Source: an uncultured Coriobacteriaceae bacterium
Lineage (GTDB): Bacteria > Actinomycetota > Coriobacteriia > Coriobacteriales > Atopobiaceae
Assembly (NCBI GenBank): GCA_902778135.1
Contig: CACYWP010000002.1
Location: forward strand, 1 to 64,000
Length of the DNA: 64,000 nt
Reading direction: 5' to 3'
Shown: piece by piece, positions 1 through 64,000 of the stretch
Layout: each line of letters starts with the position of its first letter
How positions within the stretch are numbered: position 1 is the stretch's first letter
Translations under genes and position numbers: made by a program
Notes under the pieces: model-generated
The model's input: only the letters and a program-made list of their open reading frames with translations
What the model was told of the DNA's origin: nothing
The model's database searches: none

Positions 1-130
1 GCGAACTTGTTCAGCACCTTCTTCTCGGGCCATCCGGCGGCGAGCTTCTCGGCACGGTAGGCCAGCATGTCGGGCATGCGGACGTAGAGGGTGCGGAGCT
101 GCCCCCTTCGGGCTCGGGTGAGGGTCGGCT
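1..130 (-). pseudogene. IS21-family istB ATPase fragment (runs off window edge)
   Basis: Read on the minus strand, this edge encodes a stretch containing TLYVRMPDML followed by AGWPEKKVLNKF. This resembles the segment after the Walker A region in IstB, the AAA+ helper of IS21-family transposases (consensus about YVRLPDLL, then K.VL.K). The upstream in-frame sequence on that strand does not continue as recognisable IstB and no P-loop is visible, so the 5' part of the gene appears lost or rearranged. The 3' part lies outside the window. Whether the rest is intact cannot be seen. The family call rests on one short motif. Confidence 0.45.
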
Positions 131-483
131 CTTCCTTCCCTCGGACGGGGCAACAAGGCAAGCGCGATCCCCGAGGCGCGCCCTTTTGCGGGCGTGGCGC
201 GGCGCGCGCAGGGGATGGCGCGTCAGGCGACGAGAGGCGGTGCTAGGGGTGCCTGCTGCCTCTCAAGGAGCCTGTGTCATGATGCCCCGGTCCGAGGGCC
301 AGAAGTTGCCCTCATGGCTCGTGCCGTCCGCGCTTTCGACGGCATGGCGAGGATAGGGGATCCCTTTACATCCCCAGCGCAGCCGGGATGTCGGAAGGGC
401 GAGAGCCCCGGCCCGCTTGCGGGCCGCGAATCGCGCCGGATCGGCAATACAATCAGAGATGTCACATCGGGGGAAGGGGAAGC
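131..483. other. Intergenic, no recognisable gene
   Basis: GC-rich sequence between the istB fragment and a small interrupted gene. Overlapping ORFs exist on both strands, but none has a convincing ribosome-binding site or a recognisable product. A purine-rich GGGGGAAGGGG lies at its right end and serves as the likely ribosome-binding site of the interrupted gene starting at 484. Confidence 0.5.
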
Positions 484-572
484 ATGGGCAAGTGGATCCA
501 CCAGAGTCATGTCGGCGAGACGGTCGGATGGTTCATTCGCCACGCGATGCCGGACGCGGAGCCGGGGTGGGA
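484..572 (+). pseudogene. 5' part of small gene split by the Pycsar-carrying element
   Basis: An ATG at 484 follows a strong purine-rich Shine-Dalgarno sequence (GGGGGAAGGGG) and opens a frame starting MGKWIHQSHVGETVG. The frame runs for 29 codons plus two bases to the GTGGGA at 567-572, where the inverted-repeat element begins. If the element and one copy of GTGGGA are removed, codon 30 becomes GAG and the frame continues at 3689 without a stop to TGA at 3956-3958, giving a 119-aa protein. I do not recognise the family. The product is Trp-rich in its first half and acidic at its C-terminus. The precise frame restoration argues that this was an intact gene before insertion. Confidence 0.7.
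567..572 (+). repeat. Target-site duplication, left copy (GTGGGA)
   Basis: The six bases GTGGGA abut the left terminal inverted repeat. The same six bases, in the same orientation, abut the right repeat at 3682-3687. This is the expected footprint of a transposition event with a 6-bp staggered cut. Confidence 0.75.
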
Positions 573-612
573 TGCGTACAGCAGGATCTGGCGACCACCA
601 TTCCATAGATTG
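573..612 (+). repeat. Left terminal inverted repeat (40 bp)
   Basis: Begins TGCGTACAGCAG and ends with GCGACCACCATTCCATAGATTG in two blocks. It matches the reverse complement of 3642-3681 at 37 of 40 positions, the three differences being clustered in the middle. Bases 636-651, just inside, repeat 14 of 16 bases of 592-607 (CGACC..CATTCCATA-type core). Confidence 0.85.
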
Positions 613-726
613 AGGGCCACGATTCCGCGTAATGCCGACCGCTATTCCATACGCCACCGACCGCATGGCAAGCCCCTGCCACCCGTGTCGAAATGGCCAA
701 TACCTGGCATCGAGGCTTGCCAAGGC

Positions 727-1353
727 CTAACTGTACATTGAGTAGCGCGCGATAAGGCTCAGGAGAGCCAGAACGATTGCCGTGAATGAGAGGATCAGCC
801 CAACCCGATAGAGCTCCATCTTCCTTAGGCAGGTACGGGCGTTGATATGGGCATCGTCAGCGATTCCGTTCAGGAACCAACCGTCCCCCATCCCATACAG
901 CCGTCTCTTGAACTCGTCTCTCGTGATGCCGCTTATGTCACCATAGTAGAGCGGGAACTTCCGAGCCTCCTTGTTACGCGTTCTCTTGTTCCTAGCCCAC
1001 CTACAACCACTACTGCTCTTGAGATTCGGGTATACCGCGGTGGTGAAGAAACCCAGCGCCAGCAACATGGCAACGATGCTCCCCCAGAAGCCGAAAGTGT
1101 GCAGCGTTGCGGCCCAAGCCAAGGGCACCGCAGAAGGGTCAGGTGACGGCGCTCTCTCGGCAAGGAACGTGATCACTCCAAACGCCCCGAAGGACACGCC
1201 TGTCGAAGTGGCAACCTTGCTGTCCGCGTTCTCTATCCATCTGTTCACCTGTTCATAAACGTACTTGGCGCGCTCGATGCGCTTGTCGAGCTCCTGCTGG
1301 GAAAGGCGCCTCTTCTTTGAGGGTGACTCGGGGCTATTCTCCACGGGCAACAC
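727..1353 (-). CDS. PycTM-like Pycsar effector, three-TM membrane protein
   Basis: About 208 aa from a GTG at 1353, preceded by AGAGGGAG; this start overlaps the end of the upstream gene. An N-terminal helical part (RRLSQQELDKRIERAKYVY) leads to the motif WIENADSKVATSTG around residues 39-52 and then a first membrane segment (about 48-64). Two more hydrophobic segments lie near 85-107 and 184-204. The W(x)2NAD(x)K entry into the first helix is typical of the PycTM family (DUF5706), membrane effectors activated by cyclic pyrimidine nucleotides in Pycsar defence. The gene is last in the operon behind a nucleotidyl cyclase, which supports the assignment. The expected outcome is membrane disruption upon phage-triggered cCMP/cUMP signalling; the actual nucleotide cannot be told from sequence. 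Confidence 0.8.
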   Translation of the reverse strand: MLPVENSPESPSKKRRLSQQELDKRIERAKYVYEQVNRWIENADSKVATSTGVSFGAFGVITFLAERAPSPDPSAVPLAWAATLHTFGFWGSIVAMLLALGFFTTAVYPNLKSSSGCRWARNKRTRNKEARKFPLYYGDISGITRDEFKRRLYGMGDGWFLNGIADDAHINARTCLRKMELYRVGLILSFTAIVLALLSLIARYSMYS

Positions 1354-1927
1354 ACTCCCTCTTTGTCTCGTATCGGTTCGGGTCCCTTTGGTACTCTCGC
1401 AGGCCCTTGCAGCCGTGAGAGTATGCCTTGACCTCAAGCTTGTCTGACTCGCCCCTCATCACGCGCTCATACCCTACGAGCATGTACTGTGCCGTGCGCA
1501 CACTCTCGAGGACCGCATTCTGCATCCGCCCGAAGGACTCGGTCATCCCAACGCAGAGCAGGTACCCCTTGGGGCTCCGCACGGCACCATCGAAGAAGTG
1601 CACGTCCTCGGCGCGCAGCTTGCCGAGATCAACCCATGCTGCACCATACACCCTGCAGCCATGGTCACGATAATCGAGGGGCACCTCGATGTGGAGCTCC
1701 TTGGAGTACTCGCCTAAGAAGTCATCCTCAGTCGCTATCAGTTTGTCAATCAGCGTTGCGTCTACCGCGACAACTCGTATAGTTGCGATCTTCCTTGTCG
1801 AAAGCGGCATCTTCACGCTGGAGAACGGGTAAAGGCGATGCAACTCCCGGAAGTCCCGGATGACCGACCGGCAGTAGTCCTGCCAGAAGACTCTGGTGAG
1901 CTCCTCTCGCATGTCAGGGAATCTCAC
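1334..1927 (-). CDS. Unknown 197-aa protein inside the Pycsar operon
   Basis: It starts at GTG 1927-1925, overlapping the cyclase stop codon by four bases (GTGA), and its own end overlaps the effector start, so the three genes are translationally coupled. It shows no signal peptide or membrane segment. Conserved-looking cores are HGCRVYGAAWVDL near the middle and SPKGYLLCVGMTES, followed by a helical stretch RTAQYMLVGYERVM. I do not recognise the family with confidence. A ubiquitin-conjugating E2-like or RWD-like fold was considered because of the beta-rich middle and helical C-terminus, but no clear catalytic motif supports it. Its place between cyclase and effector suggests an accessory or regulatory role in the same defence system. 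Confidence 0.7.
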   Translation of the reverse strand: MRFPDMREELTRVFWQDYCRSVIRDFRELHRLYPFSSVKMPLSTRKIATIRVVAVDATLIDKLIATEDDFLGEYSKELHIEVPLDYRDHGCRVYGAAWVDLGKLRAEDVHFFDGAVRSPKGYLLCVGMTESFGRMQNAVLESVRTAQYMLVGYERVMRGESDKLEVKAYSHGCKGLREYQRDPNRYETKRECVARGE

Positions 1928-3279
1928 AGCCTGGTCCCCCAGACGCCGTTGTAGTTGTTTGAACTCGTGTTGACGTACAGGTTCCTTGTCTCGACCTTGC
2001 GCCGGTATTCATCGAAGCCGACGCGCGTCACGTAGTGTCCGCCCCGGTACGTGAACTGCCCTGCTAGATCAGAGTCTTCTGCGAGAAGGCCATCATACAC
2101 CGCCCTCGTTATCGCAATCTCGTCCTCCTTGGCATGACGGTCCTCCATCAGGTCGGCCTCCATGACCGTCTCACCGAGCAGTATCCTGTCCTTCTCCCCT
2201 CGGGCACCGATCCTGGCGGCATACATGGCGCCGAAGGCGCCGCCGACGCCTATGTGGACTCCCATCCCGCGAACCGCGTCGATCATGCGCATGGCAGCAA
2301 GCACGGCAGCCCTGAAGCATCCCTCCTCTGGATGATTGACTCCCACAGCAGTCCACGCTGGAACGTTGTGGAACAGGGCGAACTCCCTGTCGCCCTGGAA
2401 CTGCACGTGCAAGCCACCGTGCCTCGTGGCCACGGTGTAGAGGGCTTCGAGGATCCGTCTGGTGCGCTCTGACATCTCGTCGAGGTTGAGGTTGTCCTCG
2501 TCGAACTTCGAGGTGAAGTCGCGCACGTCTGCGAAGAGGGGAATGCCATTGAGCCTCTTGCCGTGAGTTCGCGTGATGTCGTCGAACGACATCTTCCTCC
2601 TCACCTCGTCAAAGCGTAGGTCCTCGAGGTTCAGGCTGTTCGCGTAGTCTCTGACCTCCCTTTCGTTCAAATCCCTGGGACCCAACGCCCTGCTCAGGTC
2701 AACGAGCTTTGCCGAGTAGTAGCCGTCCTGTCCGTACTTCTCGAGCGAGCTGTCCTCGACATAGCTGAAGCTCATCCTGAGCGACTCACCCAGCGAGCTG
2801 TAGACCTCCTCTGTCACGCTGACCGCCGATGCACCGCAGAGTGATTGGAGCTTTGCCGAGATGTTCGCCACATATCCTATGGTCGTCAGCTCCGTGTAGT
2901 CACCGGAGGTGAACGTGAAGCCATAGAACTCCCCGTAGGCCGCGCCGGCCCTTATCACGAGATCCTTCAGCGACCTGTACTTGTATATCTGCCCGTTGAG
3001 GTACCCGCACACCTGATAGGCGTATGCGATTACGTCGGCGGCGGCGTCGAATGCGGACACGAGATCATCAACGACGTAAAGGTGCAGCCTTGAGCCTGTA
3101 ATCTTCTCGACAACGAGATTGCGGTGCTTCCTCTTCCCATACCGCTCGGTTGAGGTGAACAGAGTGTCGAGTGCATGGACGGCATGCTTGACCTCGCTGG
3201 TCCTCTCCTCCTCATCCACGACAACTTCGTTCAGGTTCTTTACATCGATGTAAAAGTGGATGCCCTCAAGTCTCTCCAT
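1924..3279 (-). CDS. PycC-like nucleotidyl cyclase with tandem cyclase domains
   Basis: About 451 aa from ATG 3279, chosen because AAGGGAGCTGGG lies directly before it; a longer frame exists upstream. There are two class III cyclase domains. The N-terminal one (about 5-180) keeps IHFYID with the first metal Asp at 12, but has Ser63 (ITGSRLHLYV) where the second metal Asp is expected, so it is probably inactive. The C-terminal one (about 245-410) has LFADVRDFTSKF (Asp251) and QGDREFALF (Asp297), plus a GVGGAFGAM and LLGETVMEADLM segment, all typical of an active class III core. Pairing with a PycTM-like effector indicates a Pycsar pyrimidine cyclase making cCMP or cUMP. An adenylate or guanylate cyclase remains possible on sequence alone. 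Confidence 0.8.
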   Translation of the reverse strand: MERLEGIHFYIDVKNLNEVVVDEEERTSEVKHAVHALDTLFTSTERYGKRKHRNLVVEKITGSRLHLYVVDDLVSAFDAAADVIAYAYQVCGYLNGQIYKYRSLKDLVIRAGAAYGEFYGFTFTSGDYTELTTIGYVANISAKLQSLCGASAVSVTEEVYSSLGESLRMSFSYVEDSSLEKYGQDGYYSAKLVDLSRALGPRDLNEREVRDYANSLNLEDLRFDEVRRKMSFDDITRTHGKRLNGIPLFADVRDFTSKFDEDNLNLDEMSERTRRILEALYTVATRHGGLHVQFQGDREFALFHNVPAWTAVGVNHPEEGCFRAAVLAAMRMIDAVRGMGVHIGVGGAFGAMYAARIGARGEKDRILLGETVMEADLMEDRHAKEDEIAITRAVYDGLLAEDSDLAGQFTYRGGHYVTRVGFDEYRRKVETRNLYVNTSSNNYNGVWGTRL

Positions 3280-3641
3280 CCCAGCTCCCTTGGTGTCGGA
3301 CCTATGCCATGACGGGCCAGACCCGATTAACGTTCTCAAATTACTTGTACCACTAGGACCGGACACTTAATCAGTCGATGCATACATCTGTTCGACTCTC
3401 ATCAAGTGACAAAGAAGCATGGTATGGCCATGGTGCGGTCCAGTGCGTTGGCCCGATACGCTCCTCTACCATGGGCGTGCATCATGCTCCCGTTGTACAG
3501 CGTGTCGTTTACAACTCGCACATAATCCACACCGAGGGTACGAAGTCCATGCGAGGGAGGATGGCTTCGAGGAATAACGCCCTAACCAGACGGTCAGCAC
3601 GGCACGCAGGGATGGTCGGAAAGGCGTGGTCAGCAGGTCGG
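3280..3641. other. Non-coding right flank inside the Pycsar element
   Basis: About 360 bp between the cyclase start and the right inverted repeat. It must hold the promoter for the minus-strand operon, but I could not identify a convincing -35/-10 pair. Short plus-strand ORFs here lack ribosome-binding sites and run into the repeat, so I do not call them. Confidence 0.5.
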
Positions 3642-3681
3642 CAATCTATGGAATGGTGGTCGCTAGAGGCTGCTGTACGCA
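3642..3681 (-). repeat. Right terminal inverted repeat (40 bp)
   Basis: Reverse complement of the left repeat at 573-612 with three mismatches. The outer end reads CTGTACGCA and abuts the direct repeat GTGGGA at 3682-3687. Confidence 0.85.
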
Positions 3682-3687
3682 GTGGGA
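3682..3687 (+). repeat. Target-site duplication, right copy (GTGGGA)
   Basis: Second copy of the 6-bp direct repeat flanking the element; see the left copy at 567-572. Confidence 0.75.
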
Positions 3688-3958
3688 GGACCTGCCCTGG
3701 AGGATCGAAGAGATGGGCCGCACGGACGACCGCGGCTTCTGGTGGCTGGTGACCGTGGACATCCCCACGTCTGTCAGGGGCATGGACTGCTGGTTGTCGT
3801 TCCGTGTGGTTGAATCAGGCTCGGGGGACCGAGAGGCATACGTCGAGCGGATTCATGCCGTCAGGTCGGGTCGCGGCGAGTACGAGTACGACGTGTACGT
3901 CTGGGACGACCACGAGGACATGCGGATCACGGCCCCGGAGGACGACGAGGAGGGGTGA
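3688..3958 (+). pseudogene. 3' part of the small gene split by the Pycsar element
   Basis: This continues the frame opened at 484 when the element is removed: the joined sequence reads EPGWEDLPWRIEEMGRTDD across the junction and ends at TGA 3956-3958. The C-terminal half is acidic (VWDDHEDMRITAPEDDEEG). In the present arrangement a run-through frame from the inverted repeat could start inside the element at 3626, but it has no good ribosome-binding site. The family was not recognised, and a role as target gene of the insertion is all that can be said. Confidence 0.65.
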
Positions 3959-4022
3959 GGGCGACGAGCATGTGCGATCCCGACGCCCCCGGCTAACGAT
4001 CCGCGGACGCTGCCGCCCCTCC

Positions 4023-4130
4023 TCACGATGTGGGGATGATGGCGGTGCCCTTGTCCTGCATGACGACCAGTTGGCGGTCGTGGACGTGCAGCTCGGCTGG
4101 GTTTTCTATCGACACGATTCGATACTGCAT
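4023..4130 (-). pseudogene. Truncated cas1: N-terminal 35 codons only
   Basis: Preceded on the minus strand by a perfect GGAGGGAG ribosome-binding site, this frame reads YRIVSIENPAELHVHDRQL and then VVMQDKGTAIIPTS before a TGA. This is the characteristic N-terminal beta-strand pattern of Cas1 (x-Y-R-x-V-x-I-x-N-P-A-x-L-x-x-x-x-x-Q-L-V-V-...-I-P, normally followed by the DI motif). The gene breaks off exactly where the DI would follow; full-length Cas1 is about 290-330 aa. No cas2, cas9 or repeat array was found nearby. This is probably the last trace of a lost, possibly type II, CRISPR-Cas locus. The assignment rests on a short but distinctive stretch. Confidence 0.55.
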
Positions 4131-4260
4131 AGCTCCCTCCAAAGACATGTTGTTGTCCTGAGAGGGGAGTAGAATGGCATTGAAATGGGCGATTCGTGAG
4201 CTCTCAATCTTTTAGTGGGCGCGTTTCTCCAGTTGGCTGGATGTTGAACGAGGGGTGGGG

Positions 4261-4731
4261 ATGATGGAGAGGGTATATTGGATATATGACGAAGACAGCC
4301 TTGAGGAAATCAATCACAACTTGAAGACATATGGTGGACACGTAGTGACAATCACAGCAGTGCCAACTACAAAGGGCCAAGACTCCCTTGCTCATGCCTT
4401 CGCTGTCGTCAATCATTCTAATGGCCTTGAATTCCCTCTGGAAGAGGGGCAGGAGAAGGTGATGGAGAAGGTCTATTGGGTGTTAGACGATAACAGTCTT
4501 CGGGAGATCAATCGACAGCTGGAGAAATACGACGGACACGTAGCGACGATCACAGCAGTGCCTGCTAAAAATGCTTTAGTTTATCGGTTCGACGACGAAG
4601 ATTACCCTGATTGTTCACCTGCACATGCCTTCGTTGTCGCCGTTTACCGTCGAGACAAGCTTCCCAAGATAAGGCATACCGTCTCGTATCATGGAATTAT
4701 AGGCATATACGAAACAGACGGTGACATGTGA
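4261..4731 (+). CDS. Unknown protein built of two tandem repeats
   Basis: About 156 aa from ATG 4261 (GAGGGGTGGGG precedes it; a GTG two codons earlier is also possible). The protein is an internal duplication. Residues about 2-70 and 73-150 share the pattern VYW-x-x-D-x-x-SLxEIN-x-x-L-x-x-Y-x-GHVxTITAVP, followed by xAHAFxVV. No signal peptide or membrane segment is seen. The gene is more AT-rich than its neighbours, pointing to foreign origin. I do not recognise a family. It stands between the truncated cas1 gene and phage debris and could be mobile-element cargo. Confidence 0.6.
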   Translation: MMERVYWIYDEDSLEEINHNLKTYGGHVVTITAVPTTKGQDSLAHAFAVVNHSNGLEFPLEEGQEKVMEKVYWVLDDNSLREINRQLEKYDGHVATITAVPAKNALVYRFDDEDYPDCSPAHAFVVAVYRRDKLPKIRHTVSYHGIIGIYETDGDM

Positions 4732-4773
4732 CTTCTCGGGGAGAGCACGGAATGATTGACACGTCAAAGTTGG

Positions 4774-4920
4774 GCGAGGGTCGCAAAATGTGACCTTCGT
4801 TCAATCTGGCATAGTGATGAGTTCGCGCCTGCCGATGAGTCCTGCCATGTATGTCCATCCTTCCGCCACGCTCGGTGGTCGTGTACTGGTGAACGAGGGT
4901 CACATTTGTGACCCTCGTTC
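4774..4920. repeat. 30-nt palindrome and a degenerate second copy
   Basis: Bases 4891-4920 form a perfect inverted repeat: 14-base arms GAACGAGGGTCACA and its complement around a TT centre. A degenerate copy of the same palindrome lies at 4774-4802 in the same orientation. No gene was recognised in between. It could be a protein-binding site, a transcription-terminating hairpin without a U-tract, or the end of an eroded mobile element. Confidence 0.55.
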
Positions 4921-5263
4921 AACCCGATGACCGACTCATTCCATCCGAGATGGCGGCGAGGAGGAGCCAGAAATGGTTCCAGGCGGCACCGGGCAGCGGG
5001 AGCAAGCGTCGTTACGGCTTGCTTCGGCACGCTCCGGTGCCATCTTCTGTCCCTCTTGGGATGGGTGGACCTATCCCCGCTGCGCATCAGCGCGGGCAAA
5101 CTTGTCCGCCGCCGCGCCCATGGCGAGCCCCCCACGAGCCATGCGGCGGCGGTGCGCGCAAGGGGATGGCCTGCGTGCCGCCTTCGCGGCTCCGTCTCCA
5201 CGAAAACTGCACTTGGGGAGGGGTGTTCGCCCCTCCCGTCCGCGCTGTGTCCCTCGTCTCGCG
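4921..5263. other. No recognisable gene
   Basis: GC-rich stretch between the palindrome and phage-like remnants. Several overlapping frames are open on both strands, but none shows a recognisable domain or good start signal. Probably decayed mobile DNA. Confidence 0.4.
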
Positions 5264-5550
5264 TTACGCCCCCAACGCGCGCATCCTCCCTCCCGTCGGC
5301 ATGCGGTAGCCCACGGCCTCGCACCAGTCTGTGAGGAACCTGCGCTGTGCGGTGGTCACCTGCCTGCTGTGGATCTGGAACGCCTGACGGACGGTGCTGC
5401 CCCTCACCTCGACGGTCACGAGCGGGACCAGCGGTAGAAGGTGGGCTCAGCCACACCGAGCATGCAGATGATGTCACCGTTCGTACACCCTTCGCCCTTG
5501 TACTGGATCGCGAGGTCGACCATCTCCTGCGTGAGCTTCTCTCTAGCCAA
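5264..5550 (-). pseudogene. Phage-type HTH / small-terminase-like remnant
   Basis: A TTG at 5550 behind AAGGAGGT opens 44 codons: LAREKLTQEMVDLAIQYKG followed by CTNGDIICMLGVAEPTFYRW. This is the homeodomain-like HTH typical of small terminase subunits and transposase-like phage proteins. It stops at TGA 5416-5418. An overlapping frame starting at GTG 5417-5419 continues for 51 codons (RQAFQIHSRQVTTAQRRFL...), ending at 5264. The two frames may be a single frameshifted gene or two short phage genes. No large terminase follows. The HTH part is clear; the product name is not. Confidence 0.4.
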
Positions 5551-5685
5551 ACAGACCTCCTTCCACGCCGATGGCTGTTCAGGGTGGGATTGTCTGATCC
5601 CGTCACAAATACGAAAGTGGCGCCCGGTCAAGCCGAAAGCGCCACTTCTCTAGCTGCTTCTCTTGTTATCGGTGAGTGGTAGTAC

Positions 5686-6345
5686 CTAATATGCGTCGTA
5701 CCGCGATACCCACTCACGGCCATTAAACACATTCTCGCCAGAGGGGTCATCCTCCATCCAGCCGTTGTCCTCGCTGTAGAACCACCCATAAAGGGGGTTG
5801 TCCTCTGGACCTGGTACATAATCGTTGTCGGAATCATCGTAATAGTCGTAATCGTCGTCGGATTCATCATAATCATATTCGGATTCATCATAATCGTCAT
5901 ATTCATGGTTACTGTTGACGATACTATCCAGCCCTTCTATTGGGTCAACTATCCTAATAGATTTAGGGGAACTTATCTGTATGGTTGCCAAATCTTTATA
6001 GATGTAGGGAGATCCAGTGACAATAATCGATTTGTCTTTAAAAGCAATATCAGGTGCTTGATTGAAGGCAAATCTATCACGTCCCCAGATGACGATTTTA
6101 AGAAGCCTATTACTGGGGTATTTTTCTCCGATTTCGATAAATGTTGGAGGAGGAGTTACCTGCGCCTCAGGATAGATGCAGAATCTTTCATAATAATCGT
6201 AATCGAAATAGGTTGACTTCACATCACCGTAAATATTAACCATCTCATTGATGTGATTCTTTGCTTCAGACCAATGGATAACACCAGGCGGAAGCCCACG
6301 CCAACGATTGTCTGGAATTCCTTGTTCTGAAACATTCTCTGGCAT
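5686..6345 (-). CDS. Unknown AT-rich protein with Asp/Tyr-rich tail
   Basis: About 219 aa if started at the ATG of MPENVSEQGIP (6345); the open frame extends 19 codons further upstream. The first 140 residues are mixed alpha/beta-like with no motif I know. Residues about 140-185 are an extreme low-complexity run of Asp, Tyr, Glu and Ser (repeats of YDESxxDYD type) encoded by GAT/TAT-rich DNA. The last 35 residues are Trp-rich (LYGWFYSEDNGWMEDDP). Base composition is far more AT-rich than the surrounding genome, a sign of recent transfer. No partner gene suggests a function. The acidic tail could mimic DNA or bind metal, but that is a guess. Confidence 0.6.
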   Translation of the reverse strand: MPENVSEQGIPDNRWRGLPPGVIHWSEAKNHINEMVNIYGDVKSTYFDYDYYERFCIYPEAQVTPPPTFIEIGEKYPSNRLLKIVIWGRDRFAFNQAPDIAFKDKSIIVTGSPYIYKDLATIQISSPKSIRIVDPIEGLDSIVNSNHEYDDYDESEYDYDESDDDYDYYDDSDNDYVPGPEDNPLYGWFYSEDNGWMEDDPSGENVFNGREWVSRYDAY

Positions 6346-6494
6346 TGCAAGCAACCTCCAAAGCGTACCTTCTACGAAATAACTCGTAGACAATACTATC
6401 AATTGAAGAAAAGTCCTTTGCCCGAATTATAATCAATTGTAGGAGGTGCCATATAACACCCCCTCCAGTCGGGGCATCCAAAGCCTTTGGCTGT

Positions 6495-6947
6495 CTAACG
6501 ATTATCCTTAAGGTCTCTCTTGCTTTTCAGGTGGTACTTCCTCCTCAGTCGTGCATTCCTCTGCCTCAACGCCTCGCGCTCCTTCATGACCCGTTCCACG
6601 TCCGGCCCCTCCTCGGCCTCCCAGCGCTCGAGCTCGAGCTGCTCGTGGTAGGCGCGCTCCTCCTCAAGGCGGTAGCTCTCGTTGCATCCTCGGCAGAACC
6701 CCGTCTGGCGGTTCGGGTGCACGCCGATGGCGCCGCACATGGGGCACTGCTACAGCTTGCGCAGGCTCCTGTGCAGCTTGCTCGCACGGCACTCCACGGA
6801 GTGGGGCGTCCGCTCGATGCCCAGGCGGTCCCAGTTCTCGTCGGCTATCTCCACGGCACCTTTGTGTGAGAGCTCGCGGATGACGTCGTCCTCGTCCTCG
6901 GTCCAGGGCAAGCGCACGAGCTCGCGCCCCTCGTCCCAGTCGATCAT
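6495..6947 (-). pseudogene. Myb/SANT-like plus zinc-ribbon phage protein, interrupted by amber codon
   Basis: From ATG 6947, preceded by a perfect AGGAGG, the frame encodes a Myb/SANT-like helical domain (RLPWTEDEDDVIREL ... SVECRASKLHRSL). It meets a TAG at 6750-6752 and then stays open in the same frame. The next codons read QCPMCGAIGVHPNRQTGFC then RGC, a complete CxxC...CxxC zinc ribbon that needs the residues right behind the stop, followed by an Arg/Glu-rich coiled coil ending at 6495. The whole looks like one gene of about 150 codons with one nonsense mutation. The alternative is a separate gene starting at ATG 6740, which would lose the first CxxC cysteine. It overlaps the preceding replication-protein remnant by four bases, as in a phage operon. 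Confidence 0.5.
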
Positions 6948-7732
6948 GCGCGCCTCCTGACTTGCCGGATTCCCTGCCGACTCATGCCCCAAAACCCGAG
7001 CAGACCGCGCCTGACCTGCGGCTTTGCAGCCTGTCTTACGGTCTCACCCAGAATTCGGGTACAGTCCCCCGCGCGCGGGCGCGCGGGCGCGTGCGCATGG
7101 ATGTCTGCACCCACGACCTTCAAGACGGTAAGACGGGGAGCGTGCTCGGACACGAACATCTCCAGGGCGTTGTTGTCGATGACCACGCAGTACGTCCTGT
7201 GGGCGCTCTCGCCGATGCGGCGCTGCCTCACGTACCCCTTTGTGCCCGCGGCGACGATGCCCTCATCGAACATTCGTGCTAATGTCTTGGTGCGGTCGTA
7301 GTTGCCCCTGTTGAGCGCCTCGGTGAGGGCGGAGCTGATGACCAGCCAGTCGAACCCGAGCCCGTCCCTGTGCTGCTCGGTCGCGCCGTGGCGCTCCAGG
7401 CGGTCGTCCTCGCAGGTGTCGGAGAAGTGCATCTCGTTGCGCGAGAGCCGGTCGGCCACGTACTGGATCGCCTTGAGGTCGGTGTCGCCGCCGTCGGCGT
7501 CGGTCGCGTTGGTGACCAGCCAGTAGGCGTTCGCGAGGGCTCCTCCCACGGCGAGCTCCCAGTCGCAAGCGCCGGGCGAGAAGACGTAGACCTCGGCGAG
7601 GGCGTCGGCCAGCGCCAGCAGGGCGATGTTGTCCGTCTGCGGGTGCCCACCCGAGAACTCGTCGACCTGTGAGCGGATCCACTTGTACTGCTCGCGGTAC
7701 CAGGCGCGGTCGTTTCCGCGAAGCGCCGTCAC
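6944..7732 (-). pseudogene. C-terminal remnant of DUF927-type phage/plasmid replication protein
   Basis: The 262-codon frame begins at a GTG shortly after an in-frame TAG and resembles only the C-terminal part of DUF927-family helicase/primase-like proteins. Visible features are WYREQYKWI, the stretch GGHPQTDNIALLALADALAEV, and a winged-helix-like end (LARMFDEGIVAAGTKGYVRQRR ... RTYCVVIDNN, in two parts). The Toprim/ATPase portions that precede this in intact proteins are missing, replaced upstream by a decayed IS256-type transposase. The last 60 residues are Arg-rich and atypical, possibly out of frame. It is co-oriented with the Myb/zinc-ribbon gene downstream. Function is presumably lost. 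Confidence 0.5.
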
Positions 7733-7780
7733 GAAGGCGCGCCTGGCCGTGCCGTGCTGCTAGGCAACAAGATGGCGCAT

Positions 7781-8260
7781 CTCCAGCGGAGGTGCGTCGT
7801 GCGCTTGATGCGCGACTGCGCGAGGGTGGCATCGTTCTCGAGGTCGTTCTCGAGGCGCATCTCGAGGATCGTCGCCCCGGTCTTCCAGCTCAAGGAGGAG
7901 AGGGTGTGAGGGCGGCTTACCACTTTGCCATCGGGATGCGCGAGTCGTGCTTCCCGAAAGCCGCCGAGATGCTTGATCTCGCGGAGCCCGACGCGCTCAC
8001 CCACCTCGAATTCCCGCCCGCCCATTGGAAGCGCCTGCGCACCAACAACGTGCAGGACGGGGCCAACCGCGAGATTAAGTGCAGGTCGAGGGTGTGGTGC
8101 AAGTCTTCCTGTCCGTCAGGCCGTTGAAGAGGTTGGCAGGCTCCTTCATGTGCGACCGGGGCGAGGCGTGGAGCGATGCACGCTACTTCTCGGAGAAGGT
8201 GAGGCCTTGCTCTACGATGAGTCGAGGGCGGCGCGTGTGGAGCAGCTGCTGACACCCGAG
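7781..8260 (+). pseudogene. Decayed IS256-family (mutator) transposase
   Basis: Three frames in series match the C-terminal third of IS256-type transposases. The first reads RCVVRLMRDC ... RIVAPVFQLK. The second reads AAEMLDLAEPDALTHLEFP then HWKRLRTNNVQDGANREIK. The third reads VVQVFLSVRPLKRLAGSFM then AWSDARYFSEK. Intact homologues have these as one continuous protein (AEPDAL.YLDFP..H..RLRTNNVQER.NREIKRRSRVVQVF). A stop or frameshift lies near 7907 and another indel near 8093. The N-terminal two thirds with the first catalytic Asp residues are absent. No terminal inverted repeats were identified. Confidence 0.75.
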
Positions 8261-8562
8261 CGCGCACGAGTGACAGCTGGTGGAGAGACGGGCAGTCGAC
8301 GCCAGCCTCGAGAATGGGGGACGAGATGGAGGCGGCATAGGATACGAGAGGATTGACGATTCCAGGTGATGGCCCAACCCTTACGAAGGAGTATTACACC
8401 TGCTTTTCCAACACTAACTGCGCTGTTCACAAGAAGAGATGTCTAGCATCGGGATACAATGACGTAACGGGAATCGTTTTGGACATGCGCTCGAGAGAAG
8501 CATTCAAAATGTCTGTTCCTGCCACTGGAGTATCGAATCTCGCGGGAAGTCTCTGAACGAAA
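8261..8562 (+). other. Intergenic upstream of the coiled-coil helicase
   Basis: About 300 bp from the IS256 remnant to the helicase start. A 67-codon frame (8353-8556) is open but has no clear ribosome-binding site or recognisable product. The promoter of the helicase gene should lie here; a possible -10 TACAAT lies near 8455 but no good -35 is spaced before it. Confidence 0.4.
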
Positions 8563-11037
8563 ATGGGAAAGACGCCGAAATACTTTGACTACCTCCACCA
8601 ACACGGTCAATACCTCACCGAACGTTTTGACATCCAATGTGAGATAGATAACTTGGAAGTATCCATAGCCCACTATAGGAAGAGACAGAAAAACGAAAAG
8701 CTCTATCATCTAGCCGGCAACTCTCTGCGAATCCTACTTCAGCAAATCGTTGATAGCTATCTGAGTGAGAGCCCATATGAGTACGGCAAAATGGTTGGGG
8801 AGAGACTTCTGGGTGGCATCGATGACGGATTCATTCCTCGGCCATTGGGCTACAAGATGCTTGACCTTAACAGGCTTCTTCGAGACGCTGCGCATACTTT
8901 CGACTATTCAAAATCTGATTTGGAATCGGCTTTAGTCCAATTCGACAACGTCCTCAGGGCAATCCTCAAGTCTGAGGGAAAACCCATTAGCGGCGATGAG
9001 GTGGAAGAGGGAACTGACGACATACTTCTCTCGCATAGCGACACGATAGAGGAAAAGGCTGGTCAAGCGGCGCAGATTACTGGCAACGAGCAGCTGATAA
9101 AGGAGAGCCGTGAGGCAAACAGGCGGGCTATTGCTGCCGAGCGCGATGCCCGCGATGCTCGGCAGAAGGAGAAGGAGGCAAACGAGGAAAACCAGCAGCT
9201 GAGGCTTGAGCTTGAGAGTGCCATGCAGGAGATTAAGGAGCAGAAGGCTGCCCTCAGCAAGAAGGAAGCGGCCTATGACAAGGTCAAGCAGGACACCGAG
9301 CGCATGAGCAAACTCTTGTCAAAGCTAAGCGCCAGGAAAGATGCCAAGGCCGAGGAGTTGAAATCGCGGCAGAAGGAATCAGATGCCAAGCTGGCCAAAG
9401 CAAGGGAGGCTCACATTGCCAGTGAAGCCGCCGCAAGCGAGGCAGCGGAAAAGGTCAGCGAATTCGAGGAGTATCTCGACAGCATCCTGAGCGAGCACGA
9501 TTTCATAAGAACCCTCCTAGGCGCACGTGGCAAGGCCACCGACGAGCAGCGTCGCATCGTTAGTTTCCCCTTAGATTCCGCCCACAAGAGCAGGTTCGTG
9601 AAGGTGACGGGCAAGGCGGGCACCGGAAAGACACTCTGCCTCCTGGCGGCGGTGATCAACTACCTCGAACCCAACAGACAGGGAACGCTGTCCTACGACG
9701 ACTCGTCTGAAACTCGCCGTGCCTTGTTCATCTGCTACAACAGAGACTTGGCGAGATACGTCACGGGGCTTCTCGAAAGGTTCCCACACCTCGAGGGGAG
9801 GATCGAGGTAGCAAACTACGACCAGTTCCTCAACCAGCTTGTCAGGACGCGTCCTGTTGACGGATTTGAGCATCTTGGTGGATATGCCCAGGATGTCCGC
9901 TTCCGCCCCACAGTCGACGAAAACGGGGTGCGCCACTACTGGGACCTGATAGTTGATGAGGGTTCCAAGAGGAGCTTCGTACGACAAGCCATCGTGGAGG
10001 TCCGGAACTACTACCAGAACAGCGGAATGCAGGCATACTGCAGCAGCACATACCTCAACGATCGTGACGACACCAACGTCAGCTGGATGGCTGATGAGAT
10101 CGAGTGGCTTGAGGGAAGGTATCACAGCATCGAGGAAGGGGAGTCTCTCTATCCCAGCGCCGAACGAGTGGGGCGGGGCAGGGGTCGTAGCCCGCGTAAG
10201 AACTCTGATGACCGAAGGCACATCATCGAAGTATGGAAAGCCTTCTGCTGGCTCCTCGGAAACAGGCAGCTTTACACATTCCAGGAGACCGTGGCGATTC
10301 TCCTTCGGTCGAGATGCCTTCCCACCTACGACATCGTCGCAGTCGACGAGGCCCAGGACCTCAACATGATGCATATAGAGCTCTTCTCGAGATTCATGAC
10401 GGAGAGGGGCTTCCTTCTCATTGCTGGCGACGAGGGGCAGAAGGTGTACCCTCGAGATTTCACTTGGAGGGAAGTTGACTCAAGGGTCAAATCGATAACC
10501 CTTCCTCTGAGCACAAACATGCGCAACCCCGGAGAGGTACGGCGCTTTGCGGAGCGACTGTTGAATGACAGGCCAGTGTTTGCAGATGACGTCACTGATG
10601 GTGGGGGAGTCGTTCGGGTTAGGTGCGAGCCGAAGGAAAGCACGGTGGCATACGTCAGCGAGCTGGCGCGCCATGATGGCGAGACGACGGCCGTGGTCAC
10701 CACCGAGATTGGGGCGTGGGAGAGCCTGTTGCGCAGGGCGGGAATAGCCACGGAAACCTCGAAGGACTACAACGCTTCGCCCGATACGATTCGCATGAGA
10801 GATGGGGCGGTTCGGCCAGGGGTGTACTGCTTCGCCCAGCTCAAGACCAAGGGGCTGGAGTTCGACAACGTGATTATCGACTATGCCCGTGAGGTTGACA
10901 GTCAGGACGAGCGGCGCGAGAGGCGCATCCGCTACATGCAGTTCACGCGCGCACGCAAGACGCTTTGCGTTCGGTACGAGGGTGAGCCACCCAAGTTGCT
11001 CCAGGCATACTATCCGGACTACGTAGAACGGGCTTAG
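8563..11037 (+). CDS. SF1 (UvrD-like) helicase with long N-terminal coiled coil
   Basis: 824 aa. Residues 1-150 are a helical, HEPN/DUF4145-like region (SLRILLQQIVDSYL). Residues about 165-310 are a Glu/Lys/Ala-rich coiled coil. The helicase core follows with Walker A GKAGTGKT at about 350, motif II VDEAQD with the Asp at 595, and C-terminal UvrD-type motifs (LKTKGLEFDNVII and MQFTRARKTLCV). A large insertion with YYQNSGMQAYCSS lies between motifs I and II. The gene is monocistronic and closed by a hairpin at 11235-11273. Its place in a mobile-DNA-rich island next to other defence genes suggests an anti-phage or plasmid-interference role. That is inference; the helicase call itself is firm. 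Confidence 0.8.
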   Translation: MGKTPKYFDYLHQHGQYLTERFDIQCEIDNLEVSIAHYRKRQKNEKLYHLAGNSLRILLQQIVDSYLSESPYEYGKMVGERLLGGIDDGFIPRPLGYKMLDLNRLLRDAAHTFDYSKSDLESALVQFDNVLRAILKSEGKPISGDEVEEGTDDILLSHSDTIEEKAGQAAQITGNEQLIKESREANRRAIAAERDARDARQKEKEANEENQQLRLELESAMQEIKEQKAALSKKEAAYDKVKQDTERMSKLLSKLSARKDAKAEELKSRQKESDAKLAKAREAHIASEAAASEAAEKVSEFEEYLDSILSEHDFIRTLLGARGKATDEQRRIVSFPLDSAHKSRFVKVTGKAGTGKTLCLLAAVINYLEPNRQGTLSYDDSSETRRALFICYNRDLARYVTGLLERFPHLEGRIEVANYDQFLNQLVRTRPVDGFEHLGGYAQDVRFRPTVDENGVRHYWDLIVDEGSKRSFVRQAIVEVRNYYQNSGMQAYCSSTYLNDRDDTNVSWMADEIEWLEGRYHSIEEGESLYPSAERVGRGRGRSPRKNSDDRRHIIEVWKAFCWLLGNRQLYTFQETVAILLRSRCLPTYDIVAVDEAQDLNMMHIELFSRFMTERGFLLIAGDEGQKVYPRDFTWREVDSRVKSITLPLSTNMRNPGEVRRFAERLLNDRPVFADDVTDGGGVVRVRCEPKESTVAYVSELARHDGETTAVVTTEIGAWESLLRRAGIATETSKDYNASPDTIRMRDGAVRPGVYCFAQLKTKGLEFDNVIIDYAREVDSQDERRERRIRYMQFTRARKTLCVRYEGEPPKLLQAYYPDYVERA

Positions 11038-11234
11038 CTTTTGAGCGTGCGTTCGTGCCACATGTGTAGTGTTCGTCGCAAATTGATACGTATACAAGCC
11101 TGGAACCTTCTTGCTTGTGCTGCGAGATGGGGGGCGATACGTGTCGTCTACATGGCTCATTTCTACTTAAATCGAACAACTTGCCCGTTGCGACTCTTAC
11201 AAGTTCATATACAAATTCCGTCTACAAAAGAAGA

Positions 11235-11273
11235 CGCATGGGCGCACCATGCTGACGCGTCCATGCGGCTTTT
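11235..11273 (+). terminator. Putative terminator after the helicase
   Basis: Inverted repeat CGCATGG (11235-11241) and CCATGCG (11261-11267), with a long GC-rich loop, followed by GCTTTT. It lies between the plus-strand helicase and the convergent toxin operon. The stem is short for its loop, so confidence is modest. Confidence 0.45.
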
Positions 11274-11289
11274 GGATCCTAAACTGCTT

Positions 11290-11697
11290 CTAGCCTAAAA
11301 CGACAACGCTCTGCTTGGTTGAGACGGCAAACTGTAATAGCGACATCAGTTCTTCGATTAGTGGCTCGCCCTCTGAGGTGGTGTAAAGGTCAGCACAGCT
11401 GGAAATGTTTGGCGACAAGTGTCCATCCCAAGGGGCCAGTATGTTCGGGTGCTTCATGTCCCATACGGCTTCAGACGGCGCATGCTTTTCGAGAGTTTCA
11501 TTAATCTCTGATAGCTGCTTTAACGTCTTCGCGCAATCCTTTATCGCGCATGATCCACGCTCAAGGAATTCGAGGCCCAATGCCACCTTCCTTGATTGAC
11601 GCCCCATCAGCGTGACTACAGTCGAATAGAGCGAGTACAGATTGCCGGCGCTGCCGACGTTTACGATTCTATCGGCCTTCTCTGTTCCAATGTCCAT
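11290..11697 (-). CDS. Imm70-like immunity protein
   Basis: 135 aa, starting two bases after the toxin stop codon. The sequence follows the pattern of Imm70-type immunity proteins: VGSAGNLYSLYSTVVTL at the N-terminus, a helical LSEINETLEKHAPSEAVWD, then LAPWDGHLSPNISSCADLY and TSEGEPLIEELMSLL. There is no signal peptide, so it acts in the cytoplasm, where it would neutralise the toxin domain encoded immediately upstream. The family name is from pattern memory (VWD...PPW...ISxxITSL..Y..TS.G..L) and would need a profile search. The immunity role is well supported by its position. Confidence 0.65.
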   Translation of the reverse strand: MDIGTEKADRIVNVGSAGNLYSLYSTVVTLMGRQSRKVALGLEFLERGSCAIKDCAKTLKQLSEINETLEKHAPSEAVWDMKHPNILAPWDGHLSPNISSCADLYTTSEGEPLIEELMSLLQFAVSTKQSVVVLG

Positions 11698-11699
11698 AG

Positions 11700-12890
11700 C
11701 TACACCATGATTTCTATCGGGATGTTCGGATATATGGAGTCGAGCCTCGACCAGATGCCCTGCTTGACGGCCTCGATCAGGGCATCGTCATAGCCGCGGC
11801 CCGTTACGTCAAGCACCACTCGTTGCAGGGATCCCTCTGGGAGGTTTGCCACGCGCGCCGTCACTTCTCTCTCGAGCTCGGAATACAGGCCGTTGGCGTT
11901 GTTCACCAGGTCGTAGTTCTTGACCTCAAGTGCTTCCAGCTTGCCGCCCACCTCTCGAAGGATGTCCGGCCTCGTGGCGCCTTTCGTGCCGTAGGCCACC
12001 TCCTTGCCGTTGAGGAATGTGACCTGCTCCTTGCCTCCGAACTTCTGCAACGCCGCAAGCTCCGACTCACGCGGAGTCGGCACCGACTTGGCGACGGTCG
12101 CGCTGTCCTTCGCGGCCTCTGCCGCCTTCGACGCATTCCTCAGGGCGCTGGCCTCACTCACGCCGCCTGCCAGGGCGCCGGTAATCGCGCCCCATTTGAA
12201 GCCCTCGCTGCCCTTAAGTGCAGCTTCCCTCGCGACGGCCTCCATGTCACCGCCCGTCTCGTACGCCTTGACCGCGCCAGCGGCAGCTCCGCTAATCACC
12301 CCGCCGCTCAGTGCTGCAACGGTACCGGTCTTTGCCGCCGCGGCGAATACCGCGCACACGGGTGCGGCACCAACACCGCCAGAGACCACGGAGACGGTCA
12401 CGCAAATGAGGATGACGCCTGTGCCAATCGCGACGTTCTTGATCGCCTGGTCGTAGGCATCGTCGTACGCCTCGAACTCCTTGACTGTGGTCCTGCCGTT
12501 CTCGTCGGTGGTGAAGATATAGCGCGCTCCCTGGAACTGCTGGTCGAGCTCAGAGAGCGTGTAACCGAAGTAGACGTTCTCCTGGGAGTTGTACGCGAGT
12601 TCCTGCTTGTACTCGTCCGAAACGAACGGCACATAGACGGCCGTGACATTTTCGACAACATAGTCCTCGCCAAGCTCCGCCTCCAAGTCGGCATAGATGC
12701 TGTCTTCCATGTAGCGCAGGAGCTCTGGGTCGTCCATCGTGGCGAATTCCAGCGGAGGAGCTGCCGTTATGGCTTGTGTCGATGCGGGGCTGTCGTCTTT
12801 CGCGCTGCTAGACGTGCCGCCACCACAACCGGCCAGCATAACCACCATGGAAAAAGAGAGAAGTGTCGCTATGAATCTCTTGGCAAGCAT
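11700..12890 (-). CDS. Lipoprotein-anchored polymorphic toxin with nuclease-like C-terminus
   Basis: 396 aa. A lipoprotein signal peptide ends in the lipobox LAGC (Cys22). A beta-rich extracellular segment follows. Residues about 130-215 are a Gly/Ala-rich hydrophobic region (VSGGVGAAPVCAVFAAAAK...) as found in pretoxin regions of polymorphic toxins. The C-terminal 130 residues carry GATRPDILREVGGKLEALEVKNYD, in which RPD and EALEVKN fit a PD-(D/E)XK nuclease core (Asp...Glu-x-Lys). An immunity-like gene follows two bases downstream and a surface protein gene ends three bases upstream, so the three form one operon. The likely target is nucleic acid in neighbouring cells. Lipid anchoring of such a toxin is unusual. 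Confidence 0.7.
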   Translation of the reverse strand: MLAKRFIATLLSFSMVVMLAGCGGGTSSSAKDDSPASTQAITAAPPLEFATMDDPELLRYMEDSIYADLEAELGEDYVVENVTAVYVPFVSDEYKQELAYNSQENVYFGYTLSELDQQFQGARYIFTTDENGRTTVKEFEAYDDAYDQAIKNVAIGTGVILICVTVSVVSGGVGAAPVCAVFAAAAKTGTVAALSGGVISGAAAGAVKAYETGGDMEAVAREAALKGSEGFKWGAITGALAGGVSEASALRNASKAAEAAKDSATVAKSVPTPRESELAALQKFGGKEQVTFLNGKEVAYGTKGATRPDILREVGGKLEALEVKNYDLVNNANGLYSELEREVTARVANLPEGSLQRVVLDVTGRGYDDALIEAVKQGIWSRLDSIYPNIPIEIMV

Positions 12891-12893
12891 CGT

Positions 12894-14153
12894 CTACACC
12901 TCGCTGCTGGGATCGTTTGAATCGGGCGTCCGCTTCTTCTTGCCGCGCCTTCTCAGTATGAGTACGAGCGCAAGCGCAACTACAACCCCAATCGCAATCG
13001 GGATAAAGATGGGAAAGCCGCTGCTCTCGGGTTTTGCTGGTGCGGATGCTGCATCATCGCCCTCCGTGGGCAGCGCTTCCGCGACGGTCTGGCCGGCTTT
13101 GACAAGGGTGCCATCATCGCTAACGGTAGCCCCGTCGTCGAGCATCGCCTGAATCTCCGAGACCGGCTTGCCGGTCGTAGCATGCGCCTTGAGCACGGGG
13201 TCCTTGCCGACGTAGACCATCTTTGTCGTGCTTTGACCTGTGTAGCGGTTCGTCACCGTGAACGTGTACACACCCTCGTCGGTGAATTCCTCGCCGTCCC
13301 TCGCCGGCTTGTTGAAGCGCGTGTCGGCAACCAGCTCGGTACCGTTGTCGGCAAGCATCTCCTTCTTTACATCTATGTCCAGGTAGCGCGAGCGCGCTAG
13401 GTCGAGCCTGAACCCATTCTCGGTGAAGGCCGTGTTGGTGAGCTCGTCGCCCGTTTTCACGTCAAACGGGTACACCATGCAGTTGCCGTTCCTGACCTTG
13501 AAGTTGAAGCGCATCGTATAGTCGGTCACTCCGGGGAAGATCTCGACATTAACCCAGGGAAGCCTGCCATGGTTCACGTTCTTGATCGAGTAGTCCAAAA
13601 CGACCTCGTAGTCGCCTTCCTCGAAAGTCTTCACGACCGTGTCGGCATCCTTGGACACGCCCTCAAGGTAGTTCGTGTAGACGGTTGGCTCGTGCCTGTT
13701 GTTCTGGTAGTCCGTGTACCGGATGATGAGTGCGCCACGACCGAAGTCCTGCTGCGGTACACCGAGTCGCTGGTCATAGCCGTTCGGGTCCTTGTCGATC
13801 GTCACATCCGCGTTGCCGTTCAGCTGGTCGATGTCCTGCTGAAGGTTGAACGACAGGGTGACCTCGTCCCCGACGTTCTTCAGGAACACCGGCGTGCCGT
13901 TGTCGTCGGAAACGCGCGTGTAGTCACTCACCAGGAAACGTCCCAGCTCCCAGCTGTAATGGATGTCGTCTTTGCCGATCGAGTCGTCCTTGGAATAACC
14001 AGTATCAAGCCCGGCGTTCGCCGTCTCTCCGAGGTAGTACTTCGTTCCATCCGAGCTCTCGCCTTCGGCGAAAGCTGTTGTTGGCGCGATGATGAATAGC
14101 GCCGCAGCCAAAATGACAAGCGGCATCCACAGCCGTTTAATTCTGTTTTCCAT
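12894..14153 (-). CDS. Secreted surface protein with C-terminal membrane anchor
   Basis: About 419 aa from the ATG of MENRIKRLWMPLV (14153); the frame extends 18 codons further but this start sits right before the signal peptide. The signal peptide ends near TTAFAEG. The long extracellular part is beta-rich and acidic (SYTRVSDDNGTPVFLKNVG-like stretches), including a C-terminal Ig-like portion (EGVYTFTVTNRYTGQSTTKM). A C-terminal transmembrane helix (FIPIAIGVVVALALVLIL) is followed by a basic tail RRRGKKKR. There is no LPXTG signal. Its stop lies three bases before the lipoprotein toxin, so it is probably the presenter or stalk of that toxin, though no family was recognised. Confidence 0.65.
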   Translation of the reverse strand: MENRIKRLWMPLVILAAALFIIAPTTAFAEGESSDGTKYYLGETANAGLDTGYSKDDSIGKDDIHYSWELGRFLVSDYTRVSDDNGTPVFLKNVGDEVTLSFNLQQDIDQLNGNADVTIDKDPNGYDQRLGVPQQDFGRGALIIRYTDYQNNRHEPTVYTNYLEGVSKDADTVVKTFEEGDYEVVLDYSIKNVNHGRLPWVNVEIFPGVTDYTMRFNFKVRNGNCMVYPFDVKTGDELTNTAFTENGFRLDLARSRYLDIDVKKEMLADNGTELVADTRFNKPARDGEEFTDEGVYTFTVTNRYTGQSTTKMVYVGKDPVLKAHATTGKPVSEIQAMLDDGATVSDDGTLVKAGQTVAEALPTEGDDAASAPAKPESSGFPIFIPIAIGVVVALALVLILRRRGKKKRTPDSNDPSSEV

Positions 14154-14374
14154 CTTTGTACCCTTATAAGCTCGACGAAAATGTAGAGACATTATCGCAC
14201 TCTTCAATGCCTAGACCCACAACAAGGAGCTAATATGGTCGCTTTTTACCGGGCGAATCGAGCCTTCTGCGCTGCTAGTGTTGCGACTATTACATTCAGG
14301 TGATAGGAACCTCAACACGATTTGTGTAGTCAGCCCAAAAGAACGCGCGAAATCCGAGCTTGTGACACCCCAAG

Positions 14375-14408
14375 ACAATGCCCGTACCGGTAAAGGTGCG
14401 GGCATTGT
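14375..14408 (+). terminator. Strong hairpin upstream of phage scaffold remnant
   Basis: ACAATGCCCG (14375-14384) pairs with CGGGCATTGT (14399-14408), extended by ACC/GGT across a T-G pair, with loop GGTAAA. It lacks a long U-tract. Its position directly before the scaffold gene resembles the intergenic hairpins of phage morphogenesis operons. Confidence 0.5.
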
Positions 14409-14449
14409 TCGTCTCTGCCCGCCTTACGAGACGAAAGGCAGGCAGGAAC

Positions 14450-14989
14450 ATGGACGGTGAGACCAATGGCGGCCAGGAAGCCACGCAAGGTGCGCAGGAA
14501 CAGGCGCAACAGCAGGGCCAAGAGCAGGAAACGCAGCAGGGTAGCAGGAAGTGATCGGCGGCAATGCCCCCGATTACGAGAAGCAGATCGCCGAGCGTGA
14601 CGAGAAGATTGCCTCTCTGGAGGCCCAGGTCGCCGAGGCGGCGAAGAACGCCGAGACGGCCGAGCAGCTGCGCGGCGAGATCGCGGAGCTCAAGGCCCAG
14701 GGCGAGAGCGACCGCATCGACTTCCGGCTGCAGCTCGCGGGCGTGTGCAACGAGAAGGCGGCACGCGCCTTCCCTTTCCGACCACGACAACGACGTGGAC
14801 AAGCTCAAGGAGGCCGAGCCCTGGCTCTTCGAGGCTGGCGGCAAGCACGCCAAGGGCGGCAACGCCAGCGGCTCCGGCACGACCGGCCTGCCGAACGCGG
14901 GCGCGGCCAGCGACGAGGGCAAGACGCTCAAGCACTGGCGCGAGAACGCGGGACTCACCGACGATGACGACACCAAGAAGGAGGGCTAA
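14450..14989 (+). pseudogene. Phage capsid scaffold (GP20-like), frameshifted twice
   Basis: The parts read in three segments. A Gln-rich N-terminus (MDGETNGGQEATQGAQEQA...) runs from ATG 14450 and stops at 14554. A coiled-coil segment (YEKQIAERDEKIASLEAQV ... GESDRIDFRLQLAGV) is in the next frame. After a C-run near 14775, a return frame reads LSDHDNDVDKLKEAEPWLFE and ends KTLKHWRENAGLTDDDD at 14989. In intact phages these form one minor structural/scaffold protein of about 180 aa, with the typical ending TGLPNAGAASDEG...WR. Two single-base indels have killed it. It is followed by the stub of a capsid gene, as in phage gene order. Confidence 0.7.
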
Positions 14990-14992
14990 GCA

Positions 14993-15056
14993 ATGCCTAG
15001 CAACAACATCGCATTCGTACGCAACTACACCTCGGTGATCGACGAGGTGTACCAAA
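14993..15056 (+). pseudogene. Stub of phage major capsid gene
   Basis: ATG 14993 follows the scaffold remnant by three bases and reads MPSNNIAFVRNYTSVIDEVYQ (two blocks: MPSNNIAFVRNY, TSVIDEVYQ), which matches the start of phage major capsid proteins that usually follow GP20-type scaffolds (pattern x-I-x-F-x-x-N-Y-x-x-x-[IL]-D-E-V-Y). After the 21st codon the similarity ends abruptly in AT-rich sequence. This marks a deletion or insertion breakpoint at about 15056. Confidence 0.55.
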
Positions 15057-15439
15057 TCCATTCTGTCGGATGCATCGAAATTTGCTGTCAGATGTCCCGA
15101 GAGCAAGATTACATAGCACTAGACGCATTAGATGACAATTCATAATGCAAAAGTCTGTTGTCTTTCATTGTCGCATCGGTGTCATTTGACTGGCAAATGA
15201 AAAATAGACGCAATAAAGCTTATCGAAATCCTCCATACTGCACTATGGCTACGACACAAATTGCACTCCTGTACACAGTTGTCTCTGTCGATACCGCCCG
15301 CGAGACCGTGCAAGGCTCTGATGGTGTTAGGAGTAAAGTAAGAAATAACTATGCAATCGGATGAGTTGGGGATGATGGATGACGGAAAGCCTGCCCACAA
15401 ATAATGGCTTCGAGATAAGAAAAGGAACGAGAAGAGCGC
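15057..15439. other. AT-richer intergenic region between prophage debris and McrBC cluster
   Basis: About 380 bp with lower GC than both sides. A 68-codon plus-strand frame (15158-15364) has no recognisable product. It probably holds the promoter of the following six-gene cluster. A breakpoint between capsid stub and unrelated sequence lies at its left edge. Confidence 0.45.
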
Positions 15440-18139
15440 ATGGCTGACGCTTTCACATTCGACCTGAGCTTGCCGCCGAGAGTAAGGAGCGATCTCCAGA
15501 CTTATCGGACAAGCGTCTTCTCAGAGATGTACTACCAGAAGGAGCATGGCCGCCGCTACAAGGTGGTGAACGGCTCACTCCTTGGTCGCATGTCGGACGG
15601 CTATGCCTATTGCTTCGATATGGAAAGCGAACTATTCATTGCGGACAGCTCGCCCGTCACTGTGAGCCACGGCGGGAAAAGCGCGTCGGGCATCGTGGTC
15701 GCATGCGAGGACTTCCAGATAACCGTGCTGCTCGAGCAGGGCATCGGCGAGAAGCTGCCCGTCGCCGACATCCAAGTGGAGCCGTGGAAGCTCCTCGAGG
15801 CGCTCAATACCAGGCTAGGGAAGATGACCTCCCGAAACGAGGTCGCACTCACGCTCATGCGTGACGGACCCGCCCTCGCGACGAGCCGCCCCATCAGCGA
15901 GGTCGCAACGGGTCAGGATGCGGCGAAGGCTCGCGTAAGGGACCAGCCGATAACCGTGATATGGGGCCCGCCCGGCACTGGCAAGACCCACACCATGGCC
16001 GAAATCGCCATCAGCCATATGAGCGCCAGCAAGAGGGTTTTGGTCGTGTCGCACAGCAACATATCGGTCGACGGCGTCGTGGCGAAGGTCGCAGAGCTGA
16101 TGCGTGCCAGAGGCATGGGCAAGCGTCTCTGGCGCGGCGACGTCATGCGCTTCGGCCACGTTCGGGACGAATCGCTCGCAAAGGACGAGGACGTCGTCTC
16201 CTACCTGCACGCGCTCGGGTCCGACCCCGACCGCAAGAAGGAGCTGGAGGGCCTCTATGACGAGCGCGACCGCCTACGCAGGTCTAGCAGGCGTCGAACG
16301 CTCGACATGGCTAACGTGCAGGATAAGATTCGCAGGCTCCGGGCCAGCATCGATGACGACGAGAAGTACTGCGTAGGCCATGCGAGGCTGGTAGCCACCA
16401 CTGTCTCGAAGCTCTACGCCAACAGCTTCTTCGAGGACAAGACCTACGATCTCGTGATGTTCGACGAGGTGAGCATGGCCTACGTTCCCCAGATTGTGTG
16501 CGCCGCCATGCACGCGAGCGAGCGGCTGGTCATTGTGGGTGACTTCCGCCAGCTGCCGCCCATCGTGCAGAGCAGGGGCGCGAAGGGGGAACTGTCGCGG
16601 GACATCTTCACCTACCTCGGCATCATCGGCGGCGACCAGGTGGCGCACTACCACCCCTGGCTCGTCATGCTCGACGAGCAGCGCCGCATGCACCCCGCGA
16701 TATCGGCCTTCCCGAGCTACGAGTTCTACGACAGGCTCCTTAGGGACCACGAGAGCGTGAGGAATTCGCGCGGGCAGATCGCCGCATGCGGCCCGTGTCC
16801 CGGCAAGCCCATGGTGATGGTGAGCCTGAGGGGGTCCTACTGCGCCGCCATGCGAAACAGCGACAACTCGCGCTTCAACATCCTCTCGGCCGTTGCCTGC
16901 TTCGGCGCCGCGCTGGAGGCAACCCGAACAGGCGCCGAGAGCGTTGGGATCATCGCCCCCTACGCCGCTCAGGTGCGTCTCATACGCGCGATGCTCAGGG
17001 ACTGGCAGGAAAAGGCTGGCAAGGCGGCGCGCGAGAATGTGGATATCGTCTGCTCTACGGTCCACCAGTTCCAGGGCTCCGAGCGCGACGTAATCGTCCT
17101 CGACATGGTGGAGAGCTATCCTGCAAACAAGCCCGGCATCCTGATGTCAAGCAAGGAAAACGGGTCCGTCGACCGCCTCGTCAACGTGGCAGTGACCAGG
17201 GCACGAGGCAAGCTCGTGACCGTATGTAACGACGGATTCTGGAGACCACCCGTTGTAGGAAGGGACAACGGATTCGCGCGACTTGCATTGCACCACCGGT
17301 CCTTCGACAGCGTCGTCGCGGCAAGGGACGGCACCCTTGAGCACCTCTTGGGCAGCATCGACTTCGGCCCAAACATTCAGCTGCCGAGTATCGCAAAGGC
17401 GGAGGCGGAGCTGCTTCGCGACATAGGCGAGGCGACCCAGAAGATTGTCATATCACTGCCTGACGGAAAACTAGAAGAGCCCTTCTCGGTGGTACTGGCA
17501 CAGAAGCTGACCGATGCCAAGGCACGCGACGTGGAAGTGCTGATGAAATGCTACAACTGGAAGGAGCTCCCAGAAAGCTGGCGCGGATTCGGGTGGCAGT
17601 CCGACGACTCCGTATTCCCGCTCGTGATGATCGACGGAGAGATCTGCTGGTACGGACTGCCCTGGTCAAGGTTCAGGGTGCCGAGCAAGGACGTTATCGG
17701 GCAGCGGACGACCCTTCGCACGCCGCTGAGAATCACCGGCTACGCGACCACGCAGATGATCTGGTCACTCACGGGAATCGAGAACCGCGAGTCGGGGAAG
17801 AACAAGCAGTCCCTGAGGATGCGCGAGGACTCTGCCGAGGGCGATGTCGACGGCACGGCAGCCTATGGCCTCAATCGTTACATCCTGGAGCACAAGAAGT
17901 GCCCCAGATGCAAGGGCCAGATGAGGATCGTGAAGAACTATCAGACACGCAAGTTCTCCCTCAAATGCGACAGCTGCGGGCAAAACGACATGCTCTACAG
18001 AGACGAGCTCAACTACTACATAAGCGTCTCGCACACCAAGTGTCCCAAGTGCGGTGCCGTCGTGAAAGCAAAGGTTAGCCGATACGGACTGTATATTGAG
18101 TGCGCCAGGAAGCACAAACTGCAACCTACCGAGCTTTGA
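15440..18139 (+). CDS. Upf1-like SF1 helicase with PLD-like domain and C-terminal zinc ribbons
   Basis: 899 aa. An N-terminal beta-rich region (about 40-140) is like the OB/1B parts of DNA2/NAM7-type helicases. Walker A GPPGTGKT is at 176-183 and motif II FDEVS has its Asp at 342. C-terminal motifs are CSTVHQFQGSERDVIV and NVAVTRARGKLV. Residues about 640-780 look like a phospholipase-D-type fold (ISLPDGKLEEPF ... VEVLMK ... LVMIDGEICWYG), but a canonical HxK pair is not visible, so it may be inactive. From 821 on there are two zinc ribbons (CPRCKGQ...CDSCGQ, CPKCGA...). It begins the cluster 74 bp before mcrB. Upf1-like helicases accompany McrBC in CoCoNuT-type type IV systems, so an RNA or DNA targeting defence role is likely. 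Confidence 0.75.
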   Translation: MADAFTFDLSLPPRVRSDLQTYRTSVFSEMYYQKEHGRRYKVVNGSLLGRMSDGYAYCFDMESELFIADSSPVTVSHGGKSASGIVVACEDFQITVLLEQGIGEKLPVADIQVEPWKLLEALNTRLGKMTSRNEVALTLMRDGPALATSRPISEVATGQDAAKARVRDQPITVIWGPPGTGKTHTMAEIAISHMSASKRVLVVSHSNISVDGVVAKVAELMRARGMGKRLWRGDVMRFGHVRDESLAKDEDVVSYLHALGSDPDRKKELEGLYDERDRLRRSSRRRTLDMANVQDKIRRLRASIDDDEKYCVGHARLVATTVSKLYANSFFEDKTYDLVMFDEVSMAYVPQIVCAAMHASERLVIVGDFRQLPPIVQSRGAKGELSRDIFTYLGIIGGDQVAHYHPWLVMLDEQRRMHPAISAFPSYEFYDRLLRDHESVRNSRGQIAACGPCPGKPMVMVSLRGSYCAAMRNSDNSRFNILSAVACFGAALEATRTGAESVGIIAPYAAQVRLIRAMLRDWQEKAGKAARENVDIVCSTVHQFQGSERDVIVLDMVESYPANKPGILMSSKENGSVDRLVNVAVTRARGKLVTVCNDGFWRPPVVGRDNGFARLALHHRSFDSVVAARDGTLEHLLGSIDFGPNIQLPSIAKAEAELLRDIGEATQKIVISLPDGKLEEPFSVVLAQKLTDAKARDVEVLMKCYNWKELPESWRGFGWQSDDSVFPLVMIDGEICWYGLPWSRFRVPSKDVIGQRTTLRTPLRITGYATTQMIWSLTGIENRESGKNKQSLRMREDSAEGDVDGTAAYGLNRYILEHKKCPRCKGQMRIVKNYQTRKFSLKCDSCGQNDMLYRDELNYYISVSHTKCPKCGAVVKAKVSRYGLYIECARKHKLQPTEL

Positions 18140-18213
18140 GGTAGAACAGACAGTGTTTAGGCTTGCGGCATAATTGCGAGAAAAAACTCGAATGAGAAAA
18201 ATGGAAGGAGATA

Positions 18214-20691
18214 GTGGTGCAGCTGGTGAACCAGGAAGTGCTTGACGGGGTACTGGATAGGTATCAAGCCCATCTTGACGTCACTCGGCCGAACGAGCAG
18301 TACAAGTGGAAGGCCGTCAAGCACTTCCATGATACGTACGACCCGAATGCTGAGTACCTGGCAGGCATGCTTCGCGACGCCCTACAGGAGGACGAGAAGA
18401 TCAACCTCCTCTGGGGAAGGACGTGGTTCCCCATCGGGATGCTTACATGGTTTGCCGAGGAGGACCAGGACGGGACCCGTGTCGCTCTAGACAGGCTCTT
18501 CGACGAGAGTCTAGACCTCAGGGGCCGCATGGTCGACTTCGAGGCGTGGGCCAAGGAGGAGCTCGACAGGATCAATGCGGGCAAGGCTGCAAGGGGCGAG
18601 TCGCCGGCGAAGAGCCACTTCCAGGACACGAGGTCAATGAGTGTCTACCTTGCCTACAGGATGCCCGAGGAGCACTACCTCTACAAGTCGAACATGTACC
18701 GCGAGGCTGCCAAGTACCTGGGAATCGGATATCCCGGCAACAAGTTCGACAAGGTCATCTCATACCGCGAGATGTGCGGGCAGATTCTCAAGCGCATCGA
18801 GGAGGCGCACCAGTCACTCATCGAGGCGAGCGACGCGATGCTCAGGGAGTCCGACGCGGGCGACCTCACTGTTTACGACCCCGCCCATCACATGCTCGTG
18901 CAGGACGTCGTCTACTACATCACGACCTACGACAAGGACTACCGCGACAAGCCGACACCCATTGGCAAGCAACAAAATGATGGTTGGTTCCCCTCAAGGG
19001 AAGACTACGACCCAGGGCTATCGGCGGAGGAATGGGCTTCGCTCCTGACCGACAAGGAGGTTTTCACCCCCGACAGCTTGGCAATCATGGCGAGGCTCCT
19101 CGACTTCGGTGGAGAGGCCACCTGCACGCAGCTCGCCCGCAAGTACGGCGAGACCAAGAACTACTACAACGCGGGTTCCAGCTGGCTCGCAAGGCGCGTC
19201 CACAAGAGGACTGGCTGCCCCGCGATGGACCGAGAGAGCGAGAACTCGCGCTGGTGGCCCATCCTTTATGTGGGCAAGACGGCAGATGAGGATGCTGAGG
19301 GTAGCTACGTCTGGAGACTGCGTGACGAGCTGCGCGAGGCACTGGAGGCAGCGGACCTCTCTGCCGTCATGCTGTATCCCGACCCCAAGGACAAGCATGG
19401 CTACTGGTGGCTAAACGCCAACCCCAGCATATGGAGCTACTCGAACATCGGCGTGGGCGATGTGGAGACCTACACCCTCTACAACGAGAAGGGCAACAAG
19501 CGGCGCATCCACCAAAATTTCCTGGACGCGCGGGCGGGCGACCCCATCGTGGGGTATGCCTCCTCTCCAATCCGGAAGATCGTAGCCCTTGGCCGCGTCA
19601 CCGCCGAGCAGGACGGCGAGTTCCTCTACTTCGAGAAGACGCAGGACCTCGAAAACCCCGTCGACTACGCTGACGTCCAGACGTGTCCGGCACTCGCGAA
19701 CATGGAGTACCTTTCGAACCCTCAAGGCAGCCTATTCAGGCTGACCGAGGACGAGTACGAGGCGATACTCGAGCTAGCGGGTGTGGAAGATGTCCCGGAG
19801 AGGGATGACCCCGTCATCGAGGACGTCGAGAAGCCAGCGCCATACGCGAAGAAGGACTTCCTTGCGGACGTCTACATGTCCGAGGACCGCTACGACCGGC
19901 TCGAGGCTCTACTCAGGCGCAAGAAGAACGTCATCCTACAGGGAGCCCCCGGCACGGGCAAGACCTTCTGTGCGAGGAGGCTCGCCTGGTCGATGATGGG
20001 CTGCGAGGACGACTCCCACGTCGAGATGGTGCAGTTCCACCAGAGCTATTCCTACGAGAACTTCATGATGGGCTGGCGCCCCGAGGGAGAGGGCTTCAAG
20101 CTGAGGTACGGGCTCTTCCACCGCTTCTGCACGCGCGCGGCCAACCACCCGGACCAGGACTACTTCTTCATCATCGACGAGATCAACCGTGGCAACCTCT
20201 CCAAGGTCTTTGGCGAGCTGCTGATGCTCGTTGAGGCTGACCACCGGGGCGAGCAGGTGACGCTCGCCTATGACGGCCAGCCGTTCTCAGTGCCTAGGAA
20301 CCTTTACATCATCGGCATGATGAACACCGCCGACCGGAGCCTCACGGGCATCGACTACGCGCTCCGCCGCCGCTTCTCGTTCTTCGAGATGGAGCCGGCC
20401 TTCGGCTCGGCGGGCTTCCGCGCCTATCAGGAAAAGCTCGAGAGCGAGGAGCTCGACGCGCTCGTAGACCAGGTCGTCGCGCTCAACGCAGCCATCGCTG
20501 CCGACCCCACGCTCGGGCGCGGCTACCGCATCGGGCACAGCTACCTCTGCGGGCAGGATGAGGCGGACGAGGAGTGGCTGCGCGGCGTGGTGGAGTACGA
20601 CATCGCGCCGATGCTCGAGGAGTACTGGTTCGACGACCTCGACAAGGCCAGGCACTGGGAGGGCGTGCTGCTGGGGGCGCTCTCGCAATGA
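18214..20691 (+). CDS. mcrB: McrB-type GTPase with EVE-like modified-base reader
   Basis: 825 aa from GTG 18214 behind GGAAGGAG. The N-terminal 380 residues are specific to this McrB branch (DYDPGLSAEEWASLL, GGEATCTQLARKYG). Residues about 390-480 form an EVE/YTH-like domain (YWWLNANPSIWSYSNIG, EKGNKRRIHQNF, GDPIVGYASSP), a reader of modified bases. The AAA+ motor carries Walker A GAPGTGKT at 577-584, Walker B FFIIDEINRGN and the McrB-specific MNTADRS motif used for GTP recognition. The stop overlaps the mcrC start (ATGA). Together with McrC it forms a modification-dependent type IV restriction complex that translocates and cuts foreign nucleic acid. Confidence 0.9.
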   Translation: MVQLVNQEVLDGVLDRYQAHLDVTRPNEQYKWKAVKHFHDTYDPNAEYLAGMLRDALQEDEKINLLWGRTWFPIGMLTWFAEEDQDGTRVALDRLFDESLDLRGRMVDFEAWAKEELDRINAGKAARGESPAKSHFQDTRSMSVYLAYRMPEEHYLYKSNMYREAAKYLGIGYPGNKFDKVISYREMCGQILKRIEEAHQSLIEASDAMLRESDAGDLTVYDPAHHMLVQDVVYYITTYDKDYRDKPTPIGKQQNDGWFPSREDYDPGLSAEEWASLLTDKEVFTPDSLAIMARLLDFGGEATCTQLARKYGETKNYYNAGSSWLARRVHKRTGCPAMDRESENSRWWPILYVGKTADEDAEGSYVWRLRDELREALEAADLSAVMLYPDPKDKHGYWWLNANPSIWSYSNIGVGDVETYTLYNEKGNKRRIHQNFLDARAGDPIVGYASSPIRKIVALGRVTAEQDGEFLYFEKTQDLENPVDYADVQTCPALANMEYLSNPQGSLFRLTEDEYEAILELAGVEDVPERDDPVIEDVEKPAPYAKKDFLADVYMSEDRYDRLEALLRRKKNVILQGAPGTGKTFCARRLAWSMMGCEDDSHVEMVQFHQSYSYENFMMGWRPEGEGFKLRYGLFHRFCTRAANHPDQDYFFIIDEINRGNLSKVFGELLMLVEADHRGEQVTLAYDGQPFSVPRNLYIIGMMNTADRSLTGIDYALRRRFSFFEMEPAFGSAGFRAYQEKLESEELDALVDQVVALNAAIAADPTLGRGYRIGHSYLCGQDEADEEWLRGVVEYDIAPMLEEYWFDDLDKARHWEGVLLGALSQ

Positions 20692-21755
20692 CGCGCGACC
20701 GCACCATACTCGTCCGCAACGTGTACTACATGCTGGCCTATGCGTTCCGCACGCTCCACCAGTGCGAGTACGCCGACGTAGCCGCAGAGGACTTCGACAA
20801 CGTCCACGACCTGCTCGCCGCCATACTGGCGAGGGGCCTCGCGCGGCAGATTAAGCAGGGGCTCTACCGCGAGTACGTGCCCCTCTCGGGCGAGCTGTCC
20901 GTGCTGAGGGGTAGGCTCGACATCATGGGTACAGTGCGGGTGCGCATGGCAAGGCGCCCTGTGGTCGCATGCGAGTACGACGAGCTCACCGAGGACAACG
21001 TAGTGAACCGCGTGGTAAAGGCTGCCTGCCTGACGCTCGCGCGACAAGGCAGCGTCAAGCTCGAACGACGCGAAGAGCTGCTGAGGCAGGCCCGCCACCT
21101 CTCCGGAGTGGGTGACGTCGACCTGCGCACCGTCCAGTGGCGCTCCATCAGGCTCACGCGCGAGAACCAGTCGTACCGTCTGCTGCTCGGCGTCTGCGAG
21201 CTCCTCGCCAAGGGGCTTCTGCAGACCGAGGAGGACGGGTCGGTCCGCCTGGCTGAGTTCGTGAGCGACGAGCGCATGCACTGGCTCTACGAGCACTTCA
21301 TACTCGAGTACTACCGACAGGAGCATCCCGAGCTCAGTGCCTCTGCACCGCAGGTACCCTGGGCGCTCGACGACGGTCAGGGCTCGATGCTCCCCGTCAT
21401 GCAGACCGACATCACGTTGCGCCAGGGCAGGAGGACGCTCATCATTGACGCGAAGTACTACTCTCACAACACTCAGGCGAGCTACTCCGCACACACCATC
21501 CACAGCGCGAACCTGTACCAAATCTTCGCGTATGTGAAGAACGAGCAGGAGCGTCTGGGGCCACGACACGATGTGTCCGGTATGCTGCTCTACGCCCGCA
21601 CCGACGAGGCGGTGCAGCCCGAGGGGAGCTATCTCATGAGTGGAAACAGGATTGAGGTTCAGACACTCGATCTAGGTCAGGAGTTTAGGGGGATTGCCGC
21701 ACAACTGGACGACATCGCGCTGAGGCGGCTAACGGGATATGCTTGCAACGAATGA
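20688..21755 (+). CDS. mcrC: McrC endonuclease subunit
   Basis: 355 aa from ATG 20688, overlapping the mcrB stop by four bases. The N-terminus has the McrC pattern RTILVRNVYYMLAYAF and GLYREYVPLSGELSVLRGR. The C-terminal PD-(D/E)XK nuclease core is MQTDITLRQGRRTLIIDAKYY, with the Asp and DAK motif in place. It binds the McrB hexamer, stimulates GTP hydrolysis and provides the cutting activity. The length is normal for the family and no inactivating change is seen. Confidence 0.9.
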   Translation: MTRDRTILVRNVYYMLAYAFRTLHQCEYADVAAEDFDNVHDLLAAILARGLARQIKQGLYREYVPLSGELSVLRGRLDIMGTVRVRMARRPVVACEYDELTEDNVVNRVVKAACLTLARQGSVKLERREELLRQARHLSGVGDVDLRTVQWRSIRLTRENQSYRLLLGVCELLAKGLLQTEEDGSVRLAEFVSDERMHWLYEHFILEYYRQEHPELSASAPQVPWALDDGQGSMLPVMQTDITLRQGRRTLIIDAKYYSHNTQASYSAHTIHSANLYQIFAYVKNEQERLGPRHDVSGMLLYARTDEAVQPEGSYLMSGNRIEVQTLDLGQEFRGIAAQLDDIALRRLTGYACNE

Positions 21756-21775
21756 CGAGATAAAGGAGGAGCTGC

Positions 21776-22780
21776 ATGGACATCGAAGCGGCCAAGCGCA
21801 AGCCCATGGACATGAGAATTGTGGACGCAACGGATGACGACCTGAGGGCGATACAGGATCTCAGATTCAAGTTCTGGAACGTCGAGGACCGCCCGATCTA
21901 CGTGAAAGGCCTCTACTACATCTCGCTCGCGGACTCGGACTACTCCGAGGACGAGAGGGCGCTTGTGGAGGGCATCGCGTGCGCGCTGGGCGTCAACGAG
22001 GATGCGCTCGAGGAGATCAGGAGCGAGATCGAGGAGGACCCGGATCGAGCCGCGAGGTCCCTGTCCGGCCTCAGCAGCGGCAAGCTGCGCACCCAGCTCT
22101 TCGAGGAGATGGCAAAGCTCACGTACCTCAAGGGATACCAGCTCGCTACGGAGGACGAGGTGCTGACGAAGGTCGCCCCCATCCTCGGCGTCAAGGCAAA
22201 CAAGGCGGACAAGATATTGTCCGACCTCTACATGGGCGCGCAGGGTTACGACGTCTCGAGGAAGTCCGCGTTTGCCAAGGTCGCTATAGGCGCGGGTGCC
22301 ATCGCCGCCGGAGCTGCCGTGTGTGCAGTGACCGCCGGCGCTGCCGCGCCCGCCATCGGCGCCGCAATCGGCGGGCTCCAGGGCCTTTCAGGCGCGGCCG
22401 CAGCTAACGCGGGTCTTGCCGCGCTGGGCGGAGGATCGCTCGCAGCTGGGGGCGGTGGAATAGCCGCCGGTACAGCAGCAGTAGTGACCGCAGGTGCGGT
22501 CGCAGGAGGAGGCGCCGCCGCAGTCGGCGTCAGCGTGAAGGAGAACATAAGCGCCGCGCACGACAAGAAGAAACTCCAAGCGACCATTAGGCAACAGCAG
22601 CGCGACAACATGACCAAGCAGCAGATCACCGAGAACCTCATCCAGGCGATCGAGGTCCAGAAGGCGCGCCTTTCACAGCTCGAGGCGCTGCATGCCAGCA
22701 GGCGCGACATTGCACAGGTGGAGCGCGACCTGGCCAACCTTCAGGCCCAGAAGGCAGAGGTCGAGCTCGGGATGAGGTGA
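21776..22780 (+). CDS. TerB-like protein with Gly/Ala-rich membrane segment
   Basis: 334 aa; a near-perfect AAAGGAGGAG precedes the ATG. Residues about 45-145 are helical and TerB-like (LADSDYSEDERALVEGIA, SGKLRTQLFEEMAKL). Residues about 165-255 are almost wholly Gly, Ala and Val (two or more hydrophobic stretches), compatible with membrane insertion. Residues 260-334 are a coiled coil (KKLQATIRQQQRDNM ... QVERDLANLQAQ). It lies 20 bp behind mcrC and 7 bp before the next gene, so it is part of the same operon. A membrane-active effector that responds to nucleic-acid recognition by the McrBC part is an attractive but untested reading. Confidence 0.6.
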   Translation: MDIEAAKRKPMDMRIVDATDDDLRAIQDLRFKFWNVEDRPIYVKGLYYISLADSDYSEDERALVEGIACALGVNEDALEEIRSEIEEDPDRAARSLSGLSSGKLRTQLFEEMAKLTYLKGYQLATEDEVLTKVAPILGVKANKADKILSDLYMGAQGYDVSRKSAFAKVAIGAGAIAAGAAVCAVTAGAAAPAIGAAIGGLQGLSGAAAANAGLAALGGGSLAAGGGGIAAGTAAVVTAGAVAGGGAAAVGVSVKENISAAHDKKKLQATIRQQQRDNMTKQQITENLIQAIEVQKARLSQLEALHASRRDIAQVERDLANLQAQKAEVELGMR

Positions 22781-22787
22781 TGGCGAC

Positions 22788-24128
22788 ATGGCCTACGGCA
22801 AGCCACGTACTGACCCCTACCTCGAGAGGCTAAGTGCGATACAGGCCGAGGTGGCGGGCATCGACATGAGGCTCTCCGCGTTGGAAGCTGGATACGCGCT
22901 CGATGCGGGAAAGGTGGACGCCTTCGTTCGCTCCCAGGTTGCCGATCGTCCCGCGAGGTACGAGGACTTTCTCACAGTTGAGGAGATTCGAGCGATTGCG
23001 ATGCGTCACAAGGAGGCGCTCAATAGAGACGTCGAGCTCGACGCGCTCGACTACGGTCTCGCCGCTGCCTGCGGGGTGTTCGGCGGGCTGCTTGACGTGT
23101 TTCTGGTAGGCGTGCCTAGCAAGGATGCGGCAACAAGCGTCGCCGGAAAAGCCTCTGACGACCTGTTTGACTCGCTTGTCATGGGTTTTGCTAGGTCCCT
23201 CAAGGACGAAAACGGGGAACCAATCTGGAAGCCGAGGCCTGGCAAGGAGAACAGCCTGGCATCGGCTATCGGTGCTTTGGAGCGCCACTTCAAGGTTGGT
23301 TACGATCAGGCGACGAGTAGTGCGATAGACGGCGTGATCGAGCACGTGTCGATGAGCAACCATCACTCAAAGTCCCTCTCACACTATCCGGACTTGTTCG
23401 GACTGGTGGCATCGATATGCAACCAGTTCACGGATACCTCGACCTTTTTCGACAGCGGCAGAGGCAAGATTGTCATCGTTGCCGGGACGGGCAATGGTAT
23501 AGAGCTCGTCGGCGATTCTCTGACGGCCAAGGTGTTCGCCGGCACGATGAACTGGCTGGGCCATTGCATGTCGGATGTCGCAGGAAGCAGCGGGTCAAAG
23601 GGCCGGGGTGCCGGGCTCCCGCTTCCGCTTGCCGAGTTCTTCCAGCTCTGCAACTTCGGCAGATTCCCCAACGAGAGGGGCCATTGGCAGTCGTTCGCAA
23701 CAGCCATGACGGAGGTCTACGAGCAAGGATACGATCTGCGGCACGGCGTGGCCACCTCCTTCCCCGTGATGGTCAACGATCTGCTAGTGCGTGCCATCTA
23801 CACCCTCAAGCGTCACTTTCGCGACGGCGTGACATGGGTGAGATCGTTACCAAGGCGCGAGAGTCCCGAGCTGCAGCGCATGGTGACTGTGAGCGTCGGC
23901 TCATTGTGCCTCGTCGACCTCGGCCATGCTGCCGCGACGTCTTGGGGCAGCTGGATCAAGTTCTTCAGCAGCCTCAACATAGCCGCATGGGCTCGTTTCG
24001 GGCTCCAGGGTGCCAATGAACTTGAGATGATGGCGAACCGCGAGACAAGGAACCTGCTCCTGACCAGCGAGGAGATGTCGGATGAGTGGATCAGGTTGCT
24101 CGAGTGCAGCGAGAGACTGCTCAAATGA
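22788..24128 (+). CDS. Unknown 446-aa protein of the McrBC cluster
   Basis: No family recognised. Helical N-terminus (RLSAIQAEVAGIDMRLSALE) is followed by two hydrophobic segments: YGLAAACGVFGGLLDVFLVG (about 85-105) and LFGLVASICNQFTD (about 203-217). Before the second one is an unusual His-rich stretch MSNHHSKSLSHYPDLFG. A second half with LRHGVATSFPVMVNDLLVR and repeated aromatic residues follows. The His cluster at a membrane entry resembles metal-dependent membrane hydrolases, but no complete motif can be named. The gene follows the TerB-like gene by 7 bp, which suggests the two proteins act together, possibly at the membrane. Confidence 0.6.
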   Translation: MAYGKPRTDPYLERLSAIQAEVAGIDMRLSALEAGYALDAGKVDAFVRSQVADRPARYEDFLTVEEIRAIAMRHKEALNRDVELDALDYGLAAACGVFGGLLDVFLVGVPSKDAATSVAGKASDDLFDSLVMGFARSLKDENGEPIWKPRPGKENSLASAIGALERHFKVGYDQATSSAIDGVIEHVSMSNHHSKSLSHYPDLFGLVASICNQFTDTSTFFDSGRGKIVIVAGTGNGIELVGDSLTAKVFAGTMNWLGHCMSDVAGSSGSKGRGAGLPLPLAEFFQLCNFGRFPNERGHWQSFATAMTEVYEQGYDLRHGVATSFPVMVNDLLVRAIYTLKRHFRDGVTWVRSLPRRESPELQRMVTVSVGSLCLVDLGHAAATSWGSWIKFFSSLNIAAWARFGLQGANELEMMANRETRNLLLTSEEMSDEWIRLLECSERLLK

Positions 24129-24269
24129 GGAGCCATGCCTGGCAGAATCGGACATGCTGGAGAATCTCGCCGAAGATTCCAGGCGACGTACTTTCCTTCA
24201 TTGCAGGTAGGGGCGGAGTATGACCAAGACATCTATACGTGGAGCTGAGGACCTCGAAAGTGGTGCGTT

Positions 24270-27200
24270 GTGAAACTAGACGCCGAACTGTTCGCCTCGA
24301 TACTGGCAGTTGCCGTCTGTGTCGCGCTTGTGCTTCTCGCCATCCGCTCGAATTGGGAGAGGGAAGAGGAGAGGCGAAGAGCCGAGGAGGAGGCCTTGCA
24401 AAGGGCCGAGGAGGAAGCCCGGCGAAGGGCACGAGAGGAGGCCCAACGAAGGGCTGAGAAGGAGGAGGCGTGGCTCAACGCTAAGAAGAAGCTCGACGCG
24501 CTCTCTTCAGACATCACTGGACTGTACGAGTACATAGAGAGGGTCGCCGCCTTTGAGAGTGGCTATCTCATGAAGAGGGACTGGGACGCCGTTCTCGAGT
24601 CCGCAGCGCCGGTGCTCGAAGGCATCGCGAGCATCCCAGACGAGGTGATCAAGGCGAGTGGACTGGGCCATCAGGTCACGCACATTAAGAATCGCTGCCT
24701 GGACCCAAGGTTCCGAGCGCAAAGGAACGAGGCGTACAAGGCCAGAGAGCTCGTGCTGTGCGACGCGCTGCTCTCCGACATTGATGGCGGGAAGTCGCTC
24801 GACCCCCAGCAGCGAGATGCTATCGTCACCGACGAGTACAGCAACCTCGTAATAGCGGGGGCCGGTAGCGGCAAGACGTCGGTGGTCGTGGGAAAGGTGA
24901 AGTACCTCGTTAAGCGCTGGCACGTCGACCCGTCGGAGATTCTGGTCACCTCGTTCACTCGCGCATCGGTCGACGACCTCAAGGCGCGCATCGAGGCAAG
25001 TGGCGTAAAGGGGGTCGCGGCCAGGACCTTCCACTCACTCGGACTGCGCGTCCTCGGCGACGTCGCCGTGGCACAGGAGAACGCGCTGCAGAGGCACGTC
25101 ACCTCCTACCTCTCGAGACGGCTCGCGTCGCATCCGGACCAAGCTGCGGCTTTCCTCGAGTTCTTCGGCATGTGGAGCCTCGTCCCCGACGAGAGCCCTG
25201 ACTCCAAGGAGGCCGAGGAGAGGGTCAGAATCCTCAAGGCCCAGGATATGCGCACCCTCAAGGGAATGGTGCAGGAGGCGGGTTGCCAAGGCGGCATGGA
25301 CACGATGTTGGGCGAGAGGGTCAAGAGCGTCGAGGAGTTGATGATCGCCAACTTCCTGTTCCTCAACGGGGTCGCCTACGAGTACGAGAGGCCGTATGAT
25401 CACGAGATTCCAACCGAGCTCGCCGACGAAGGTCGCCGTGCCTACCAGCCCGACTTCTACCTCGCAGACTACGACATCTGGCTCGAGCACTTCGGCGTAG
25501 ACGAGCGCGGGCGGGTGCCGTGGATGAAGACGCTCGTCGAGGAGCAGTCGTACATCGACGGGATGGAGTGGAAGCGGCAGGTCCACGCCGCATGCGGCAC
25601 CAAGCTCATCGAGAGCTACAGCTGGTGGAACAAGGACCAGGACCTCCTGAACAGGCTAGAGTCCTTGCTCAGGTCCAACGGGGTCGCGCTCTCCATCAAC
25701 CCTGAGCGCAACGCCGCCATGTGCGGCAACCTGCTGCGCGACGAGAGGCTCTTTCGCTCCATGTCGCAGCTCGTCTCCACCTTCATATCCCTCGTCAAGG
25801 CCTCCAACAGGACCGCCCCCGAGGTGGACGACAAGGCGCGCGAGGCTTACCGGGGCAGCGGCGCCATGTGGCACAGGTACGACCTCTTCGCGAGGTTCGC
25901 CTGGCCCATCATGGAGTCGTACCAGAGGTCGCTCTCCAGCGGGCCGAAGCGGAGGGTGGACTTCGACGACATGATCAACCGCGCCGCAAAGCGCATACGC
26001 AGGGAGGGATACTCGGAGCGGTACCGCTACATCATCGTGGACGAGTACCAGGACATATCCCTCAGCCGCTTCGGCCTGCTCTCCGCCATACGCGACGCTA
26101 CAGGGGCAAAGCTCATGTGCGTCGGCGACGACTGGCAGGCAATCTACCGTTTCGCGGGCAGCGACGTGACCCTCTTCACCAACTTCGGGAAGCTCGTCGG
26201 CTTCCACGAGGAGATGCGCATCGAGAAGACCTACCGCAACTCGCAGGCGCTCGTCGACGTGGCGAGCGCGTTCGTCCTCAAGAACCCCGATCAGCTGCGC
26301 AAGAGGGTCATCTCGATGGCGCCCGCGCAGCAGGGGCCACCTGTGGCAGCCATCTCGCTCACCGACCAGAGGGCCGCCTTCGCCTTCGCGCTCAACGACC
26401 TGCTGGCATCACCGGGGGGTGCGGGCGAGATCAAGGTACTCGGAAGGAACAGGCGCGACCTCGAGCGCATCTTCCCGGACCTTGTGCCAACGGACGGGTT
26501 CAGCTTCCGCGACCCCAAGGCGCACAGCGATGTCGAGGCGAAGTTCGACAAGGTCATCACCTACAGGCCCGACGGCGGCAAGCCCATCGAGCTCGGATAC
26601 ATGACGGTCCACAAGTCAAAGGGCCTCCAGGCGGACAACGTCATCGTGATAGGCCTTATAAACGACCGCTACGGCTTCCCCAACATGGTCGCGGACGATC
26701 CGATACTGGAACTGCTGCTCGCCGACAGCGATCGGTACGACTACGCCGAGGAGCGGCGGCTCCTTTACGTCGCTCTGACGAGGACGAAGAACAGGGTGTG
26801 GCTGGTCACGGGCGACGAGTCCGGCTACCCGGGCGTCTCGACGTTCGTGGACGAGCTGCGACGCGACAACGAGGACGGCACCGCGTTTGCCTTCTACAGC
26901 CAGGAGGCGTCCGACCCGTCCGCGAGGTGCCCGCGCTGCGGCGGCGTTCTCATACGCAGGAGCGGGCCGAGGGGCTACTTCGTCGGATGCAGTGGCTTCC
27001 CCTTCTGTGACAAGACCTACCCCGACGTGAGGATCCTCGAGGACAGGAAGATGTGCCCGGTATGTGGCGGATGGCTCACGAGGAGGACGAGAGGCCGCGA
27101 TGGAGGGGAGTTCTACGGATGCACCAACTACCCGAAGTACTGCACCTACACCATGAACCTCGACGGCACCGGCGGCAGCCAGGGAAGGGTGTCTAGGAGC

Positions 27201-27677
27201 ATTGACCTGCGAGGCGGCGTCACCGGTGGTAGAACCAGCGTCGAGTACCGGCGGACGGGGGTGACCGGGAGGGATGATGTGGCCATGCGACGCCAGCCCC
27301 AGCCGCTCGGGCGCGGAGAGACGGCCCCTAAGGTCAGCTTCGAGTATGACCGGTCGCGTCGGTCGTCACGAGGCGCTCGGAAGCAGGGGGCGCAACCAAC
27401 GTGCCCAAGGTGCGGCTCGCCGATGTCGCTGCGGTCAGGGCCCTACGGGCAGTTCTACGGCTGCACGAGATACCCAACGTGCACGGGGAAGATGGACTAC
27501 AAGGAGCCGAAGGGCGGTGCCAGCCAATCGCGACACCGTAAGACGGGCGGCGAGAAGAGAGCCCCGAAGTGCCCGAAGTGCGGTTCCGAGATGGTCTTGC
27601 GGACGAGCAGGTACGGAAAGTTCTACGGCTGCTCACGATACCCATCGTGCAAAGGCACGAGGGATTACTCCGACTAA
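24270..27677 (+). CDS. Membrane-anchored UvrD/HelIV-like helicase with four topoisomerase zinc ribbons
   Basis: 1135 aa from GTG 24270. A transmembrane helix (LFASILAVAVCVALVLLAI) at about 7-26 is followed by an Arg/Glu coiled coil (28-75). The SF1A helicase has Walker A GAGSGKTS at about 197-204, motif II VDEYQD, and late motifs YMTVHKSKGLQADNVIVI and LLYVALTRTKNRV. The C-terminal 250 residues carry four zf-C4-Topoisom units (CPRCGG...GCSGFPFC; CPVCGG...GCTNYPKYC; CPRCGS...GCTRYPTC; CPKCGS...GCSRYPSC). E. coli helicase IV shares the core but not these ribbons. It is last in the six-gene run, 141 bp behind its neighbour, and may have its own start signal. Membrane anchoring suggests action on DNA or RNA entering the cell. 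Confidence 0.8.
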   Translation: MKLDAELFASILAVAVCVALVLLAIRSNWEREEERRRAEEEALQRAEEEARRRAREEAQRRAEKEEAWLNAKKKLDALSSDITGLYEYIERVAAFESGYLMKRDWDAVLESAAPVLEGIASIPDEVIKASGLGHQVTHIKNRCLDPRFRAQRNEAYKARELVLCDALLSDIDGGKSLDPQQRDAIVTDEYSNLVIAGAGSGKTSVVVGKVKYLVKRWHVDPSEILVTSFTRASVDDLKARIEASGVKGVAARTFHSLGLRVLGDVAVAQENALQRHVTSYLSRRLASHPDQAAAFLEFFGMWSLVPDESPDSKEAEERVRILKAQDMRTLKGMVQEAGCQGGMDTMLGERVKSVEELMIANFLFLNGVAYEYERPYDHEIPTELADEGRRAYQPDFYLADYDIWLEHFGVDERGRVPWMKTLVEEQSYIDGMEWKRQVHAACGTKLIESYSWWNKDQDLLNRLESLLRSNGVALSINPERNAAMCGNLLRDERLFRSMSQLVSTFISLVKASNRTAPEVDDKAREAYRGSGAMWHRYDLFARFAWPIMESYQRSLSSGPKRRVDFDDMINRAAKRIRREGYSERYRYIIVDEYQDISLSRFGLLSAIRDATGAKLMCVGDDWQAIYRFAGSDVTLFTNFGKLVGFHEEMRIEKTYRNSQALVDVASAFVLKNPDQLRKRVISMAPAQQGPPVAAISLTDQRAAFAFALNDLLASPGGAGEIKVLGRNRRDLERIFPDLVPTDGFSFRDPKAHSDVEAKFDKVITYRPDGGKPIELGYMTVHKSKGLQADNVIVIGLINDRYGFPNMVADDPILELLLADSDRYDYAEERRLLYVALTRTKNRVWLVTGDESGYPGVSTFVDELRRDNEDGTAFAFYSQEASDPSARCPRCGGVLIRRSGPRGYFVGCSGFPFCDKTYPDVRILEDRKMCPVCGGWLTRRTRGRDGGEFYGCTNYPKYCTYTMNLDGTGGSQGRVSRSIDLRGGVTGGRTSVEYRRTGVTGRDDVAMRRQPQPLGRGETAPKVSFEYDRSRRSSRGARKQGAQPTCPRCGSPMSLRSGPYGQFYGCTRYPTCTGKMDYKEPKGGASQSRHRKTGGEKRAPKCPKCGSEMVLRTSRYGKFYGCSRYPSCKGTRDYSD

Positions 27678-27766
27678 TGGAGCTATGGGCACTGGCCTAT
27701 ACGGTTCTCAACGTCTGTCCGTCCCCAGGGAACCGAAGGGGATTGGGAGTCCTTGGGAGGGATAAT

Positions 27767-27812
27767 GGCACAGGCCTTCTCCGCCGAACTTGCGACAGAG
27801 AAGGCCCGTGCC
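27767..27812 (+). terminator. Long hairpin downstream of the membrane helicase
   Basis: GGCAC plus GGCCTTCTC pairs with GAGAAGGCC plus GTGCC, separated by a single unpaired base on each arm and a 16-base loop. No U-tract follows, so it may end transcription of the plus-strand cluster, of the minus-strand NHLM locus, or be a different RNA structure. Confidence 0.45.
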
Positions 27813-27841
27813 ATCAGATAAACGTCTTGCCCAACGCGCGT

Positions 27842-27991
27842 CTAGCGATAGTTGAGCTCCCATAGCTGATCGTCAATCAGGAGAAGCGCGCTAATCGTCT
27901 CCTCATTCGAAGCCGCTTCCTCAGGGATGCCATAGACCATGTAGTGAATCTGCCAAACCTGCAACGGGTCGGAAGCAATGCGATCGGACAA
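27842..27991 (-). CDS. Possible 49-aa protein or gene fragment after the NHLM transporters
   Basis: On the minus strand a TTG at 27991 follows GATGAGGG and opens 49 codons, including DPLQVWQIHYMVYGIPEEA and LLLIDDQLWELNYR, to TAG. The composition is protein-like (amphipathic, acidic), and the frame is downstream of and co-oriented with the NHLM ABC genes. No family was recognised. It may be the tail of a deleted gene, since only a stop lies upstream in frame. Confidence 0.3.
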   Translation of the reverse strand: MSDRIASDPLQVWQIHYMVYGIPEEAASNEETISALLLIDDQLWELNYR

Positions 27992-28080
27992 ACCCTCATC
28001 CCGTATCGTAGATCAGACAACAACATCCGGCTCTTCGGAAGGGAGCGCCTCCCGCGCGAGCGCGGTGACCCCGCCCGTCC

Positions 28081-30270
28081 CTACGCCTCGCCCTCCAGCC
28101 GCTGGCGCGCCACGAGCTCGGCAAAGAAGCCGTCCTGGGCCAGCAGCTCCTCGTAGGTCCCGTCCTCGATGATCTTGCCCTTGTCCAGGACGACGATCCG
28201 GTCGCACTGGCGGATGGTGCTCAGGCGGTGGGCGATGACGATGCGCGTGCACCTCATGCGGTCGAGCGCCTCCGACACCTGCCGCTGCGTCAGGTTGTCC
28301 AGCGCCGAGGTGGCCTCGTCGAATATCAGGATCTTCGGCTTGGGCGCCACGGCGCGCGCGATCAGGATGCGCTGCCGCTGCCCGCCCGAGACCCCGCCCT
28401 GGCCCTCGGAGATGACGGTGTGCATGCCCATGGGCATCTGACGGATGTCGTCGGCCAGCCCCGCGATCTCCGCCGCCTCCCAGGCGTCGCTCATCGTCAG
28501 CCAGGGGGCGACGATGGTGATGTTGGAGTAGATGTTGCCGGAGAAGAGCTTGCCGTTCTGCATGACCGTGCCGATGCGGCGGCGCAGGGACTTCAGGTCG
28601 AGGCGCGAGATGTCGCGGCCGTCATAGAACACGGAGCCCTTCTGCGGCGTCTCGAAGCCCAGCATGACGCGCATGAGCGTGGACTTGCCGCAGCCGGTCT
28701 TTCCCACGATGGCCACGTACTCGCCCGGGTGGACCTTCAGCGAGATGTCGTCCAGTACCGCCGGCATGTCCTTGCTGTAGCCGAAGGTGATGTTGTTGAG
28801 CTCGATGTCGCCGGACAGGTGCGTGACGACCTCCTTGTTCTCGGAGATCTCCGGCACGGTCTCCAGCAGGGGCCTCACCATCTCCAGCGTGGGCCCGATC
28901 TGCGCGACGGAGAGGCCGATGCCCGCAAGGGTCAGGAACGCCCCGTTCACCATGCCATACGCGACGTTGAAGGCGTAGTACTCCGCCGCGGAGATGTTGC
29001 CGCGGATGGCGGCGTAGTAGATGACCATCGTCCCGACGAGCGAGACGGCCGTGGTCAGCACCGTGCTGACCTTCAGGAACAGGGGAGGGTTGTACGCCAG
29101 CTCGGCCTGCTTTGCGTACGCCTTCGCCCAGCGGCTGAAGGCCCGCTTCTCGGCCCCGGCCAGGCGGATTTTCTGGATGCCGGAGATCAGGCCATAGCTG
29201 ACGCCGCTCTCCTTGGCTCCCAGCAGCATCTGGCGCTTGGACACGCTCGTCTGCATCAGCACGGAGGCCACCGTGATGAGCAGCGTGAGCAGCGTGACGA
29301 CCAGCGCCGGCACCAGCAGCGCGGGGGTGTAGCGGATGATCTGCCCGATGTAGGCAAGGGAGAACACCGACGAGAGGCCCGTGGTCAGCACCATGCTGAC
29401 CAGCTGGTTCGCGAGCGTGCTGATGGTGCTCACGCGCTCCGAGAGCTCGCCGGCGCTGTAGTCCTTGAAGAAGGCGGCGGGCAGCGAGAGCATCCTCATC
29501 ATGGCGGCCGCCTCGACGTTGACGCTGAGCTTCGTGTTGATGCGCGAGCTGGCCAGGGTGCTGACCACGCCGAACATCAGGGAGCTCACTGACGCGCACA
29601 CGAGGAAGATGCCCGCCCCCAAGAGCATCCGTATGCTGCCCGACTCGAGGACGTCGGAGAACAGCAGGGCGTTCATGCGCGGCAGGATGAAGCCGACCAG
29701 CGTCACGGCGGCCATGGCGGCAACGAGCATCGCCAGGTCCGAAGGCGAGACCTGCTCCACGATGTAGCGCATGAGGTCGGGAATGCCCATCCTCTTCAGC
29801 GGGAAGGGCTTGTAGAAGGCGAGCGCCTCCGTCTCGATCAGGCCCTCGGTCCGTCGGCCGAGGATTACGTTCCTTCCCGTCTTGCGGTCGTAGAAGCGGT
29901 ATCCCGACAGGCCGTGGGGCATCAGCGCCACCACGCTGCCGTCATCCTTGCGGGTTCCCAGCATGGGGCCGACCGCGTCACGGTACCAGCCCCGCTCCAG
30001 CCTGACCGTCCGGCGCATGATGCCGTGAGGTCGCATGAGGTACTCCAGCACCTCGTTCATGTCCTGGATGCCGTCGGGGACCTCGGAGGCCCGCACATGG
30101 TAGAACGCCAGTATCTCGCCGACGGCGTCGGTCGTGACCTCGCGGCTGTCGTTGAGCGCCTGCGACATCCGCCGTCCCATGACTGCCTCGGCGATACTCG
30201 TGAACGAGTCCGCGAAGGCCGCCTCGTCCGCTTGCTTGCGCTGGCGTATCTGCTCGTCAAACCAACCCAC
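28081..30270 (-). CDS. NHLM-type ABC transporter 2 (no peptidase domain)
   Basis: 729 aa. An N-terminal cytoplasmic domain of about 150 residues replaces the C39 peptidase (RRTVRLERGWYRDAVGPML, FYDRKTGRNVILGRR), as in the second ABC protein of NHLM peptide-export systems. Membrane helices span about 190-460. The ATPase has Walker A GKTGCGKST, signature VSGGQRQR and Walker B ILIFDEATSALD. It lies 16 bp behind the peptidase-containing transporter and probably forms a heteromeric exporter or works in sequence with it. No inactivating change was seen. Confidence 0.85.
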   Translation of the reverse strand: MGWFDEQIRQRKQADEAAFADSFTSIAEAVMGRRMSQALNDSREVTTDAVGEILAFYHVRASEVPDGIQDMNEVLEYLMRPHGIMRRTVRLERGWYRDAVGPMLGTRKDDGSVVALMPHGLSGYRFYDRKTGRNVILGRRTEGLIETEALAFYKPFPLKRMGIPDLMRYIVEQVSPSDLAMLVAAMAAVTLVGFILPRMNALLFSDVLESGSIRMLLGAGIFLVCASVSSLMFGVVSTLASSRINTKLSVNVEAAAMMRMLSLPAAFFKDYSAGELSERVSTISTLANQLVSMVLTTGLSSVFSLAYIGQIIRYTPALLVPALVVTLLTLLITVASVLMQTSVSKRQMLLGAKESGVSYGLISGIQKIRLAGAEKRAFSRWAKAYAKQAELAYNPPLFLKVSTVLTTAVSLVGTMVIYYAAIRGNISAAEYYAFNVAYGMVNGAFLTLAGIGLSVAQIGPTLEMVRPLLETVPEISENKEVVTHLSGDIELNNITFGYSKDMPAVLDDISLKVHPGEYVAIVGKTGCGKSTLMRVMLGFETPQKGSVFYDGRDISRLDLKSLRRRIGTVMQNGKLFSGNIYSNITIVAPWLTMSDAWEAAEIAGLADDIRQMPMGMHTVISEGQGGVSGGQRQRILIARAVAPKPKILIFDEATSALDNLTQRQVSEALDRMRCTRIVIAHRLSTIRQCDRIVVLDKGKIIEDGTYEELLAQDGFFAELVARQRLEGEA

Positions 30271-30286
30271 GGTGCATGGCCTCCCC

Positions 30287-32461
30287 TCACTCGTTGCTGA
30301 CGAGCGACTTGTAGGTCCCGTCCAGGGCCATCAGCTCGTCATGGGTTCCGCGCTCGACGACCTTGCCGTGGTCGAGCACGACGATCTCGTCGCAGTCCCT
30401 CACGGTGCTCAGGCGGTGGGCGATGACAATGCAGGTGATGCCGCGCTCGCGGATGGAGTTGACGACCTCGTACTCGGTGCGTGCGTCCAGCGCGGAGGTG
30501 GCCTCGTCCATGATGATCATCGTGGGGTCCTGGGCCAGCACGCGGGCGATCTCGAGGCGCTGCCGCTGCCCGCCGGAGAAGTCCTTGCCCCCCTCGGTGA
30601 TCCTGTAGTGGTAGCCGCCGCGCCGCTTCATGATGTCCTCGTGGATGCTGGCGTCGCGTGCGGCCAGGATCATCTCGAAGTCCTCGATGGACCTGTCCCA
30701 CATCTTGATGTTGCCGGCGATGCTGTCCTCGAACAGGATGATGTCCTGGTCGACGACCGCCACCGACCCCGTGAACACGCTGCGGCTGATCTGGGAGATG
30801 GGCTTCCCGTCGAACAGGATCTCGCCGCTCCATGGCTGGTAGAGCCCGGAGATGAGCTTGGTGAGCGTCGACTTGCCGCAGCCCGAGGCGCCCACGAAGG
30901 CCACGCGCTGGCCCGGCCTCAGCTCGAGGTCGAAGTTCTCGATGAGCGGCTCGCCCAGCCGGGAGTAGCCGAAGGTCACGTCACGCATGCTCAGGGCGCC
31001 CGACAGCTTGTCGTAGCGCTCGGCGTCCGCCGCCTGCTCGAAGACCGGGTCGTCGGGATACTCCATCACGTCCTCGATGCGCTCCATGCTGGTGCGCATC
31101 TCCTGGATCGTCTGTCCGGCGGTTATCAGCTGGCCGGACGGGGCGAGGAACGAGTTCATGAAGCCCTGGAAGGCGAAGATCATGCCCACGGTGAAGCGTC
31201 CCTGCATGGTCAGCCACACGCCCAGCACGAGCACCAGGATGTTCATGATGGAGCTGACGGAACCGGTGATGATGCCCAGCATCTGGTCCTGCCTGTTGTA
31301 GCGCACGTTCTGCGCGCTGACGGCGGCCTGGTGCCCAGCCCACTTCTCGAAGTAGCCGTTCTCGGCCCCGCTGGCCTTGATGGTCTCGATCATGTCCACC
31401 GCGCCGACCGTCGCGGCGGCCAGCTTTCCCTGGTCGCGCATCAGGACGCGGGTGAGGTTGATGCGCTTGTTGGAGACCATTCGCGAGATCGCGGCGTCCA
31501 GCGCCACCGAGAGCAGGCCCACGCAGGTCAGCAGGGGAGAGTAGCGCACCATCACCACGAGGTAGAAGACCATCATGGCGCTGTTGATCGCCAGGGGGGC
31601 GACCGTGTCCACCACGACGCTTGCGACGGATGCGTTCAGGGACATGCGGCTCTGGATGTCGCCCGCCATGCGCTGCGAGAAGAACTCCATCGGCAGGCGC
31701 AGGACCTTCCACATGTAGCTCGCGTTGCCCACGGCGGACAGCTTGCCGTTCATGCGCAGGGAGTAGACCGCCTGGATCCAGGCGACGACGAGCTCCACCA
31801 GGGTGATGGCGCCCAGCCCCAGGAAGAAGGGGAGGACCCATTCGCGGTTGAGCCCGACCAGCAGCTGGTCGAGGAAGACGCGCGAGAAGCCCGCCTTCAC
31901 GATGGACGTCAGCGAGGAGATGATGATGGCGGCCATGACGAAGAGCGTGATGGAGCCCGTTCCGCGCAGCTGCTTCCTCGCAAAGCCCAGCACGCTCTTG
32001 GGCTTGCCGCTCGGCTCGAAGGACTCGCTGGGGTCGAGCATCAGGACGATGCCCGTGAAGGCCTCGTCAAAGCGCTCGCGGCTGACCGCGTAGCTGCCCT
32101 TGGCGGGGTCGTTGAGATAGACCTTGTCCCCGCGGAAGCCGTCGCAGACCACGAAATGGTTGAACTCCCAGTGGATGATGCAGGGGAACTGGCCATCCCT
32201 TGCGAGCTCGTCCGGCTCGTAGCGATAGCCGTTTGCGGTGAGGCCATAGCTGCGGGCCGCCCGCAGGATGTTCCGGGCATTCGATCCATCCCGGCTCACC
32301 CCGCAGTCGGCCCGCACCTGTTCCAGCGGAATCCATTTGTCGTAATACGCCAGGACCATGCACAGGGAGGCGGCACCACACTCCAGTGCCTCCATCTGCA
32401 TCACCACGGGAACCTTTGCCACCCCGCGGTTGATGGGCTTCCTGACCTTACGATTCGCCAT
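30287..32461 (-). CDS. NHLM-type ABC transporter 1 with C39 leader peptidase
   Basis: 724 aa. The N-terminal C39 peptidase carries its complete active site: Gln22, Cys28 (MQMEALECGAASLCMV), His102 (HWEFNHFVV) and Asp118 (LNDPAKG). Membrane helices follow at about 160-430. The ATPase has Walker A GASGCGKST, signature FSGGQRQR and Walker B IIMDEATSALD. It removes the double-glycine leader of the precursor encoded 47 bp upstream and exports the mature part. The pairing with a second ABC protein and an NHLM-type membrane anchor fits the NHLM export family. Confidence 0.9.
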   Translation of the reverse strand: MANRKVRKPINRGVAKVPVVMQMEALECGAASLCMVLAYYDKWIPLEQVRADCGVSRDGSNARNILRAARSYGLTANGYRYEPDELARDGQFPCIIHWEFNHFVVCDGFRGDKVYLNDPAKGSYAVSRERFDEAFTGIVLMLDPSESFEPSGKPKSVLGFARKQLRGTGSITLFVMAAIIISSLTSIVKAGFSRVFLDQLLVGLNREWVLPFFLGLGAITLVELVVAWIQAVYSLRMNGKLSAVGNASYMWKVLRLPMEFFSQRMAGDIQSRMSLNASVASVVVDTVAPLAINSAMMVFYLVVMVRYSPLLTCVGLLSVALDAAISRMVSNKRINLTRVLMRDQGKLAAATVGAVDMIETIKASGAENGYFEKWAGHQAAVSAQNVRYNRQDQMLGIITGSVSSIMNILVLVLGVWLTMQGRFTVGMIFAFQGFMNSFLAPSGQLITAGQTIQEMRTSMERIEDVMEYPDDPVFEQAADAERYDKLSGALSMRDVTFGYSRLGEPLIENFDLELRPGQRVAFVGASGCGKSTLTKLISGLYQPWSGEILFDGKPISQISRSVFTGSVAVVDQDIILFEDSIAGNIKMWDRSIEDFEMILAARDASIHEDIMKRRGGYHYRITEGGKDFSGGQRQRLEIARVLAQDPTMIIMDEATSALDARTEYEVVNSIRERGITCIVIAHRLSTVRDCDEIVVLDHGKVVERGTHDELMALDGTYKSLVSNE

Positions 32462-32508
32462 GCCTTCGCTCGATGGCCCCTACCGCCTTCTTCTTGCTTG
32501 CAGTGCTA

Positions 32509-32808
32509 CTACGCCACGTTGTTGGGGTTGACGTAGCCGTACTTGCCGTTCTTGTAGGCGAAGTACCAGCCCTGCTCCTTGTAGGTCTTGTGCACCAGGA
32601 TGTTGTCACCGTTCTGCCAGCCGATGCCCTGGATGATGGTGCCACCGGGCGTCTTGCGCAGGGTCAGGCAAGCGGTCTCGTCATAGTGAATGACGTTGCA
32701 GACCTTCTTGGTCACGAAGTTCTTGAGGTTGTGGATCTCGTCGGTGCCCGCGCCGCCTGCGACCTCTTCGAGCTGGTCGTCGTTCAGTGCCTGCTTGATC
32801 TCATCCAT
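32509..32808 (-). CDS. Double-glycine precursor with SH3b-like cargo domain
   Basis: 99 aa from ATG 32808, behind AGAAAGGAAA. The leader MDEIKQALNDDQLEEVAGG ends in Gly18-Gly19, with the usual L-x-x-V-x-GG pattern of C39-cleaved leaders. The predicted 80-aa mature protein has Cys37 and Cys47 (KKVCNVIHYDETACL) and then a pattern of bacterial SH3 domains: LTLRKTPGGTIIQGIGW, GDNILVHKTYKEQGWYF and GKYGYVNPNNVA. SH3b domains usually bind cell-wall peptides. No modification enzyme is encoded nearby, so this looks like an unmodified folded protein rather than a classical small bacteriocin. It is located between membrane anchor and peptidase-transporter genes. Confidence 0.8.
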   Translation of the reverse strand: MDEIKQALNDDQLEEVAGGAGTDEIHNLKNFVTKKVCNVIHYDETACLTLRKTPGGTIIQGIGWQNGDNILVHKTYKEQGWYFAYKNGKYGYVNPNNVA

Positions 32809-32955
32809 GTCCGTTTCCTTTCTGTTTGTGGACCGTTTTGCACTGCCCCTTTGGCCGTGTCTGACTTCTAATATACTCAGTCCGCGCTCGCGTCTCACCT
32901 TTCTCAAGACTTTTTTTGAAAGCCAAGGTTTTCTGAACTGGCGCGGCCTGCCAGG

Positions 32956-33177
32956 TCAGTTGGTCACGAAGGAGATGGGGTGCGTCTGCGTGACGCTGCC
33001 GTCCTCGTTCTCGACGGACACCGTGCCCAACACGCCCCATGCCAGCATCCCCACCAGCAGGATCGTCGTGGCCAGCAGCACCAGCCACACCGAGGGGGTG
33101 GCGACCCGGATGTAGTCGTTCAGCTCCTCGGGGGAGTTGATGCGTTCCATGCTCTTGTCGCGAAACAGCTCGCCCAT
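32956..33177 (-). CDS. Truncated NHLM secretion protein (HlyD-like N-terminal anchor only)
   Basis: 73 aa from ATG 33177, behind GGGAGGGAAAG. The N-terminus GELFRDKSMERINSPEELND matches the conserved start of NHLM HlyD-like secretion proteins (LFRxxAL(E/D)RxSSPEQLD), followed by a single transmembrane helix (VWLVLLATTILLVGMLAWGV). Normal family members continue for another 150-250 residues with coiled-coil and lipoyl-like parts; here the protein ends after 20 periplasmic-side residues (ENEDGSVTQTHPISFVTN). The gene has a clean start and stop, and there is no continuation in other frames, so this may be a functional mini-form. It is first in the operon. Confidence 0.7.
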   Translation of the reverse strand: MGELFRDKSMERINSPEELNDYIRVATPSVWLVLLATTILLVGMLAWGVLGTVSVENEDGSVTQTHPISFVTN

Positions 33178-33492
33178 CGTCGCTTTCCCTCCCTGCCAAC
33201 GGAGACCCTGCCCCATGGGCGCTGCATACCTCGCGCGCCAAGACAGTTGAATGTGTTTGCCATTCCAAGGATATCACAACACAGCACGTCCCGTTCTTTT
33301 TGACGTTCTTTCGGATTGACGTGTTTCAAAGGTATGTGGAAACACGTTGAAGTCATACGTACATTAAGCTAAGGCTTTATTGATGAAGGTTTATTGATTG
33401 TCCCCTGCTATCATTCGACTGACATCTTAACTTCTTAAGACATGCGTGCTATTGTGTAATCGTAGGTTCTGACAGGCTATCGGGAGGTCATT
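33178..33492. other. Divergent promoter region, AT-rich
   Basis: About 315 bp between the minus-strand NHLM operon and a plus-strand gene. It is clearly AT-richer than its surroundings and should hold both promoters. I could not assign -35/-10 boxes with confidence. The plus-strand gene has a good ribosome-binding site (GGGAGG, 33481-33486). Confidence 0.5.
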
Positions 33493-34059
33493 ATGTCAGA
33501 TGTTTTGAACGAGCTTGCCATCATTGATAGTATTGCCCGGACGTTGCGTCCGCTGAGCAAGGGCGAGCAGCGTCGTGTCGTGTCGTGGCTGGCAGATTAC
33601 TTCGACATTTACGAAGAGGACGATATCACCATCGAGACCGTGTCCGTTGCCGATGTCGACGAGCCGGTCGCCGAGGTCGTCTTCGACACCGAGGACGACG
33701 AGGTCGAGCCCGAGGTGGAGGCGGAGGCCGCCGAGCCCGCTCCCACCACCTTCGAGGGCCTGTACGAGCTGGTCGCCCCCAAGACCGCCATCCAGAAGAT
33801 CGTCACCTCCGCCTACTGGCTGGAGACCGAGGAGGGCCAGGACTCCTGGACCTCGTTCAAGGCCAACAAGCTGCTGAAGTCCCTGGGCGTAAAGATCAGC
33901 TCCGTCTCGGGCACCCTGGCCATCGAGGGCAAGAAGGACGACCCCAAGGTGGAGGTACTGGACAAGTCCGGCGACTCCATGCAGGGCCGCAAGACCTTCC
34001 GCCTGAGCGATGCGGGTCGCGAGTTCGTCGAGGACCGTCTGGGTCTCTGGGAGGAGTAG
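33493..34059 (+). CDS. Unknown acidic two-part protein
   Basis: 188 aa. A short helical N-terminal part (VLNELAIIDSIARTLRPLS, EQRRVVSWLADYF) is joined by a strongly acidic linker (about 45-90, Glu/Asp/Val/Ala) to a C-terminal domain that looks like a small winged-helix (QKIVTSAYWLETEEGQDSW, KANKLLKSLG, FRLSDAGREFVEDRLG). The C-terminal pattern recalls DNA- or protein-binding domains of unknown-function actinobacterial proteins. No signal peptide. It is monocistronic with its own terminator. I cannot name a family. Confidence 0.75.
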   Translation: MSDVLNELAIIDSIARTLRPLSKGEQRRVVSWLADYFDIYEEDDITIETVSVADVDEPVAEVVFDTEDDEVEPEVEAEAAEPAPTTFEGLYELVAPKTAIQKIVTSAYWLETEEGQDSWTSFKANKLLKSLGVKISSVSGTLAIEGKKDDPKVEVLDKSGDSMQGRKTFRLSDAGREFVEDRLGLWEE

Positions 34060-34089
34060 GGCAAGCACCCACACTCAAAGGCAAGGCGA

Positions 34090-34124
34090 GGGCGCCTCGG
34101 ACCACGGTCCGGGGCGCCCCTTTT
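34090..34124 (+). terminator. Intrinsic terminator
   Basis: Stem GGGCGCC...GGCGCCC with an inner CGGACC/GGTCCG pairing, followed by CTTTT, 30 bp behind the stop of the acidic protein gene. Confidence 0.8.
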
Positions 34125-34127
34125 CCG

Positions 34128-34290
34128 TTCGACCGTCTGGGACGGTTCTCCCCGGTCGAATCATCTATGACGTTTCGACCGGGGAGAACCGTCCCAGACG
34201 GTCGAAGAGGGACCTCGGGATGAAGCGGGACGGGCCCCGGACGAGCGCATTGGCGCTTTCGACCGGGGAGAACCGTCCCAGATGGTCGGA
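34128..34290. repeat. Three REP-like 33-bp hairpin units
   Basis: Unit 1 (34128-34160) and unit 2 (34174-34206) are perfect reverse complements of each other and together can form a 33-bp stem with a 13-base loop. Unit 3 (34258-34290) repeats unit 2 with two mismatches. Each unit alone is also palindromic: ends TTCGACCG and CGGTCGAA, with GGGA...TCCC inside. The set lies between convergent genes. Palindromic units in head-to-head pairs outside genes are the mark of REP/BIME elements. Confidence 0.75.
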
Positions 34291-34301
34291 TTTGTGCTTG
34301 C

Positions 34302-35732
34302 TTAGGCGAGGTCGGCTCCGTTGCTGGCGATGACCTTCGCATACCAGAAGAACGAGTCCTTGCGGTAGCGCTTCATCTCCTTGAGGTCGAACTCGTCGCG
34401 GTCGACGTAGATGAGGCCGTAGCGCTTGGTGATGCCCTCGTGCGTCGAGATCAGGTCGAAGGCGCTCCAGGGGCTGTACCCCATGAGGTCCACGCCATCG
34501 GTGATGGCCTCCTGGCAGGCCTTGATGTGCTGGCGCAGGTAGTCGATGCGGTAGTCGTCGTGGATGCGCGGCTCGCCGTCCTCCCAGACCAGCTCGTCAC
34601 GGACGCCGCAGCCGTTCTCGGTGATGAGCAGCGGCAGCTGGTAGCGCTCCCACAGCTGACGCAGCGTCACGCGCAGGCCGACCGGGTCGATGCCCATGCC
34701 ATAGTTGGTCTTGTTCTGGAGCGGGTTGCTCACGTTGGCGGCCAGGCCGGGGTAGGTCATGAGGCCGGTCATGAAGGCGATGCGCCCGCCAGCGGCCTTG
34801 GCCTCCTCGATGACGCGCTTGCCCTCCTCCTCGTCCACGTACTTCGCGCAGCCGGCTCCGTAGTAGTTGAACGCGATGAAGTCCGGCTGGGCCTCCTTCA
34901 GCGCCACCCAGTCCTCGTCCTCGACATCGGGCTCGATGCCCTGGTCGGCCCACCAGTTCCACAGCGCCTCGGGATACTCGCCGAAGACGGCCGTATCCAG
35001 GAACAGGCGGTTGCGCAGCTGGTCCCAGTCCATGGCGGCGAGGTTGTCCTCGGGGCTGGAGCTGGCCGGGTAGATGGCCGTGATGTTGGGCGCCGGGGCG
35101 ATCCAGGCGTCGGGGCACATGTCATGGCACAGGACCATGGCCTTGGCCTGCGCCACCAGCATGTGATGGTTGGCCTGCCACTGGCCCTTGGCGCTGCCAT
35201 ACTGGTCGCCCTGGAAGAGCGCCATCATGTTCTGCTCGTTGATGGTGAGGAAGTACCTGACCTTGCTGCCGTACTCGGCGAAGCAGATGCGGCAGTACTC
35301 GACGAAGTCGTCGATGCACTGACGCGAGGCCCAGCCGCCGTAGGCATCCTGCAGGCACTGCGGCAGGTCGAAGTGGTACAGGGTGACGACGGGCTCGATG
35401 CCGTGCGCGTGGCACTCGTCTATGACGTCATGGTAGTGCTGGATGCCCAGCGGGTTCGGCTCGCCCGAGCCCTGGGGCAGGATGCGCGGCCAGGAGATGG
35501 AGAAGCGGAACTCCCTGAAGCCCATCTCGGCCATGAGGGCGATGTCCTCGGCGTAGCGGTGGTAGTGGTCGATGCCGTCGTTGAAGTCCGTGTACCCCTC
35601 GGGCACCGGTGCGGTGTCCGACACGCAGAGTGTGCGGCCGTCCTCGAGGTAGGCTCCCTCGCACTGGTATGCGCTGGACGATGCGCCCCACAGGAATCCC
35701 TCGGGGAATGGCCTCAGCTGCTTGTAGTCCAT
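34302..35732 (-). CDS. Family 1 glycosidase, likely 6-phospho-beta-glucosidase
   Basis: 476 aa, normal family length. The N-terminal GH1 signature FPEGFLWGASSSAYQCEG, the acid/base Glu in LTINEQNMM, and the nucleophile Glu in LLITENGCG are present. Near the C-terminus, SAFDLISTHEGITKRYG supplies the Ser...Lys-x-Tyr phosphate-binding motif of the 6-phospho enzymes (BglA/AscB type). It would cleave phosphorylated beta-glucosides such as cellobiose-6-phosphate in the cytoplasm. No PTS gene is adjacent, so the sugar uptake system must be elsewhere. Confidence 0.85.
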   Translation of the reverse strand: MDYKQLRPFPEGFLWGASSSAYQCEGAYLEDGRTLCVSDTAPVPEGYTDFNDGIDHYHRYAEDIALMAEMGFREFRFSISWPRILPQGSGEPNPLGIQHYHDVIDECHAHGIEPVVTLYHFDLPQCLQDAYGGWASRQCIDDFVEYCRICFAEYGSKVRYFLTINEQNMMALFQGDQYGSAKGQWQANHHMLVAQAKAMVLCHDMCPDAWIAPAPNITAIYPASSSPEDNLAAMDWDQLRNRLFLDTAVFGEYPEALWNWWADQGIEPDVEDEDWVALKEAQPDFIAFNYYGAGCAKYVDEEEGKRVIEEAKAAGGRIAFMTGLMTYPGLAANVSNPLQNKTNYGMGIDPVGLRVTLRQLWERYQLPLLITENGCGVRDELVWEDGEPRIHDDYRIDYLRQHIKACQEAITDGVDLMGYSPWSAFDLISTHEGITKRYGLIYVDRDEFDLKEMKRYRKDSFFWYAKVIASNGADLA

Positions 35733-35953
35733 GACGCTCCTCTCTTCGGTCCCTCCGATGACCCAAAGCTAGCAGAGGGGAGCGAGGTTGCCATCCAGGC
35801 ATCGGCGACGGGAGGGTCCGGCCTGTGGATGCGACCCGTGCCGCACGTCATGAAAGGAGCGCCGGTGGGCCGACGCTCGGGAACCCTTACCATCCCATGC
35901 ATCCCATACGGGCATGGGACGATGAATATCCATACTAACGAATACTATCGCAG
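35733..35953. other. Intergenic
   Basis: About 220 bp between the glycosidase start and the end of a small unknown gene, both minus-strand. An inverted repeat TCCCATGC...GCATGGGA near 35895-35921 may end transcription of the small gene. Otherwise nothing is seen. Confidence 0.4.
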
Positions 35954-36250
35954 CTATATGCGCGTTCCCGTGAATGGTGCGCTGACGAGCAGGGTCTTTA
36001 CGGTGCCCGAGACCCGATCGCCTGCGACCGTCCCCTTCAGCCCCAGCTTCATGTCGCCCAGGGGCGTCGGCGCCACGACGCTGCAGGAGAACGTGTCACC
36101 CTTCACCTTCGGGTCCAGCAGCTCGATGTTCTGCTTGCCGATCTTCACCGACCCGCTCAGCTGCGTACCCTTCGTCACGAGGGTCAGCACCCCCTCCAGC
36201 TTGGTGCCCATCGCGTCACCGCTGATACGATAGCTGCCGTCAACTGCCAT
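35954..36250 (-). CDS. Small beta-rich protein of unknown function
   Basis: 98 aa from ATG 36250, behind AAGGAGAAG; the open frame is longer but lacks other good starts. The protein has regularly spaced Gly and alternating hydrophobic residues (MAVDGSYRISGDAMGTKLEG ... APTPLGDMKLGLKGTVAGD) typical of a small beta-barrel or lipocalin-like fold, with PLG/MG turns repeated. It lacks a signal peptide and catalytic residues. Similar short proteins are common and uncharacterised in anaerobic actinobacteria. It is divergent from the pyrimidine genes. Confidence 0.7.
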   Translation of the reverse strand: MAVDGSYRISGDAMGTKLEGVLTLVTKGTQLSGSVKIGKQNIELLDPKVKGDTFSCSVVAPTPLGDMKLGLKGTVAGDRVSGTVKTLLVSAPFTGTRI

Positions 36251-36370
36251 GTCTTCTCCTTTGCCCGACTGTCGGTCCCCGTCCATGGTAGCAATAGTCG
36301 CTGCCACCGCTGGCGGCACATGGGCCGCAATCGACCGGGGCGCGGGGGCCTTTGGTGCTTTCGTGTGCTC

Positions 36371-36399
36371 TTGCATGTGCATGTATTGGTCGCTATATT
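36371..36399 (+). promoter_or_regulatory. Promoter of the pyr operon
   Basis: TTGCAT (36371-36376), a 17-base spacer and TATATT (36394-36399) make a near-consensus sigma-70-type promoter about 135 bp before pyrR. The resulting leader has room for PyrR-dependent attenuation; a short GGAC/GTCC stem followed by TTTTTT lies near 36499-36516, but a canonical PyrR-binding loop was not identified. Confidence 0.65.
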
Positions 36400-36531
36400 G
36401 GTTACAACCTTTAAGTGCGGTACGGGATGCCGTCAAGGATGAATGACATAGCTCGCTGTTCGAGACTCCTTCCGGATGCCCATGCCGCAAAACAGGCGGA
36501 CAGGCGTCCTTTTTTCTAGGGAAGGAGTTCC

Positions 36532-37098
36532 ATGGAACAGGCCATTCTGAAGGCGCTCATCATGGACGAACAGGCGATGGACAGGGCTCTGACCCGCGTT
36601 GCCCACGAGATCATCGAACGCAACGAAGGCGCGGACGGCATCGCCCTGGTGGGCGTGCTGCGTCGCGGCGTGCCCCTGGCGGAGCGTCTCGCCGACAAGA
36701 TCGAGGCCATCGAGGGCAACCGCCCCAAGATCGGCAAGCTGGACATCAGCTTCTATCGCGACGACTTCTCCAGTCACATCGCGCCGGTCCTGCACGCCAC
36801 CGAGATCATGTTCCCCATTGACGGGGTCGACGTGGTGTTGGTGGACGACGTCCTCTACACCGGCCGCACCGTGCGCTCCGCACTGGACGCCCTCATGGAC
36901 TTCGGCCGCCCCAAGAGCGTGCAGCTGGCCGTCATGATCGACCGCGGCCATCGCGAGCTGCCCATCCGCGCCGACTACGTGGGCAAGAACGTCCCCTCCT
37001 CCCACGAGGAGGACGTGCGCGTGCGCATCACCCCGCTTGACGAGAAGAACTCCGTCGAGATCTGGGGCATCGACAAGACTGCAGGAGGTGCCAACTAG
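36532..37098 (+). CDS. pyrR: PyrR bifunctional regulator / uracil phosphoribosyltransferase
   Basis: 188 aa, ATG behind GGAAGGAG. The PRPP-binding motif VVLVDDVLYTGRT and the upstream GVLRRGVPLAERLA and LDISFYRDDF segments are those of PyrR. It binds the leader RNA of pyrimidine genes in response to UMP and attenuates transcription, with weak uracil phosphoribosyltransferase activity. It heads the operon pyrR-pyrB-pyrC, ending 2 bp before pyrB. Confidence 0.95.
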   Translation: MEQAILKALIMDEQAMDRALTRVAHEIIERNEGADGIALVGVLRRGVPLAERLADKIEAIEGNRPKIGKLDISFYRDDFSSHIAPVLHATEIMFPIDGVDVVLVDDVLYTGRTVRSALDALMDFGRPKSVQLAVMIDRGHRELPIRADYVGKNVPSSHEEDVRVRITPLDEKNSVEIWGIDKTAGGAN

Positions 37099-37100
37099 CC

Positions 37101-38024
37101 ATGCTTTCCGTCAAACATCTCATTGACACGACGTCGCTGACCGCCGACGACATCACCCAGATCCTCGACACGGCCAAGTCGTTCGACCCGATCGTCAACG
37201 GCCGCAGCATCAAGAAGGTCCCCGCGCTGCGCGGTCGCACCATCGTCAACCTCTTCCTCGAGCCCTCCACCCGTACCCTGAAGAGCTTCGAGCTGGCCGA
37301 GAAGCGCCTGTCCGCCGACTCCATCTCCATGGGCGGCGCGACCTCCTCGGTCGTCAAGGGCGAGAGCCTCGCCGACACCATCCAGACCATCGACGCCATG
37401 AAGGTCGACATGTTCGTCGTGCGCGCCCGTCTGGCCGGCACCCCGCAGAAGATCACCGAGAACACTGACGCCATCGTCATCAACGGCGGCGACGGCAAGC
37501 ACCAGCACCCCACCCAGGCGATGCTGGACCTCTACACCATCCGCGAGCACTTCGGCCACCTCGACGGCCTGAAGGTCGCCATCGTGGGCGACCTCGCCCA
37601 CAGCCGCGTGTGCGGCTCGCTGGCCCCCGCGCTGAAGACCATGGGCGCCGACGTCACCCTGGTCGCGCCGCCGACCTTCCAGGTGGGAGACCCCTCCTGG
37701 TTCGGCTGCAACCAGACCAACCACCTCGATGACGTGGTGGAGGACATGGACGTCATCTACATGCTGCGCGTCCAGCTGGAGCGCATGGAGGGCGCGGCCA
37801 TCCCGTCCCGCCGCGAGTACAACCGCCTCTACGGCCTGTCGCTCGAGCGCGAGGCCCGCATGAAGGACAACGCCATCATCTGCCATCCGGGCCCGATGAA
37901 CCGTGGCATGGAGATTGACGCCGAGGTGGCCGACTGCCCCCGTTCGAGGATCCTGAACCAGGTCAACGCGGGCGTGCTGACCCGCATGGCCGAGATGTAC
38001 CTGCTGCTGGGAGGAGAAGAGTAA
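37101..38024 (+). CDS. pyrB: Aspartate carbamoyltransferase catalytic chain
   Basis: 307 aa. It joins carbamoyl phosphate and aspartate in the second step of de novo UMP synthesis. The carbamoyl-phosphate motif FLEPSTRT and the HPTQAMLDLYTI signature are intact, as is the C-terminal HPGPMNRGMEI. No pyrI regulatory chain follows, as usual for Gram-positive bacteria. The stop overlaps the pyrC start by one base, so translation is coupled. Confidence 0.97.
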   Translation: MLSVKHLIDTTSLTADDITQILDTAKSFDPIVNGRSIKKVPALRGRTIVNLFLEPSTRTLKSFELAEKRLSADSISMGGATSSVVKGESLADTIQTIDAMKVDMFVVRARLAGTPQKITENTDAIVINGGDGKHQHPTQAMLDLYTIREHFGHLDGLKVAIVGDLAHSRVCGSLAPALKTMGADVTLVAPPTFQVGDPSWFGCNQTNHLDDVVEDMDVIYMLRVQLERMEGAAIPSRREYNRLYGLSLEREARMKDNAIICHPGPMNRGMEIDAEVADCPRSRILNQVNAGVLTRMAEMYLLLGGEE

Positions 38025-39316
38025 TGGCATATCTGATCAAGGGCGCCCACGTCGTCGACCCCCAGGTGGGTCTGGACGACGTCCGCGACGTGCTCGTCGA
38101 GGACAAGCAGATCGTGCGCGTTGACACGGACATCGAGGCCGGCGAGGGCGTCGAGGTCATCGACGGCACCGGCAAGTACCTGGTTCCCGGCCTGGTGGAC
38201 ATGCACGTGCACTTCCGTGACCCCGGCTTCGAGTACAAGGAGACCATCGCCTCCGGCTCGCGCGCCGCGGCCCATGGCGGCTTCACCGACGTGGCGACCA
38301 TGCCCAACACCGACCCCGTCACCGACACCGGCGCCGAGATCCGCTACCAGATCGACACGGCCCGTCGCGCCGGTCTGGTGCACGTGCGCCCGATGGGCGC
38401 CCTGACGCGCGGCGAGAAGGGCGAGTCCCTCGCCGAGATCGGCGACATGGTGATGGAAGGCGCGTCCGCCTTCTCCGACGACGGTCATGGCGTGCAGAAC
38501 GCAGGCATGATGAAGACCTGCATGGCCTACGTCAGCCAGTTCGACCGCGTCGTGTGCGCGCACTGCGAGGTCGAGAGCCTGACCAAGAACGGCGTCATCA
38601 ACTCCGGCCGCGCCGCCACGCGCCTGGGCATGTTCGGCTGGCCCGCGCTGGGCGAGGAGCTGGAGATCTGGCGCGACATCGAGCTGTGCCGCTCCACCGG
38701 CTGCGCCCTGCACATCTGCCACATCTCGACGGCCAAGGGCCTCGAGATGGTCAAGGCCGCCAAGGCGGAGGGCCTGCCCGTCACCTGCGAGGTCACGCCG
38801 CACCACCTGTTCCTCAACGACGAGGACATCGACGACACCTACAACACCAACCTCAAGATGAACCCGCCCCTGCGCAAGAAGTCCGACATGGAGGCCCTAG
38901 TCCAGGGCGTCATCGACGGCTCGATCGACTGCGTCGTCACCGACCATGCCCCGCATGCCGCCCACGAGAAGGACTGCGAGTGGGAGATCGCCTTCTTCGG
39001 CACCATCGGTCTGGAGACCTCGCTGCCGCTGATGCTCACCAACATGGTGTCCACGGGCAAGATCAGCTGGGGCCGCATGGTCGAGGTCATGGCCATCAAC
39101 CCGCGCAGGCTGCTGCGCTGCAACCCCGTCAAGATCGAGGCTGGCTCCCAGGCGGACCTCACGCTCATCGATCCCGCGCGCGAGATCGACGTCACCGAGG
39201 ACTACTTCGAGAGCAAGTCCAAGAACTCCGCGTTCCTGGGCCAGCACCTCACCGGTGTTGCCACTGACGTGCTGATGGCCGGCAAGCGTACGCTGATCGA
39301 CGGCGTCGTCGCCTAG
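38024..39316 (+). CDS. pyrC: Dihydroorotase, class I
   Basis: 430 aa. Metal ligands are in VDMHVHFRDPGFEYKET; further conserved parts are HICHISTAKGLEMVKA, CEVTPHHLFL and the catalytic VVTDHAPHAAHEK. It cyclises carbamoyl-aspartate to dihydroorotate. The last gene of this transcript; a strong hairpin follows at 39339-39372. Confidence 0.97.
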   Translation: MAYLIKGAHVVDPQVGLDDVRDVLVEDKQIVRVDTDIEAGEGVEVIDGTGKYLVPGLVDMHVHFRDPGFEYKETIASGSRAAAHGGFTDVATMPNTDPVTDTGAEIRYQIDTARRAGLVHVRPMGALTRGEKGESLAEIGDMVMEGASAFSDDGHGVQNAGMMKTCMAYVSQFDRVVCAHCEVESLTKNGVINSGRAATRLGMFGWPALGEELEIWRDIELCRSTGCALHICHISTAKGLEMVKAAKAEGLPVTCEVTPHHLFLNDEDIDDTYNTNLKMNPPLRKKSDMEALVQGVIDGSIDCVVTDHAPHAAHEKDCEWEIAFFGTIGLETSLPLMLTNMVSTGKISWGRMVEVMAINPRRLLRCNPVKIEAGSQADLTLIDPAREIDVTEDYFESKSKNSAFLGQHLTGVATDVLMAGKRTLIDGVVA

Positions 39317-39338
39317 CGTCTCTCATCGGAATCGTGCG

Positions 39339-39372
39339 GTGCGGGGCGGTGCTTGAAGGTGCCGCCCCGCAC
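39339..39372 (+). terminator. GC-rich hairpin after pyrC
   Basis: GTGCGGGGCGG pairs with CCGCCCCGCAC (11 bp) around a 12-base loop. A U-tract is missing, so read-through into the following transporter gene is possible. Confidence 0.6.
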
Positions 39373-39486
39373 GCCTATGCTGTTGCCCTGCCGTTCGCCG
39401 CCGACAGAGAGGCCCTTGACGCACCGGTCGCGGAGACGCATCCCGTGACATTCCCCAAGACGCATTCCTCCTGCGAGAGGTGAGCC

Positions 39487-40839
39487 ATGCCCCAGCCCCA
39501 GGACCCCAAGGCACTCTTCGGCACGACACCCATCCCCAAGCTCTTCCTCACCGCCGCGCTGCCCGGTGCGGTGGGCATGCTCGTCGCCTCCATCTATGGG
39601 ACGATGGACGGCATCCTCGTCGGCAACTTCGTCGGGGAGACCCCGTTTGCCGCCATCAACCTGGCCATGCCATTCGTCATCGTGCTCTTCGCCTTCGGGG
39701 ACCTCATCGGCGTGGGCTCGGCCGTGCCCATCTCCATCGCGCTGGGCGAGGACCGTGACGACGACGCCAACAACCTGTTCACCTGCTCCTGCCTGATGAA
39801 CGTCGCCACCGGCGCGCTGCTCGGCATGCTGCTGTGGGTGCTGGCGCCGACCATCTTCGAGCTGATGGGGGCAACGGGCCAGCTCGCGCGCCTGGCCACC
39901 ACGTACCTGCGCGTCTACGCGGCCTTCGCGCCTCTGACCACCATCGGCTACGCCCTGGACAACTACCTGCGTATCTCGGGGCGCATCCGGCGCAGCCTCT
40001 TCGCCAACACCTTCATGGCCGTCTTCGGCGCCCTGATCGAGTTCGTCCTGCTCGGGCCCTGCGGCCTGGGCGTCGGTGCCGCGGCCCTGTCCTACAGCCT
40101 CTCCATGCTCAGCGGCGTGCTCATCGCGGTCTGGCCGTTCGTGCGGGGCGGGCTGCAGCTGCGCTTCGTGCGCCCGCGCTTCTCCCGGGCGGACGTGTTC
40201 GAGGTCTTCCGCTGCGGGGTCTCGACCTTCCTGGACAACGTGGCCGGTCGCATCACCTCCATCGTGATGAACGCGGTGTTGCTGGCCATGGGCGGAGAGC
40301 AGGCCGTCTCCATCTATGGCTGCGCGATGTTCGCGGAGGGCATCATCATCCCGCTCATATACGGCACGCTGGACGCCCTGCAGCCGGCCGTGGGCTACAA
40401 CTGGGGCGCTCGCGAGTACGGGCGGGTCAAGCGCATCGAGCTGTGGTGCTTCGGTACGGTGGCCGCCATCAGCGCGTTGTGGATCGTCATCCTCAACGCG
40501 GTGCCCCAGCACATCGTCGGGCTCTTCCTGCCCAGCGCCGAGGGAGGGTTCCTCGCCGAAGCCGTCTGGGCGCTGCGCCTGTTCTCGCTGGCCCTGGTGG
40601 TGCGCTGGTTCGCCTTTGCCGCCCAGTGCTTCCTCGTGAGCGTGGGTGACGCCCGTGGCGCGACGCTGATGGCCGTGTGCTCGGCCCTGGCGTTCCCCCT
40701 CCCGCTCATTTGGCTGCTCATGCCCCTAGGGTTGACGGGCATGTGGCTGAACAACGCGGCAAACTCGGTCCTGACCTCCATCCTGGGATGCATCCTGCTG
40801 CTGCGCCTGCGCAACCGCGTGCGCGCCATGCGGGCATAG
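39487..40839 (+). CDS. MATE-family multidrug/metabolite exporter
   Basis: 450 aa with about twelve membrane helices and the MATE layout of two similar halves. Conserved pieces are LFLTAALPGAVGMLVASIYGTMDGI (read as two blocks at the N-terminus), VGSAVPISIALGE and, at the start of the second half, ALQPAVGYNWGAREYGRVK. It exports cationic compounds in exchange for Na+ or H+. The ATG is 9 bp behind GAGAGGTG. It sits between the two halves of the pyrimidine genes, and a link to that pathway is not evident. Confidence 0.9.
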   Translation: MPQPQDPKALFGTTPIPKLFLTAALPGAVGMLVASIYGTMDGILVGNFVGETPFAAINLAMPFVIVLFAFGDLIGVGSAVPISIALGEDRDDDANNLFTCSCLMNVATGALLGMLLWVLAPTIFELMGATGQLARLATTYLRVYAAFAPLTTIGYALDNYLRISGRIRRSLFANTFMAVFGALIEFVLLGPCGLGVGAAALSYSLSMLSGVLIAVWPFVRGGLQLRFVRPRFSRADVFEVFRCGVSTFLDNVAGRITSIVMNAVLLAMGGEQAVSIYGCAMFAEGIIIPLIYGTLDALQPAVGYNWGAREYGRVKRIELWCFGTVAAISALWIVILNAVPQHIVGLFLPSAEGGFLAEAVWALRLFSLALVVRWFAFAAQCFLVSVGDARGATLMAVCSALAFPLPLIWLLMPLGLTGMWLNNAANSVLTSILGCILLLRLRNRVRAMRA

Positions 40840-40977
40840 CGTCTCGCTGGGGCGCACCGCGCCCGTCGGCGGGCGCGTTTCTTGAGAATGAGGGGAGTGT
40901 GCGGAGCCTCTGACGGCAAGCGCTTCCGTTGCCGTACCATTTACCCATATGCAAGAGCGAGTCTGAGAGGAGGCCAA

Positions 40978-41778
40978 GTGCATAGCGACGCTGTGACGCA
41001 GCACGAGTTCGTCGTGCGTGGCAACGAGCGGGCTGCCGAGGGCATCTGGCGCCTGGTCATCGAGTCGCCCGTGGCGGGCCAGCTGGCACCCGGGCAGTTC
41101 ATGAACCTGAGGGTCCCGGGCGACGGCTCTCACATCCTGGGCATCCCGCTGTCATTCAAAGGCGCGAACGCCCAGGCCCAGACGGTCGAGCTGCTCTACG
41201 CCGTGGTGGGGGAGGGCACGCGCCGTCTCTCCCAGATGGTCGCGGGCCAGTCTTCGACGCTCGTGGGCCCCTGTGGCAGGGGATGGTGGCTGCCGGAGGG
41301 CGAGGGGAGGGCCCTGCTGGTTGCCGGCGGCATCGGCCTGCCTCCCGTGCTGGCCGCGGCCCGCATGCTGGCAGACGCGGGCATCGGCTTCGACGCCATC
41401 GCCGGGTCGCGCACGGCCGACATGGTGCTGTCCGACGACATCGAGGACCTCGCGCGCCTGGCCGGTGCGGACGGTCGCGTCATCACCTGCACCGACGACG
41501 GCACGGCGGGTCGGAGGGGCTTCGTGACCGAGGCCATGGGCGAGCTGCTGCGCGAGCGCGCGTATGCCCAGGCCTACGCCTGTGGCCCCAACGTCATGAT
41601 GGCCGGCGTCGCGCGGCTGGCCGACGAGCATGGCGTCGCCTGCCAGGTGTCGATGGAGCGCATGATGGGCTGCGGGTTTGGTGCCTGCAGCTGCTGCAAC
41701 GTGGCGCTCGTGGCGGGCGGGTACGCCCTCTGCTGCACCGACGGCCCGGTCTTCGACGCACGGGAGGTGGCATGGTGA
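40978..41778 (+). CDS. pyrK: Dihydroorotate dehydrogenase electron-transfer subunit
   Basis: 266 aa from GTG 40978, behind GAGAGGAGG; a longer frame upstream lacks such a site. FAD-binding and NAD-binding parts (PGQFMNLRVPG, LLVAGGIGLPPVLAAARML, ACGPNVMMAGV) precede the C-terminal [2Fe-2S] ligands in MERMMGCGFGACSCC and YALCC. It passes electrons from the PyrD subunit to NAD+. Its stop overlaps the pyrD start. Confidence 0.93.
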   Translation: MHSDAVTQHEFVVRGNERAAEGIWRLVIESPVAGQLAPGQFMNLRVPGDGSHILGIPLSFKGANAQAQTVELLYAVVGEGTRRLSQMVAGQSSTLVGPCGRGWWLPEGEGRALLVAGGIGLPPVLAAARMLADAGIGFDAIAGSRTADMVLSDDIEDLARLAGADGRVITCTDDGTAGRRGFVTEAMGELLRERAYAQAYACGPNVMMAGVARLADEHGVACQVSMERMMGCGFGACSCCNVALVAGGYALCCTDGPVFDAREVAW

Positions 41779-42704
41779 GCACGGTGAGCATGGCCGTCGA
41801 CCTCGGCGGCATCAGGATGAGGAACCCGCTGAACACCGCATCCGGCACCTATGGCAACGGCGTGCAGTTCGAGGGGTTCTACGACGTGGGCGCCACGCTT
41901 GGTGCCATCACCTGCAAGGGCGTCGCGGCCGTGCCCTGGGACGGCAACCCGGCGCCTCGCCTCGCGGAGCTGCCCGGTTCCGCGATCATGAACTCGGTCG
42001 GCCTGCAGAACCCCGGCGTGAGGGGCTTCGTGGAGCGCTACGGCGACTACCTCCAGGGGCTGCGCGACCGTGGCTGCCAGGTCATCTGCCAGATCGCCGG
42101 CCACTCGCTGGACGAGTATCGCCAGGCGACGGAGCTGTTCGAGGAGCTGGCGCCCTTCGCCTCGGGCTTCGAGGTCAACATCTCCTGCCCCAACATCGCC
42201 CAGGGCGGTGCCGCCATGGGCGCGACGCCCGAGGCCGCCGCGCAGGTCATGTCAGTCGTCAGGCCGCTGACCGCCCGTCCCGTCGTCGTCAAGATGGCCC
42301 CGCACGACGTCGCCGAGATCGGTCGGGCGCTGGAGGCCAGCGGGGCGGACGCCCTGTCGCTGATCAACACGATCCCCGGCATGGCCATCGACATCCGCAC
42401 GCGCAGGAGCCGCCTGGCACGGGCCACGGCGGGCGTGTCGGGCCCGGCCATCCACGCGATAGCCGTCCGCATGGTCTGGGAGTGCGCGAACGCCGTGACC
42501 ATTCCCATCTGCGGCATCGGGGGCGTGGCCAGCGGTGCCGACGCGGCCGAGATGATCCTTGCCGGCGCCACGGCCGTGTCCGTCGGCACGGCCAACCTCT
42601 ATGACCCCACCTGCGTGCCCCGCATCCTCGTCGAGCTGGAGGAATGGGCGTGCGGGCAGGGCGTTTCCGACATCAACGAGCTGATTGGAGCATTCGAATG
42701 CTAA
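41772..42704 (+). CDS. pyrD: Dihydroorotate dehydrogenase B, catalytic subunit
   Basis: 310 aa from ATG 41772, overlapping pyrK by seven bases. Class 1B features are the catalytic Cys in FEVNISCPNI, the substrate-site MNSVGLQNPGV and the FMN phosphate-binding GIGGVASGADAAEMILAGA. It oxidises dihydroorotate to orotate with PyrK as partner. It overlaps pyrF by seven bases. Confidence 0.95.
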   Translation: MVSTVSMAVDLGGIRMRNPLNTASGTYGNGVQFEGFYDVGATLGAITCKGVAAVPWDGNPAPRLAELPGSAIMNSVGLQNPGVRGFVERYGDYLQGLRDRGCQVICQIAGHSLDEYRQATELFEELAPFASGFEVNISCPNIAQGGAAMGATPEAAAQVMSVVRPLTARPVVVKMAPHDVAEIGRALEASGADALSLINTIPGMAIDIRTRRSRLARATAGVSGPAIHAIAVRMVWECANAVTIPICGIGGVASGADAAEMILAGATAVSVGTANLYDPTCVPRILVELEEWACGQGVSDINELIGAFEC

Positions 42705-43420
42705 CTGAGCAGGAGGCGCGCGACGCCATCATCATCGCCCTGGACTGCGACCGAGAGACGGCCCTGGACCTGGCGGCACGCCTGGAGGGCAAGGCACGCT
42801 GGGTCAAGGTCGGCATGACGCTGTTCTATCGCTACGGGCCCTCCATCGTCGACGAGATGCACGAGCGCGGCCTGAACGTGTTCCTCGACCTGAAGCTGCA
42901 CGACATCCCCTTCCAGATTCGCGGTGCGGCCTATGCGGCGTCGCTCTCCGGTGCCGACATCCTCTCCATCCACGGCCTGGGCGGAGCGGCGATGATCGCC
43001 GAGGGTCGTGCAGGAGCACAAGAGGCTGCCGCCGAGCGCGGGGGCAATCGCACGCGCCTGGTTGCGATCTCGGTGCTCACCAGCATGGATGCCGAGGCCC
43101 TCGCCTCGATCGGCGTCGACGCCCCGGTGGCCGAGGAGGTGGCACGACTGGCCTCGCTGGCGGTCGGCGCGGGAGCCGACGGCATCGTCTGCTCTCCCCA
43201 GGAAGCTGCGGACATGCGCGCGCTGCTGGGTCCCGATGCGATGATTGTCACCCCTGGCGTCCGTCCGGCCGGGGCGGACGTGGGCGACCAGAAGCGCATC
43301 GCGACGCCTGCGGCCGCCATCGCCGCCGGCGCAAGCAAACTCGTAATAGGACGTCCTATCACACATGCGGAAGACCCGGTTGCCGCATTTGATGAAATCG
43401 TCGCCGAGTTGTGCGCATAG
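42698..43420 (+). CDS. pyrF: Orotidine 5'-phosphate decarboxylase
   Basis: 240 aa from ATG 42698. The catalytic FLDLKLHDIPFQI and phosphate-binding GVRPAGADVGDQKRI and LVIGRPITHAEDP motifs are complete. It makes UMP in the final step. pyrE, which makes its substrate, is not in the window. The next gene starts 180 bp later with its own leader. Confidence 0.96.
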   Translation: MLTEQEARDAIIIALDCDRETALDLAARLEGKARWVKVGMTLFYRYGPSIVDEMHERGLNVFLDLKLHDIPFQIRGAAYAASLSGADILSIHGLGGAAMIAEGRAGAQEAAAERGGNRTRLVAISVLTSMDAEALASIGVDAPVAEEVARLASLAVGAGADGIVCSPQEAADMRALLGPDAMIVTPGVRPAGADVGDQKRIATPAAAIAAGASKLVIGRPITHAEDPVAAFDEIVAELCA

Positions 43421-43507
43421 CACATACCCACTATTGAGAAGTGCCCAGGGCTTCTCGAAAGAATATGTGCACGTTACTTGAAAAAGGCTTGATAAACAGG
43501 CCATACA

Positions 43508-43540
43508 AGGTCAAGATAGAAACCCGTGCGTTTCTGACCT
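43508..43540. promoter_or_regulatory. Imperfect palindrome upstream of the mIHF gene
   Basis: AGGTC and AGAAAC on the left pair with GTTTCT and GACCT on the right around a CCGTGC centre. It lies 65-95 bp before the start codon, in the promoter region, so it may be an operator or a 5' leader hairpin. Confidence 0.4.
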
Positions 43541-43603
43541 GCTAGTATGACTACGACAGCAACTAGCGGATTCGATTGTCTGTACCCGATGTTTGGAGGA
43601 ACC

Positions 43604-43912
43604 ATGCCACTACCTCAGCTCTCTGACGAGCAGCGCAAGGCTGCCCTTGAGAAGGCCGCTGCCGCCCGCCATGCACGTGCCGAGCTGCGCGATAAGATCA
43701 AGAAGGGTGAGATTTCCCTCGAGGAGGTCCTCGACTCCGAAGATCCCATCGCTGCCCGTATGAAGGTTTCCGCCCTCATCGAGTCGCTGCCCGGTTATGG
43801 CAAGGCCAAGGCTGCCAAGATCATGAACGAGCTGGGCATCTCCCCGTCCCGTCGCGTCAAGGGCCTCGGTGCTCGTCAGCGCGAGCAGCTGCTCGAGGTC
43901 CTCTCGAAGTAG
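43604..43912 (+). CDS. mihF: Actinobacterial integration host factor (mIHF)
   Basis: 102 aa from ATG 43604, behind TTTGGAGGA. The protein is Lys/Ala/Arg-rich and helical, with the H2TH-like DNA-binding part LIESLPGYGKAKAAKIMNEL and GISPSRRVKGLGARQREQLL that is diagnostic for mIHF. It bends DNA and compacts the nucleoid. It is followed by gmk with a one-base overlap, the usual mihF-gmk-rpoZ order of actinobacteria. Confidence 0.93.
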   Translation: MPLPQLSDEQRKAALEKAAAARHARAELRDKIKKGEISLEEVLDSEDPIAARMKVSALIESLPGYGKAKAAKIMNELGISPSRRVKGLGARQREQLLEVLSK

Positions 43913-44511
43913 TGGGACGCAACGCTAGGCTTTTCGTCGTTTCTGGGCCGTCAGGCGTCGGCAAGGGCACGATCCTCAGGCAAGTTCGCAAGGATCGACC
44001 GGAGCTGCACCTGACGGTTTCGGCTACCACGAGGAAGCCAAGACCCGAGGACACCGACGGTGTCACCTACCATTTCCTCTCCGACGCCGCATTCGACCAG
44101 CTGGTGTCCGAGGACGCCTTCCTCGAGTGGGCGCACGTCCACGGACACAGCTATGGGACGCTGAAGACCGAGGTCGATCCCTATCTCGCACAGGGATGCT
44201 CGGTCGTCCTCGAGATCGACGTCCAAGGCGCCTTTGCGGTGCGGGAGAAGCGGCCCGAGGCCGTGCTGGTCTTCGTCGAGCCGCCCTCGGTCGAGGAGCT
44301 GGAGCGACGCCTGCGCGCGCGGGGCACCGAGGACGAGCAGTCCATACAGCTGCGCCTGGCCAACGCGCGCAGGGAGATGGAGCTGTCCTGCAAGTATGAC
44401 GTCCGCATCGTCAACGACAAGCTGGACGAGGCGGTGGAGCGCATGCGTGCGCTCATCGACCACTACGAGAACGAGGGAGGTTTCGACCAAGATGGCCATC
44501 ACCAAGCCTGA
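43912..44511 (+). CDS. gmk: Guanylate kinase
   Basis: 199 aa from GTG 43912, which overlaps the last base of the mIHF stop. P-loop GPSGVGKGT, GMP-binding SATTRKPRPEDTDGVTYHF and VVLEIDVQGAFAV are complete. It phosphorylates GMP to GDP. Confidence 0.96.
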   Translation: MGRNARLFVVSGPSGVGKGTILRQVRKDRPELHLTVSATTRKPRPEDTDGVTYHFLSDAAFDQLVSEDAFLEWAHVHGHSYGTLKTEVDPYLAQGCSVVLEIDVQGAFAVREKRPEAVLVFVEPPSVEELERRLRARGTEDEQSIQLRLANARREMELSCKYDVRIVNDKLDEAVERMRALIDHYENEGGFDQDGHHQA

Positions 44512-44785
44512 GATTGACAACCTGCTGGAGAAGACCGAGCACAACCCCTTCCTGCTGTGCTCCATCGCGTCCAAGCGCGCCTGCGACATCAACAACATGG
44601 TCCGCGGCCAGCACCTGCGCGTCGCCGCCGTCCAGGAGTTCGACGACATTACCCCGGTCATCTCCGGAGAGGACCCCGTCTCCATCGCCATGGAGGAGAT
44701 CGAGTCCGGCACCCTGAGCTTCGTGCAGGAGGCCTTCGACGAGGAGATCAGGGGTTCCAACAAGCAAGTCCAGCAGAACCTCTAG
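44492..44785 (+). CDS. rpoZ: RNA polymerase omega subunit
   Basis: 97 aa from ATG 44492, overlapping the end of gmk by 20 bases. The conserved core reads LLCSIASKRACDINNMVRG and ISGEDPVSIAMEEIESG. It stabilises the beta' subunit of RNA polymerase. Confidence 0.93.
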   Translation: MAITKPEIDNLLEKTEHNPFLLCSIASKRACDINNMVRGQHLRVAAVQEFDDITPVISGEDPVSIAMEEIESGTLSFVQEAFDEEIRGSNKQVQQNL

Positions 44786-44790
44786 AGACC

Positions 44791-46035
44791 ATGACTCGAC
44801 GCGTCTGCCTCGTTCACTATCACGAGATCGGCCTGAAGGGCAAGAATCGATCGACGTTCGAGAACCAGCTGGTCACCAACCTGCATAGGGCGCTGCGAGG
44901 GCATGGCGTCGACGCGGTCAAGCGCGTCAGCGGCCATGTCCTCGTCACGTTCGAGGGCCGTCAGGCGACCGAGGAGGATGCCGCGACCATCGCGCAGGTG
45001 CCCGGCGTCGCACGGGTGTCCCTGGCCTACCTCTGCGGCCTCGACGAGGCCGAGTACTGCGCCGCCGCCGTGCGCGCGCTGGGGGAGTTCGGCGACTTCG
45101 AGACCTTCAAGGTGCACGCCCGCCGCTCCGCCACGACCTACGGGCTGCACACCCTGGACATCCACCAGCTGGTGGGCGGGGTGCTCTGCGAGGCCTTCCC
45201 CGACAAGAAGGTGAAGATGCACGACCCCGACGCGACGGTGTTCGTGCTGGTCGTGCAGGGTAGCGTCTACGTCTATGCCGCGTCGCGCGTGGGGGTCGGC
45301 GGCCTGCCCGTCGGCACGGCCGGCAAGGTCGTGACGCTGCTGTCCAGCGGGTTCGACTCGCCGGTGGCCACGTGGATGGTCGGCCGTCGCGGGGCCGTGT
45401 GCGTGCCGGTCCACTTCTCCGGCCGTCCGATGACCTCCGATTCCAGCGAGTGGCTGTGCCAGGACATCGTGAACGCGCTTGCCCCTGCGGGCCTGATCGG
45501 GCGCCTCTACGTCGTGCCCTTTGGCGAGCGCCAGCGCGAGATCTCCCTGGCGGTGCCGCAGAGCCTGCGCATCATCACCTATCGCCGCGTGATGCTCGCG
45601 GTGGCCGAGCGCATCGCGCTGCTGGAGGGGGCCAAGGCGCTTGTCACTGGCGAGTCGCTGGGCCAGGTCGCCTCCCAGACCCTGGACAACATCGCAGCGG
45701 TCAACGAGATGGTTTCGATGCCGGTGCTGCGTCCGCTCATCGGCTCGGACAAGATGGAGATCATGCGGCGCGCGGAGCAGATCGGCACCCACGACATCAG
45801 CTCGCAGTCCGCGGAGGACTGCTGCACGCTGTTCATGCCGCGCCGCCCCGAGACCCATGCGCGCATCGATGCGGTGCATCAGGCGTGGGACTCCTTCGAC
45901 CACGACACGATGATCGACGAGCTCGTCGCGTCGGTCGAATACGTCGACTTCGACCATTGCCCCAGCTACCGCCCGCCCGCCTGCATGAAGTCGTGGCACC
46001 GCGAGCTCGCACCGGCCGCGCGCGACGAACGATGA
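44791..46035 (+). CDS. thiI: tRNA 4-thiouridine synthase ThiI
   Basis: 414 aa. An N-terminal ferredoxin-like and THUMP region (HYHEIGLKGKNR) leads to the PP-loop ATPase motif LLSSGFDSPVATWM. The late motif VTGESLGQVASQTLDN is also typical. There is no C-terminal rhodanese domain, so sulfur must come from a separate carrier, as in many Gram-positive species. It makes s4U in tRNA. Starts 5 bp behind rpoZ. Confidence 0.95.
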   Translation: MTRRVCLVHYHEIGLKGKNRSTFENQLVTNLHRALRGHGVDAVKRVSGHVLVTFEGRQATEEDAATIAQVPGVARVSLAYLCGLDEAEYCAAAVRALGEFGDFETFKVHARRSATTYGLHTLDIHQLVGGVLCEAFPDKKVKMHDPDATVFVLVVQGSVYVYAASRVGVGGLPVGTAGKVVTLLSSGFDSPVATWMVGRRGAVCVPVHFSGRPMTSDSSEWLCQDIVNALAPAGLIGRLYVVPFGERQREISLAVPQSLRIITYRRVMLAVAERIALLEGAKALVTGESLGQVASQTLDNIAAVNEMVSMPVLRPLIGSDKMEIMRRAEQIGTHDISSQSAEDCCTLFMPRRPETHARIDAVHQAWDSFDHDTMIDELVASVEYVDFDHCPSYRPPACMKSWHRELAPAARDER

Positions 46036-46135
46036 TGGGCAGGTAGGAGCCTCGTTTCGCGTGCGTGCGAGCCAGCTGCGCCATTCGTGCGAGAAAGTGG
46101 CGAGCGTAATTCTCTTTCATGGGCCACATTCCCGG

Positions 46136-46166
46136 GATCACCCCCATCATCGATATGGGGGTGATC
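46136..46166 (+). promoter_or_regulatory. 12-bp hairpin hiding the comEA ribosome-binding site
   Basis: GATCACCCCCAT (46136-46147) pairs perfectly with ATGGGGGTGATC (46155-46166) around a 7-base loop. The only Shine-Dalgarno-like sequence before the comEA ATG at 46171, GGGGGTGA, is inside the 3' arm. It may act as translational switch or, with the short U-poor tail TTGT, as weak terminator of thiI. Confidence 0.6.
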
Positions 46167-46170
46167 TTGT

Positions 46171-46881
46171 ATGGCACAGCGTAGGGCGAGAGGGTCGAGG
46201 CTGCGCAGGTTCGCGCGCAGGATGGGACTGGTGGGCGGCAGGCCGGCCCTGGCCGCCTTGGTGGCGCTGGGGTGTGCCGCCGGGGGTGTCGGTGCGGCAC
46301 GGCAGGTGGCCTCGACGGGCATCGTGGTGGAGCGTTCGGCTCCCGCGGAGGATCCCGAGGGCGTCGGCAGCGGGTCCGATGCCCCGGCTGGCGGCCCCGA
46401 GGCAGAGGTCGAGGAGCCGCATCGCTATGTGGTGCACGTCGATGGCGCGGTCGGCTCGGCCGGGGTCGTCGAGCTGACGGGGACGGACGTGCGCGTCTCG
46501 GACGCCGTCGACGCGGCGGGAGGATTGGCGGAGGATGCCGACACGACCTCGGTCAACCTGGCGGAACCGCTGGTGGACGGTTCGAAGATCCACATACCTC
46601 ACGAGGGGGACGCGGGGGAGACGGCTGGCGACCTGCTCGTCTCGGGACAGGCATCGACGTCCGGGGCGACGGGCTCGGGCTCTCCCACGGTGCTGGTGAA
46701 CATCAATACGGCAACCAGCGAGCAGCTCCAGACGTTGTCGGGCGTGGGCGAGGCCACGGCGAGCGCCATCATCGAGGAGCGCGAGCAGAACGGCCCCTTT
46801 GCGTCACCGGAAGACCTGATGAGGGTGTCAGGCATAGGGGAGAAGAAGTTCGCCAAGGTCAGGGACCAGATCTGTGTCTGA
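46171..46881 (+). CDS. comEA: ComEA-like DNA receptor
   Basis: 236 aa. An Arg-rich N-terminus is followed by a transmembrane segment (ALAALVALGCAAGGVGAA), an SLBB domain (VVHVDGAVGSAGVVELTGT) and a helix-hairpin-helix domain at the C-terminus (VNINTATSEQLQTLSGVGEA, RVSGIGEKKFAKVRD). It binds incoming DNA at the outer face of the membrane and hands it to ComEC, whose gene overlaps it. Translation may be limited by the hairpin just upstream. Confidence 0.92.
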   Translation: MAQRRARGSRLRRFARRMGLVGGRPALAALVALGCAAGGVGAARQVASTGIVVERSAPAEDPEGVGSGSDAPAGGPEAEVEEPHRYVVHVDGAVGSAGVVELTGTDVRVSDAVDAAGGLAEDADTTSVNLAEPLVDGSKIHIPHEGDAGETAGDLLVSGQASTSGATGSGSPTVLVNINTATSEQLQTLSGVGEATASAIIEEREQNGPFASPEDLMRVSGIGEKKFAKVRDQICV

Positions 46882-49246
46882 GCGAGCGGGAAGGCGCCCC
46901 CATCGCCCGATGGTTCCCGGCGTCTGGTGGGCCTTCGTTGCCTGCTGCCTTGCCGCGAGGGCTGTCATGGGCTGGGGGTTCGTGCTGGACGCCGAGGCAC
47001 TGGGCCACATCGCGGCTGCCTGTGCCATCGCTGCGGCGATGCTCCTGGCGGTCCTGGTCGCGGCGTGGGCGCACGGGCGAGAGGCCGCCTGCCGCGTCAC
47101 GGGCGCGTGCCTGCTGCTGCTCTGCACGACCCTCTCGGCATCGCTCTCCTGTCGCCGACAGCATGTCGTGGCAGACGCGCTGGCGTCCAGCGCCGTGTCG
47201 TCATGGGACCTCCGGGTCACCTCCGATGCGAGGGAGGGCGCCTATGGGTGGCGGTGCCGCGCATGGGTCATGAGGGAGGGCAGCGCGCAGGGAGAGGTGT
47301 GGGTCAACGCAGGCCAGCGCCTGGACCGGGGCGTCAGACTCGCTGGCGTGGGGCGCTTCTCGCGGCTCTCCGCAGACGACTACGGCCGCTCCAGCTGGCG
47401 GCAGGGCCTGTGCGGCACGCTGCGTATCGTCCGTGCGACCTCGCAAAGCCGGCCCGGCGGACTGCTTGCCCTGCGCGCTCGGATACTGGCCGCGCTGCGT
47501 CCCGAGCAAGGGGACGCACGTGCGCTCGTCGCGGGCATCGTGTGCGGCAGCCGAGAGGCGCTGGACGCCCGCGGGCTGACCGACCTCTTCTCCACCTGCG
47601 GGACGGCGCACCTGATAGCCGTGTCGGGTGCGCACCTCACGATGGTGTGCGCGCTGCTCGCACGGCTGGTGGATGGGCTGGAGCTGCGGCTGCACGCGCG
47701 TGTCGCCCTGCTGGCGACCGTGTCCGCCTGCTTCGTCGCCTTCTGTGGGGCTCCGGTCTCCGCGGTGCGCGCCTGGGCAATGTCGCTTGCGGCGTTTGGG
47801 GCCCAGCTGGCGGGCAGGCGCGCGCACCCGCTGTCGGCCGTCGGCGCGGTGGGACTTGCCATGGTGCTCCTCGAGCCCTCGGTGGCGGGCCAGATGGGGT
47901 TCGTGCTCTCGGTCGCCTCGGTTTCAGCGCTTTGCCTGTTCCAGCCGCATGCGGCCTACGTGCTGCAGACGGCGTTGCCCGATCCGCGGCTGCCGCGCGG
48001 GCTGCCCAGGGCCTGGCGTGTGCGGCTGCTCGGGATGCTCGACGGGACGCGCGAGCTGCTGTCGGCGACGCTGGTCTGTCAGCTGGCGACGTTGCCCATG
48101 GTGGCCGATGCCTTCGGGCGCGTGTCGCTGGTGGCCCCCGTCGCAAACCTGCTGCTGGCCCCGTTGTTCGGGGTGCTGATGCCCCTTGGGCTGGGCGTGT
48201 GCCTGCTGCTGTGGGCCCCGCCCGTTCGGATGCTGGCACTTCCCCTGCTCGACGCGGCGTCCCTTCCCCTGGTCGCCCTCATGCGGCGACTGTCCCGCAT
48301 TCCCCTGGCGTCGGTCTCGCCCCAAGTCCTTCCCTTCGGTCCCGCGCCCGTCGTGGTTGCGCTGATGGCCGTGTGGCTGGCGTGGTGGCCGGACGTGTCG
48401 CGCCGCAGGCTCTACGGCGTCCTCGCCCTCCTCGCGTCACTGCTGCTTGGGCTGTTGGGCTGGTGGCGCCTGATGGCTCCGGCCCGCATCGTCGTGCTGG
48501 ACGTCGGGCAGGGCGACGCCATACTCGTGCAGGACGGGGCATCGTCGCTGCTGGTCGACACGGGTCCGGACGACGCCATCGTCGCCGCGCTCGCACGCAA
48601 CCACGTCCTGCACCTGGACGCCATCGTCATCACCCACCAGCACGACGACCACTACGGCGGTCTCGACGACCTCGTGGGGGTGGTTGGCTGCGATCGCGTC
48701 ATCGTGGCGCGTGGCGTCGCCGCGTCGATGGTGCAACCCCTGGGGGAGGCGTGCCGCGACCTGACGGGTTCCGAACCCCTCGAGGTCTCCCGTGGCGACA
48801 AGCTGCAGGTGGGCGGCTATGCCATCCGCGTCATCTGGCCGCGCGACACGGTCGATGGGGACGAGAATGCGGAATCGCTGGAGCTCCTGGTCTCATATGA
48901 GGGCGATGATGGGAGCCTGACGGCGCTGCTGACCGGTGACGCGGAGCGGGACGAGACGGGCGCCTGCATCGCGGCGGGCGATGTGGGCGACATCAACCTG
49001 CTGAAGGTGGGCCATCATGGCTCCGAGGTGTCCCTGACGGACGAACAGGCCCGCCAGATGAGCCCGGAGGTGGCGGTGGCCAGCGCGGGGGAGGGTAACG
49101 AGTACGGCCACCCATGCCGGGAATGCGTGGACATCCTCGAGCGGGCGGGGGCGCTGTTCCTGTGCACGAAGGACGTGGGCGACGTTGACATCCGACCGGG
49201 CGCCTCGGGGCCGCTGGTCAGGTCCCAGCGGCAGCACGGCCCATGA
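46874..49246 (+). CDS. comEC: ComEC/Rec2 DNA uptake channel
   Basis: 790 aa from GTG 46874, overlapping comEA. An N-terminal soluble part is followed by the competence domain with many membrane helices (LFSTCGTAHLIAVSGAHLTM is its hallmark) and a C-terminal metallo-beta-lactamase-like domain with ITHQHDDHYGGLDDL and KVGHHGSEVSLTD. It transports single-stranded DNA into the cytoplasm. The gene looks full length. No comFA, comG or other competence genes are in the window. Confidence 0.93.
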   Translation: MSERAGRRPHRPMVPGVWWAFVACCLAARAVMGWGFVLDAEALGHIAAACAIAAAMLLAVLVAAWAHGREAACRVTGACLLLLCTTLSASLSCRRQHVVADALASSAVSSWDLRVTSDAREGAYGWRCRAWVMREGSAQGEVWVNAGQRLDRGVRLAGVGRFSRLSADDYGRSSWRQGLCGTLRIVRATSQSRPGGLLALRARILAALRPEQGDARALVAGIVCGSREALDARGLTDLFSTCGTAHLIAVSGAHLTMVCALLARLVDGLELRLHARVALLATVSACFVAFCGAPVSAVRAWAMSLAAFGAQLAGRRAHPLSAVGAVGLAMVLLEPSVAGQMGFVLSVASVSALCLFQPHAAYVLQTALPDPRLPRGLPRAWRVRLLGMLDGTRELLSATLVCQLATLPMVADAFGRVSLVAPVANLLLAPLFGVLMPLGLGVCLLLWAPPVRMLALPLLDAASLPLVALMRRLSRIPLASVSPQVLPFGPAPVVVALMAVWLAWWPDVSRRRLYGVLALLASLLLGLLGWWRLMAPARIVVLDVGQGDAILVQDGASSLLVDTGPDDAIVAALARNHVLHLDAIVITHQHDDHYGGLDDLVGVVGCDRVIVARGVAASMVQPLGEACRDLTGSEPLEVSRGDKLQVGGYAIRVIWPRDTVDGDENAESLELLVSYEGDDGSLTALLTGDAERDETGACIAAGDVGDINLLKVGHHGSEVSLTDEQARQMSPEVAVASAGEGNEYGHPCRECVDILERAGALFLCTKDVGDVDIRPGASGPLVRSQRQHGP

Positions 49247-49365
49247 TGGCGCGATGCCGGCGTCGCGGCCTCCCTCTCGTGGATTGCGGGTCATTGACGT
49301 CCGGTCGATGTGGCATAGTTGTCGCGTGACGTTTTTGCGCCGGCCGTGGCGATGGGAGGTGTGGC

Positions 49366-50337
49366 ATGGCGGGATCTGCAAAGGGAGGGCTCTTGCCCGC
49401 GTATCTCATCGTGGGATCCGACGAGCTGAAGGCAAGGGAGGCCACCAAGCGCCTGCGCGCCCGCCTCGAGCCGGGCTTCGAGGCGTTCAATCTCGACGAG
49501 CGCGTCGCCGGCTCGGACCTCGAGCCCCAGGACCTCCTCTCGTCGCTCAACACCCTGCCCTTTGGCAACGGCTTCCGCCTGGTGCTGGTGACCAGTGCCG
49601 ACCACCTGCCCAAACCCGTCTCGGAGGCGATAGTCTCCTATCTGGCCGACCCCAACCAGAACTGCGTCCTGTGCCTGGTCGCCGAGAGGCTGGCGAAGAC
49701 GACGCGCCTCTACAAGGCCGTCGCGAAGGTCGGGCAGAAGGCCATCATAGACTGTTCGCCCGCCAAGCGCTGGGACCTGCCCAAGCGCATCGTGCGCATG
49801 GCGCAGGTGCGGGGCATGCGCATCGACGAGCGCGCTGCGGACGAGCTCGTCTCCCGGGTGGGGGAGTCGACCACGATGCTGGACCAGCAGGTAGGGACGC
49901 TGTCGGAGCTCTGCCGGGGCGCGGGCGTCATCACCCTTGCCGACGTGGAGCGCTACGTCACGCGCACGGCCGAGGTCAAGCCCTGGGACTTCCTCGACGC
50001 GGTCTGCAACCGCGATGCGGCGCGGGCCCTGGAGCTGTATCGCCTGATGCAGAACCCATCGGAGATCGCGCTGGTCGCCCTGCTGGTGGGGCGCCTGCGG
50101 GAGCTGGTGTGCGCACAGTCGCTCGCGGCACGGGGCCAGTCCGGCTCGTTGGAGAGCGTCCTCGGCAAGCAGAGGTGGCAGGTGAAGAACCATGCCCGTT
50201 GGGCGTCCCGGTTCGGCTCGGGAGAGCTTGCCCACGCGCTCGCCTCCTGCGCGCGCAGCGACTATGCGCTCAAGACGGGGGCCGACCCCCAGACCGAGTT
50301 CTGCTCGCTTGTGCTGGGCATCTGCGGTCGCGGTTAG
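49366..50337 (+). CDS. holA: DNA polymerase III delta subunit
   Basis: 323 aa. The AAA+-like clamp-loader delta layout is visible: YLIVGSDELKAREATKRLRA at the N-terminus, CLVAERLAKTTRLYKAV, and a helical C-terminal collar part (ALVALLVGRLRELVCAQSLA). It opens the beta clamp in the clamp loader. The position right behind comEC is the common order in many bacteria. Confidence 0.88.
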   Translation: MAGSAKGGLLPAYLIVGSDELKAREATKRLRARLEPGFEAFNLDERVAGSDLEPQDLLSSLNTLPFGNGFRLVLVTSADHLPKPVSEAIVSYLADPNQNCVLCLVAERLAKTTRLYKAVAKVGQKAIIDCSPAKRWDLPKRIVRMAQVRGMRIDERAADELVSRVGESTTMLDQQVGTLSELCRGAGVITLADVERYVTRTAEVKPWDFLDAVCNRDAARALELYRLMQNPSEIALVALLVGRLRELVCAQSLAARGQSGSLESVLGKQRWQVKNHARWASRFGSGELAHALASCARSDYALKTGADPQTEFCSLVLGICGRG

Positions 50338-50409
50338 GGCAAGCCGGCGCCTCGTGGACGATCGCCTGGCCGACGCCCGCCCGTCGGTGCGGTCCGCTCC
50401 CGGCGGTTC

Positions 50410-51114
50410 CTAGACGCGAACCATTCGGTACCCGACGCCCACATGCGTCTGGATGTAGCGCGGGCGCGAGGGGTTCTCCTCGATTTTCTTGCGCAGGGTG
50501 CCCATGAAGACGCGCAGCGACGCGAGGTCGCCGTCCTGCGAGGTGCCCCACACCTCGTGCAGGATGTACTGATGGGTCAGCACGCGGTCGATGTTGTGGG
50601 CCAGCAGGCACAGCAGCTTGTACTCCATGGGCGTGAGGTGCAGCTCCCTGCCCTCGAGGGCGACCGTCCCTGCCGCGAAGTCGACGACCAGGTCGCCGTT
50701 GACGAAGGTGGACTGCTGTGGTGCCGCGTCCTCTGCCATGTAGCCGAGATGCCGCTCCGTCGTGCGCAGGCGTGCCAGCAGCTCGCCCACCGAGAAGGGC
50801 TTGGACAGGTAGTCGTCGGCGCCGGCGTCGAGGGCCTCGATCTTGTCGGCGTCCTCTGCGCGTGCGGACAGCACGATGATGGGCATCGTCGACCAGGTGC
50901 GGATGCGCCTGATGACGTCGACGCCGTCCATGTCGGGCAGGCCCAGGTCGAGCAGGACGATGTCGGGGTCGCTGGTGGCTGCGGAGGCGATGGCCGCATT
51001 GCCCGTCGCCGCGGTGAGGTGCTGGTATCCGCGCGACTCCAGGGCCGTGGACACGAGGTTGCGCACGGCGGGGTCGTCCTCGACGACGAGGATCGTGTAG
51101 GACTTGTCAGACAT
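50410..51114 (-). CDS. KdpE-like OmpR-family response regulator
   Basis: 234 aa from ATG 51114. Receiver domain with acidic pair (VVEDDPAV) and phospho-acceptor Asp56 (IVLLDLGLPDMDG), followed by a winged-helix DNA-binding domain (LTPMEYKLLCLLAHN, VFMGTLRKKIEENPSRPRYI). Closest in pattern to KdpE. The start overlaps the kinase gene. No kdpABC genes are near; the divergent kup gene and the CATAAAG repeats before it are the obvious target. Confidence 0.88.
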   Translation of the reverse strand: MSDKSYTILVVEDDPAVRNLVSTALESRGYQHLTAATGNAAIASAATSDPDIVLLDLGLPDMDGVDVIRRIRTWSTMPIIVLSARAEDADKIEALDAGADDYLSKPFSVGELLARLRTTERHLGYMAEDAAPQQSTFVNGDLVVDFAAGTVALEGRELHLTPMEYKLLCLLAHNIDRVLTHQYILHEVWGTSQDGDLASLRVFMGTLRKKIEENPSRPRYIQTHVGVGYRMVRV

Positions 51115-52249
51115 GCTCGTTGACCTCCTCGGCCGGAAGGGTGAACGCGAAGCGCGCGCCATGCGGGTCGACATCCTCCAAGTATATGGTGCCACCATGG
51201 GCCTGCACGATCGAGCGGCACAGCGACAGGCCCAGTCCCATGCTGCGGCCCGAATCGCCCGATCCGCTGCGTCCGGTGTAGAAGGGCTCGAACACCTGGT
51301 CCTTGTCCTCGTCGGCGACCCCCGGGCCATCGTCGGCTACGGAGACGCACACGCGGTCGCCCGTGCGCCATGACGAGATGGTGATGGTGGAGCCCTCGGG
51401 GGTATGGGCTATGGCGTTGTTGACGAGGTTGACGATGACCTGAACGATGACCTGCGGGTCCATGCGCGCCAGCAGCAGCTCTCCCGTGGGCTCGACCACG
51501 ATGCTGTGGTGACAGGCCTCGCGGCTGACGTGGCGCATGGCCTCCTCGATGACGTCGTCCACCAGCTCGGGGCCCAGCGTCAGGGTCACGTTCCCGTCCT
51601 CCAGGCGCGTGATGGCCAGCAGGTTCTCGACGACCGTCCTCAGCCAGGTGGCGTCATCATAGATGTCCTGCACCAGCTTGCGCTGGGTCGGGGGAGGCAG
51701 CAGCGCGTCCTCGTCCAGCAGCATGTCGGCGTTGCCGGTGATGGAGGTCAGGGGAGTGCGCAGGTCGTGGGACACCGAACGCAGCAGGTTTGCGCGCAGC
51801 TGCTCCCGCTGGGCGATCATCGAGGCCTCCATGGACTGGCCGAGCGAGCGGCGCAGGCTCTTGACCAGATAGCTGGAGAGCAGGGCGAACAGGAACATCG
51901 CCGCGATCGTGGCCGCATAGTCCGGCCCGTCGATCTTCAGAGACAGGCGGGGCTGGATGAGGAAGAAGTTGTAGGAGAGGATCGAGACGACTGACGCTGC
52001 CAGGCTGTAGCTCTGTCCGACGGTGAGGATGGCCGTCACGAGGACGCCCAGCACGTAGATGATGACAATGGTCGCGTCGGAGAATCCCAGCGCGTCAACG
52101 GCGATGGCAATGGCCGTGGAGACCGCCTGGCAGACCAACATGAGCAGGACGTTGGTGGCAAAGCGTGCATTCTGGGTGCTGCTGACCAGCGATGTCAGTG
52201 GGTCGAGAACCACGTCGTTAGAAGGGCTTGACACCTCATCCTCCACCAT
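51107..52249 (-). CDS. KdpD-like sensor kinase lacking the N-terminal KdpD/Usp domains
   Basis: About 380 aa from the ATG at 52249 (other starts possible). Four closely spaced membrane helices of the DUF4118 type (ATNVLLMLVCQAVSTAIAI ... FFLIQPRLSLKI) are followed by dimerisation helix SVSHDLRTPLTSITGNADML with the phospho-His, and HATPase motifs NLVNNAIAHTPEG, DDGPGVADED and GLGLSLCRSI. Classical KdpD has an additional 400-residue N-terminal part, absent here. Likely senses K+ or osmotic state and controls the divergent potassium transporter. Confidence 0.85.
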   Translation of the reverse strand: MVEDEVSSPSNDVVLDPLTSLVSSTQNARFATNVLLMLVCQAVSTAIAIAVDALGFSDATIVIIYVLGVLVTAILTVGQSYSLAASVVSILSYNFFLIQPRLSLKIDGPDYAATIAAMFLFALLSSYLVKSLRRSLGQSMEASMIAQREQLRANLLRSVSHDLRTPLTSITGNADMLLDEDALLPPPTQRKLVQDIYDDATWLRTVVENLLAITRLEDGNVTLTLGPELVDDVIEEAMRHVSREACHHSIVVEPTGELLLARMDPQVIVQVIVNLVNNAIAHTPEGSTITISSWRTGDRVCVSVADDGPGVADEDKDQVFEPFYTGRSGSGDSGRSMGLGLSLCRSIVQAHGGTIYLEDVDPHGARFAFTLPAEEVNEHV

Positions 52250-52742
52250 GCCGCGCCTGTCGTGACGCACCGGACGAAATCGGACGAAGGAGAGTATCGC
52301 ACAAACGGGCATGGCGAACGGAGCGGTGCCCACCATCCTCGGATGGTAGTTGTGTCGCTCGCGAGGAGGAGGTCCGAATCGTCGGCATCCATGGAGCCAT
52401 CGGTGCGGGTGGGATGCGGTTCGTCATCGCGTGTCGCAGCAGCCGTGCCACCTCCCTCTCCGTGCGACCTTCCGGCACTATTCGGTTGGTAGACCGCTTT
52501 TGCGCCATGGGTGACATAAAGGGGGGATACGTCTCATCCAACTGCCATGAAGATGGGATAAAATAGCAGGGTAGCGGCTTTGCGGCCGTTGCAGCCATCC
52601 CTAAATCATGCATAAAGGGGACATAAAGCAGACATAAAGAGCTTACCCTCAGGCAGCAAGGGGGTGCGCGAAAGCCGCTCCCGTGATAGATTCCACGTTC
52701 ATAGCCGACGTCATGCGCCGGTGCTCAGTCGATTGGAGAGTC
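52250..52742. other. Divergent control region of kinase and kup
   Basis: About 490 bp without a gene. It contains the CATAAAG repeats described separately and a possible -10 TAAAAT at 52558. No c-di-AMP (ydaO-type) riboswitch pattern was recognised. A short plus-strand frame (52228-52566) overlaps the kinase 5' end and is not called. Confidence 0.55.
52515..52639 (+). promoter_or_regulatory. 11-bp-phased CATAAAG direct repeats before kup
   Basis: CATAAAG occurs at 52611, 52622 and 52633, exactly 11 bp apart, and once more at 52515. Tandem half-sites spaced 11 bp apart are the usual binding pattern of OmpR/PhoB/KdpE-type regulators. The array lies about 105-130 bp before the kup start codon, on the side facing the response-regulator operon. 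Confidence 0.65.
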
Positions 52743-54962
52743 ATGAACAGTGTCTCTACGACGCCTACGCCAAAGAAGCGTAGGCGTAATACCGGCATCC
52801 CCCTCAGCGCTGGGATGATCCTGGTCACGTTGGGCGTCGTGTATGGTGACATTGGCACCTCGCCCATGTACACCCTCAAGGCCATCATGAGTGGCAACGG
52901 GGGCCTCTTCACCATGTCCCCCGAGGTGGTCACGGGTGCTCTGTCGCTCATCATATGGACGATGACGCTCATCACCACGGTCAAGTACGTGCTCATCGCC
53001 ATGAAGGCGGACAACCACAACGAGGGCGGCATCTTCGCCCTGTACAGCCTCGTCAGGCGTTGCGGCCGTTGGCTCATCGTGCCCGCCATGGTCGGTGGCG
53101 CCGCCCTGCTGGCCGACGGCATCCTCACGCCCGCGGTGACGGTCACCTCCGCCATCGAAGGCTTGCGCACCATCGATGCCGTGCACCGCATCATCGGCGA
53201 CAGCCAGAGCATCGTGGTGCTCATCGTCATCGCCATCCTCTGCGGCCTGTTCGTGGTCCAGCGCGCCGGCACCTCGACGATCGGCAAGGGCTTCGGCCCC
53301 ATCATGACACTGTGGTTCTCGTTCCTGGCGGCCACCGGCTTCGTGGGCATCCTCAAGTACCCGGGCGTTCTGGCCGCCCTCAACCCCGTGCGCGGCCTTG
53401 CCTTCCTCTTCAGCAAGAGGCTCAACAACGCCGGCATCATGGTGCTGGGCAACGTCTTCCTGTGTACGACGGGCGCGGAGGCCCTCTACTCCGACATGGG
53501 TCACGTCGGCAAGGCGAACATCTATGTCAGCTGGCCCTTCGTCAAGGCGGCCCTGATCATCAACTACCTCGGCCAGGGCGCCTGGATCGTGGCCAACAAC
53601 ACCGACTCGACGCTGGCCGCCGTTCCCGACCTCAACCCGTTCTTCCAGATGCTGCCCGAGAAGCTGCGCATCTTCGCCGTCGTGCTGTCCGCGTTCGCGG
53701 CGATCATCGCGTCCCAGGCGCTCATCACCGGGTCGTTCTCCATCATCTCCGAGGCCATCCGCCTGGACCTGATGCCGCACATGAAGATCAACTACCCCTC
53801 CGAGAACAAGGGCCAGCTCTACATCCCGCTGGTCAACAACATCCTCTGGGCGGGTTGCATCGGCGTCGTGCTGCTGTTCCGCAGCTCCGAGCACATGGAG
53901 GCCGCCTACGGCCTGGCCATCACGGTCACCATGCTCATGACGACGCTGCTGCTCTACACCTACCTGTCCCAGGTCCGTCAGCGTGGTCCGCTGGCACTGC
54001 TGTTCCTCGTCCCGTTCGTGGCCATCGAGGCGATGTTCTTCGTCTCGAGCCTGACCAAGTTCTTCCACGGCGGCTACGTGACGGTGCTGCTGGCCTTCTC
54101 CATCTTCATGGTCATGTACATCTGGCGTCGCGGCACGGCCATCGAGCGCACCCAGAGCGTCTACCTGTCGGTGCACGAGTACCTCAACCAGCTGTTCACC
54201 CTGCGCAACGATGACGAGCTGCCCTACGTGGCCGACAACCTGGTCTTCCTGACCAACGACTCGTCGCTCGAGCGCCTGGACCGCGACATCCTGTACTCCA
54301 TCCTCAACAAGCGTCCGAAGCGCGCCCGCGCCTACTGGTTCCTGAACGTCCAGGTGACCGACGAGCCCTACACCCACGAGTTCTCGGTCAACGACTTCGG
54401 CACCAACTTCGTGTTCAAGGTGCAGCTGCGCCTGGGCTTCCGCGTCAACCAGCGCGTGAACGAGTACCTGTACCAGATCGTCGAGACCATGGTCAACCAG
54501 GGGCGCCTGGCACCCCAGCATCGCCGCTACTCCATCTACCGCACCTCGGGTGACGTGGGCGACTTCCGCTTCTGCATGATTCGCAAGATGCCCTCCGCAT
54601 CGAACGACATCTCCGAGGGCGACCGCGGCGTCCTGAACGCGAAGTACGCCATCAGGCGTGCCTGCGGCACCCCGGTGGAGTGGTACGGCCTGGAGAACTC
54701 CTCGGTCATCATCGAGTACGTGCCGCTGTTCGCGAGGACGAAGAAGCAGCACAAGTTGGCGTACGTGGAGCTGCCCCAGAGCGTCATCGACCACAACGCC
54801 AGTGCGATGGCGGAGGAGGACGAGGACATCTTCTCCACCATGATGCGCGAGGCCCACGCGTTCGAGGCCTCTGCGGTCGACCGTGACGTCATCGGTGGCC
54901 ACACGGCGAGCTTCCGACCGGTGACCGTCTCCGAGGAGGATGACGGGGAGGAGGAAGGGTAG
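52743..54962 (+). CDS. kup: Kup-type potassium uptake protein
   Basis: 739 aa from ATG 52743 behind TTGGAGAG. The N-terminal motif MILVTLGVVYGDIGTSPMYT is the hallmark of Kup; about twelve membrane helices follow (for example ADGILTPAVTVTSAIEGL), then a large C-terminal cytoplasmic domain. It takes up K+ with H+. Divergent from the KdpD/KdpE-like pair that probably controls it. A strong hairpin at 55004-55038 follows. Confidence 0.95.
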   Translation: MNSVSTTPTPKKRRRNTGIPLSAGMILVTLGVVYGDIGTSPMYTLKAIMSGNGGLFTMSPEVVTGALSLIIWTMTLITTVKYVLIAMKADNHNEGGIFALYSLVRRCGRWLIVPAMVGGAALLADGILTPAVTVTSAIEGLRTIDAVHRIIGDSQSIVVLIVIAILCGLFVVQRAGTSTIGKGFGPIMTLWFSFLAATGFVGILKYPGVLAALNPVRGLAFLFSKRLNNAGIMVLGNVFLCTTGAEALYSDMGHVGKANIYVSWPFVKAALIINYLGQGAWIVANNTDSTLAAVPDLNPFFQMLPEKLRIFAVVLSAFAAIIASQALITGSFSIISEAIRLDLMPHMKINYPSENKGQLYIPLVNNILWAGCIGVVLLFRSSEHMEAAYGLAITVTMLMTTLLLYTYLSQVRQRGPLALLFLVPFVAIEAMFFVSSLTKFFHGGYVTVLLAFSIFMVMYIWRRGTAIERTQSVYLSVHEYLNQLFTLRNDDELPYVADNLVFLTNDSSLERLDRDILYSILNKRPKRARAYWFLNVQVTDEPYTHEFSVNDFGTNFVFKVQLRLGFRVNQRVNEYLYQIVETMVNQGRLAPQHRRYSIYRTSGDVGDFRFCMIRKMPSASNDISEGDRGVLNAKYAIRRACGTPVEWYGLENSSVIIEYVPLFARTKKQHKLAYVELPQSVIDHNASAMAEEDEDIFSTMMREAHAFEASAVDRDVIGGHTASFRPVTVSEEDDGEEEG

Positions 54963-55003
54963 GCGCCCTTCACGTCCCGCCCGATGTGGCAAGCGTGCAT
55001 GCG

Positions 55004-55038
55004 CGGCCCCGCGTGGTTCCGATCCACGCGGGGCCGCT
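55004..55038 (+). terminator. Terminator after kup
   Basis: GCGGCCCCGCGTGG pairs with CCACGCGGGGCCGC (14 bp) around TTCCGAT; a short TT follows. Confidence 0.75.
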
Positions 55039-55077
55039 TCTGCCTGTCTCGGGAGGGTGCCCTCGTCAAGAAAAGAA

Positions 55078-55111
55078 GGCGGGGTCCCGAGCAGCACCTC
55101 GGGACCCCGCC
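55078..55111 (-). terminator. Terminator after rpsT
   Basis: GGCGGGGTCCCGAG pairs with CTCGGGACCCCGCC (14 bp) around a 6-base loop. Read on the minus strand the stem is followed by TTCTTTTCTT, a good U-tract, placing it right behind rpsT. Confidence 0.85.
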
Positions 55112-55134
55112 TCTCACTCGATGTGATTCAGAAG

Positions 55135-55398
55135 CTACTTGATGGTGTTGACCAGCTTCTGGACGCCGCTCTTGCGCTTTGCGGCCTGGTTCTTGTGGAT
55201 GATGCCCTTGGAAGCGGCCTTGTCGAGCTTGCGGTTGGCTGCATTCGCGGCGGCCTGGGCGGCCTCGGCGTCGCCCGCCTCGACGGCTGCGCGGACCTTC
55301 TTGATGTAGGTCTTGAGCTCGGAGCGGACTGCCTTGTTGCGCTTGCGTGCCTTCTCGGCGGTGATGATGCGCTTCTTCTGAGACTTGATGTTTGCCAC
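55135..55398 (-). CDS. rpsT: 30S ribosomal protein S20
   Basis: 87 aa, Lys/Ala-rich helical protein beginning [20 protein letters not shown] and ending with [20 protein letters not shown], the conserved S20 pattern. Divergent from lepA, a frequent arrangement in Gram-positive bacteria. Confidence 0.96.
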
Positions 55399-55508
55399 GG
55401 TACGTTCCCTTTCGATCTTTCTCGAGTGAGGCCTCTAAGCGTTGAGACACGGTGAGGCAACTCAGCAACTATAGCACGGCGCCGCCCAGATGCGCTATCA
55501 TTTCTCGC

Positions 55509-57316
<1,808 letters not shown>

Positions 57317-57320
<4 letters not shown>

Positions 57321-58402
57321 CGGGGCTGCCTGCGGGTGGCCAGCGTGCGTCCGCCCCTGCGATCCTGCGAGAGCATGCGTCCGCGTGTGGCCTGTCTGAC
57401 GTGCTGCCGCCCTTCCCGCGGGAGGGGAGCCTGGCACAGCGCCTGGCCGCCCACCCCTTCCTGATGGCTCCCATGGCGGGCGTCTCGGACAGCGCCTATC
57501 GCATGATGGCGCGCGCCGGAGGCGCGTCGCTCGCGTACACCGAGATGGTCTCGGTGGCGGGGCTGCACTACGGTGGCGCGAAGACGTGGGAGCTGGTCGT
57601 GCCACAGGACCCCGAGCCCGACATCGCCGTCCAGCTGTTCGGGTCGCAGCCGGCACAGTTCTCCGAGGCCTGCGCGCTGGTGCGCGAGCGCCTAGGCGGG
57701 CGCCTTGCGCTGGTCGACATCAACATGGCCTGCCCGGTGCCCAAGGTGGTGCGCAAGGGGGAGGGCTCTGCCCTGCTTGACGAGCCGGGGCTCGCCGCGC
57801 GCATCGTATCTGCCTGCGTGGCCGAGCTGGACGTCCCGGTGACGGTCAAGATCCGCAGCGCACGCAGGACGGGGGATCCCGAGGTCGCCCCCGAGTTCGC
57901 CCGTGCCATGGAGGAGGCGGGTGCCGCGGCGGTCGCGGTCCATGGTCGCACGGCAAGCCAGCTCTATCGGGGCGAGGCCGACTGGGGTGTGGTGCGTCGC
58001 GTCGCCGATGCGGTGTCGATACCGGTCATCGGCTCCGGTGACGTGCGCGGTCCCGTGGAGGCCGCGCGCATGCTGGCCCAGACGGGCGCGACGGCCGTCA
58101 TGGTGGCGCGTGGCACCTATGGCAACCCATGGTGCTTCGCAAACGCCAGCCGCCTCTCCCGCGGCGACGATGCCATCGAGCCCTCCATGGGCGAGCGGCT
58201 GGCCGCCTTTGCCTGCCACGTGCGCCTGCTGGAGGCGACGGGTGCGCATCTGGCCCGTGCGCGCAGCCTGGCGGGCTGGTACCTGCGAGGCATGCCCAAC
58301 GCCGCGCAATGGCGCGAGCGTGCCATGCATTGCAAGACGACGGAGGAGTACCTCTCCCTGGTCGCCGAGGTGGCCTCGTGCGTCGAGGCGTCAGGGACGT
58401 GA
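57317..58402 (+). CDS. dus: tRNA-dihydrouridine synthase
   Basis: 361 aa from ATG 57317. FMN-binding TIM-barrel with [20 protein letters not shown], the catalytic Cys in [37 protein letters not shown] and IGSGDVRGP. It reduces uridines in tRNA. The N-terminal 40 residues are an extension compared with typical DusB. Overlaps hemW by four bases (GTGA). Confidence 0.94.
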
Positions 58403-59691
58403 GCGCCAGCTGTGGCATCTACGAGGCCCTCTGGCTGGCCAGGCTGCACCAGCGTCCGGTGGGGGCGCTGTACGTGCACCTGCCCTTCTGCAGGCAGAAG
58501 TGTGCCTATTGCGACTTCTCTTCCTGGGCCACCGCAGCAGGCGACCCGCTCATCCATGCGTATGTCGAGGCGCTTGAGTCCCAGGTGGGGGAGCTGCGCG
58601 AGGTGGGGCTGCTGGAGGGCTGCCGGACCGCCTATGTCGGGGGTGGGACGCCGACCCTTGCGGGGGAGCGGCTGGTGGGGCTGGTGCGACGCATCTGCGA
58701 GGCAGCCCCAACCATCGCGGAGCTGACCTGCGAGGCGAACCCCGACTCGCTCGACGACCTGCTGCTGGGGCGTCTGCGCGGGGCGGGCTGCACGCGCCTC
58801 TCCATCGGCGTGCAGAGCCTGGAGGACGGGGAGCTGCGTGCGTTGGGACGCATCCATACGGCAGCCCAGGCGACCGAGCGGGTCGCTGCCGCCGTGCGCG
58901 CCGGGTACGATGTCTCGTGCGACCTGATGTGCGCGATCCCCGGGCAGACCGACGAGAGCTGGCGGCGTTCCGTCGCGGGCGCCGTCTCCTGCGGCGTCGG
59001 GCACGTCAGCGTGTACCCGCTGCAGATCGAGGAGAATACGCCGCTGGGCCTGCTCGTGGGCGACGACGAGCCCGCGTGGAACGACCCCGAGGTTCAGGCG
59101 CGTAGGATGGAGCTCGCGCGAGACCTGCTGAGCGATGCGGGGTTTGCCCGCTACGAGGTGGCAAGCTACGCCCGGTCAGGCAGGAGGTGCGCCCACAACT
59201 GGGCCTATTGGACTGCCGTGCCCTATGTCGGCCTGGGGTGCGGAGCCAGCTCGATGCTCGCGCGCGAGGGCTACGACGCGCTGCGAGACGTGGCACCGCA
59301 GCTTCCCGAGGTGCCTGTCGACGTGCGGCGCGTCCGGCTCTGCTGCACCAGCTCGCGTCAGGAGATTGCGCGCCGTCCCGCGCTGCACCGCCTCTCCTTC
59401 GACATCGAGCTGCTCGACGAGGGCCAGGCCGCTGCCGAGGACCTGATGCTGGCCATGCGCACCGTGGAGGGCATCGGATGGGGGCCGCTCGCCCATGCAC
59501 GGGCCGTCCTGGGTGCCGGTCGTGTCGATGACGCGCTCGCATGGTGCGCGCACAGGGGCCTCGTCTCCCACACGGATCGGGGCTGGGCGCCGACCGACGA
59601 GGGCTGGCTTCTGGGCAACGAGCTGTACGGCCGGCTCTGGGACCTTGCCGGGGGCGATGTGCGCTCGCTTTCGGTCTCCGGCAGGCCATAG
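58399..59691 (+). CDS. hemW: HemW-like radical SAM heme chaperone
   Basis: 430 aa from GTG 58399. Radical SAM cluster motif CRQKCAYCDFSS (the Cx3Cx2C plus extra Cys residues are replaced by Ser here) follows ALYVHLPFC; further motifs YVGGGTPTL, EANPDSL, LSIGVQSLEDGELRALGR and DLMCAIPGQT are those of HemW/HemN-like proteins. HemW carries heme; true coproporphyrinogen dehydrogenase HemN has CxxxCxxCxC. Here the residue two after the third Cys is Phe, which supports HemW. The C-terminal HemN-type domain is complete. Confidence 0.88.
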   Translation: MSASCGIYEALWLARLHQRPVGALYVHLPFCRQKCAYCDFSSWATAAGDPLIHAYVEALESQVGELREVGLLEGCRTAYVGGGTPTLAGERLVGLVRRICEAAPTIAELTCEANPDSLDDLLLGRLRGAGCTRLSIGVQSLEDGELRALGRIHTAAQATERVAAAVRAGYDVSCDLMCAIPGQTDESWRRSVAGAVSCGVGHVSVYPLQIEENTPLGLLVGDDEPAWNDPEVQARRMELARDLLSDAGFARYEVASYARSGRRCAHNWAYWTAVPYVGLGCGASSMLAREGYDALRDVAPQLPEVPVDVRRVRLCCTSSRQEIARRPALHRLSFDIELLDEGQAAAEDLMLAMRTVEGIGWGPLAHARAVLGAGRVDDALAWCAHRGLVSHTDRGWAPTDEGWLLGNELYGRLWDLAGGDVRSLSVSGRP

Positions 59692-59769
59692 CGCCGCAGA
59701 CGGCGCCAAAGGGCGTGGCCGCATCGCGGCCATCCGAGCTTCCGTTAGCGGCCCACTCGGCGACTGCGT

Positions 59770-59954
59770 CCCAAAGCGGCGAAAAACGGGCGTTTTGGCA
59801 ATGTCTCCGCCCATACCCGCAAATCCCACGGATGCATGCCAAGGAAAGACGCTGGTAGAACGACAGCGCCAAAGCCACGAACGAACCGATACCCCCGTTT
59901 CCTCTTCGCCCAGAAGAATCTGATTGCCAAAAGGCCCGTTTCTTGCCACTTGGG
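59770..59954. repeat. Inverted repeat pair of about 32 bp in hemW-dnaJ gap
   Basis: The 33 bases from 59770 (core AAACGGGCGTTTTGGCAAT) match the reverse complement of 59923-59954 with few differences; the central 19 bases differ at one position. The arms enclose 120 bp without a gene. This could be a MITE-like relic or a large RNA hairpin between hemW and the dnaJ-like gene. The gap 59692-60131 otherwise holds nothing recognisable. Confidence 0.55.
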
Positions 59955-60131
59955 AAGCATCCTGCTCACATGAATCGACCTTGGCTGGTCCCAAGCGGGG
60001 AGGTTTTGCGCGGGAGGCATGTGCCCGTGAATCATGGCAGTCGATGATGGGTAGAATCCCGCTCGTATGTCTGTCGGGGCTCGGGGACGGCCATGCCGGA
60101 ACCGAGGCCCCCTGGCACGAAAGCAGTCATC

Positions 60132-61205
60132 ATGGCCGCAATGAACGAAAAGGACTACTACGCGATCCTCGAGGTCGACAAGGACGCGACCACCGAGCAG
60201 ATTCGCAAGGCGTTCCAGCAGAAGGCGCGCAAGCTCCACCCCGACGTCAACAAGGAGCCTGACGCCGAGGAGCGCTTCAAGGAGGTGTCGGAGGCCTACG
60301 CGGTCCTCTCGGACGAGGGCAAGCGCCGGCGCTATGACGCCATGCGCTCCGGTGCGCCTTTCGGGGGAGCCCCCGGAGGCTACGGCAGCCCTGCGGGGAC
60401 CGCAGGCGGCTATGCCGACGACCCCTTCGGCTGGGGCTTCCCGTTCGGCGGCGCCTACACCAGCCGCCGCACGACGACCCGCTCGCGGGCGTACAACCCC
60501 AAGGAAGGCAGCGACATCATCTACGAGGTGACTATCGACGACGATGACGCCGCGAAGGGATATCACCGTGGCATGACCTACCAGCGCTATGTCACCTGCG
60601 ACGCCTGCCACGGCCACGGCTCGGTCGAGCACACCCAGGCCGTGACCTGCCCGACCTGCGGCGGCACCGGACACATGACCGTCGACCTGGCCAGCCTCTT
60701 CGGCTTTGGCGTGGTGGAGATGACCTGCCCGGAGTGCGAGGGCACCGGTCGCGTCGTGGAGGACCCCTGCGACGTCTGTGGCGGCTCCGGTCGCGTGCTC
60801 TCCGCCAGCGAGGTGGTCATCGACATACCTGCCGGCACGCACGATGGTGACGTGGTTCGCATCGCCGGCATGGGCAATGCGGGCACCAATGGCAAGACGT
60901 CGGGAGACTTCGTCTGCAAGGTGGCACTGCCGTCCGAGCGCCTGACCGGCCGTCAGGCGATGGGGTTCTGGATCCTGGGAGCGCTGGTTCCGGTCTTCCT
61001 GCTCACGCTGGTCTCCGGATACACCCAGCCGTTCCTGCTGGCCGGCATTTTCGTCGGCATCTTCATGGTGGTGCGAGACGGCATCAAGACCAGCAGGGGC
61101 TGGTGGAACAACGCCGCCCGCTCTGCCATGGGCGGGCTGCAGATGGGCGTCTGGCTGCTGGTGCTCAACCTGCCGCTGCTCATGATGAGATCCTGCGGGA
61201 GATAG
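60132..61205 (+). CDS. Membrane-anchored DnaJ-like protein
   Basis: About 357 aa from ATG 60132 (ATG 60141 is an alternative). J domain at the N-terminus (YYAILEVDKDATTEQIRKAF, KLHPDVNKE with HPD), a Gly/Pro-rich linker, and a zinc-finger region with four CxxCxGxG-type units (CDACHGHG, CPTCGGTG, CPECEGTG, CDVCGGSG). Only a short C-terminal beta part (VVIDIPAGTHDGDVVRIAGM) remains; in place of the rest of the substrate-binding domain there are about three membrane helices (FWILGALVPVFLLTLVSGY, FLLAGIFVGIFMVV, MGVWLLVLNLPLLMM). It probably recruits DnaK to the membrane. A terminator follows, then a canonical DnaJ gene. Confidence 0.8.
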   Translation: MAAMNEKDYYAILEVDKDATTEQIRKAFQQKARKLHPDVNKEPDAEERFKEVSEAYAVLSDEGKRRRYDAMRSGAPFGGAPGGYGSPAGTAGGYADDPFGWGFPFGGAYTSRRTTTRSRAYNPKEGSDIIYEVTIDDDDAAKGYHRGMTYQRYVTCDACHGHGSVEHTQAVTCPTCGGTGHMTVDLASLFGFGVVEMTCPECEGTGRVVEDPCDVCGGSGRVLSASEVVIDIPAGTHDGDVVRIAGMGNAGTNGKTSGDFVCKVALPSERLTGRQAMGFWILGALVPVFLLTLVSGYTQPFLLAGIFVGIFMVVRDGIKTSRGWWNNAARSAMGGLQMGVWLLVLNLPLLMMRSCGR

Positions 61206-61215
61206 CTGTCGTCAC

Positions 61216-61244
61216 CCCCGTGGCTTGGGCCACGGGGCGCTTTT
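61216..61244 (+). terminator. Terminator between the two dnaJ genes
   Basis: CCCCGTGGC pairs with GCCACGGGG around TTGG, followed by CGCTTTT. It lies 10 bp behind the membrane-anchored dnaJ-like gene, so the two are separate transcripts. Confidence 0.8.
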
Positions 61245-61279
61245 GTTCGAAACGATGAGTGTGTAGGGGATTGATAGGC

Positions 61280-62368
61280 GTGGAATCGAAGAGGGACTAC
61301 TACGAGGTGCTGGGTGTCGACCGGGATGCCGATGCGCGTACGATCAAGCGCGCGTTCCTGAAGAAGGCGCGCAAGCTCCACCCCGACGTCAACAAGGAGC
61401 CTGGTGCCGAGGAGCAGTTCAAGGAGGTCAACGAGGCCTACTCCGTGCTCTCGGACGAACGCAAGCGCGCGAACTACGACCGCTTCGGCTCCGCCGACGG
61501 CCCCGGTGGCTTTGGGGCGGACTACGTCGACATGTCCGACATCTTCGGCGGCGGGTTCGGCGACATCTTCGACTCCTTCTTCGGTGGGGCGACGCGCGGT
61601 GGCGGTGCCACCCAGCAGCGGACGCGCGGCCGCGACATGGGCATCTCGCTGCGCATCAGCCTGGAGGAGGCTGCGGCGGGCTGCACCAAGACGATCTCCT
61701 ACGACCGACTGGCACCCTGCGACGACTGCGGCGGCAGCGGCGTCGCCGAGGGAGGCAGCGAGACCACCTGCTCGCGCTGCGGCGGCACGGGTCGCGTGGT
61801 CGAGGTCCAGCGCACGATCTTCGGCCAGATGCAGTCGCAGAGCACCTGTCCGGCATGCGGGGGCGTGGGCAAGGTCGTCGACCATCCCTGCGAGACCTGC
61901 GGGGGACAGGGACGCGCTCCCGAGCGGGAGACCGTCGAGATCCAGATTCCCGCCGGCATCCACTCCGGCCAGACCGTGCGCATCGAGGGCAAGGGCGAGG
62001 CAGGCATCCGTGGCGACGCGCCCGGCGACCTGGTAGCGCGCATCGACATCACCCAGCACGCGCGTTACGAGCGCCAGGGCGACGACCTCTTCTGCCGTGT
62101 GCAGGTCGATGCCTTCGAGGCGATGCTGGGCACGACGGTCGAGATAGAGGGCATCATGGCGGGCGAGCAGGTCAGCCTGGAGATTCCCGCAGGCTGCCAG
62201 CACGACCAGACGGTCCGCGCAGAGGGCATGGGCATGCCGCGCCTGGGCAGCTCCGCCCGAGGCAGCGTGATCGCCTTCGTGGACGTGGTGGTGCCCACCG
62301 ACCTCAGCGACGAGGAGCGCCTGCTGGTGCAGCGCGCAGCCGACCTGCGCCGTGCGACCAGGGCATGA
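61280..62368 (+). CDS. dnaJ: Chaperone DnaJ
   Basis: 362 aa from GTG 61280 (a TTG three codons earlier is possible). J domain with HPD (KKARKLHPDVNKE), Gly/Phe-rich linker (IFGGGFGDIFDSFFGG), four zinc-finger repeats (CDDCGGSG, CSRCGGTG, CPACGGVG, CETCGGQG) and complete C-terminal domains (VEIQIPAGIHSGQTVRIEGK). It delivers substrates to DnaK. No grpE or dnaK is near. The stop overlaps the mtaB start (ATGA). Confidence 0.95.
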   Translation: MESKRDYYEVLGVDRDADARTIKRAFLKKARKLHPDVNKEPGAEEQFKEVNEAYSVLSDERKRANYDRFGSADGPGGFGADYVDMSDIFGGGFGDIFDSFFGGATRGGGATQQRTRGRDMGISLRISLEEAAAGCTKTISYDRLAPCDDCGGSGVAEGGSETTCSRCGGTGRVVEVQRTIFGQMQSQSTCPACGGVGKVVDHPCETCGGQGRAPERETVEIQIPAGIHSGQTVRIEGKGEAGIRGDAPGDLVARIDITQHARYERQGDDLFCRVQVDAFEAMLGTTVEIEGIMAGEQVSLEIPAGCQHDQTVRAEGMGMPRLGSSARGSVIAFVDVVVPTDLSDEERLLVQRAADLRRATRA

Positions 62369-63666
62369 CAGGCGTGGACGGGTCGAGCCTGAGGGTCGCC
62401 TTCGCCAACCTGGGGTGCCGTGTCAACCGCGTCGAGCTGGACGCGATGGCGCTTCGCCTGCAGGAGGCGGGTGCCCGGATCGTCTCCCAGCGGGAGGCAG
62501 ACGCCATCGTCATCAACACCTGTGCCGTCACCGGAGAGGCCCAGGCCAAGACCCGCAAGGCGATTCGCCACGCTGCGGCCCTTCCACGCAGGCCGCTCGT
62601 CGTGGCGACGGGCTGCGTTGCCAGCCTCTTCGCCGACGAGCTGCGGTCCCTGGCCGAGGGTGTGGTCGTCGAGGCCGACAAGCGTCGCGTGCCGCAGCGC
62701 CTGTTGGAGGAGATGGCCGCACGTGGCGTCGCCGCCCGGCCCACCGACGACGGGTCGGCCGTCCAGGCCGGCACCACGCCCACGGGCAGGACGCGCCCGG
62801 GCATCAAGATCCAGGACGGGTGCGACAACCGCTGCACCTACTGCATCGTATGGAAGGCTCGTGGCGCGTCGCGTTCCGTGGATGCGGACCAAGTGCTGGC
62901 AGAGGTGCGCGCCGCGCAGGCCCGCGGTGCCCGCGAGGTCGTCCTGACGGGCATCAACCTCGGCAGCTATCGTCAGCCCGTCGGGGAGGGCACGGACCTC
63001 GGCCTGCCAGGCCTTTTGCGGAAGCTGCTGTCCCAGACCGACGTGGAGCGCATACGCCTCTCGTCGATCGAGCCACCCGACGTCACCGAGGACCTGGTGG
63101 CGACGATGGCAGATGCCGGCCAGCGCATCGCCCCCTTCCTCCACGTGTGCCTGCAGTCCGGCTGCGACCGCACCCTGCGCCAGATGGGCAGGGTCTACGA
63201 CACCAGGAGCTATGCCCGGGTGGTGGAGCTGGCGAGGGCGTACCTGCCCGGCCTGGCGCTCGGCACCGACCTCATCGTGGGCTTCCCGGGGGAGACCGAC
63301 GAGGACTTCGCGCAGTCGTTGGCCTTCTGCGAACGGATGGCCTTCGCCCGCATGCACGTCTTCCGCTACTCCCCACGGCCCGGAACTCCCGCTGCGGTGC
63401 GGGAGGACCAGGTCGCGCCGTCGGTGTCCGCCCGCCGGAGCGCCGAGATGCTGCGCCTGGCGGCTCGCATGCGCCGTGACCAGGCCGCACGCCGCGTGGG
63501 GTCTGAGGAGCTGGTGGTGGTGCAGTATCCCGGTCGCGGGGTCTCTGGCGGCCTCTTTGACGTGTTGGTCGACGACGTCCATCCCATCGACGCGCTCGTG
63601 CGCGTGCGCGTGCGTTCCGTCGACGCCGACGGCACGCTCGATGCGCGCACATCGTCTATCATCTGA
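62365..63666 (+). CDS. mtaB: MtaB-type tRNA methylthiotransferase
   Basis: 433 aa. An N-terminal UPF0004 domain with its three Cys (ANLGCRVNRVE, INTCAVTGEAQ, VATGCVASL) is followed by the radical SAM motif GCDNRCTYCIVW and a C-terminal TRAM-like region (VVVQYPGRGVSGGLFDVLVD). The usual IPxARG behind the cluster motif is VWKARG here, with the ARG kept. It adds the methylthio group to t6A37 of tRNA. Coupled to dnaJ by a four-base overlap. Confidence 0.92.
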   Translation: MTGVDGSSLRVAFANLGCRVNRVELDAMALRLQEAGARIVSQREADAIVINTCAVTGEAQAKTRKAIRHAAALPRRPLVVATGCVASLFADELRSLAEGVVVEADKRRVPQRLLEEMAARGVAARPTDDGSAVQAGTTPTGRTRPGIKIQDGCDNRCTYCIVWKARGASRSVDADQVLAEVRAAQARGAREVVLTGINLGSYRQPVGEGTDLGLPGLLRKLLSQTDVERIRLSSIEPPDVTEDLVATMADAGQRIAPFLHVCLQSGCDRTLRQMGRVYDTRSYARVVELARAYLPGLALGTDLIVGFPGETDEDFAQSLAFCERMAFARMHVFRYSPRPGTPAAVREDQVAPSVSARRSAEMLRLAARMRRDQAARRVGSEELVVVQYPGRGVSGGLFDVLVDDVHPIDALVRVRVRSVDADGTLDARTSSII

Positions 63667-63695
63667 GTAACGCAGCATTTGTCCCTTGGAGGGTT

Positions 63696-64000
63696 ATGAA
63701 TCCGACTCAAGTCAGGCTGACCATTCCCGACAACGTCGACCCGACGATCCTGATGGGTCCGACGGACTCGCTGCTGCGTCGCATCGAGGGATCCTTCGAT
63801 GCCATGATCACGGTTCGTGGCAACGTCATCTCGCTGATGGGGCCCGCCGACGTGGTCAACCAGGTGACCACCGTCTTCTCCCGCATGATCTCGCTGGTGG
63901 AGGCCGGGCAGGTGCCCACCGAGGGCGACGTCGACCTGATTATCGGGCAGGTCGGCCACGGGGCCTCCGAGCTGACAGACTTCTCCAACGACATCCTGCT
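63696..64000 (+). CDS. PhoH-like ATPase, N-terminal part (runs off window)
   Basis: ATG 63696 behind GGAGGG opens a frame that continues past the window end. The visible 101 residues (LTIPDNVDPTILMGPTDSL, IEGSFDAMITVRGNVISLMG) match the KH-like N-terminal region of PhoH/YbeZ proteins, which precedes the ATPase domain. In Gram-positive bacteria phoH is usually followed by ybeY and era; these would lie outside. Confidence 0.85.
   Translation, partial: MNPTQVRLTIPDNVDPTILMGPTDSLLRRIEGSFDAMITVRGNVISLMGPADVVNQVTTVFSRMISLVEAGQVPTEGDVDLIIGQVGHGASELTDFSNDIL

Follow-up and report, generated by a model that had tools for sequence, protein, structure and literature searches.

C39/NHLM exporters are mostly discussed in connection with small modified peptides. 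The locus described here raises the question of what such an exporter carries when the precursor gene beside it encodes an SH3-like domain, and what the product might do outside the cell. The window that we analysed is the whole 64,000-nucleotide stretch at positions 1 to 64,000 of contig CACYWP010000002.1 (assembly GCA_902778135.1), from an uncultured Coriobacteriaceae bacterium of the gut (GTDB family Atopobiaceae). An earlier note, made from the letters of the window, had proposed that an NHLM exporter here secretes a folded SH3b-like protein. We read the locus as a dedicated export cassette for one unmodified wall-binding antagonist with an SH3 fold, and give this whole reading a probability of roughly 0.4.

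The exporter operon and its precursor

Four consecutive genes on the minus strand form the operon, in the order mini-HlyD (32956..33177, 73 aa), precursor (32509..32808, 99 aa and a stop codon), ABC1 (30287..32461, 724 aa) and ABC2 (28081..30270, 729 aa), separated by gaps of 147, 47 and 16 bases. Downstream lies a helicase-like ORF in the opposite orientation, and upstream are a 188-aa ORF on the opposite strand and a GH1-type glycosidase; these neighbours were named by inspection, not by profile. A scan for promoters and terminators returned sites no commoner than by chance. Among the operon's four genes no immunity, receptor or regulator gene was recognised.

ABC1 combines a C39 peptidase, a permease and an ATPase. 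It scores 928.5 bits on TIGR03796 (cut-off 853.3) and also matches Pfam Peptidase_C39; Cys28, His102 and Asp118 are present by motif, and Walker A, Walker B and the signature are intact. ABC2 has a permease and an ATPase without a peptidase, scores 730.5 bits on TIGR03797 (cut-off 709.4) and keeps its ATPase motifs. On these scores the exporter pair is NHLM; the adaptor and leader families miss the strict NHLM definitions. The NHLM/NHLP export systems (TIGR03794, TIGR03796 and TIGR03797) reportedly go back to Haft et al. in 2010. The locus resembles them in its adjoining ABC1 with C39 and ABC2, both above cut-off, beside a double-glycine precursor, and differs from them in its 73-aa HlyD, its SH3-like cargo, and the lack of an NHLP or Nif11 leader and of a modifying enzyme in the locus. 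In its working it would resemble an NHLM exporter whose precursor is of class II type.

The precursor ORF starts with ATG behind a purine-rich ribosome site, aacagaaaggaaacggacATG. Its first 19 residues, MDEIKQALNDDQLEEVAGG (32752..32808, minus strand), form a double-glycine leader with L(-12), L(-7), V(-4) and GG(-2,-1). The published PCAT leader consensus is L(-12)xxxE(-8)L(-7)xxxxGG (PMC6959990); the leader fits the PCAT/LahT consensus at -12, -7, -2 and -1, is hydrophobic at -4, and has Q at -8 where the orthologues have E. By sequence consensus it is a leader of the type that a C39 peptidase reads. Neither the precursor nor its orthologues matched the NHLP (TIGR03793) or Nif11 (TIGR03798) leader profiles. 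Bacteriocin_IIc, a double-glycine bacteriocin family, was matched below cut-off by four of the five orthologues (best E 0.0011), and the window protein itself had no match to it.

Cleavage after the glycines would leave a mature cargo of 80 aa and 9.0 kDa (32512..32751, minus strand). Cys37 and Cys47 are invariant among the orthologues, which are 60-77% identical. DsbA was not found in four of the five cargo-carrying genomes, so a Cys37-Cys47 disulfide is unsupported. The SH3-like core spans residues 46-98 or thereabouts (32515..32673, minus strand), beyond which lies a conserved N-terminal extension, residues 20-45. The double-glycine precursor with its 80-residue, two-cysteine cargo and its pairing with an NHLM/C39 exporter, both claimed in the earlier note, are borne out by the translation, the leader consensus and the adjoining ABC genes, and we hold the gene, leader and exporter pairing to be real with high confidence.

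Two known systems help to place the locus. Set beside PCAT1/CtA of Clostridium thermocellum and LahT, the leader is alike at the four consensus positions just given, ABC1 aligns with PCAT1 over residues 18-718 (1.8e-94), its peptidase aligns with 6mpz, and cargo size is comparable (CtA residues 25-90; 80 aa here). A second, peptidase-less ABC gene sets the present locus apart. Class II unmodified bacteriocins share the short GG leader, the C39 exporter and the lack of a modifying enzyme; the SH3 domain and the lack of a recognised immunity gene in the operon distinguish the locus from them.

Occurrence and evolution of the cassette

The cargo is patchily distributed, being found in five of 140 family genomes and in two genera (the window's genome G000, G127, G137, G130 and G071); the family genomes are drafts, which limits claims of absence. 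G127 is the public MAG 'Atopobiaceae bacterium' from water deer ileum, and a search of genome_contigs returned a single locus, on the same contig as that of G127. All five genomes have mini-HlyD, cargo and ABC1 in this order, the contig of G130 ending after the first 28 codons of ABC1. A whole ABC2 follows in the window, G127 and G137; G071 has part of it, at the end of its contig. The search for other SH3b proteins with double-glycine leaders beside C39 transporters, which the earlier note had suggested, thus added four further family genomes, and the homologues without leader or transporter that it had named as counter-evidence did not turn up, all five keeping the leader and an adjoining ABC1.

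Three loci have a GH13-type gene next to them; the neighbours differ in G127 and in the window. At the four loci where ABC1 is full-length, its genes group in one clade with support 100, and therefore exporter and cargo travel together. Contamination by the same sequence was rejected as the source of the G071 copy, which has 93.4% DNA identity to that of G130 over 1,536 bases; the copy may have come by transfer or by mis-binning of a relative. The cargo evolves faster than its exporter, with dN/dS of 0.30-0.72 versus 0.15-0.23 for full-length ABC1 pairs. Such faster change might be what is expected of an effector, although values below 1 can arise without an arms race.

Outside the family, even draws of 398 class and 396 phylum genomes gave zero full-length relatives and weak partial matches only. 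Plasmids gave no cargo relatives at E 0.01, and viral contigs gave none either. Among about 90 exporter loci searched by pattern for nearby GG precursors, an SH3b cargo was found in the window's group only, SH3 in the other precursors being judged by eye and by Pfam on nine, so that a divergent case could escape. One open-access literature collection held no described SH3 protein with a double-glycine leader, which is weak evidence of absence.

Another cargo came to light in the family. Five loci (L117, L118, L122, L123 and L124) have a near-identical 49-aa cargo adjoining NHLM exporters, with a short GG leader (MADEKQTL..DDVTGG and close variants); the one that was scanned had no convincing Pfam family.

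Fold of the cargo

The only Pfam-A family found for the window protein is SH3_2 (E=1.7e-4, residues 54-98), whose 21.7 bits lie 0.1 bit under the cut-off of 21.8; all five orthologues match it (best E 6e-5). Profile-profile comparison of the cargo with the SH3b repeats of longer proteins from the same family gave E=1.8e-4 and a probability of 48%. On a profile of the family's Sec-type SH3b repeats the window cargo scored 13.6 bits, a thin margin over the best shuffled cargo at 12.8 bits (5,000 shuffled cargos made, 4,822 scored), and the other orthologues scored 16.8, 8.8, 8.5 and 6.0 bits. When the orthologue alignment was used as a profile against the PDB, no significant match emerged.

An AF2 model was made from the five orthologues, with known SH3b repeats left out of the input so that the answer was not built in. 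Its confidence is moderate (pLDDT 60, pTM 0.53, residues 69-98 near 75), and 43 of its 99 residues fall below pLDDT 50. The best 50 PDB matches of this model by Foldseek are all SH3 domains or proteins that contain one (probability 0.93-1.00, E about 0.01-0.1) and include the C. perfringens SH3 fragment 2krs; among the best viral matches, several are SH3b proteins, endolysins or peptidoglycan hydrolases. These lines of evidence are each moderate and jointly make an SH3-type fold likely, the SH3 barrel being predicted with moderate confidence. The SH3b pattern first noticed in the cargo therefore stands as SH3-type, and the fold prediction proposed as its check pointed the same way.

Proposed export and function

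In our reading the C39 domain of the adjoining ABC1 would read the precursor's leader helix and cut after Gly-Gly, for which PCAT1 and LahT are the models (PMC6959990, PMC6363468). The 80-aa cargo would be driven out through the ABC1/ABC2 exporter, of which mini-HlyD would be a membrane-anchored accessory reduced to the needs of a single-membrane cell. By analogy with those models, cleavage and export of the cargo by this exporter are highly probable. Export of the protein already folded, as first worded, found no support: the 66-residue PCAT1 cargo is unstructured in the cavity (PMC6959990), and folding outside is therefore the simpler assumption. The cargo here differs from that of PCAT1 in its predicted SH3-type domain. 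Folded passage would be compatible with size, since the cargo volume of about 10,900 cubic angstroms (from 9.0 kDa by rule of thumb) is below the 15,000 cubic angstroms estimated for the PCAT1 cavity (PMC6959990).

Once outside, the cargo would adopt the SH3b fold, bind an envelope target, most likely the stem or cross-bridge peptides of the peptidoglycan of neighbouring bacteria, and act as a wall-binding antagonist. SH3b domains often bind peptidoglycan, and not every one is known to. For SH3b domains of wall hydrolases such binding has been shown (PMC6461655) and proposed (PMC8470621), and wall binding by the cargo is plausible; no residue of any known peptidoglycan-binding site could be matched in it. 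The SH3-type core is shared, by profile and predicted fold, with the wall-binding domains of lysostaphin and the C. perfringens autolysin; the cargo differs from these in standing alone without a catalytic domain and in its predicted exit by a peptide exporter, not Sec. We consider it rather probable that the cargo acts on a bacterial envelope, and only tentatively that its action is antagonistic rather than adhesive. The exporter type points to antagonism, and the lack of a recognised immunity gene favours a milder role. We stop short of classing the product as a bacteriocin, since the search for an immunity gene recognised none; one of an unfamiliar type may have escaped.

The cargo could instead coat the producer's own wall, or link cells to one another, to mucus or to feed particles, without killing. 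Free SH3b domains serve for anchoring (PMC6461655, PMC8470621), a non-toxic product needs no immunity gene, and longer tandem SH3b-repeat proteins are present in the same family. Those longer proteins, one of which has a signal-like N-terminus (L024), also count the other way: one would not expect a structural protein to leave by a peptide exporter. Moreover, a single 9-kDa domain offers one binding site and no second module for bridging, and the occurrence of the cassette is patchy. We regard this use as unlikely, and for a leader-cleaved SH3b mini-protein at the cell envelope an antagonist is more likely than an adhesin.

A second alternative accepts the SH3 fold and changes its ligand to a host or microbial protein other than the wall, the cargo being for instance an inhibitor of an extracellular enzyme. 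It can appeal to the conserved extension ahead of the core and to the Foldseek list, where most of the best PDB matches are eukaryotic peptide-binding SH3 domains. The PDB is, however, dominated by eukaryotic SH3 structures, and the list is biased accordingly. The single-sequence structure model, which is poor (pLDDT 39), has strands 47-52 and 59-65 at the position of a hairpin reported to be peculiar to bacterial SH3b (PMC8470621). On this evidence a protein ligand of that kind seems improbable.

Double-glycine/C39 systems export pheromones in other bacteria, ComA being an example, and the cleaved cargo might likewise be a cell-cell signal. An 80-residue cargo with a domain fold argues against this, as does the operon, in which no sensor kinase or regulator gene was recognised at any locus, and we consider a signalling role very improbable.

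Modifying enzymes in the carrier genomes

The earlier note had seen no modifying enzyme close to the precursor, and this holds for the full 64-kb window, in which no LanC-, YcaO- or SPASM-type gene was found. Elsewhere in G000, contig 29 carries one LanC-like (LanM-like) gene and contig 20 one YcaO; the SPASM proteins are encoded either on other contigs or, on contig 2, over 150 kb beyond the window. The cargo might then be a RiPP whose modifying enzyme is encoded apart from it, and SPASM radical-SAM proteins do occur in all five carrier genomes. YcaO, however, was found in two of these five drafts and not in the other three, and LanC-like genes, present in 13 of the 140 family genomes, were found among the carriers in G000 only. 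Since searches of the four other drafts returned no LanC, lanthionine modification cannot be a shared rule. The LanM-like gene of contig 29 adjoins a Nif11-like precursor of its own, and the cargo leader matches neither Nif11 nor NHLP. A cognate modifying enzyme, by which a lanthipeptide would be recognised, was not identified; the cargo is most likely unmodified, and a RiPP has a slim chance.

That the LanM-like protein of contig 29 might modify the cargo in trans was considered separately and rejected as a general rule, in view of that protein's own precursor and of the absence of LanC elsewhere.

Several related systems were seen along the way. At L163:1047-4497 (contig 29 of G000) the LanM-like gene and its adjacent Nif11-like precursor have no exporter within the stretch that was read; they might be served by the one on contig 7 (L066), near which no precursor was found. 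On contig 1 of G000, repeated near-identical GG precursors lie downstream of another NHLM exporter (L067:13189-14453), and a Nif11-type precursor lies upstream of the same exporter, at 7080-7271. Across the family, NHLM ABC1-type matches occur in 51 of the 140 genomes, with up to 7 per genome among the matches listed, a count that includes ABC2 genes and draws on 7 scored candidates per genome; these genomes far outnumber the 13 with LanC-like genes.

A shortened adaptor

Mini-HlyD matches TIGR03794 over profile positions 1-45 of 421 (1.8e-8), and its 33.7 bits fall short of the 156.2-bit cut-off for a full HlyD-like protein. It corresponds to the N-terminus and one TM helix of the NHLM membrane-fusion protein, fused to the last strand of that protein (HPISFVTN), whose HPIxF matches the HPISFLL or HPIQFLL of other members. 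The other HlyD members of the family are mostly 140-200 aa, and alignment to them shows an internal deletion with the middle domain gone. Mini-HlyD is exactly 73 aa in all five genomes (an alternative upstream in-frame ATG would make it 86 aa), and with dN/dS of 0.09-0.25 it is therefore kept by purifying selection. That the loss of the middle domain marks a dying exporter, with the precursor as a passenger, is the least probable alternative and was rejected on this constant length and selection, the ATPase and peptidase motifs also being intact.

A 74-aa mini-HlyD was also found in G019 (L089:6037-6261), on a distant ABC1 branch, and HlyD shortening therefore probably arose twice. A 1,313-aa ORF with a signal-like segment lies just upstream of it.

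Implications

Mini-HlyD may have a role in immunity. A wider proposal would see in these loci a class of SH3b mini-proteins secreted against competitor walls by NHLM exporters whose HlyD has become a specialised 73-aa mini-adaptor, which possibly doubles as an immunity factor; we consider this speculative. New here is the 73-aa adaptor itself, of one length in five genomes and a natural minimal version of the NHLM adaptor. The conserved pairing with an SH3-fold cargo widens the range carried by C39/NHLM exporters, and this cargo is a defined and compact test case of how such exporters cope with a domain expected to fold. Should the cargo prove to bind walls and to inhibit, it would provide an antimicrobial scaffold different from those of known small bacteriocins.

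Follow-up and report, generated by a model that had tools for sequence, protein, structure and literature searches.

The window analysed here is a stretch of 64,000 nucleotides. Within it, a gene for a KUP-family potassium transporter (kup) is transcribed divergently from the genes of a sensor kinase and a response regulator, and CATAAAG repeats lie between the kinase gene and kup. The features of this region are as follows.

50410 to 51114, minus strand: KdpE-like response regulator of the OmpR/PhoB family (PF00072 and PF00486); the first 8 bases of the gene are shared with the end of the kinase gene
51107 to 52234, minus strand: KdpD-like minimal sensor kinase, 375 aa from a Shine-Dalgarno-preceded GTG (SD-GTG), with DUF4118 membrane domain, HisKA and HATPase
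52276 to 52446, minus strand: decayed remnant of a 56-aa small ORF with a single transmembrane segment; ATG now ACG, frameshift, stop lost
52515 to 52563, plus strand: putative distal operator, one 11-bp pair and a second at a distance of 31 bp
52600 to 52639, plus strand: putative proximal KdpE-type operator, CCTAAAT at 52600 and CATAAAG at 52611, 52622 and 52633, in exact 11-bp phase
52684 to 52692, plus strand: putative kup promoter, extended -10 element TGATAGATT without a recognisable -35
52743 to 54962, plus strand: kup, KUP-family K+ transporter, 739 aa (PF02705, PF22776)

The earlier note had named the kinase-regulator pair and kup from the letters, and domain searches bore this out (HisKA, HATPase and DUF4118 in the kinase, Response_reg and Trans_reg_C in the regulator, K_trans in the transporter). 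The kup product scored 497 bits against PF02705 (gathering score 24.8), 47 bits against PF22776 and 363 bits against TIGR00794, the last being under the cut-off of 539.6, and kup is present in one copy in the genome. The kinase is about 375-409 aa long depending on its start. The longest ORF starts at 52336; this start was abandoned in favour of the conserved SD-GTG at 52234, and an SD-GTG or SD-TTG stands at the equivalent place in 7 genomes. Riboswitch control of kup was considered and set aside, as no part of the window scored at or above the gathering threshold of an Rfam family.

The best NCBIfam match of the regulator was KdpE (NF007820) and its top PDB match was KdpE 4kny, with the E. 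coli KdpE entries 4kny and 4kfc among the closest solved structures. Against the KdpE equivalog it scored 230.5 bits, short of the cut-off of 325. Given that a regulator encoded beside kdpFABC in a related genome (G028) scored merely 220.4 bits, this cut-off does not separate here, and the label "KdpE-like" was therefore adopted. For the kinase, the best NCBIfam match was KdpD (172 bits vs a cut-off of 1123, over residues 167-406), and the protein carries the DUF4118, HisKA and HATPase domains of KdpD. The N-terminal KdpD domain (PF02702), which the earlier note had found wanting in this kinase, was absent from the whole genome. So was KdpA, which extends to the genome the lack of kdpFABC that had been remarked near the pair and leaves the regulator with no kdpFABC to regulate. 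A full-length KdpD or a kdpFABC operon elsewhere in the genome was looked for and not found. Tests for PF02702 and kdpFABC were negative and the NCBIfam cut-offs were not reached, so the system was not filed as KdpD/KdpE proper.

A motif scan of the window placed CATAAAG at 52515, 52611, 52622 and 52633, exactly where the earlier note had read it. Counting both strands, the window holds 6 copies, a count attained in 0 of 100 shuffles (1.39 expected), and the two remaining copies are single ones elsewhere. There are two zero-mismatch dimers with 11-bp spacing in the window, and both belong to the kup upstream region. Three CATAAAG copies had been described as an 11-bp-phased array; the phasing holds and the size does not, as the in-phase CCTAAAT at 52600 had been overlooked. 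Likewise, the copy at 52515 is a genuine site and not a lone one. It pairs with a degenerate half-site at 52526 and belongs with a second pair (CATGAAG at 52546 and GATAAAA at 52557) to the distal set, the positions of which recur in an alignment of six same-genus relatives, with certain half-sites degenerate. In an ungapped comparison of 8 same-genus genomes anchored on the last repeat, the 28 proximal half-site columns were 97% identical on average vs 48% in 72 other columns. Across the 3.17-Mb, 50-contig genome, the dimer at ≤2 mismatches was found at 4 places: three make up the kup-upstream array, and the remaining one, C14:64088, coincides in part with the 5' end of a TrkH/KtrB-type gene.

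Relatives were compared in a 60-genome set and a 140-genome family set, both of which include the genome of the window. The nearest relatives with named records were Coriobacteriaceae/Atopobiaceae MAGs, which would be of rumen and gut origin, as the record names imply. A DUF4118 kinase adjoins kup in 10 of the 60 genomes (G000, G001, G002, G004, G011, G012, G014, G015, G016 and G018), and in all ten the 11-bp dimer precedes kup (the G001 copy with one mismatch), so the check on conservation that the earlier note had proposed came out in its favour. Upstream regions were compared for the dimer at 30 of 42 kup places and six more (L115-L120) were read later; L121 gave no start motif, and the other kup places lay outside the regions read. 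Among the 20 other kup promoters read, the dimer was found at one, that of G008, a genome which keeps the regulator and has lost only the kinase. The association between dimer and adjacent kinase gave a Fisher p of 3.7e-7, the genomes being related.

The exact pattern CATAAAG-N4-CATAAAG was found 18 times, in 13 of the 140 family genomes, and a reversed-pattern control gave 0 in the same 140. Seventeen of these dimers stand before kup and one (G027) before a P-type ATPase gene adjoining a KdpE-like regulator gene; all 18 are thus at kup or a regulator-linked ATPase rather than at the many unrelated promoters that would have spoken against the earlier note. A wide regulon of single boxes was considered and rejected. 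At ≤1 mismatch, single boxes were found at 39 places in the 60 genomes, and the 14 not tied to K+ uptake are at chance level, given that the reversed-pattern control gives 11.

In E. coli, KdpE binds the half-sites TTTATA and TTTACA, separated by a 5-bp gap and with TTTA essential, and requires R193, R200 and T215 (PMC3264566). CATAAAG reads CTTTATG on the other strand, with the TTTA core and the period of this published half-site, into which the OmpR/PhoB-type half-sites proposed in the earlier note fit well. The putative array agrees with the KdpE operator in sequence and spacing (two half-sites, TTTA core, 11-bp period), and the regulator of the window has R193, R200 and T215 and a wing without arginine. 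In a reading of the alignment these three residues were kept in 55 of the 55 regulator rows covering the region; position 193 is D in RegX3 and N in MtrA, unlike the Arg193 of the KdpE type. The recognition helix LASLRVFMGTLRKKI and the wing YIQTHVGVGYR are near-invariant among kup-, ATPase- and kdp-linked regulators. The likeness to E. coli KdpD/KdpE lies in an OmpR/PhoB-type regulator, AT-rich half-sites with an 11-bp period and a TTTA core, and the residues R193, R200 and T215. The differences are that the presumed target here is kup in a genome without kdpA, that the kinase is without the N-terminal domain of E. coli KdpD, and that the proximal array has four consecutive half-sites, in reversed orientation relative to the transporter, where the E. 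coli kdpFABC operator has two.

Such wiring could not be assumed from homology, because the KdpE of Sinorhizobium fredii, which likewise governs K+ uptake, bound kdpFABC and failed to bind the kup promoter in the EMSA experiments described in PMC9239096. The domains of KdpD are known to be modular, with the histidine-kinase parts on a separate chain from the N-terminal part in some cases (PMC11018627); the target discussed for these split or short proteins is still KdpFABC, and no kup-linked case appears in the parts of that paper covered. At the level of titles and abstracts, the literature searched contained no report of KdpE acting directly on kup, and its one KdpE match for Coriobacteria was, going by title and abstract, a soda-lake metagenome survey.

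Regulators of this kind were matched 50 times in 49 of the 140 genomes. By our own tally, 17 neighbour kup, 28 a P-type ATPase gene, 3 kdpFABC (G028, G071 and G123) and 2 none of these, and the complete ATPase-linked loci also carry TrkA-like genes. Eleven kup arrays, with 38 half-sites in all, were the sole basis of a weight matrix, which was applied to 40 other loci. A promoter counted as positive if no box anywhere in its 6-16-kb locus scored higher than one in the 320 bp preceding the transporter gene; L175 and L197, where the pair has none of the three transporter kinds alongside, were excluded. In this held-out test 37 of 44 promoters were positive vs about 1.2 expected, kdpFABC promoters included, the loci being related and hence not independent samples. 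Four of the 7 failing promoters were second-ranked boxes in two-kup loci; in L161 and L162 the best box stands before the kinase gene instead of the transporter gene, and in L096 it lies just outside the tested 320 bp.

Among 36 distinct kdp/ATPase operators, up to 18 have another pair 31-33 bp away from the best one, where shuffling gave a mean of about 0.02 or less at each distance; this is also the geometry of the distal kup set. The loci linked to kdpFABC or to ATPase-TrkA genes within the family thus share with the window the regulator family, the recognition helix, the kind of box and the 31-33 bp geometry; they differ in the transporter and, in the three loci examined for this, in a longer kinase (998 aa in G028, 578 and 607 aa in two ATPase-linked loci, vs about 375-409). 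A kindred box before kdpFABC and ATPase-TrkA genes, in genera with close-kin regulators, supports the rewiring that the earlier note had proposed. Given that its orientation relative to the divergent kinase gene matches that of kdp/ATPase promoters, the distal set is probably the operator of the kinase operon.

A maximum-likelihood tree of the regulators omits G018 (regulator cut at a contig end), G117 (decayed receiver), RegX3 and MtrA. All 17 kup-linked regulators group together in a single clade (support 100/95), with two ATPase-linked regulators as neighbours. The four target classes require three changes on this tree, which is the minimum. The single clade points to one move to kup as the probable history, accompanied by loss of kdpFABC and the KdpD input domain; the deep order is unsure and the order of the targets unsettled owing to the long branches of E. 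coli, G123, G103, G053 and G054. From kdpFABC through ATPase to kup linkage the kinases become shorter: the G028 kinase frame has 998 aa with PF02702, DUF4118 and a long stretch before HisKA, the two ATPase-linked kinases examined (578 and 607 aa) are without PF02702, and in the kup-linked kinase DUF4118 immediately precedes HisKA. As a separate observation, the kdpFABC-kdpDE unit of G028 (L193) lies beside genes for a P-type ATPase and TrkA, an arrangement that is plausible as an intermediate between kdpFABC linkage and ATPase linkage.

Two genomes have gone further. No close kinase was found in the G008 and G117 genomes, where the best matches are 29% identical and cover the catalytic part only (G008 being 83% complete). 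In the G008 regulator (L105, 3457-4179, minus strand) Gly stands in place of the phospho-acceptor and one acidic residue is missing, and the G117 regulator (L178, 4799-5311, minus strand) is a 170-aa frame with a damaged receiver. Both retain the recognition helix and the kup box despite this decay; in G008 the distal set is gone along with the kinase.

We infer from these comparisons that kup is controlled by the KdpE-like regulator, and that a two-component system derived from KdpDE has been retargeted from kdpFABC to kup, a reading to which we give a probability of about 0.8. Low K+ (or turgor) would lead the kinase to phosphorylate the regulator, and two regulator dimers would then occupy the four proximal half-sites, which span about -99 to -60 relative to a start presumed near 52699. 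The bound dimers would recruit RNA polymerase to the extended -10 promoter of kup, so that Kup would replace KdpFABC as the inducible importer, and the distal set would drive the kinase operon (autoregulation). An extended -10 resembling TGATAGATT sits 43-45 bp downstream of the proximal array in 8 of 8 core genomes, and the best -35 candidate in these genomes matches 2-3 of 6 positions. Activation is the direction suggested by the position of the box and the missing -35, with the reverse possible.

In that reverse case, dimers bound at the array would keep the kup promoter off until K+ drops. A negative effect of KdpE on kdpFABC has been described in S. aureus (PMC5401905), and boxes downstream of or over the -10 of second kup genes make repression plausible elsewhere; at the first kup, however, the array lies entirely upstream of a core promoter without a -35, which is the usual layout for activation, and repression there is unlikely. 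It is quite improbable that the array is an operator of the divergent kinase-regulator operon only, with kup a mere neighbour. Autoregulation of this kind fits the distal set, which is oriented to the kinase gene like the kdp/ATPase operators and has their 31-bp geometry, but not the constant distance of the proximal array from the kup -10, nor the persistence of the kup-proximal box in G008 and G117 without a close kinase (in G008 also without the distal set), nor the two-kup loci L168, L171, L174 and L176, in which a box precedes each kup (the second of L168 being weak).

We consider it very improbable that the array serves a different OmpR/PhoB-family regulator, such as a relative of PhoB, PhoP or MtrA. 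The direct-repeat format is indeed family-wide (PMC3264566), and a PhoP abstract gives 7-bp motifs with a 4-bp spacer, yet at ≤2 mismatches the genome has no box outside K+ transport loci, the boxes track the KdpE-like gene across genera, and a near-invariant recognition helix and wing with the KdpE-type Arg193 are common to the kup, ATPase and kdp linkages. Chance repeats in an AT-richer intergenic stretch can practically be dismissed: the motif is short and two further single copies occur in the window, but the repeats are phased, conserved in relatives and almost absent elsewhere.

KdpDE is the textbook sensor of K+ limitation and is discussed almost always together with kdpFABC, and Kup is usually considered a constitutive, low-affinity importer. 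Retargeting of a KdpDE-like system to kup is, as far as genome comparison goes, well supported; it suggests that these bacteria of the gut and rumen may use Kup as their inducible importer. One regulator and its predicted operator can be traced within a single bacterial family through the targets kdpFABC, an ATPase-TrkA unit and kup, with the input domain lost along the way and the kinase as well in two genomes. The evolution of transcription-factor rewiring becomes testable in one well-bounded set.

Second kup genes show a different box layout. The second kup of G004 has its box immediately after a TGATAGATT -10. Those of G015 and G002 have a weaker box, of about 8-9 bits, which is preceded by a -10 with a good -35 (TTGACC, 16-bp spacer), and that of G011 has a box partly covering the presumed start region. 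G104, G106 and G112 have two-kup loci, in which boxes stand after a presumed -10 of one kup gene and before the other kup gene; the boxes of G112 are likewise weak (about 8-9 bits). The repressor-like layout was seen at L115, L116, L117, L118, L168, L171 and L176; its resemblance to repression suggests a possible switch between two importers. More tentatively, the regulator might act in both directions, activating the first kup and repressing the second, and might govern kup independently of phosphorylation in G008 and G117; we hold this combination to be somewhat doubtful. On this combined reading, the family of loci would record a stepwise loss of two-component input with DNA contact kept.

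The small ORF before the kinase gene is intact in six relatives, where it lies between the array and the kinase gene (L109:3629-3799, L110:3891-4061, L111:3620-3790, L112:2975-3145, L113:3277-3447 and L114:3876-4046). These copies encode 56 aa with a single transmembrane segment, are free of indels and are preceded by a Shine-Dalgarno-like sequence. Their pN/pS of 0.59-0.91 indicates purifying selection that is weak at best, and searches of the six copies gave no Pfam family and one chance-level NCBIfam match. In the window, the tail of the small ORF runs in frame into the kinase ORF because the stop is lost.

Regulation of the TrkH/KtrB-type gene was also considered (L004:1501-1518, equivalent to C14:64088; L204). 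G000 and G004 have the box and G002 a weak form of it; it is absent in G015, G006, G014 and G003, and the anchor motif was not found in 6 other loci. Such regulation is not claimed because the box is not conserved in most relatives. Upstream of the same gene (L205-L211), an ACG follows AAGGAG at the expected start in G000, G002, G004, G006, G014 and G015, and G003 apparently has GTG at the equivalent place. A conserved ACG start codon of the TrkH-type gene is therefore possible.
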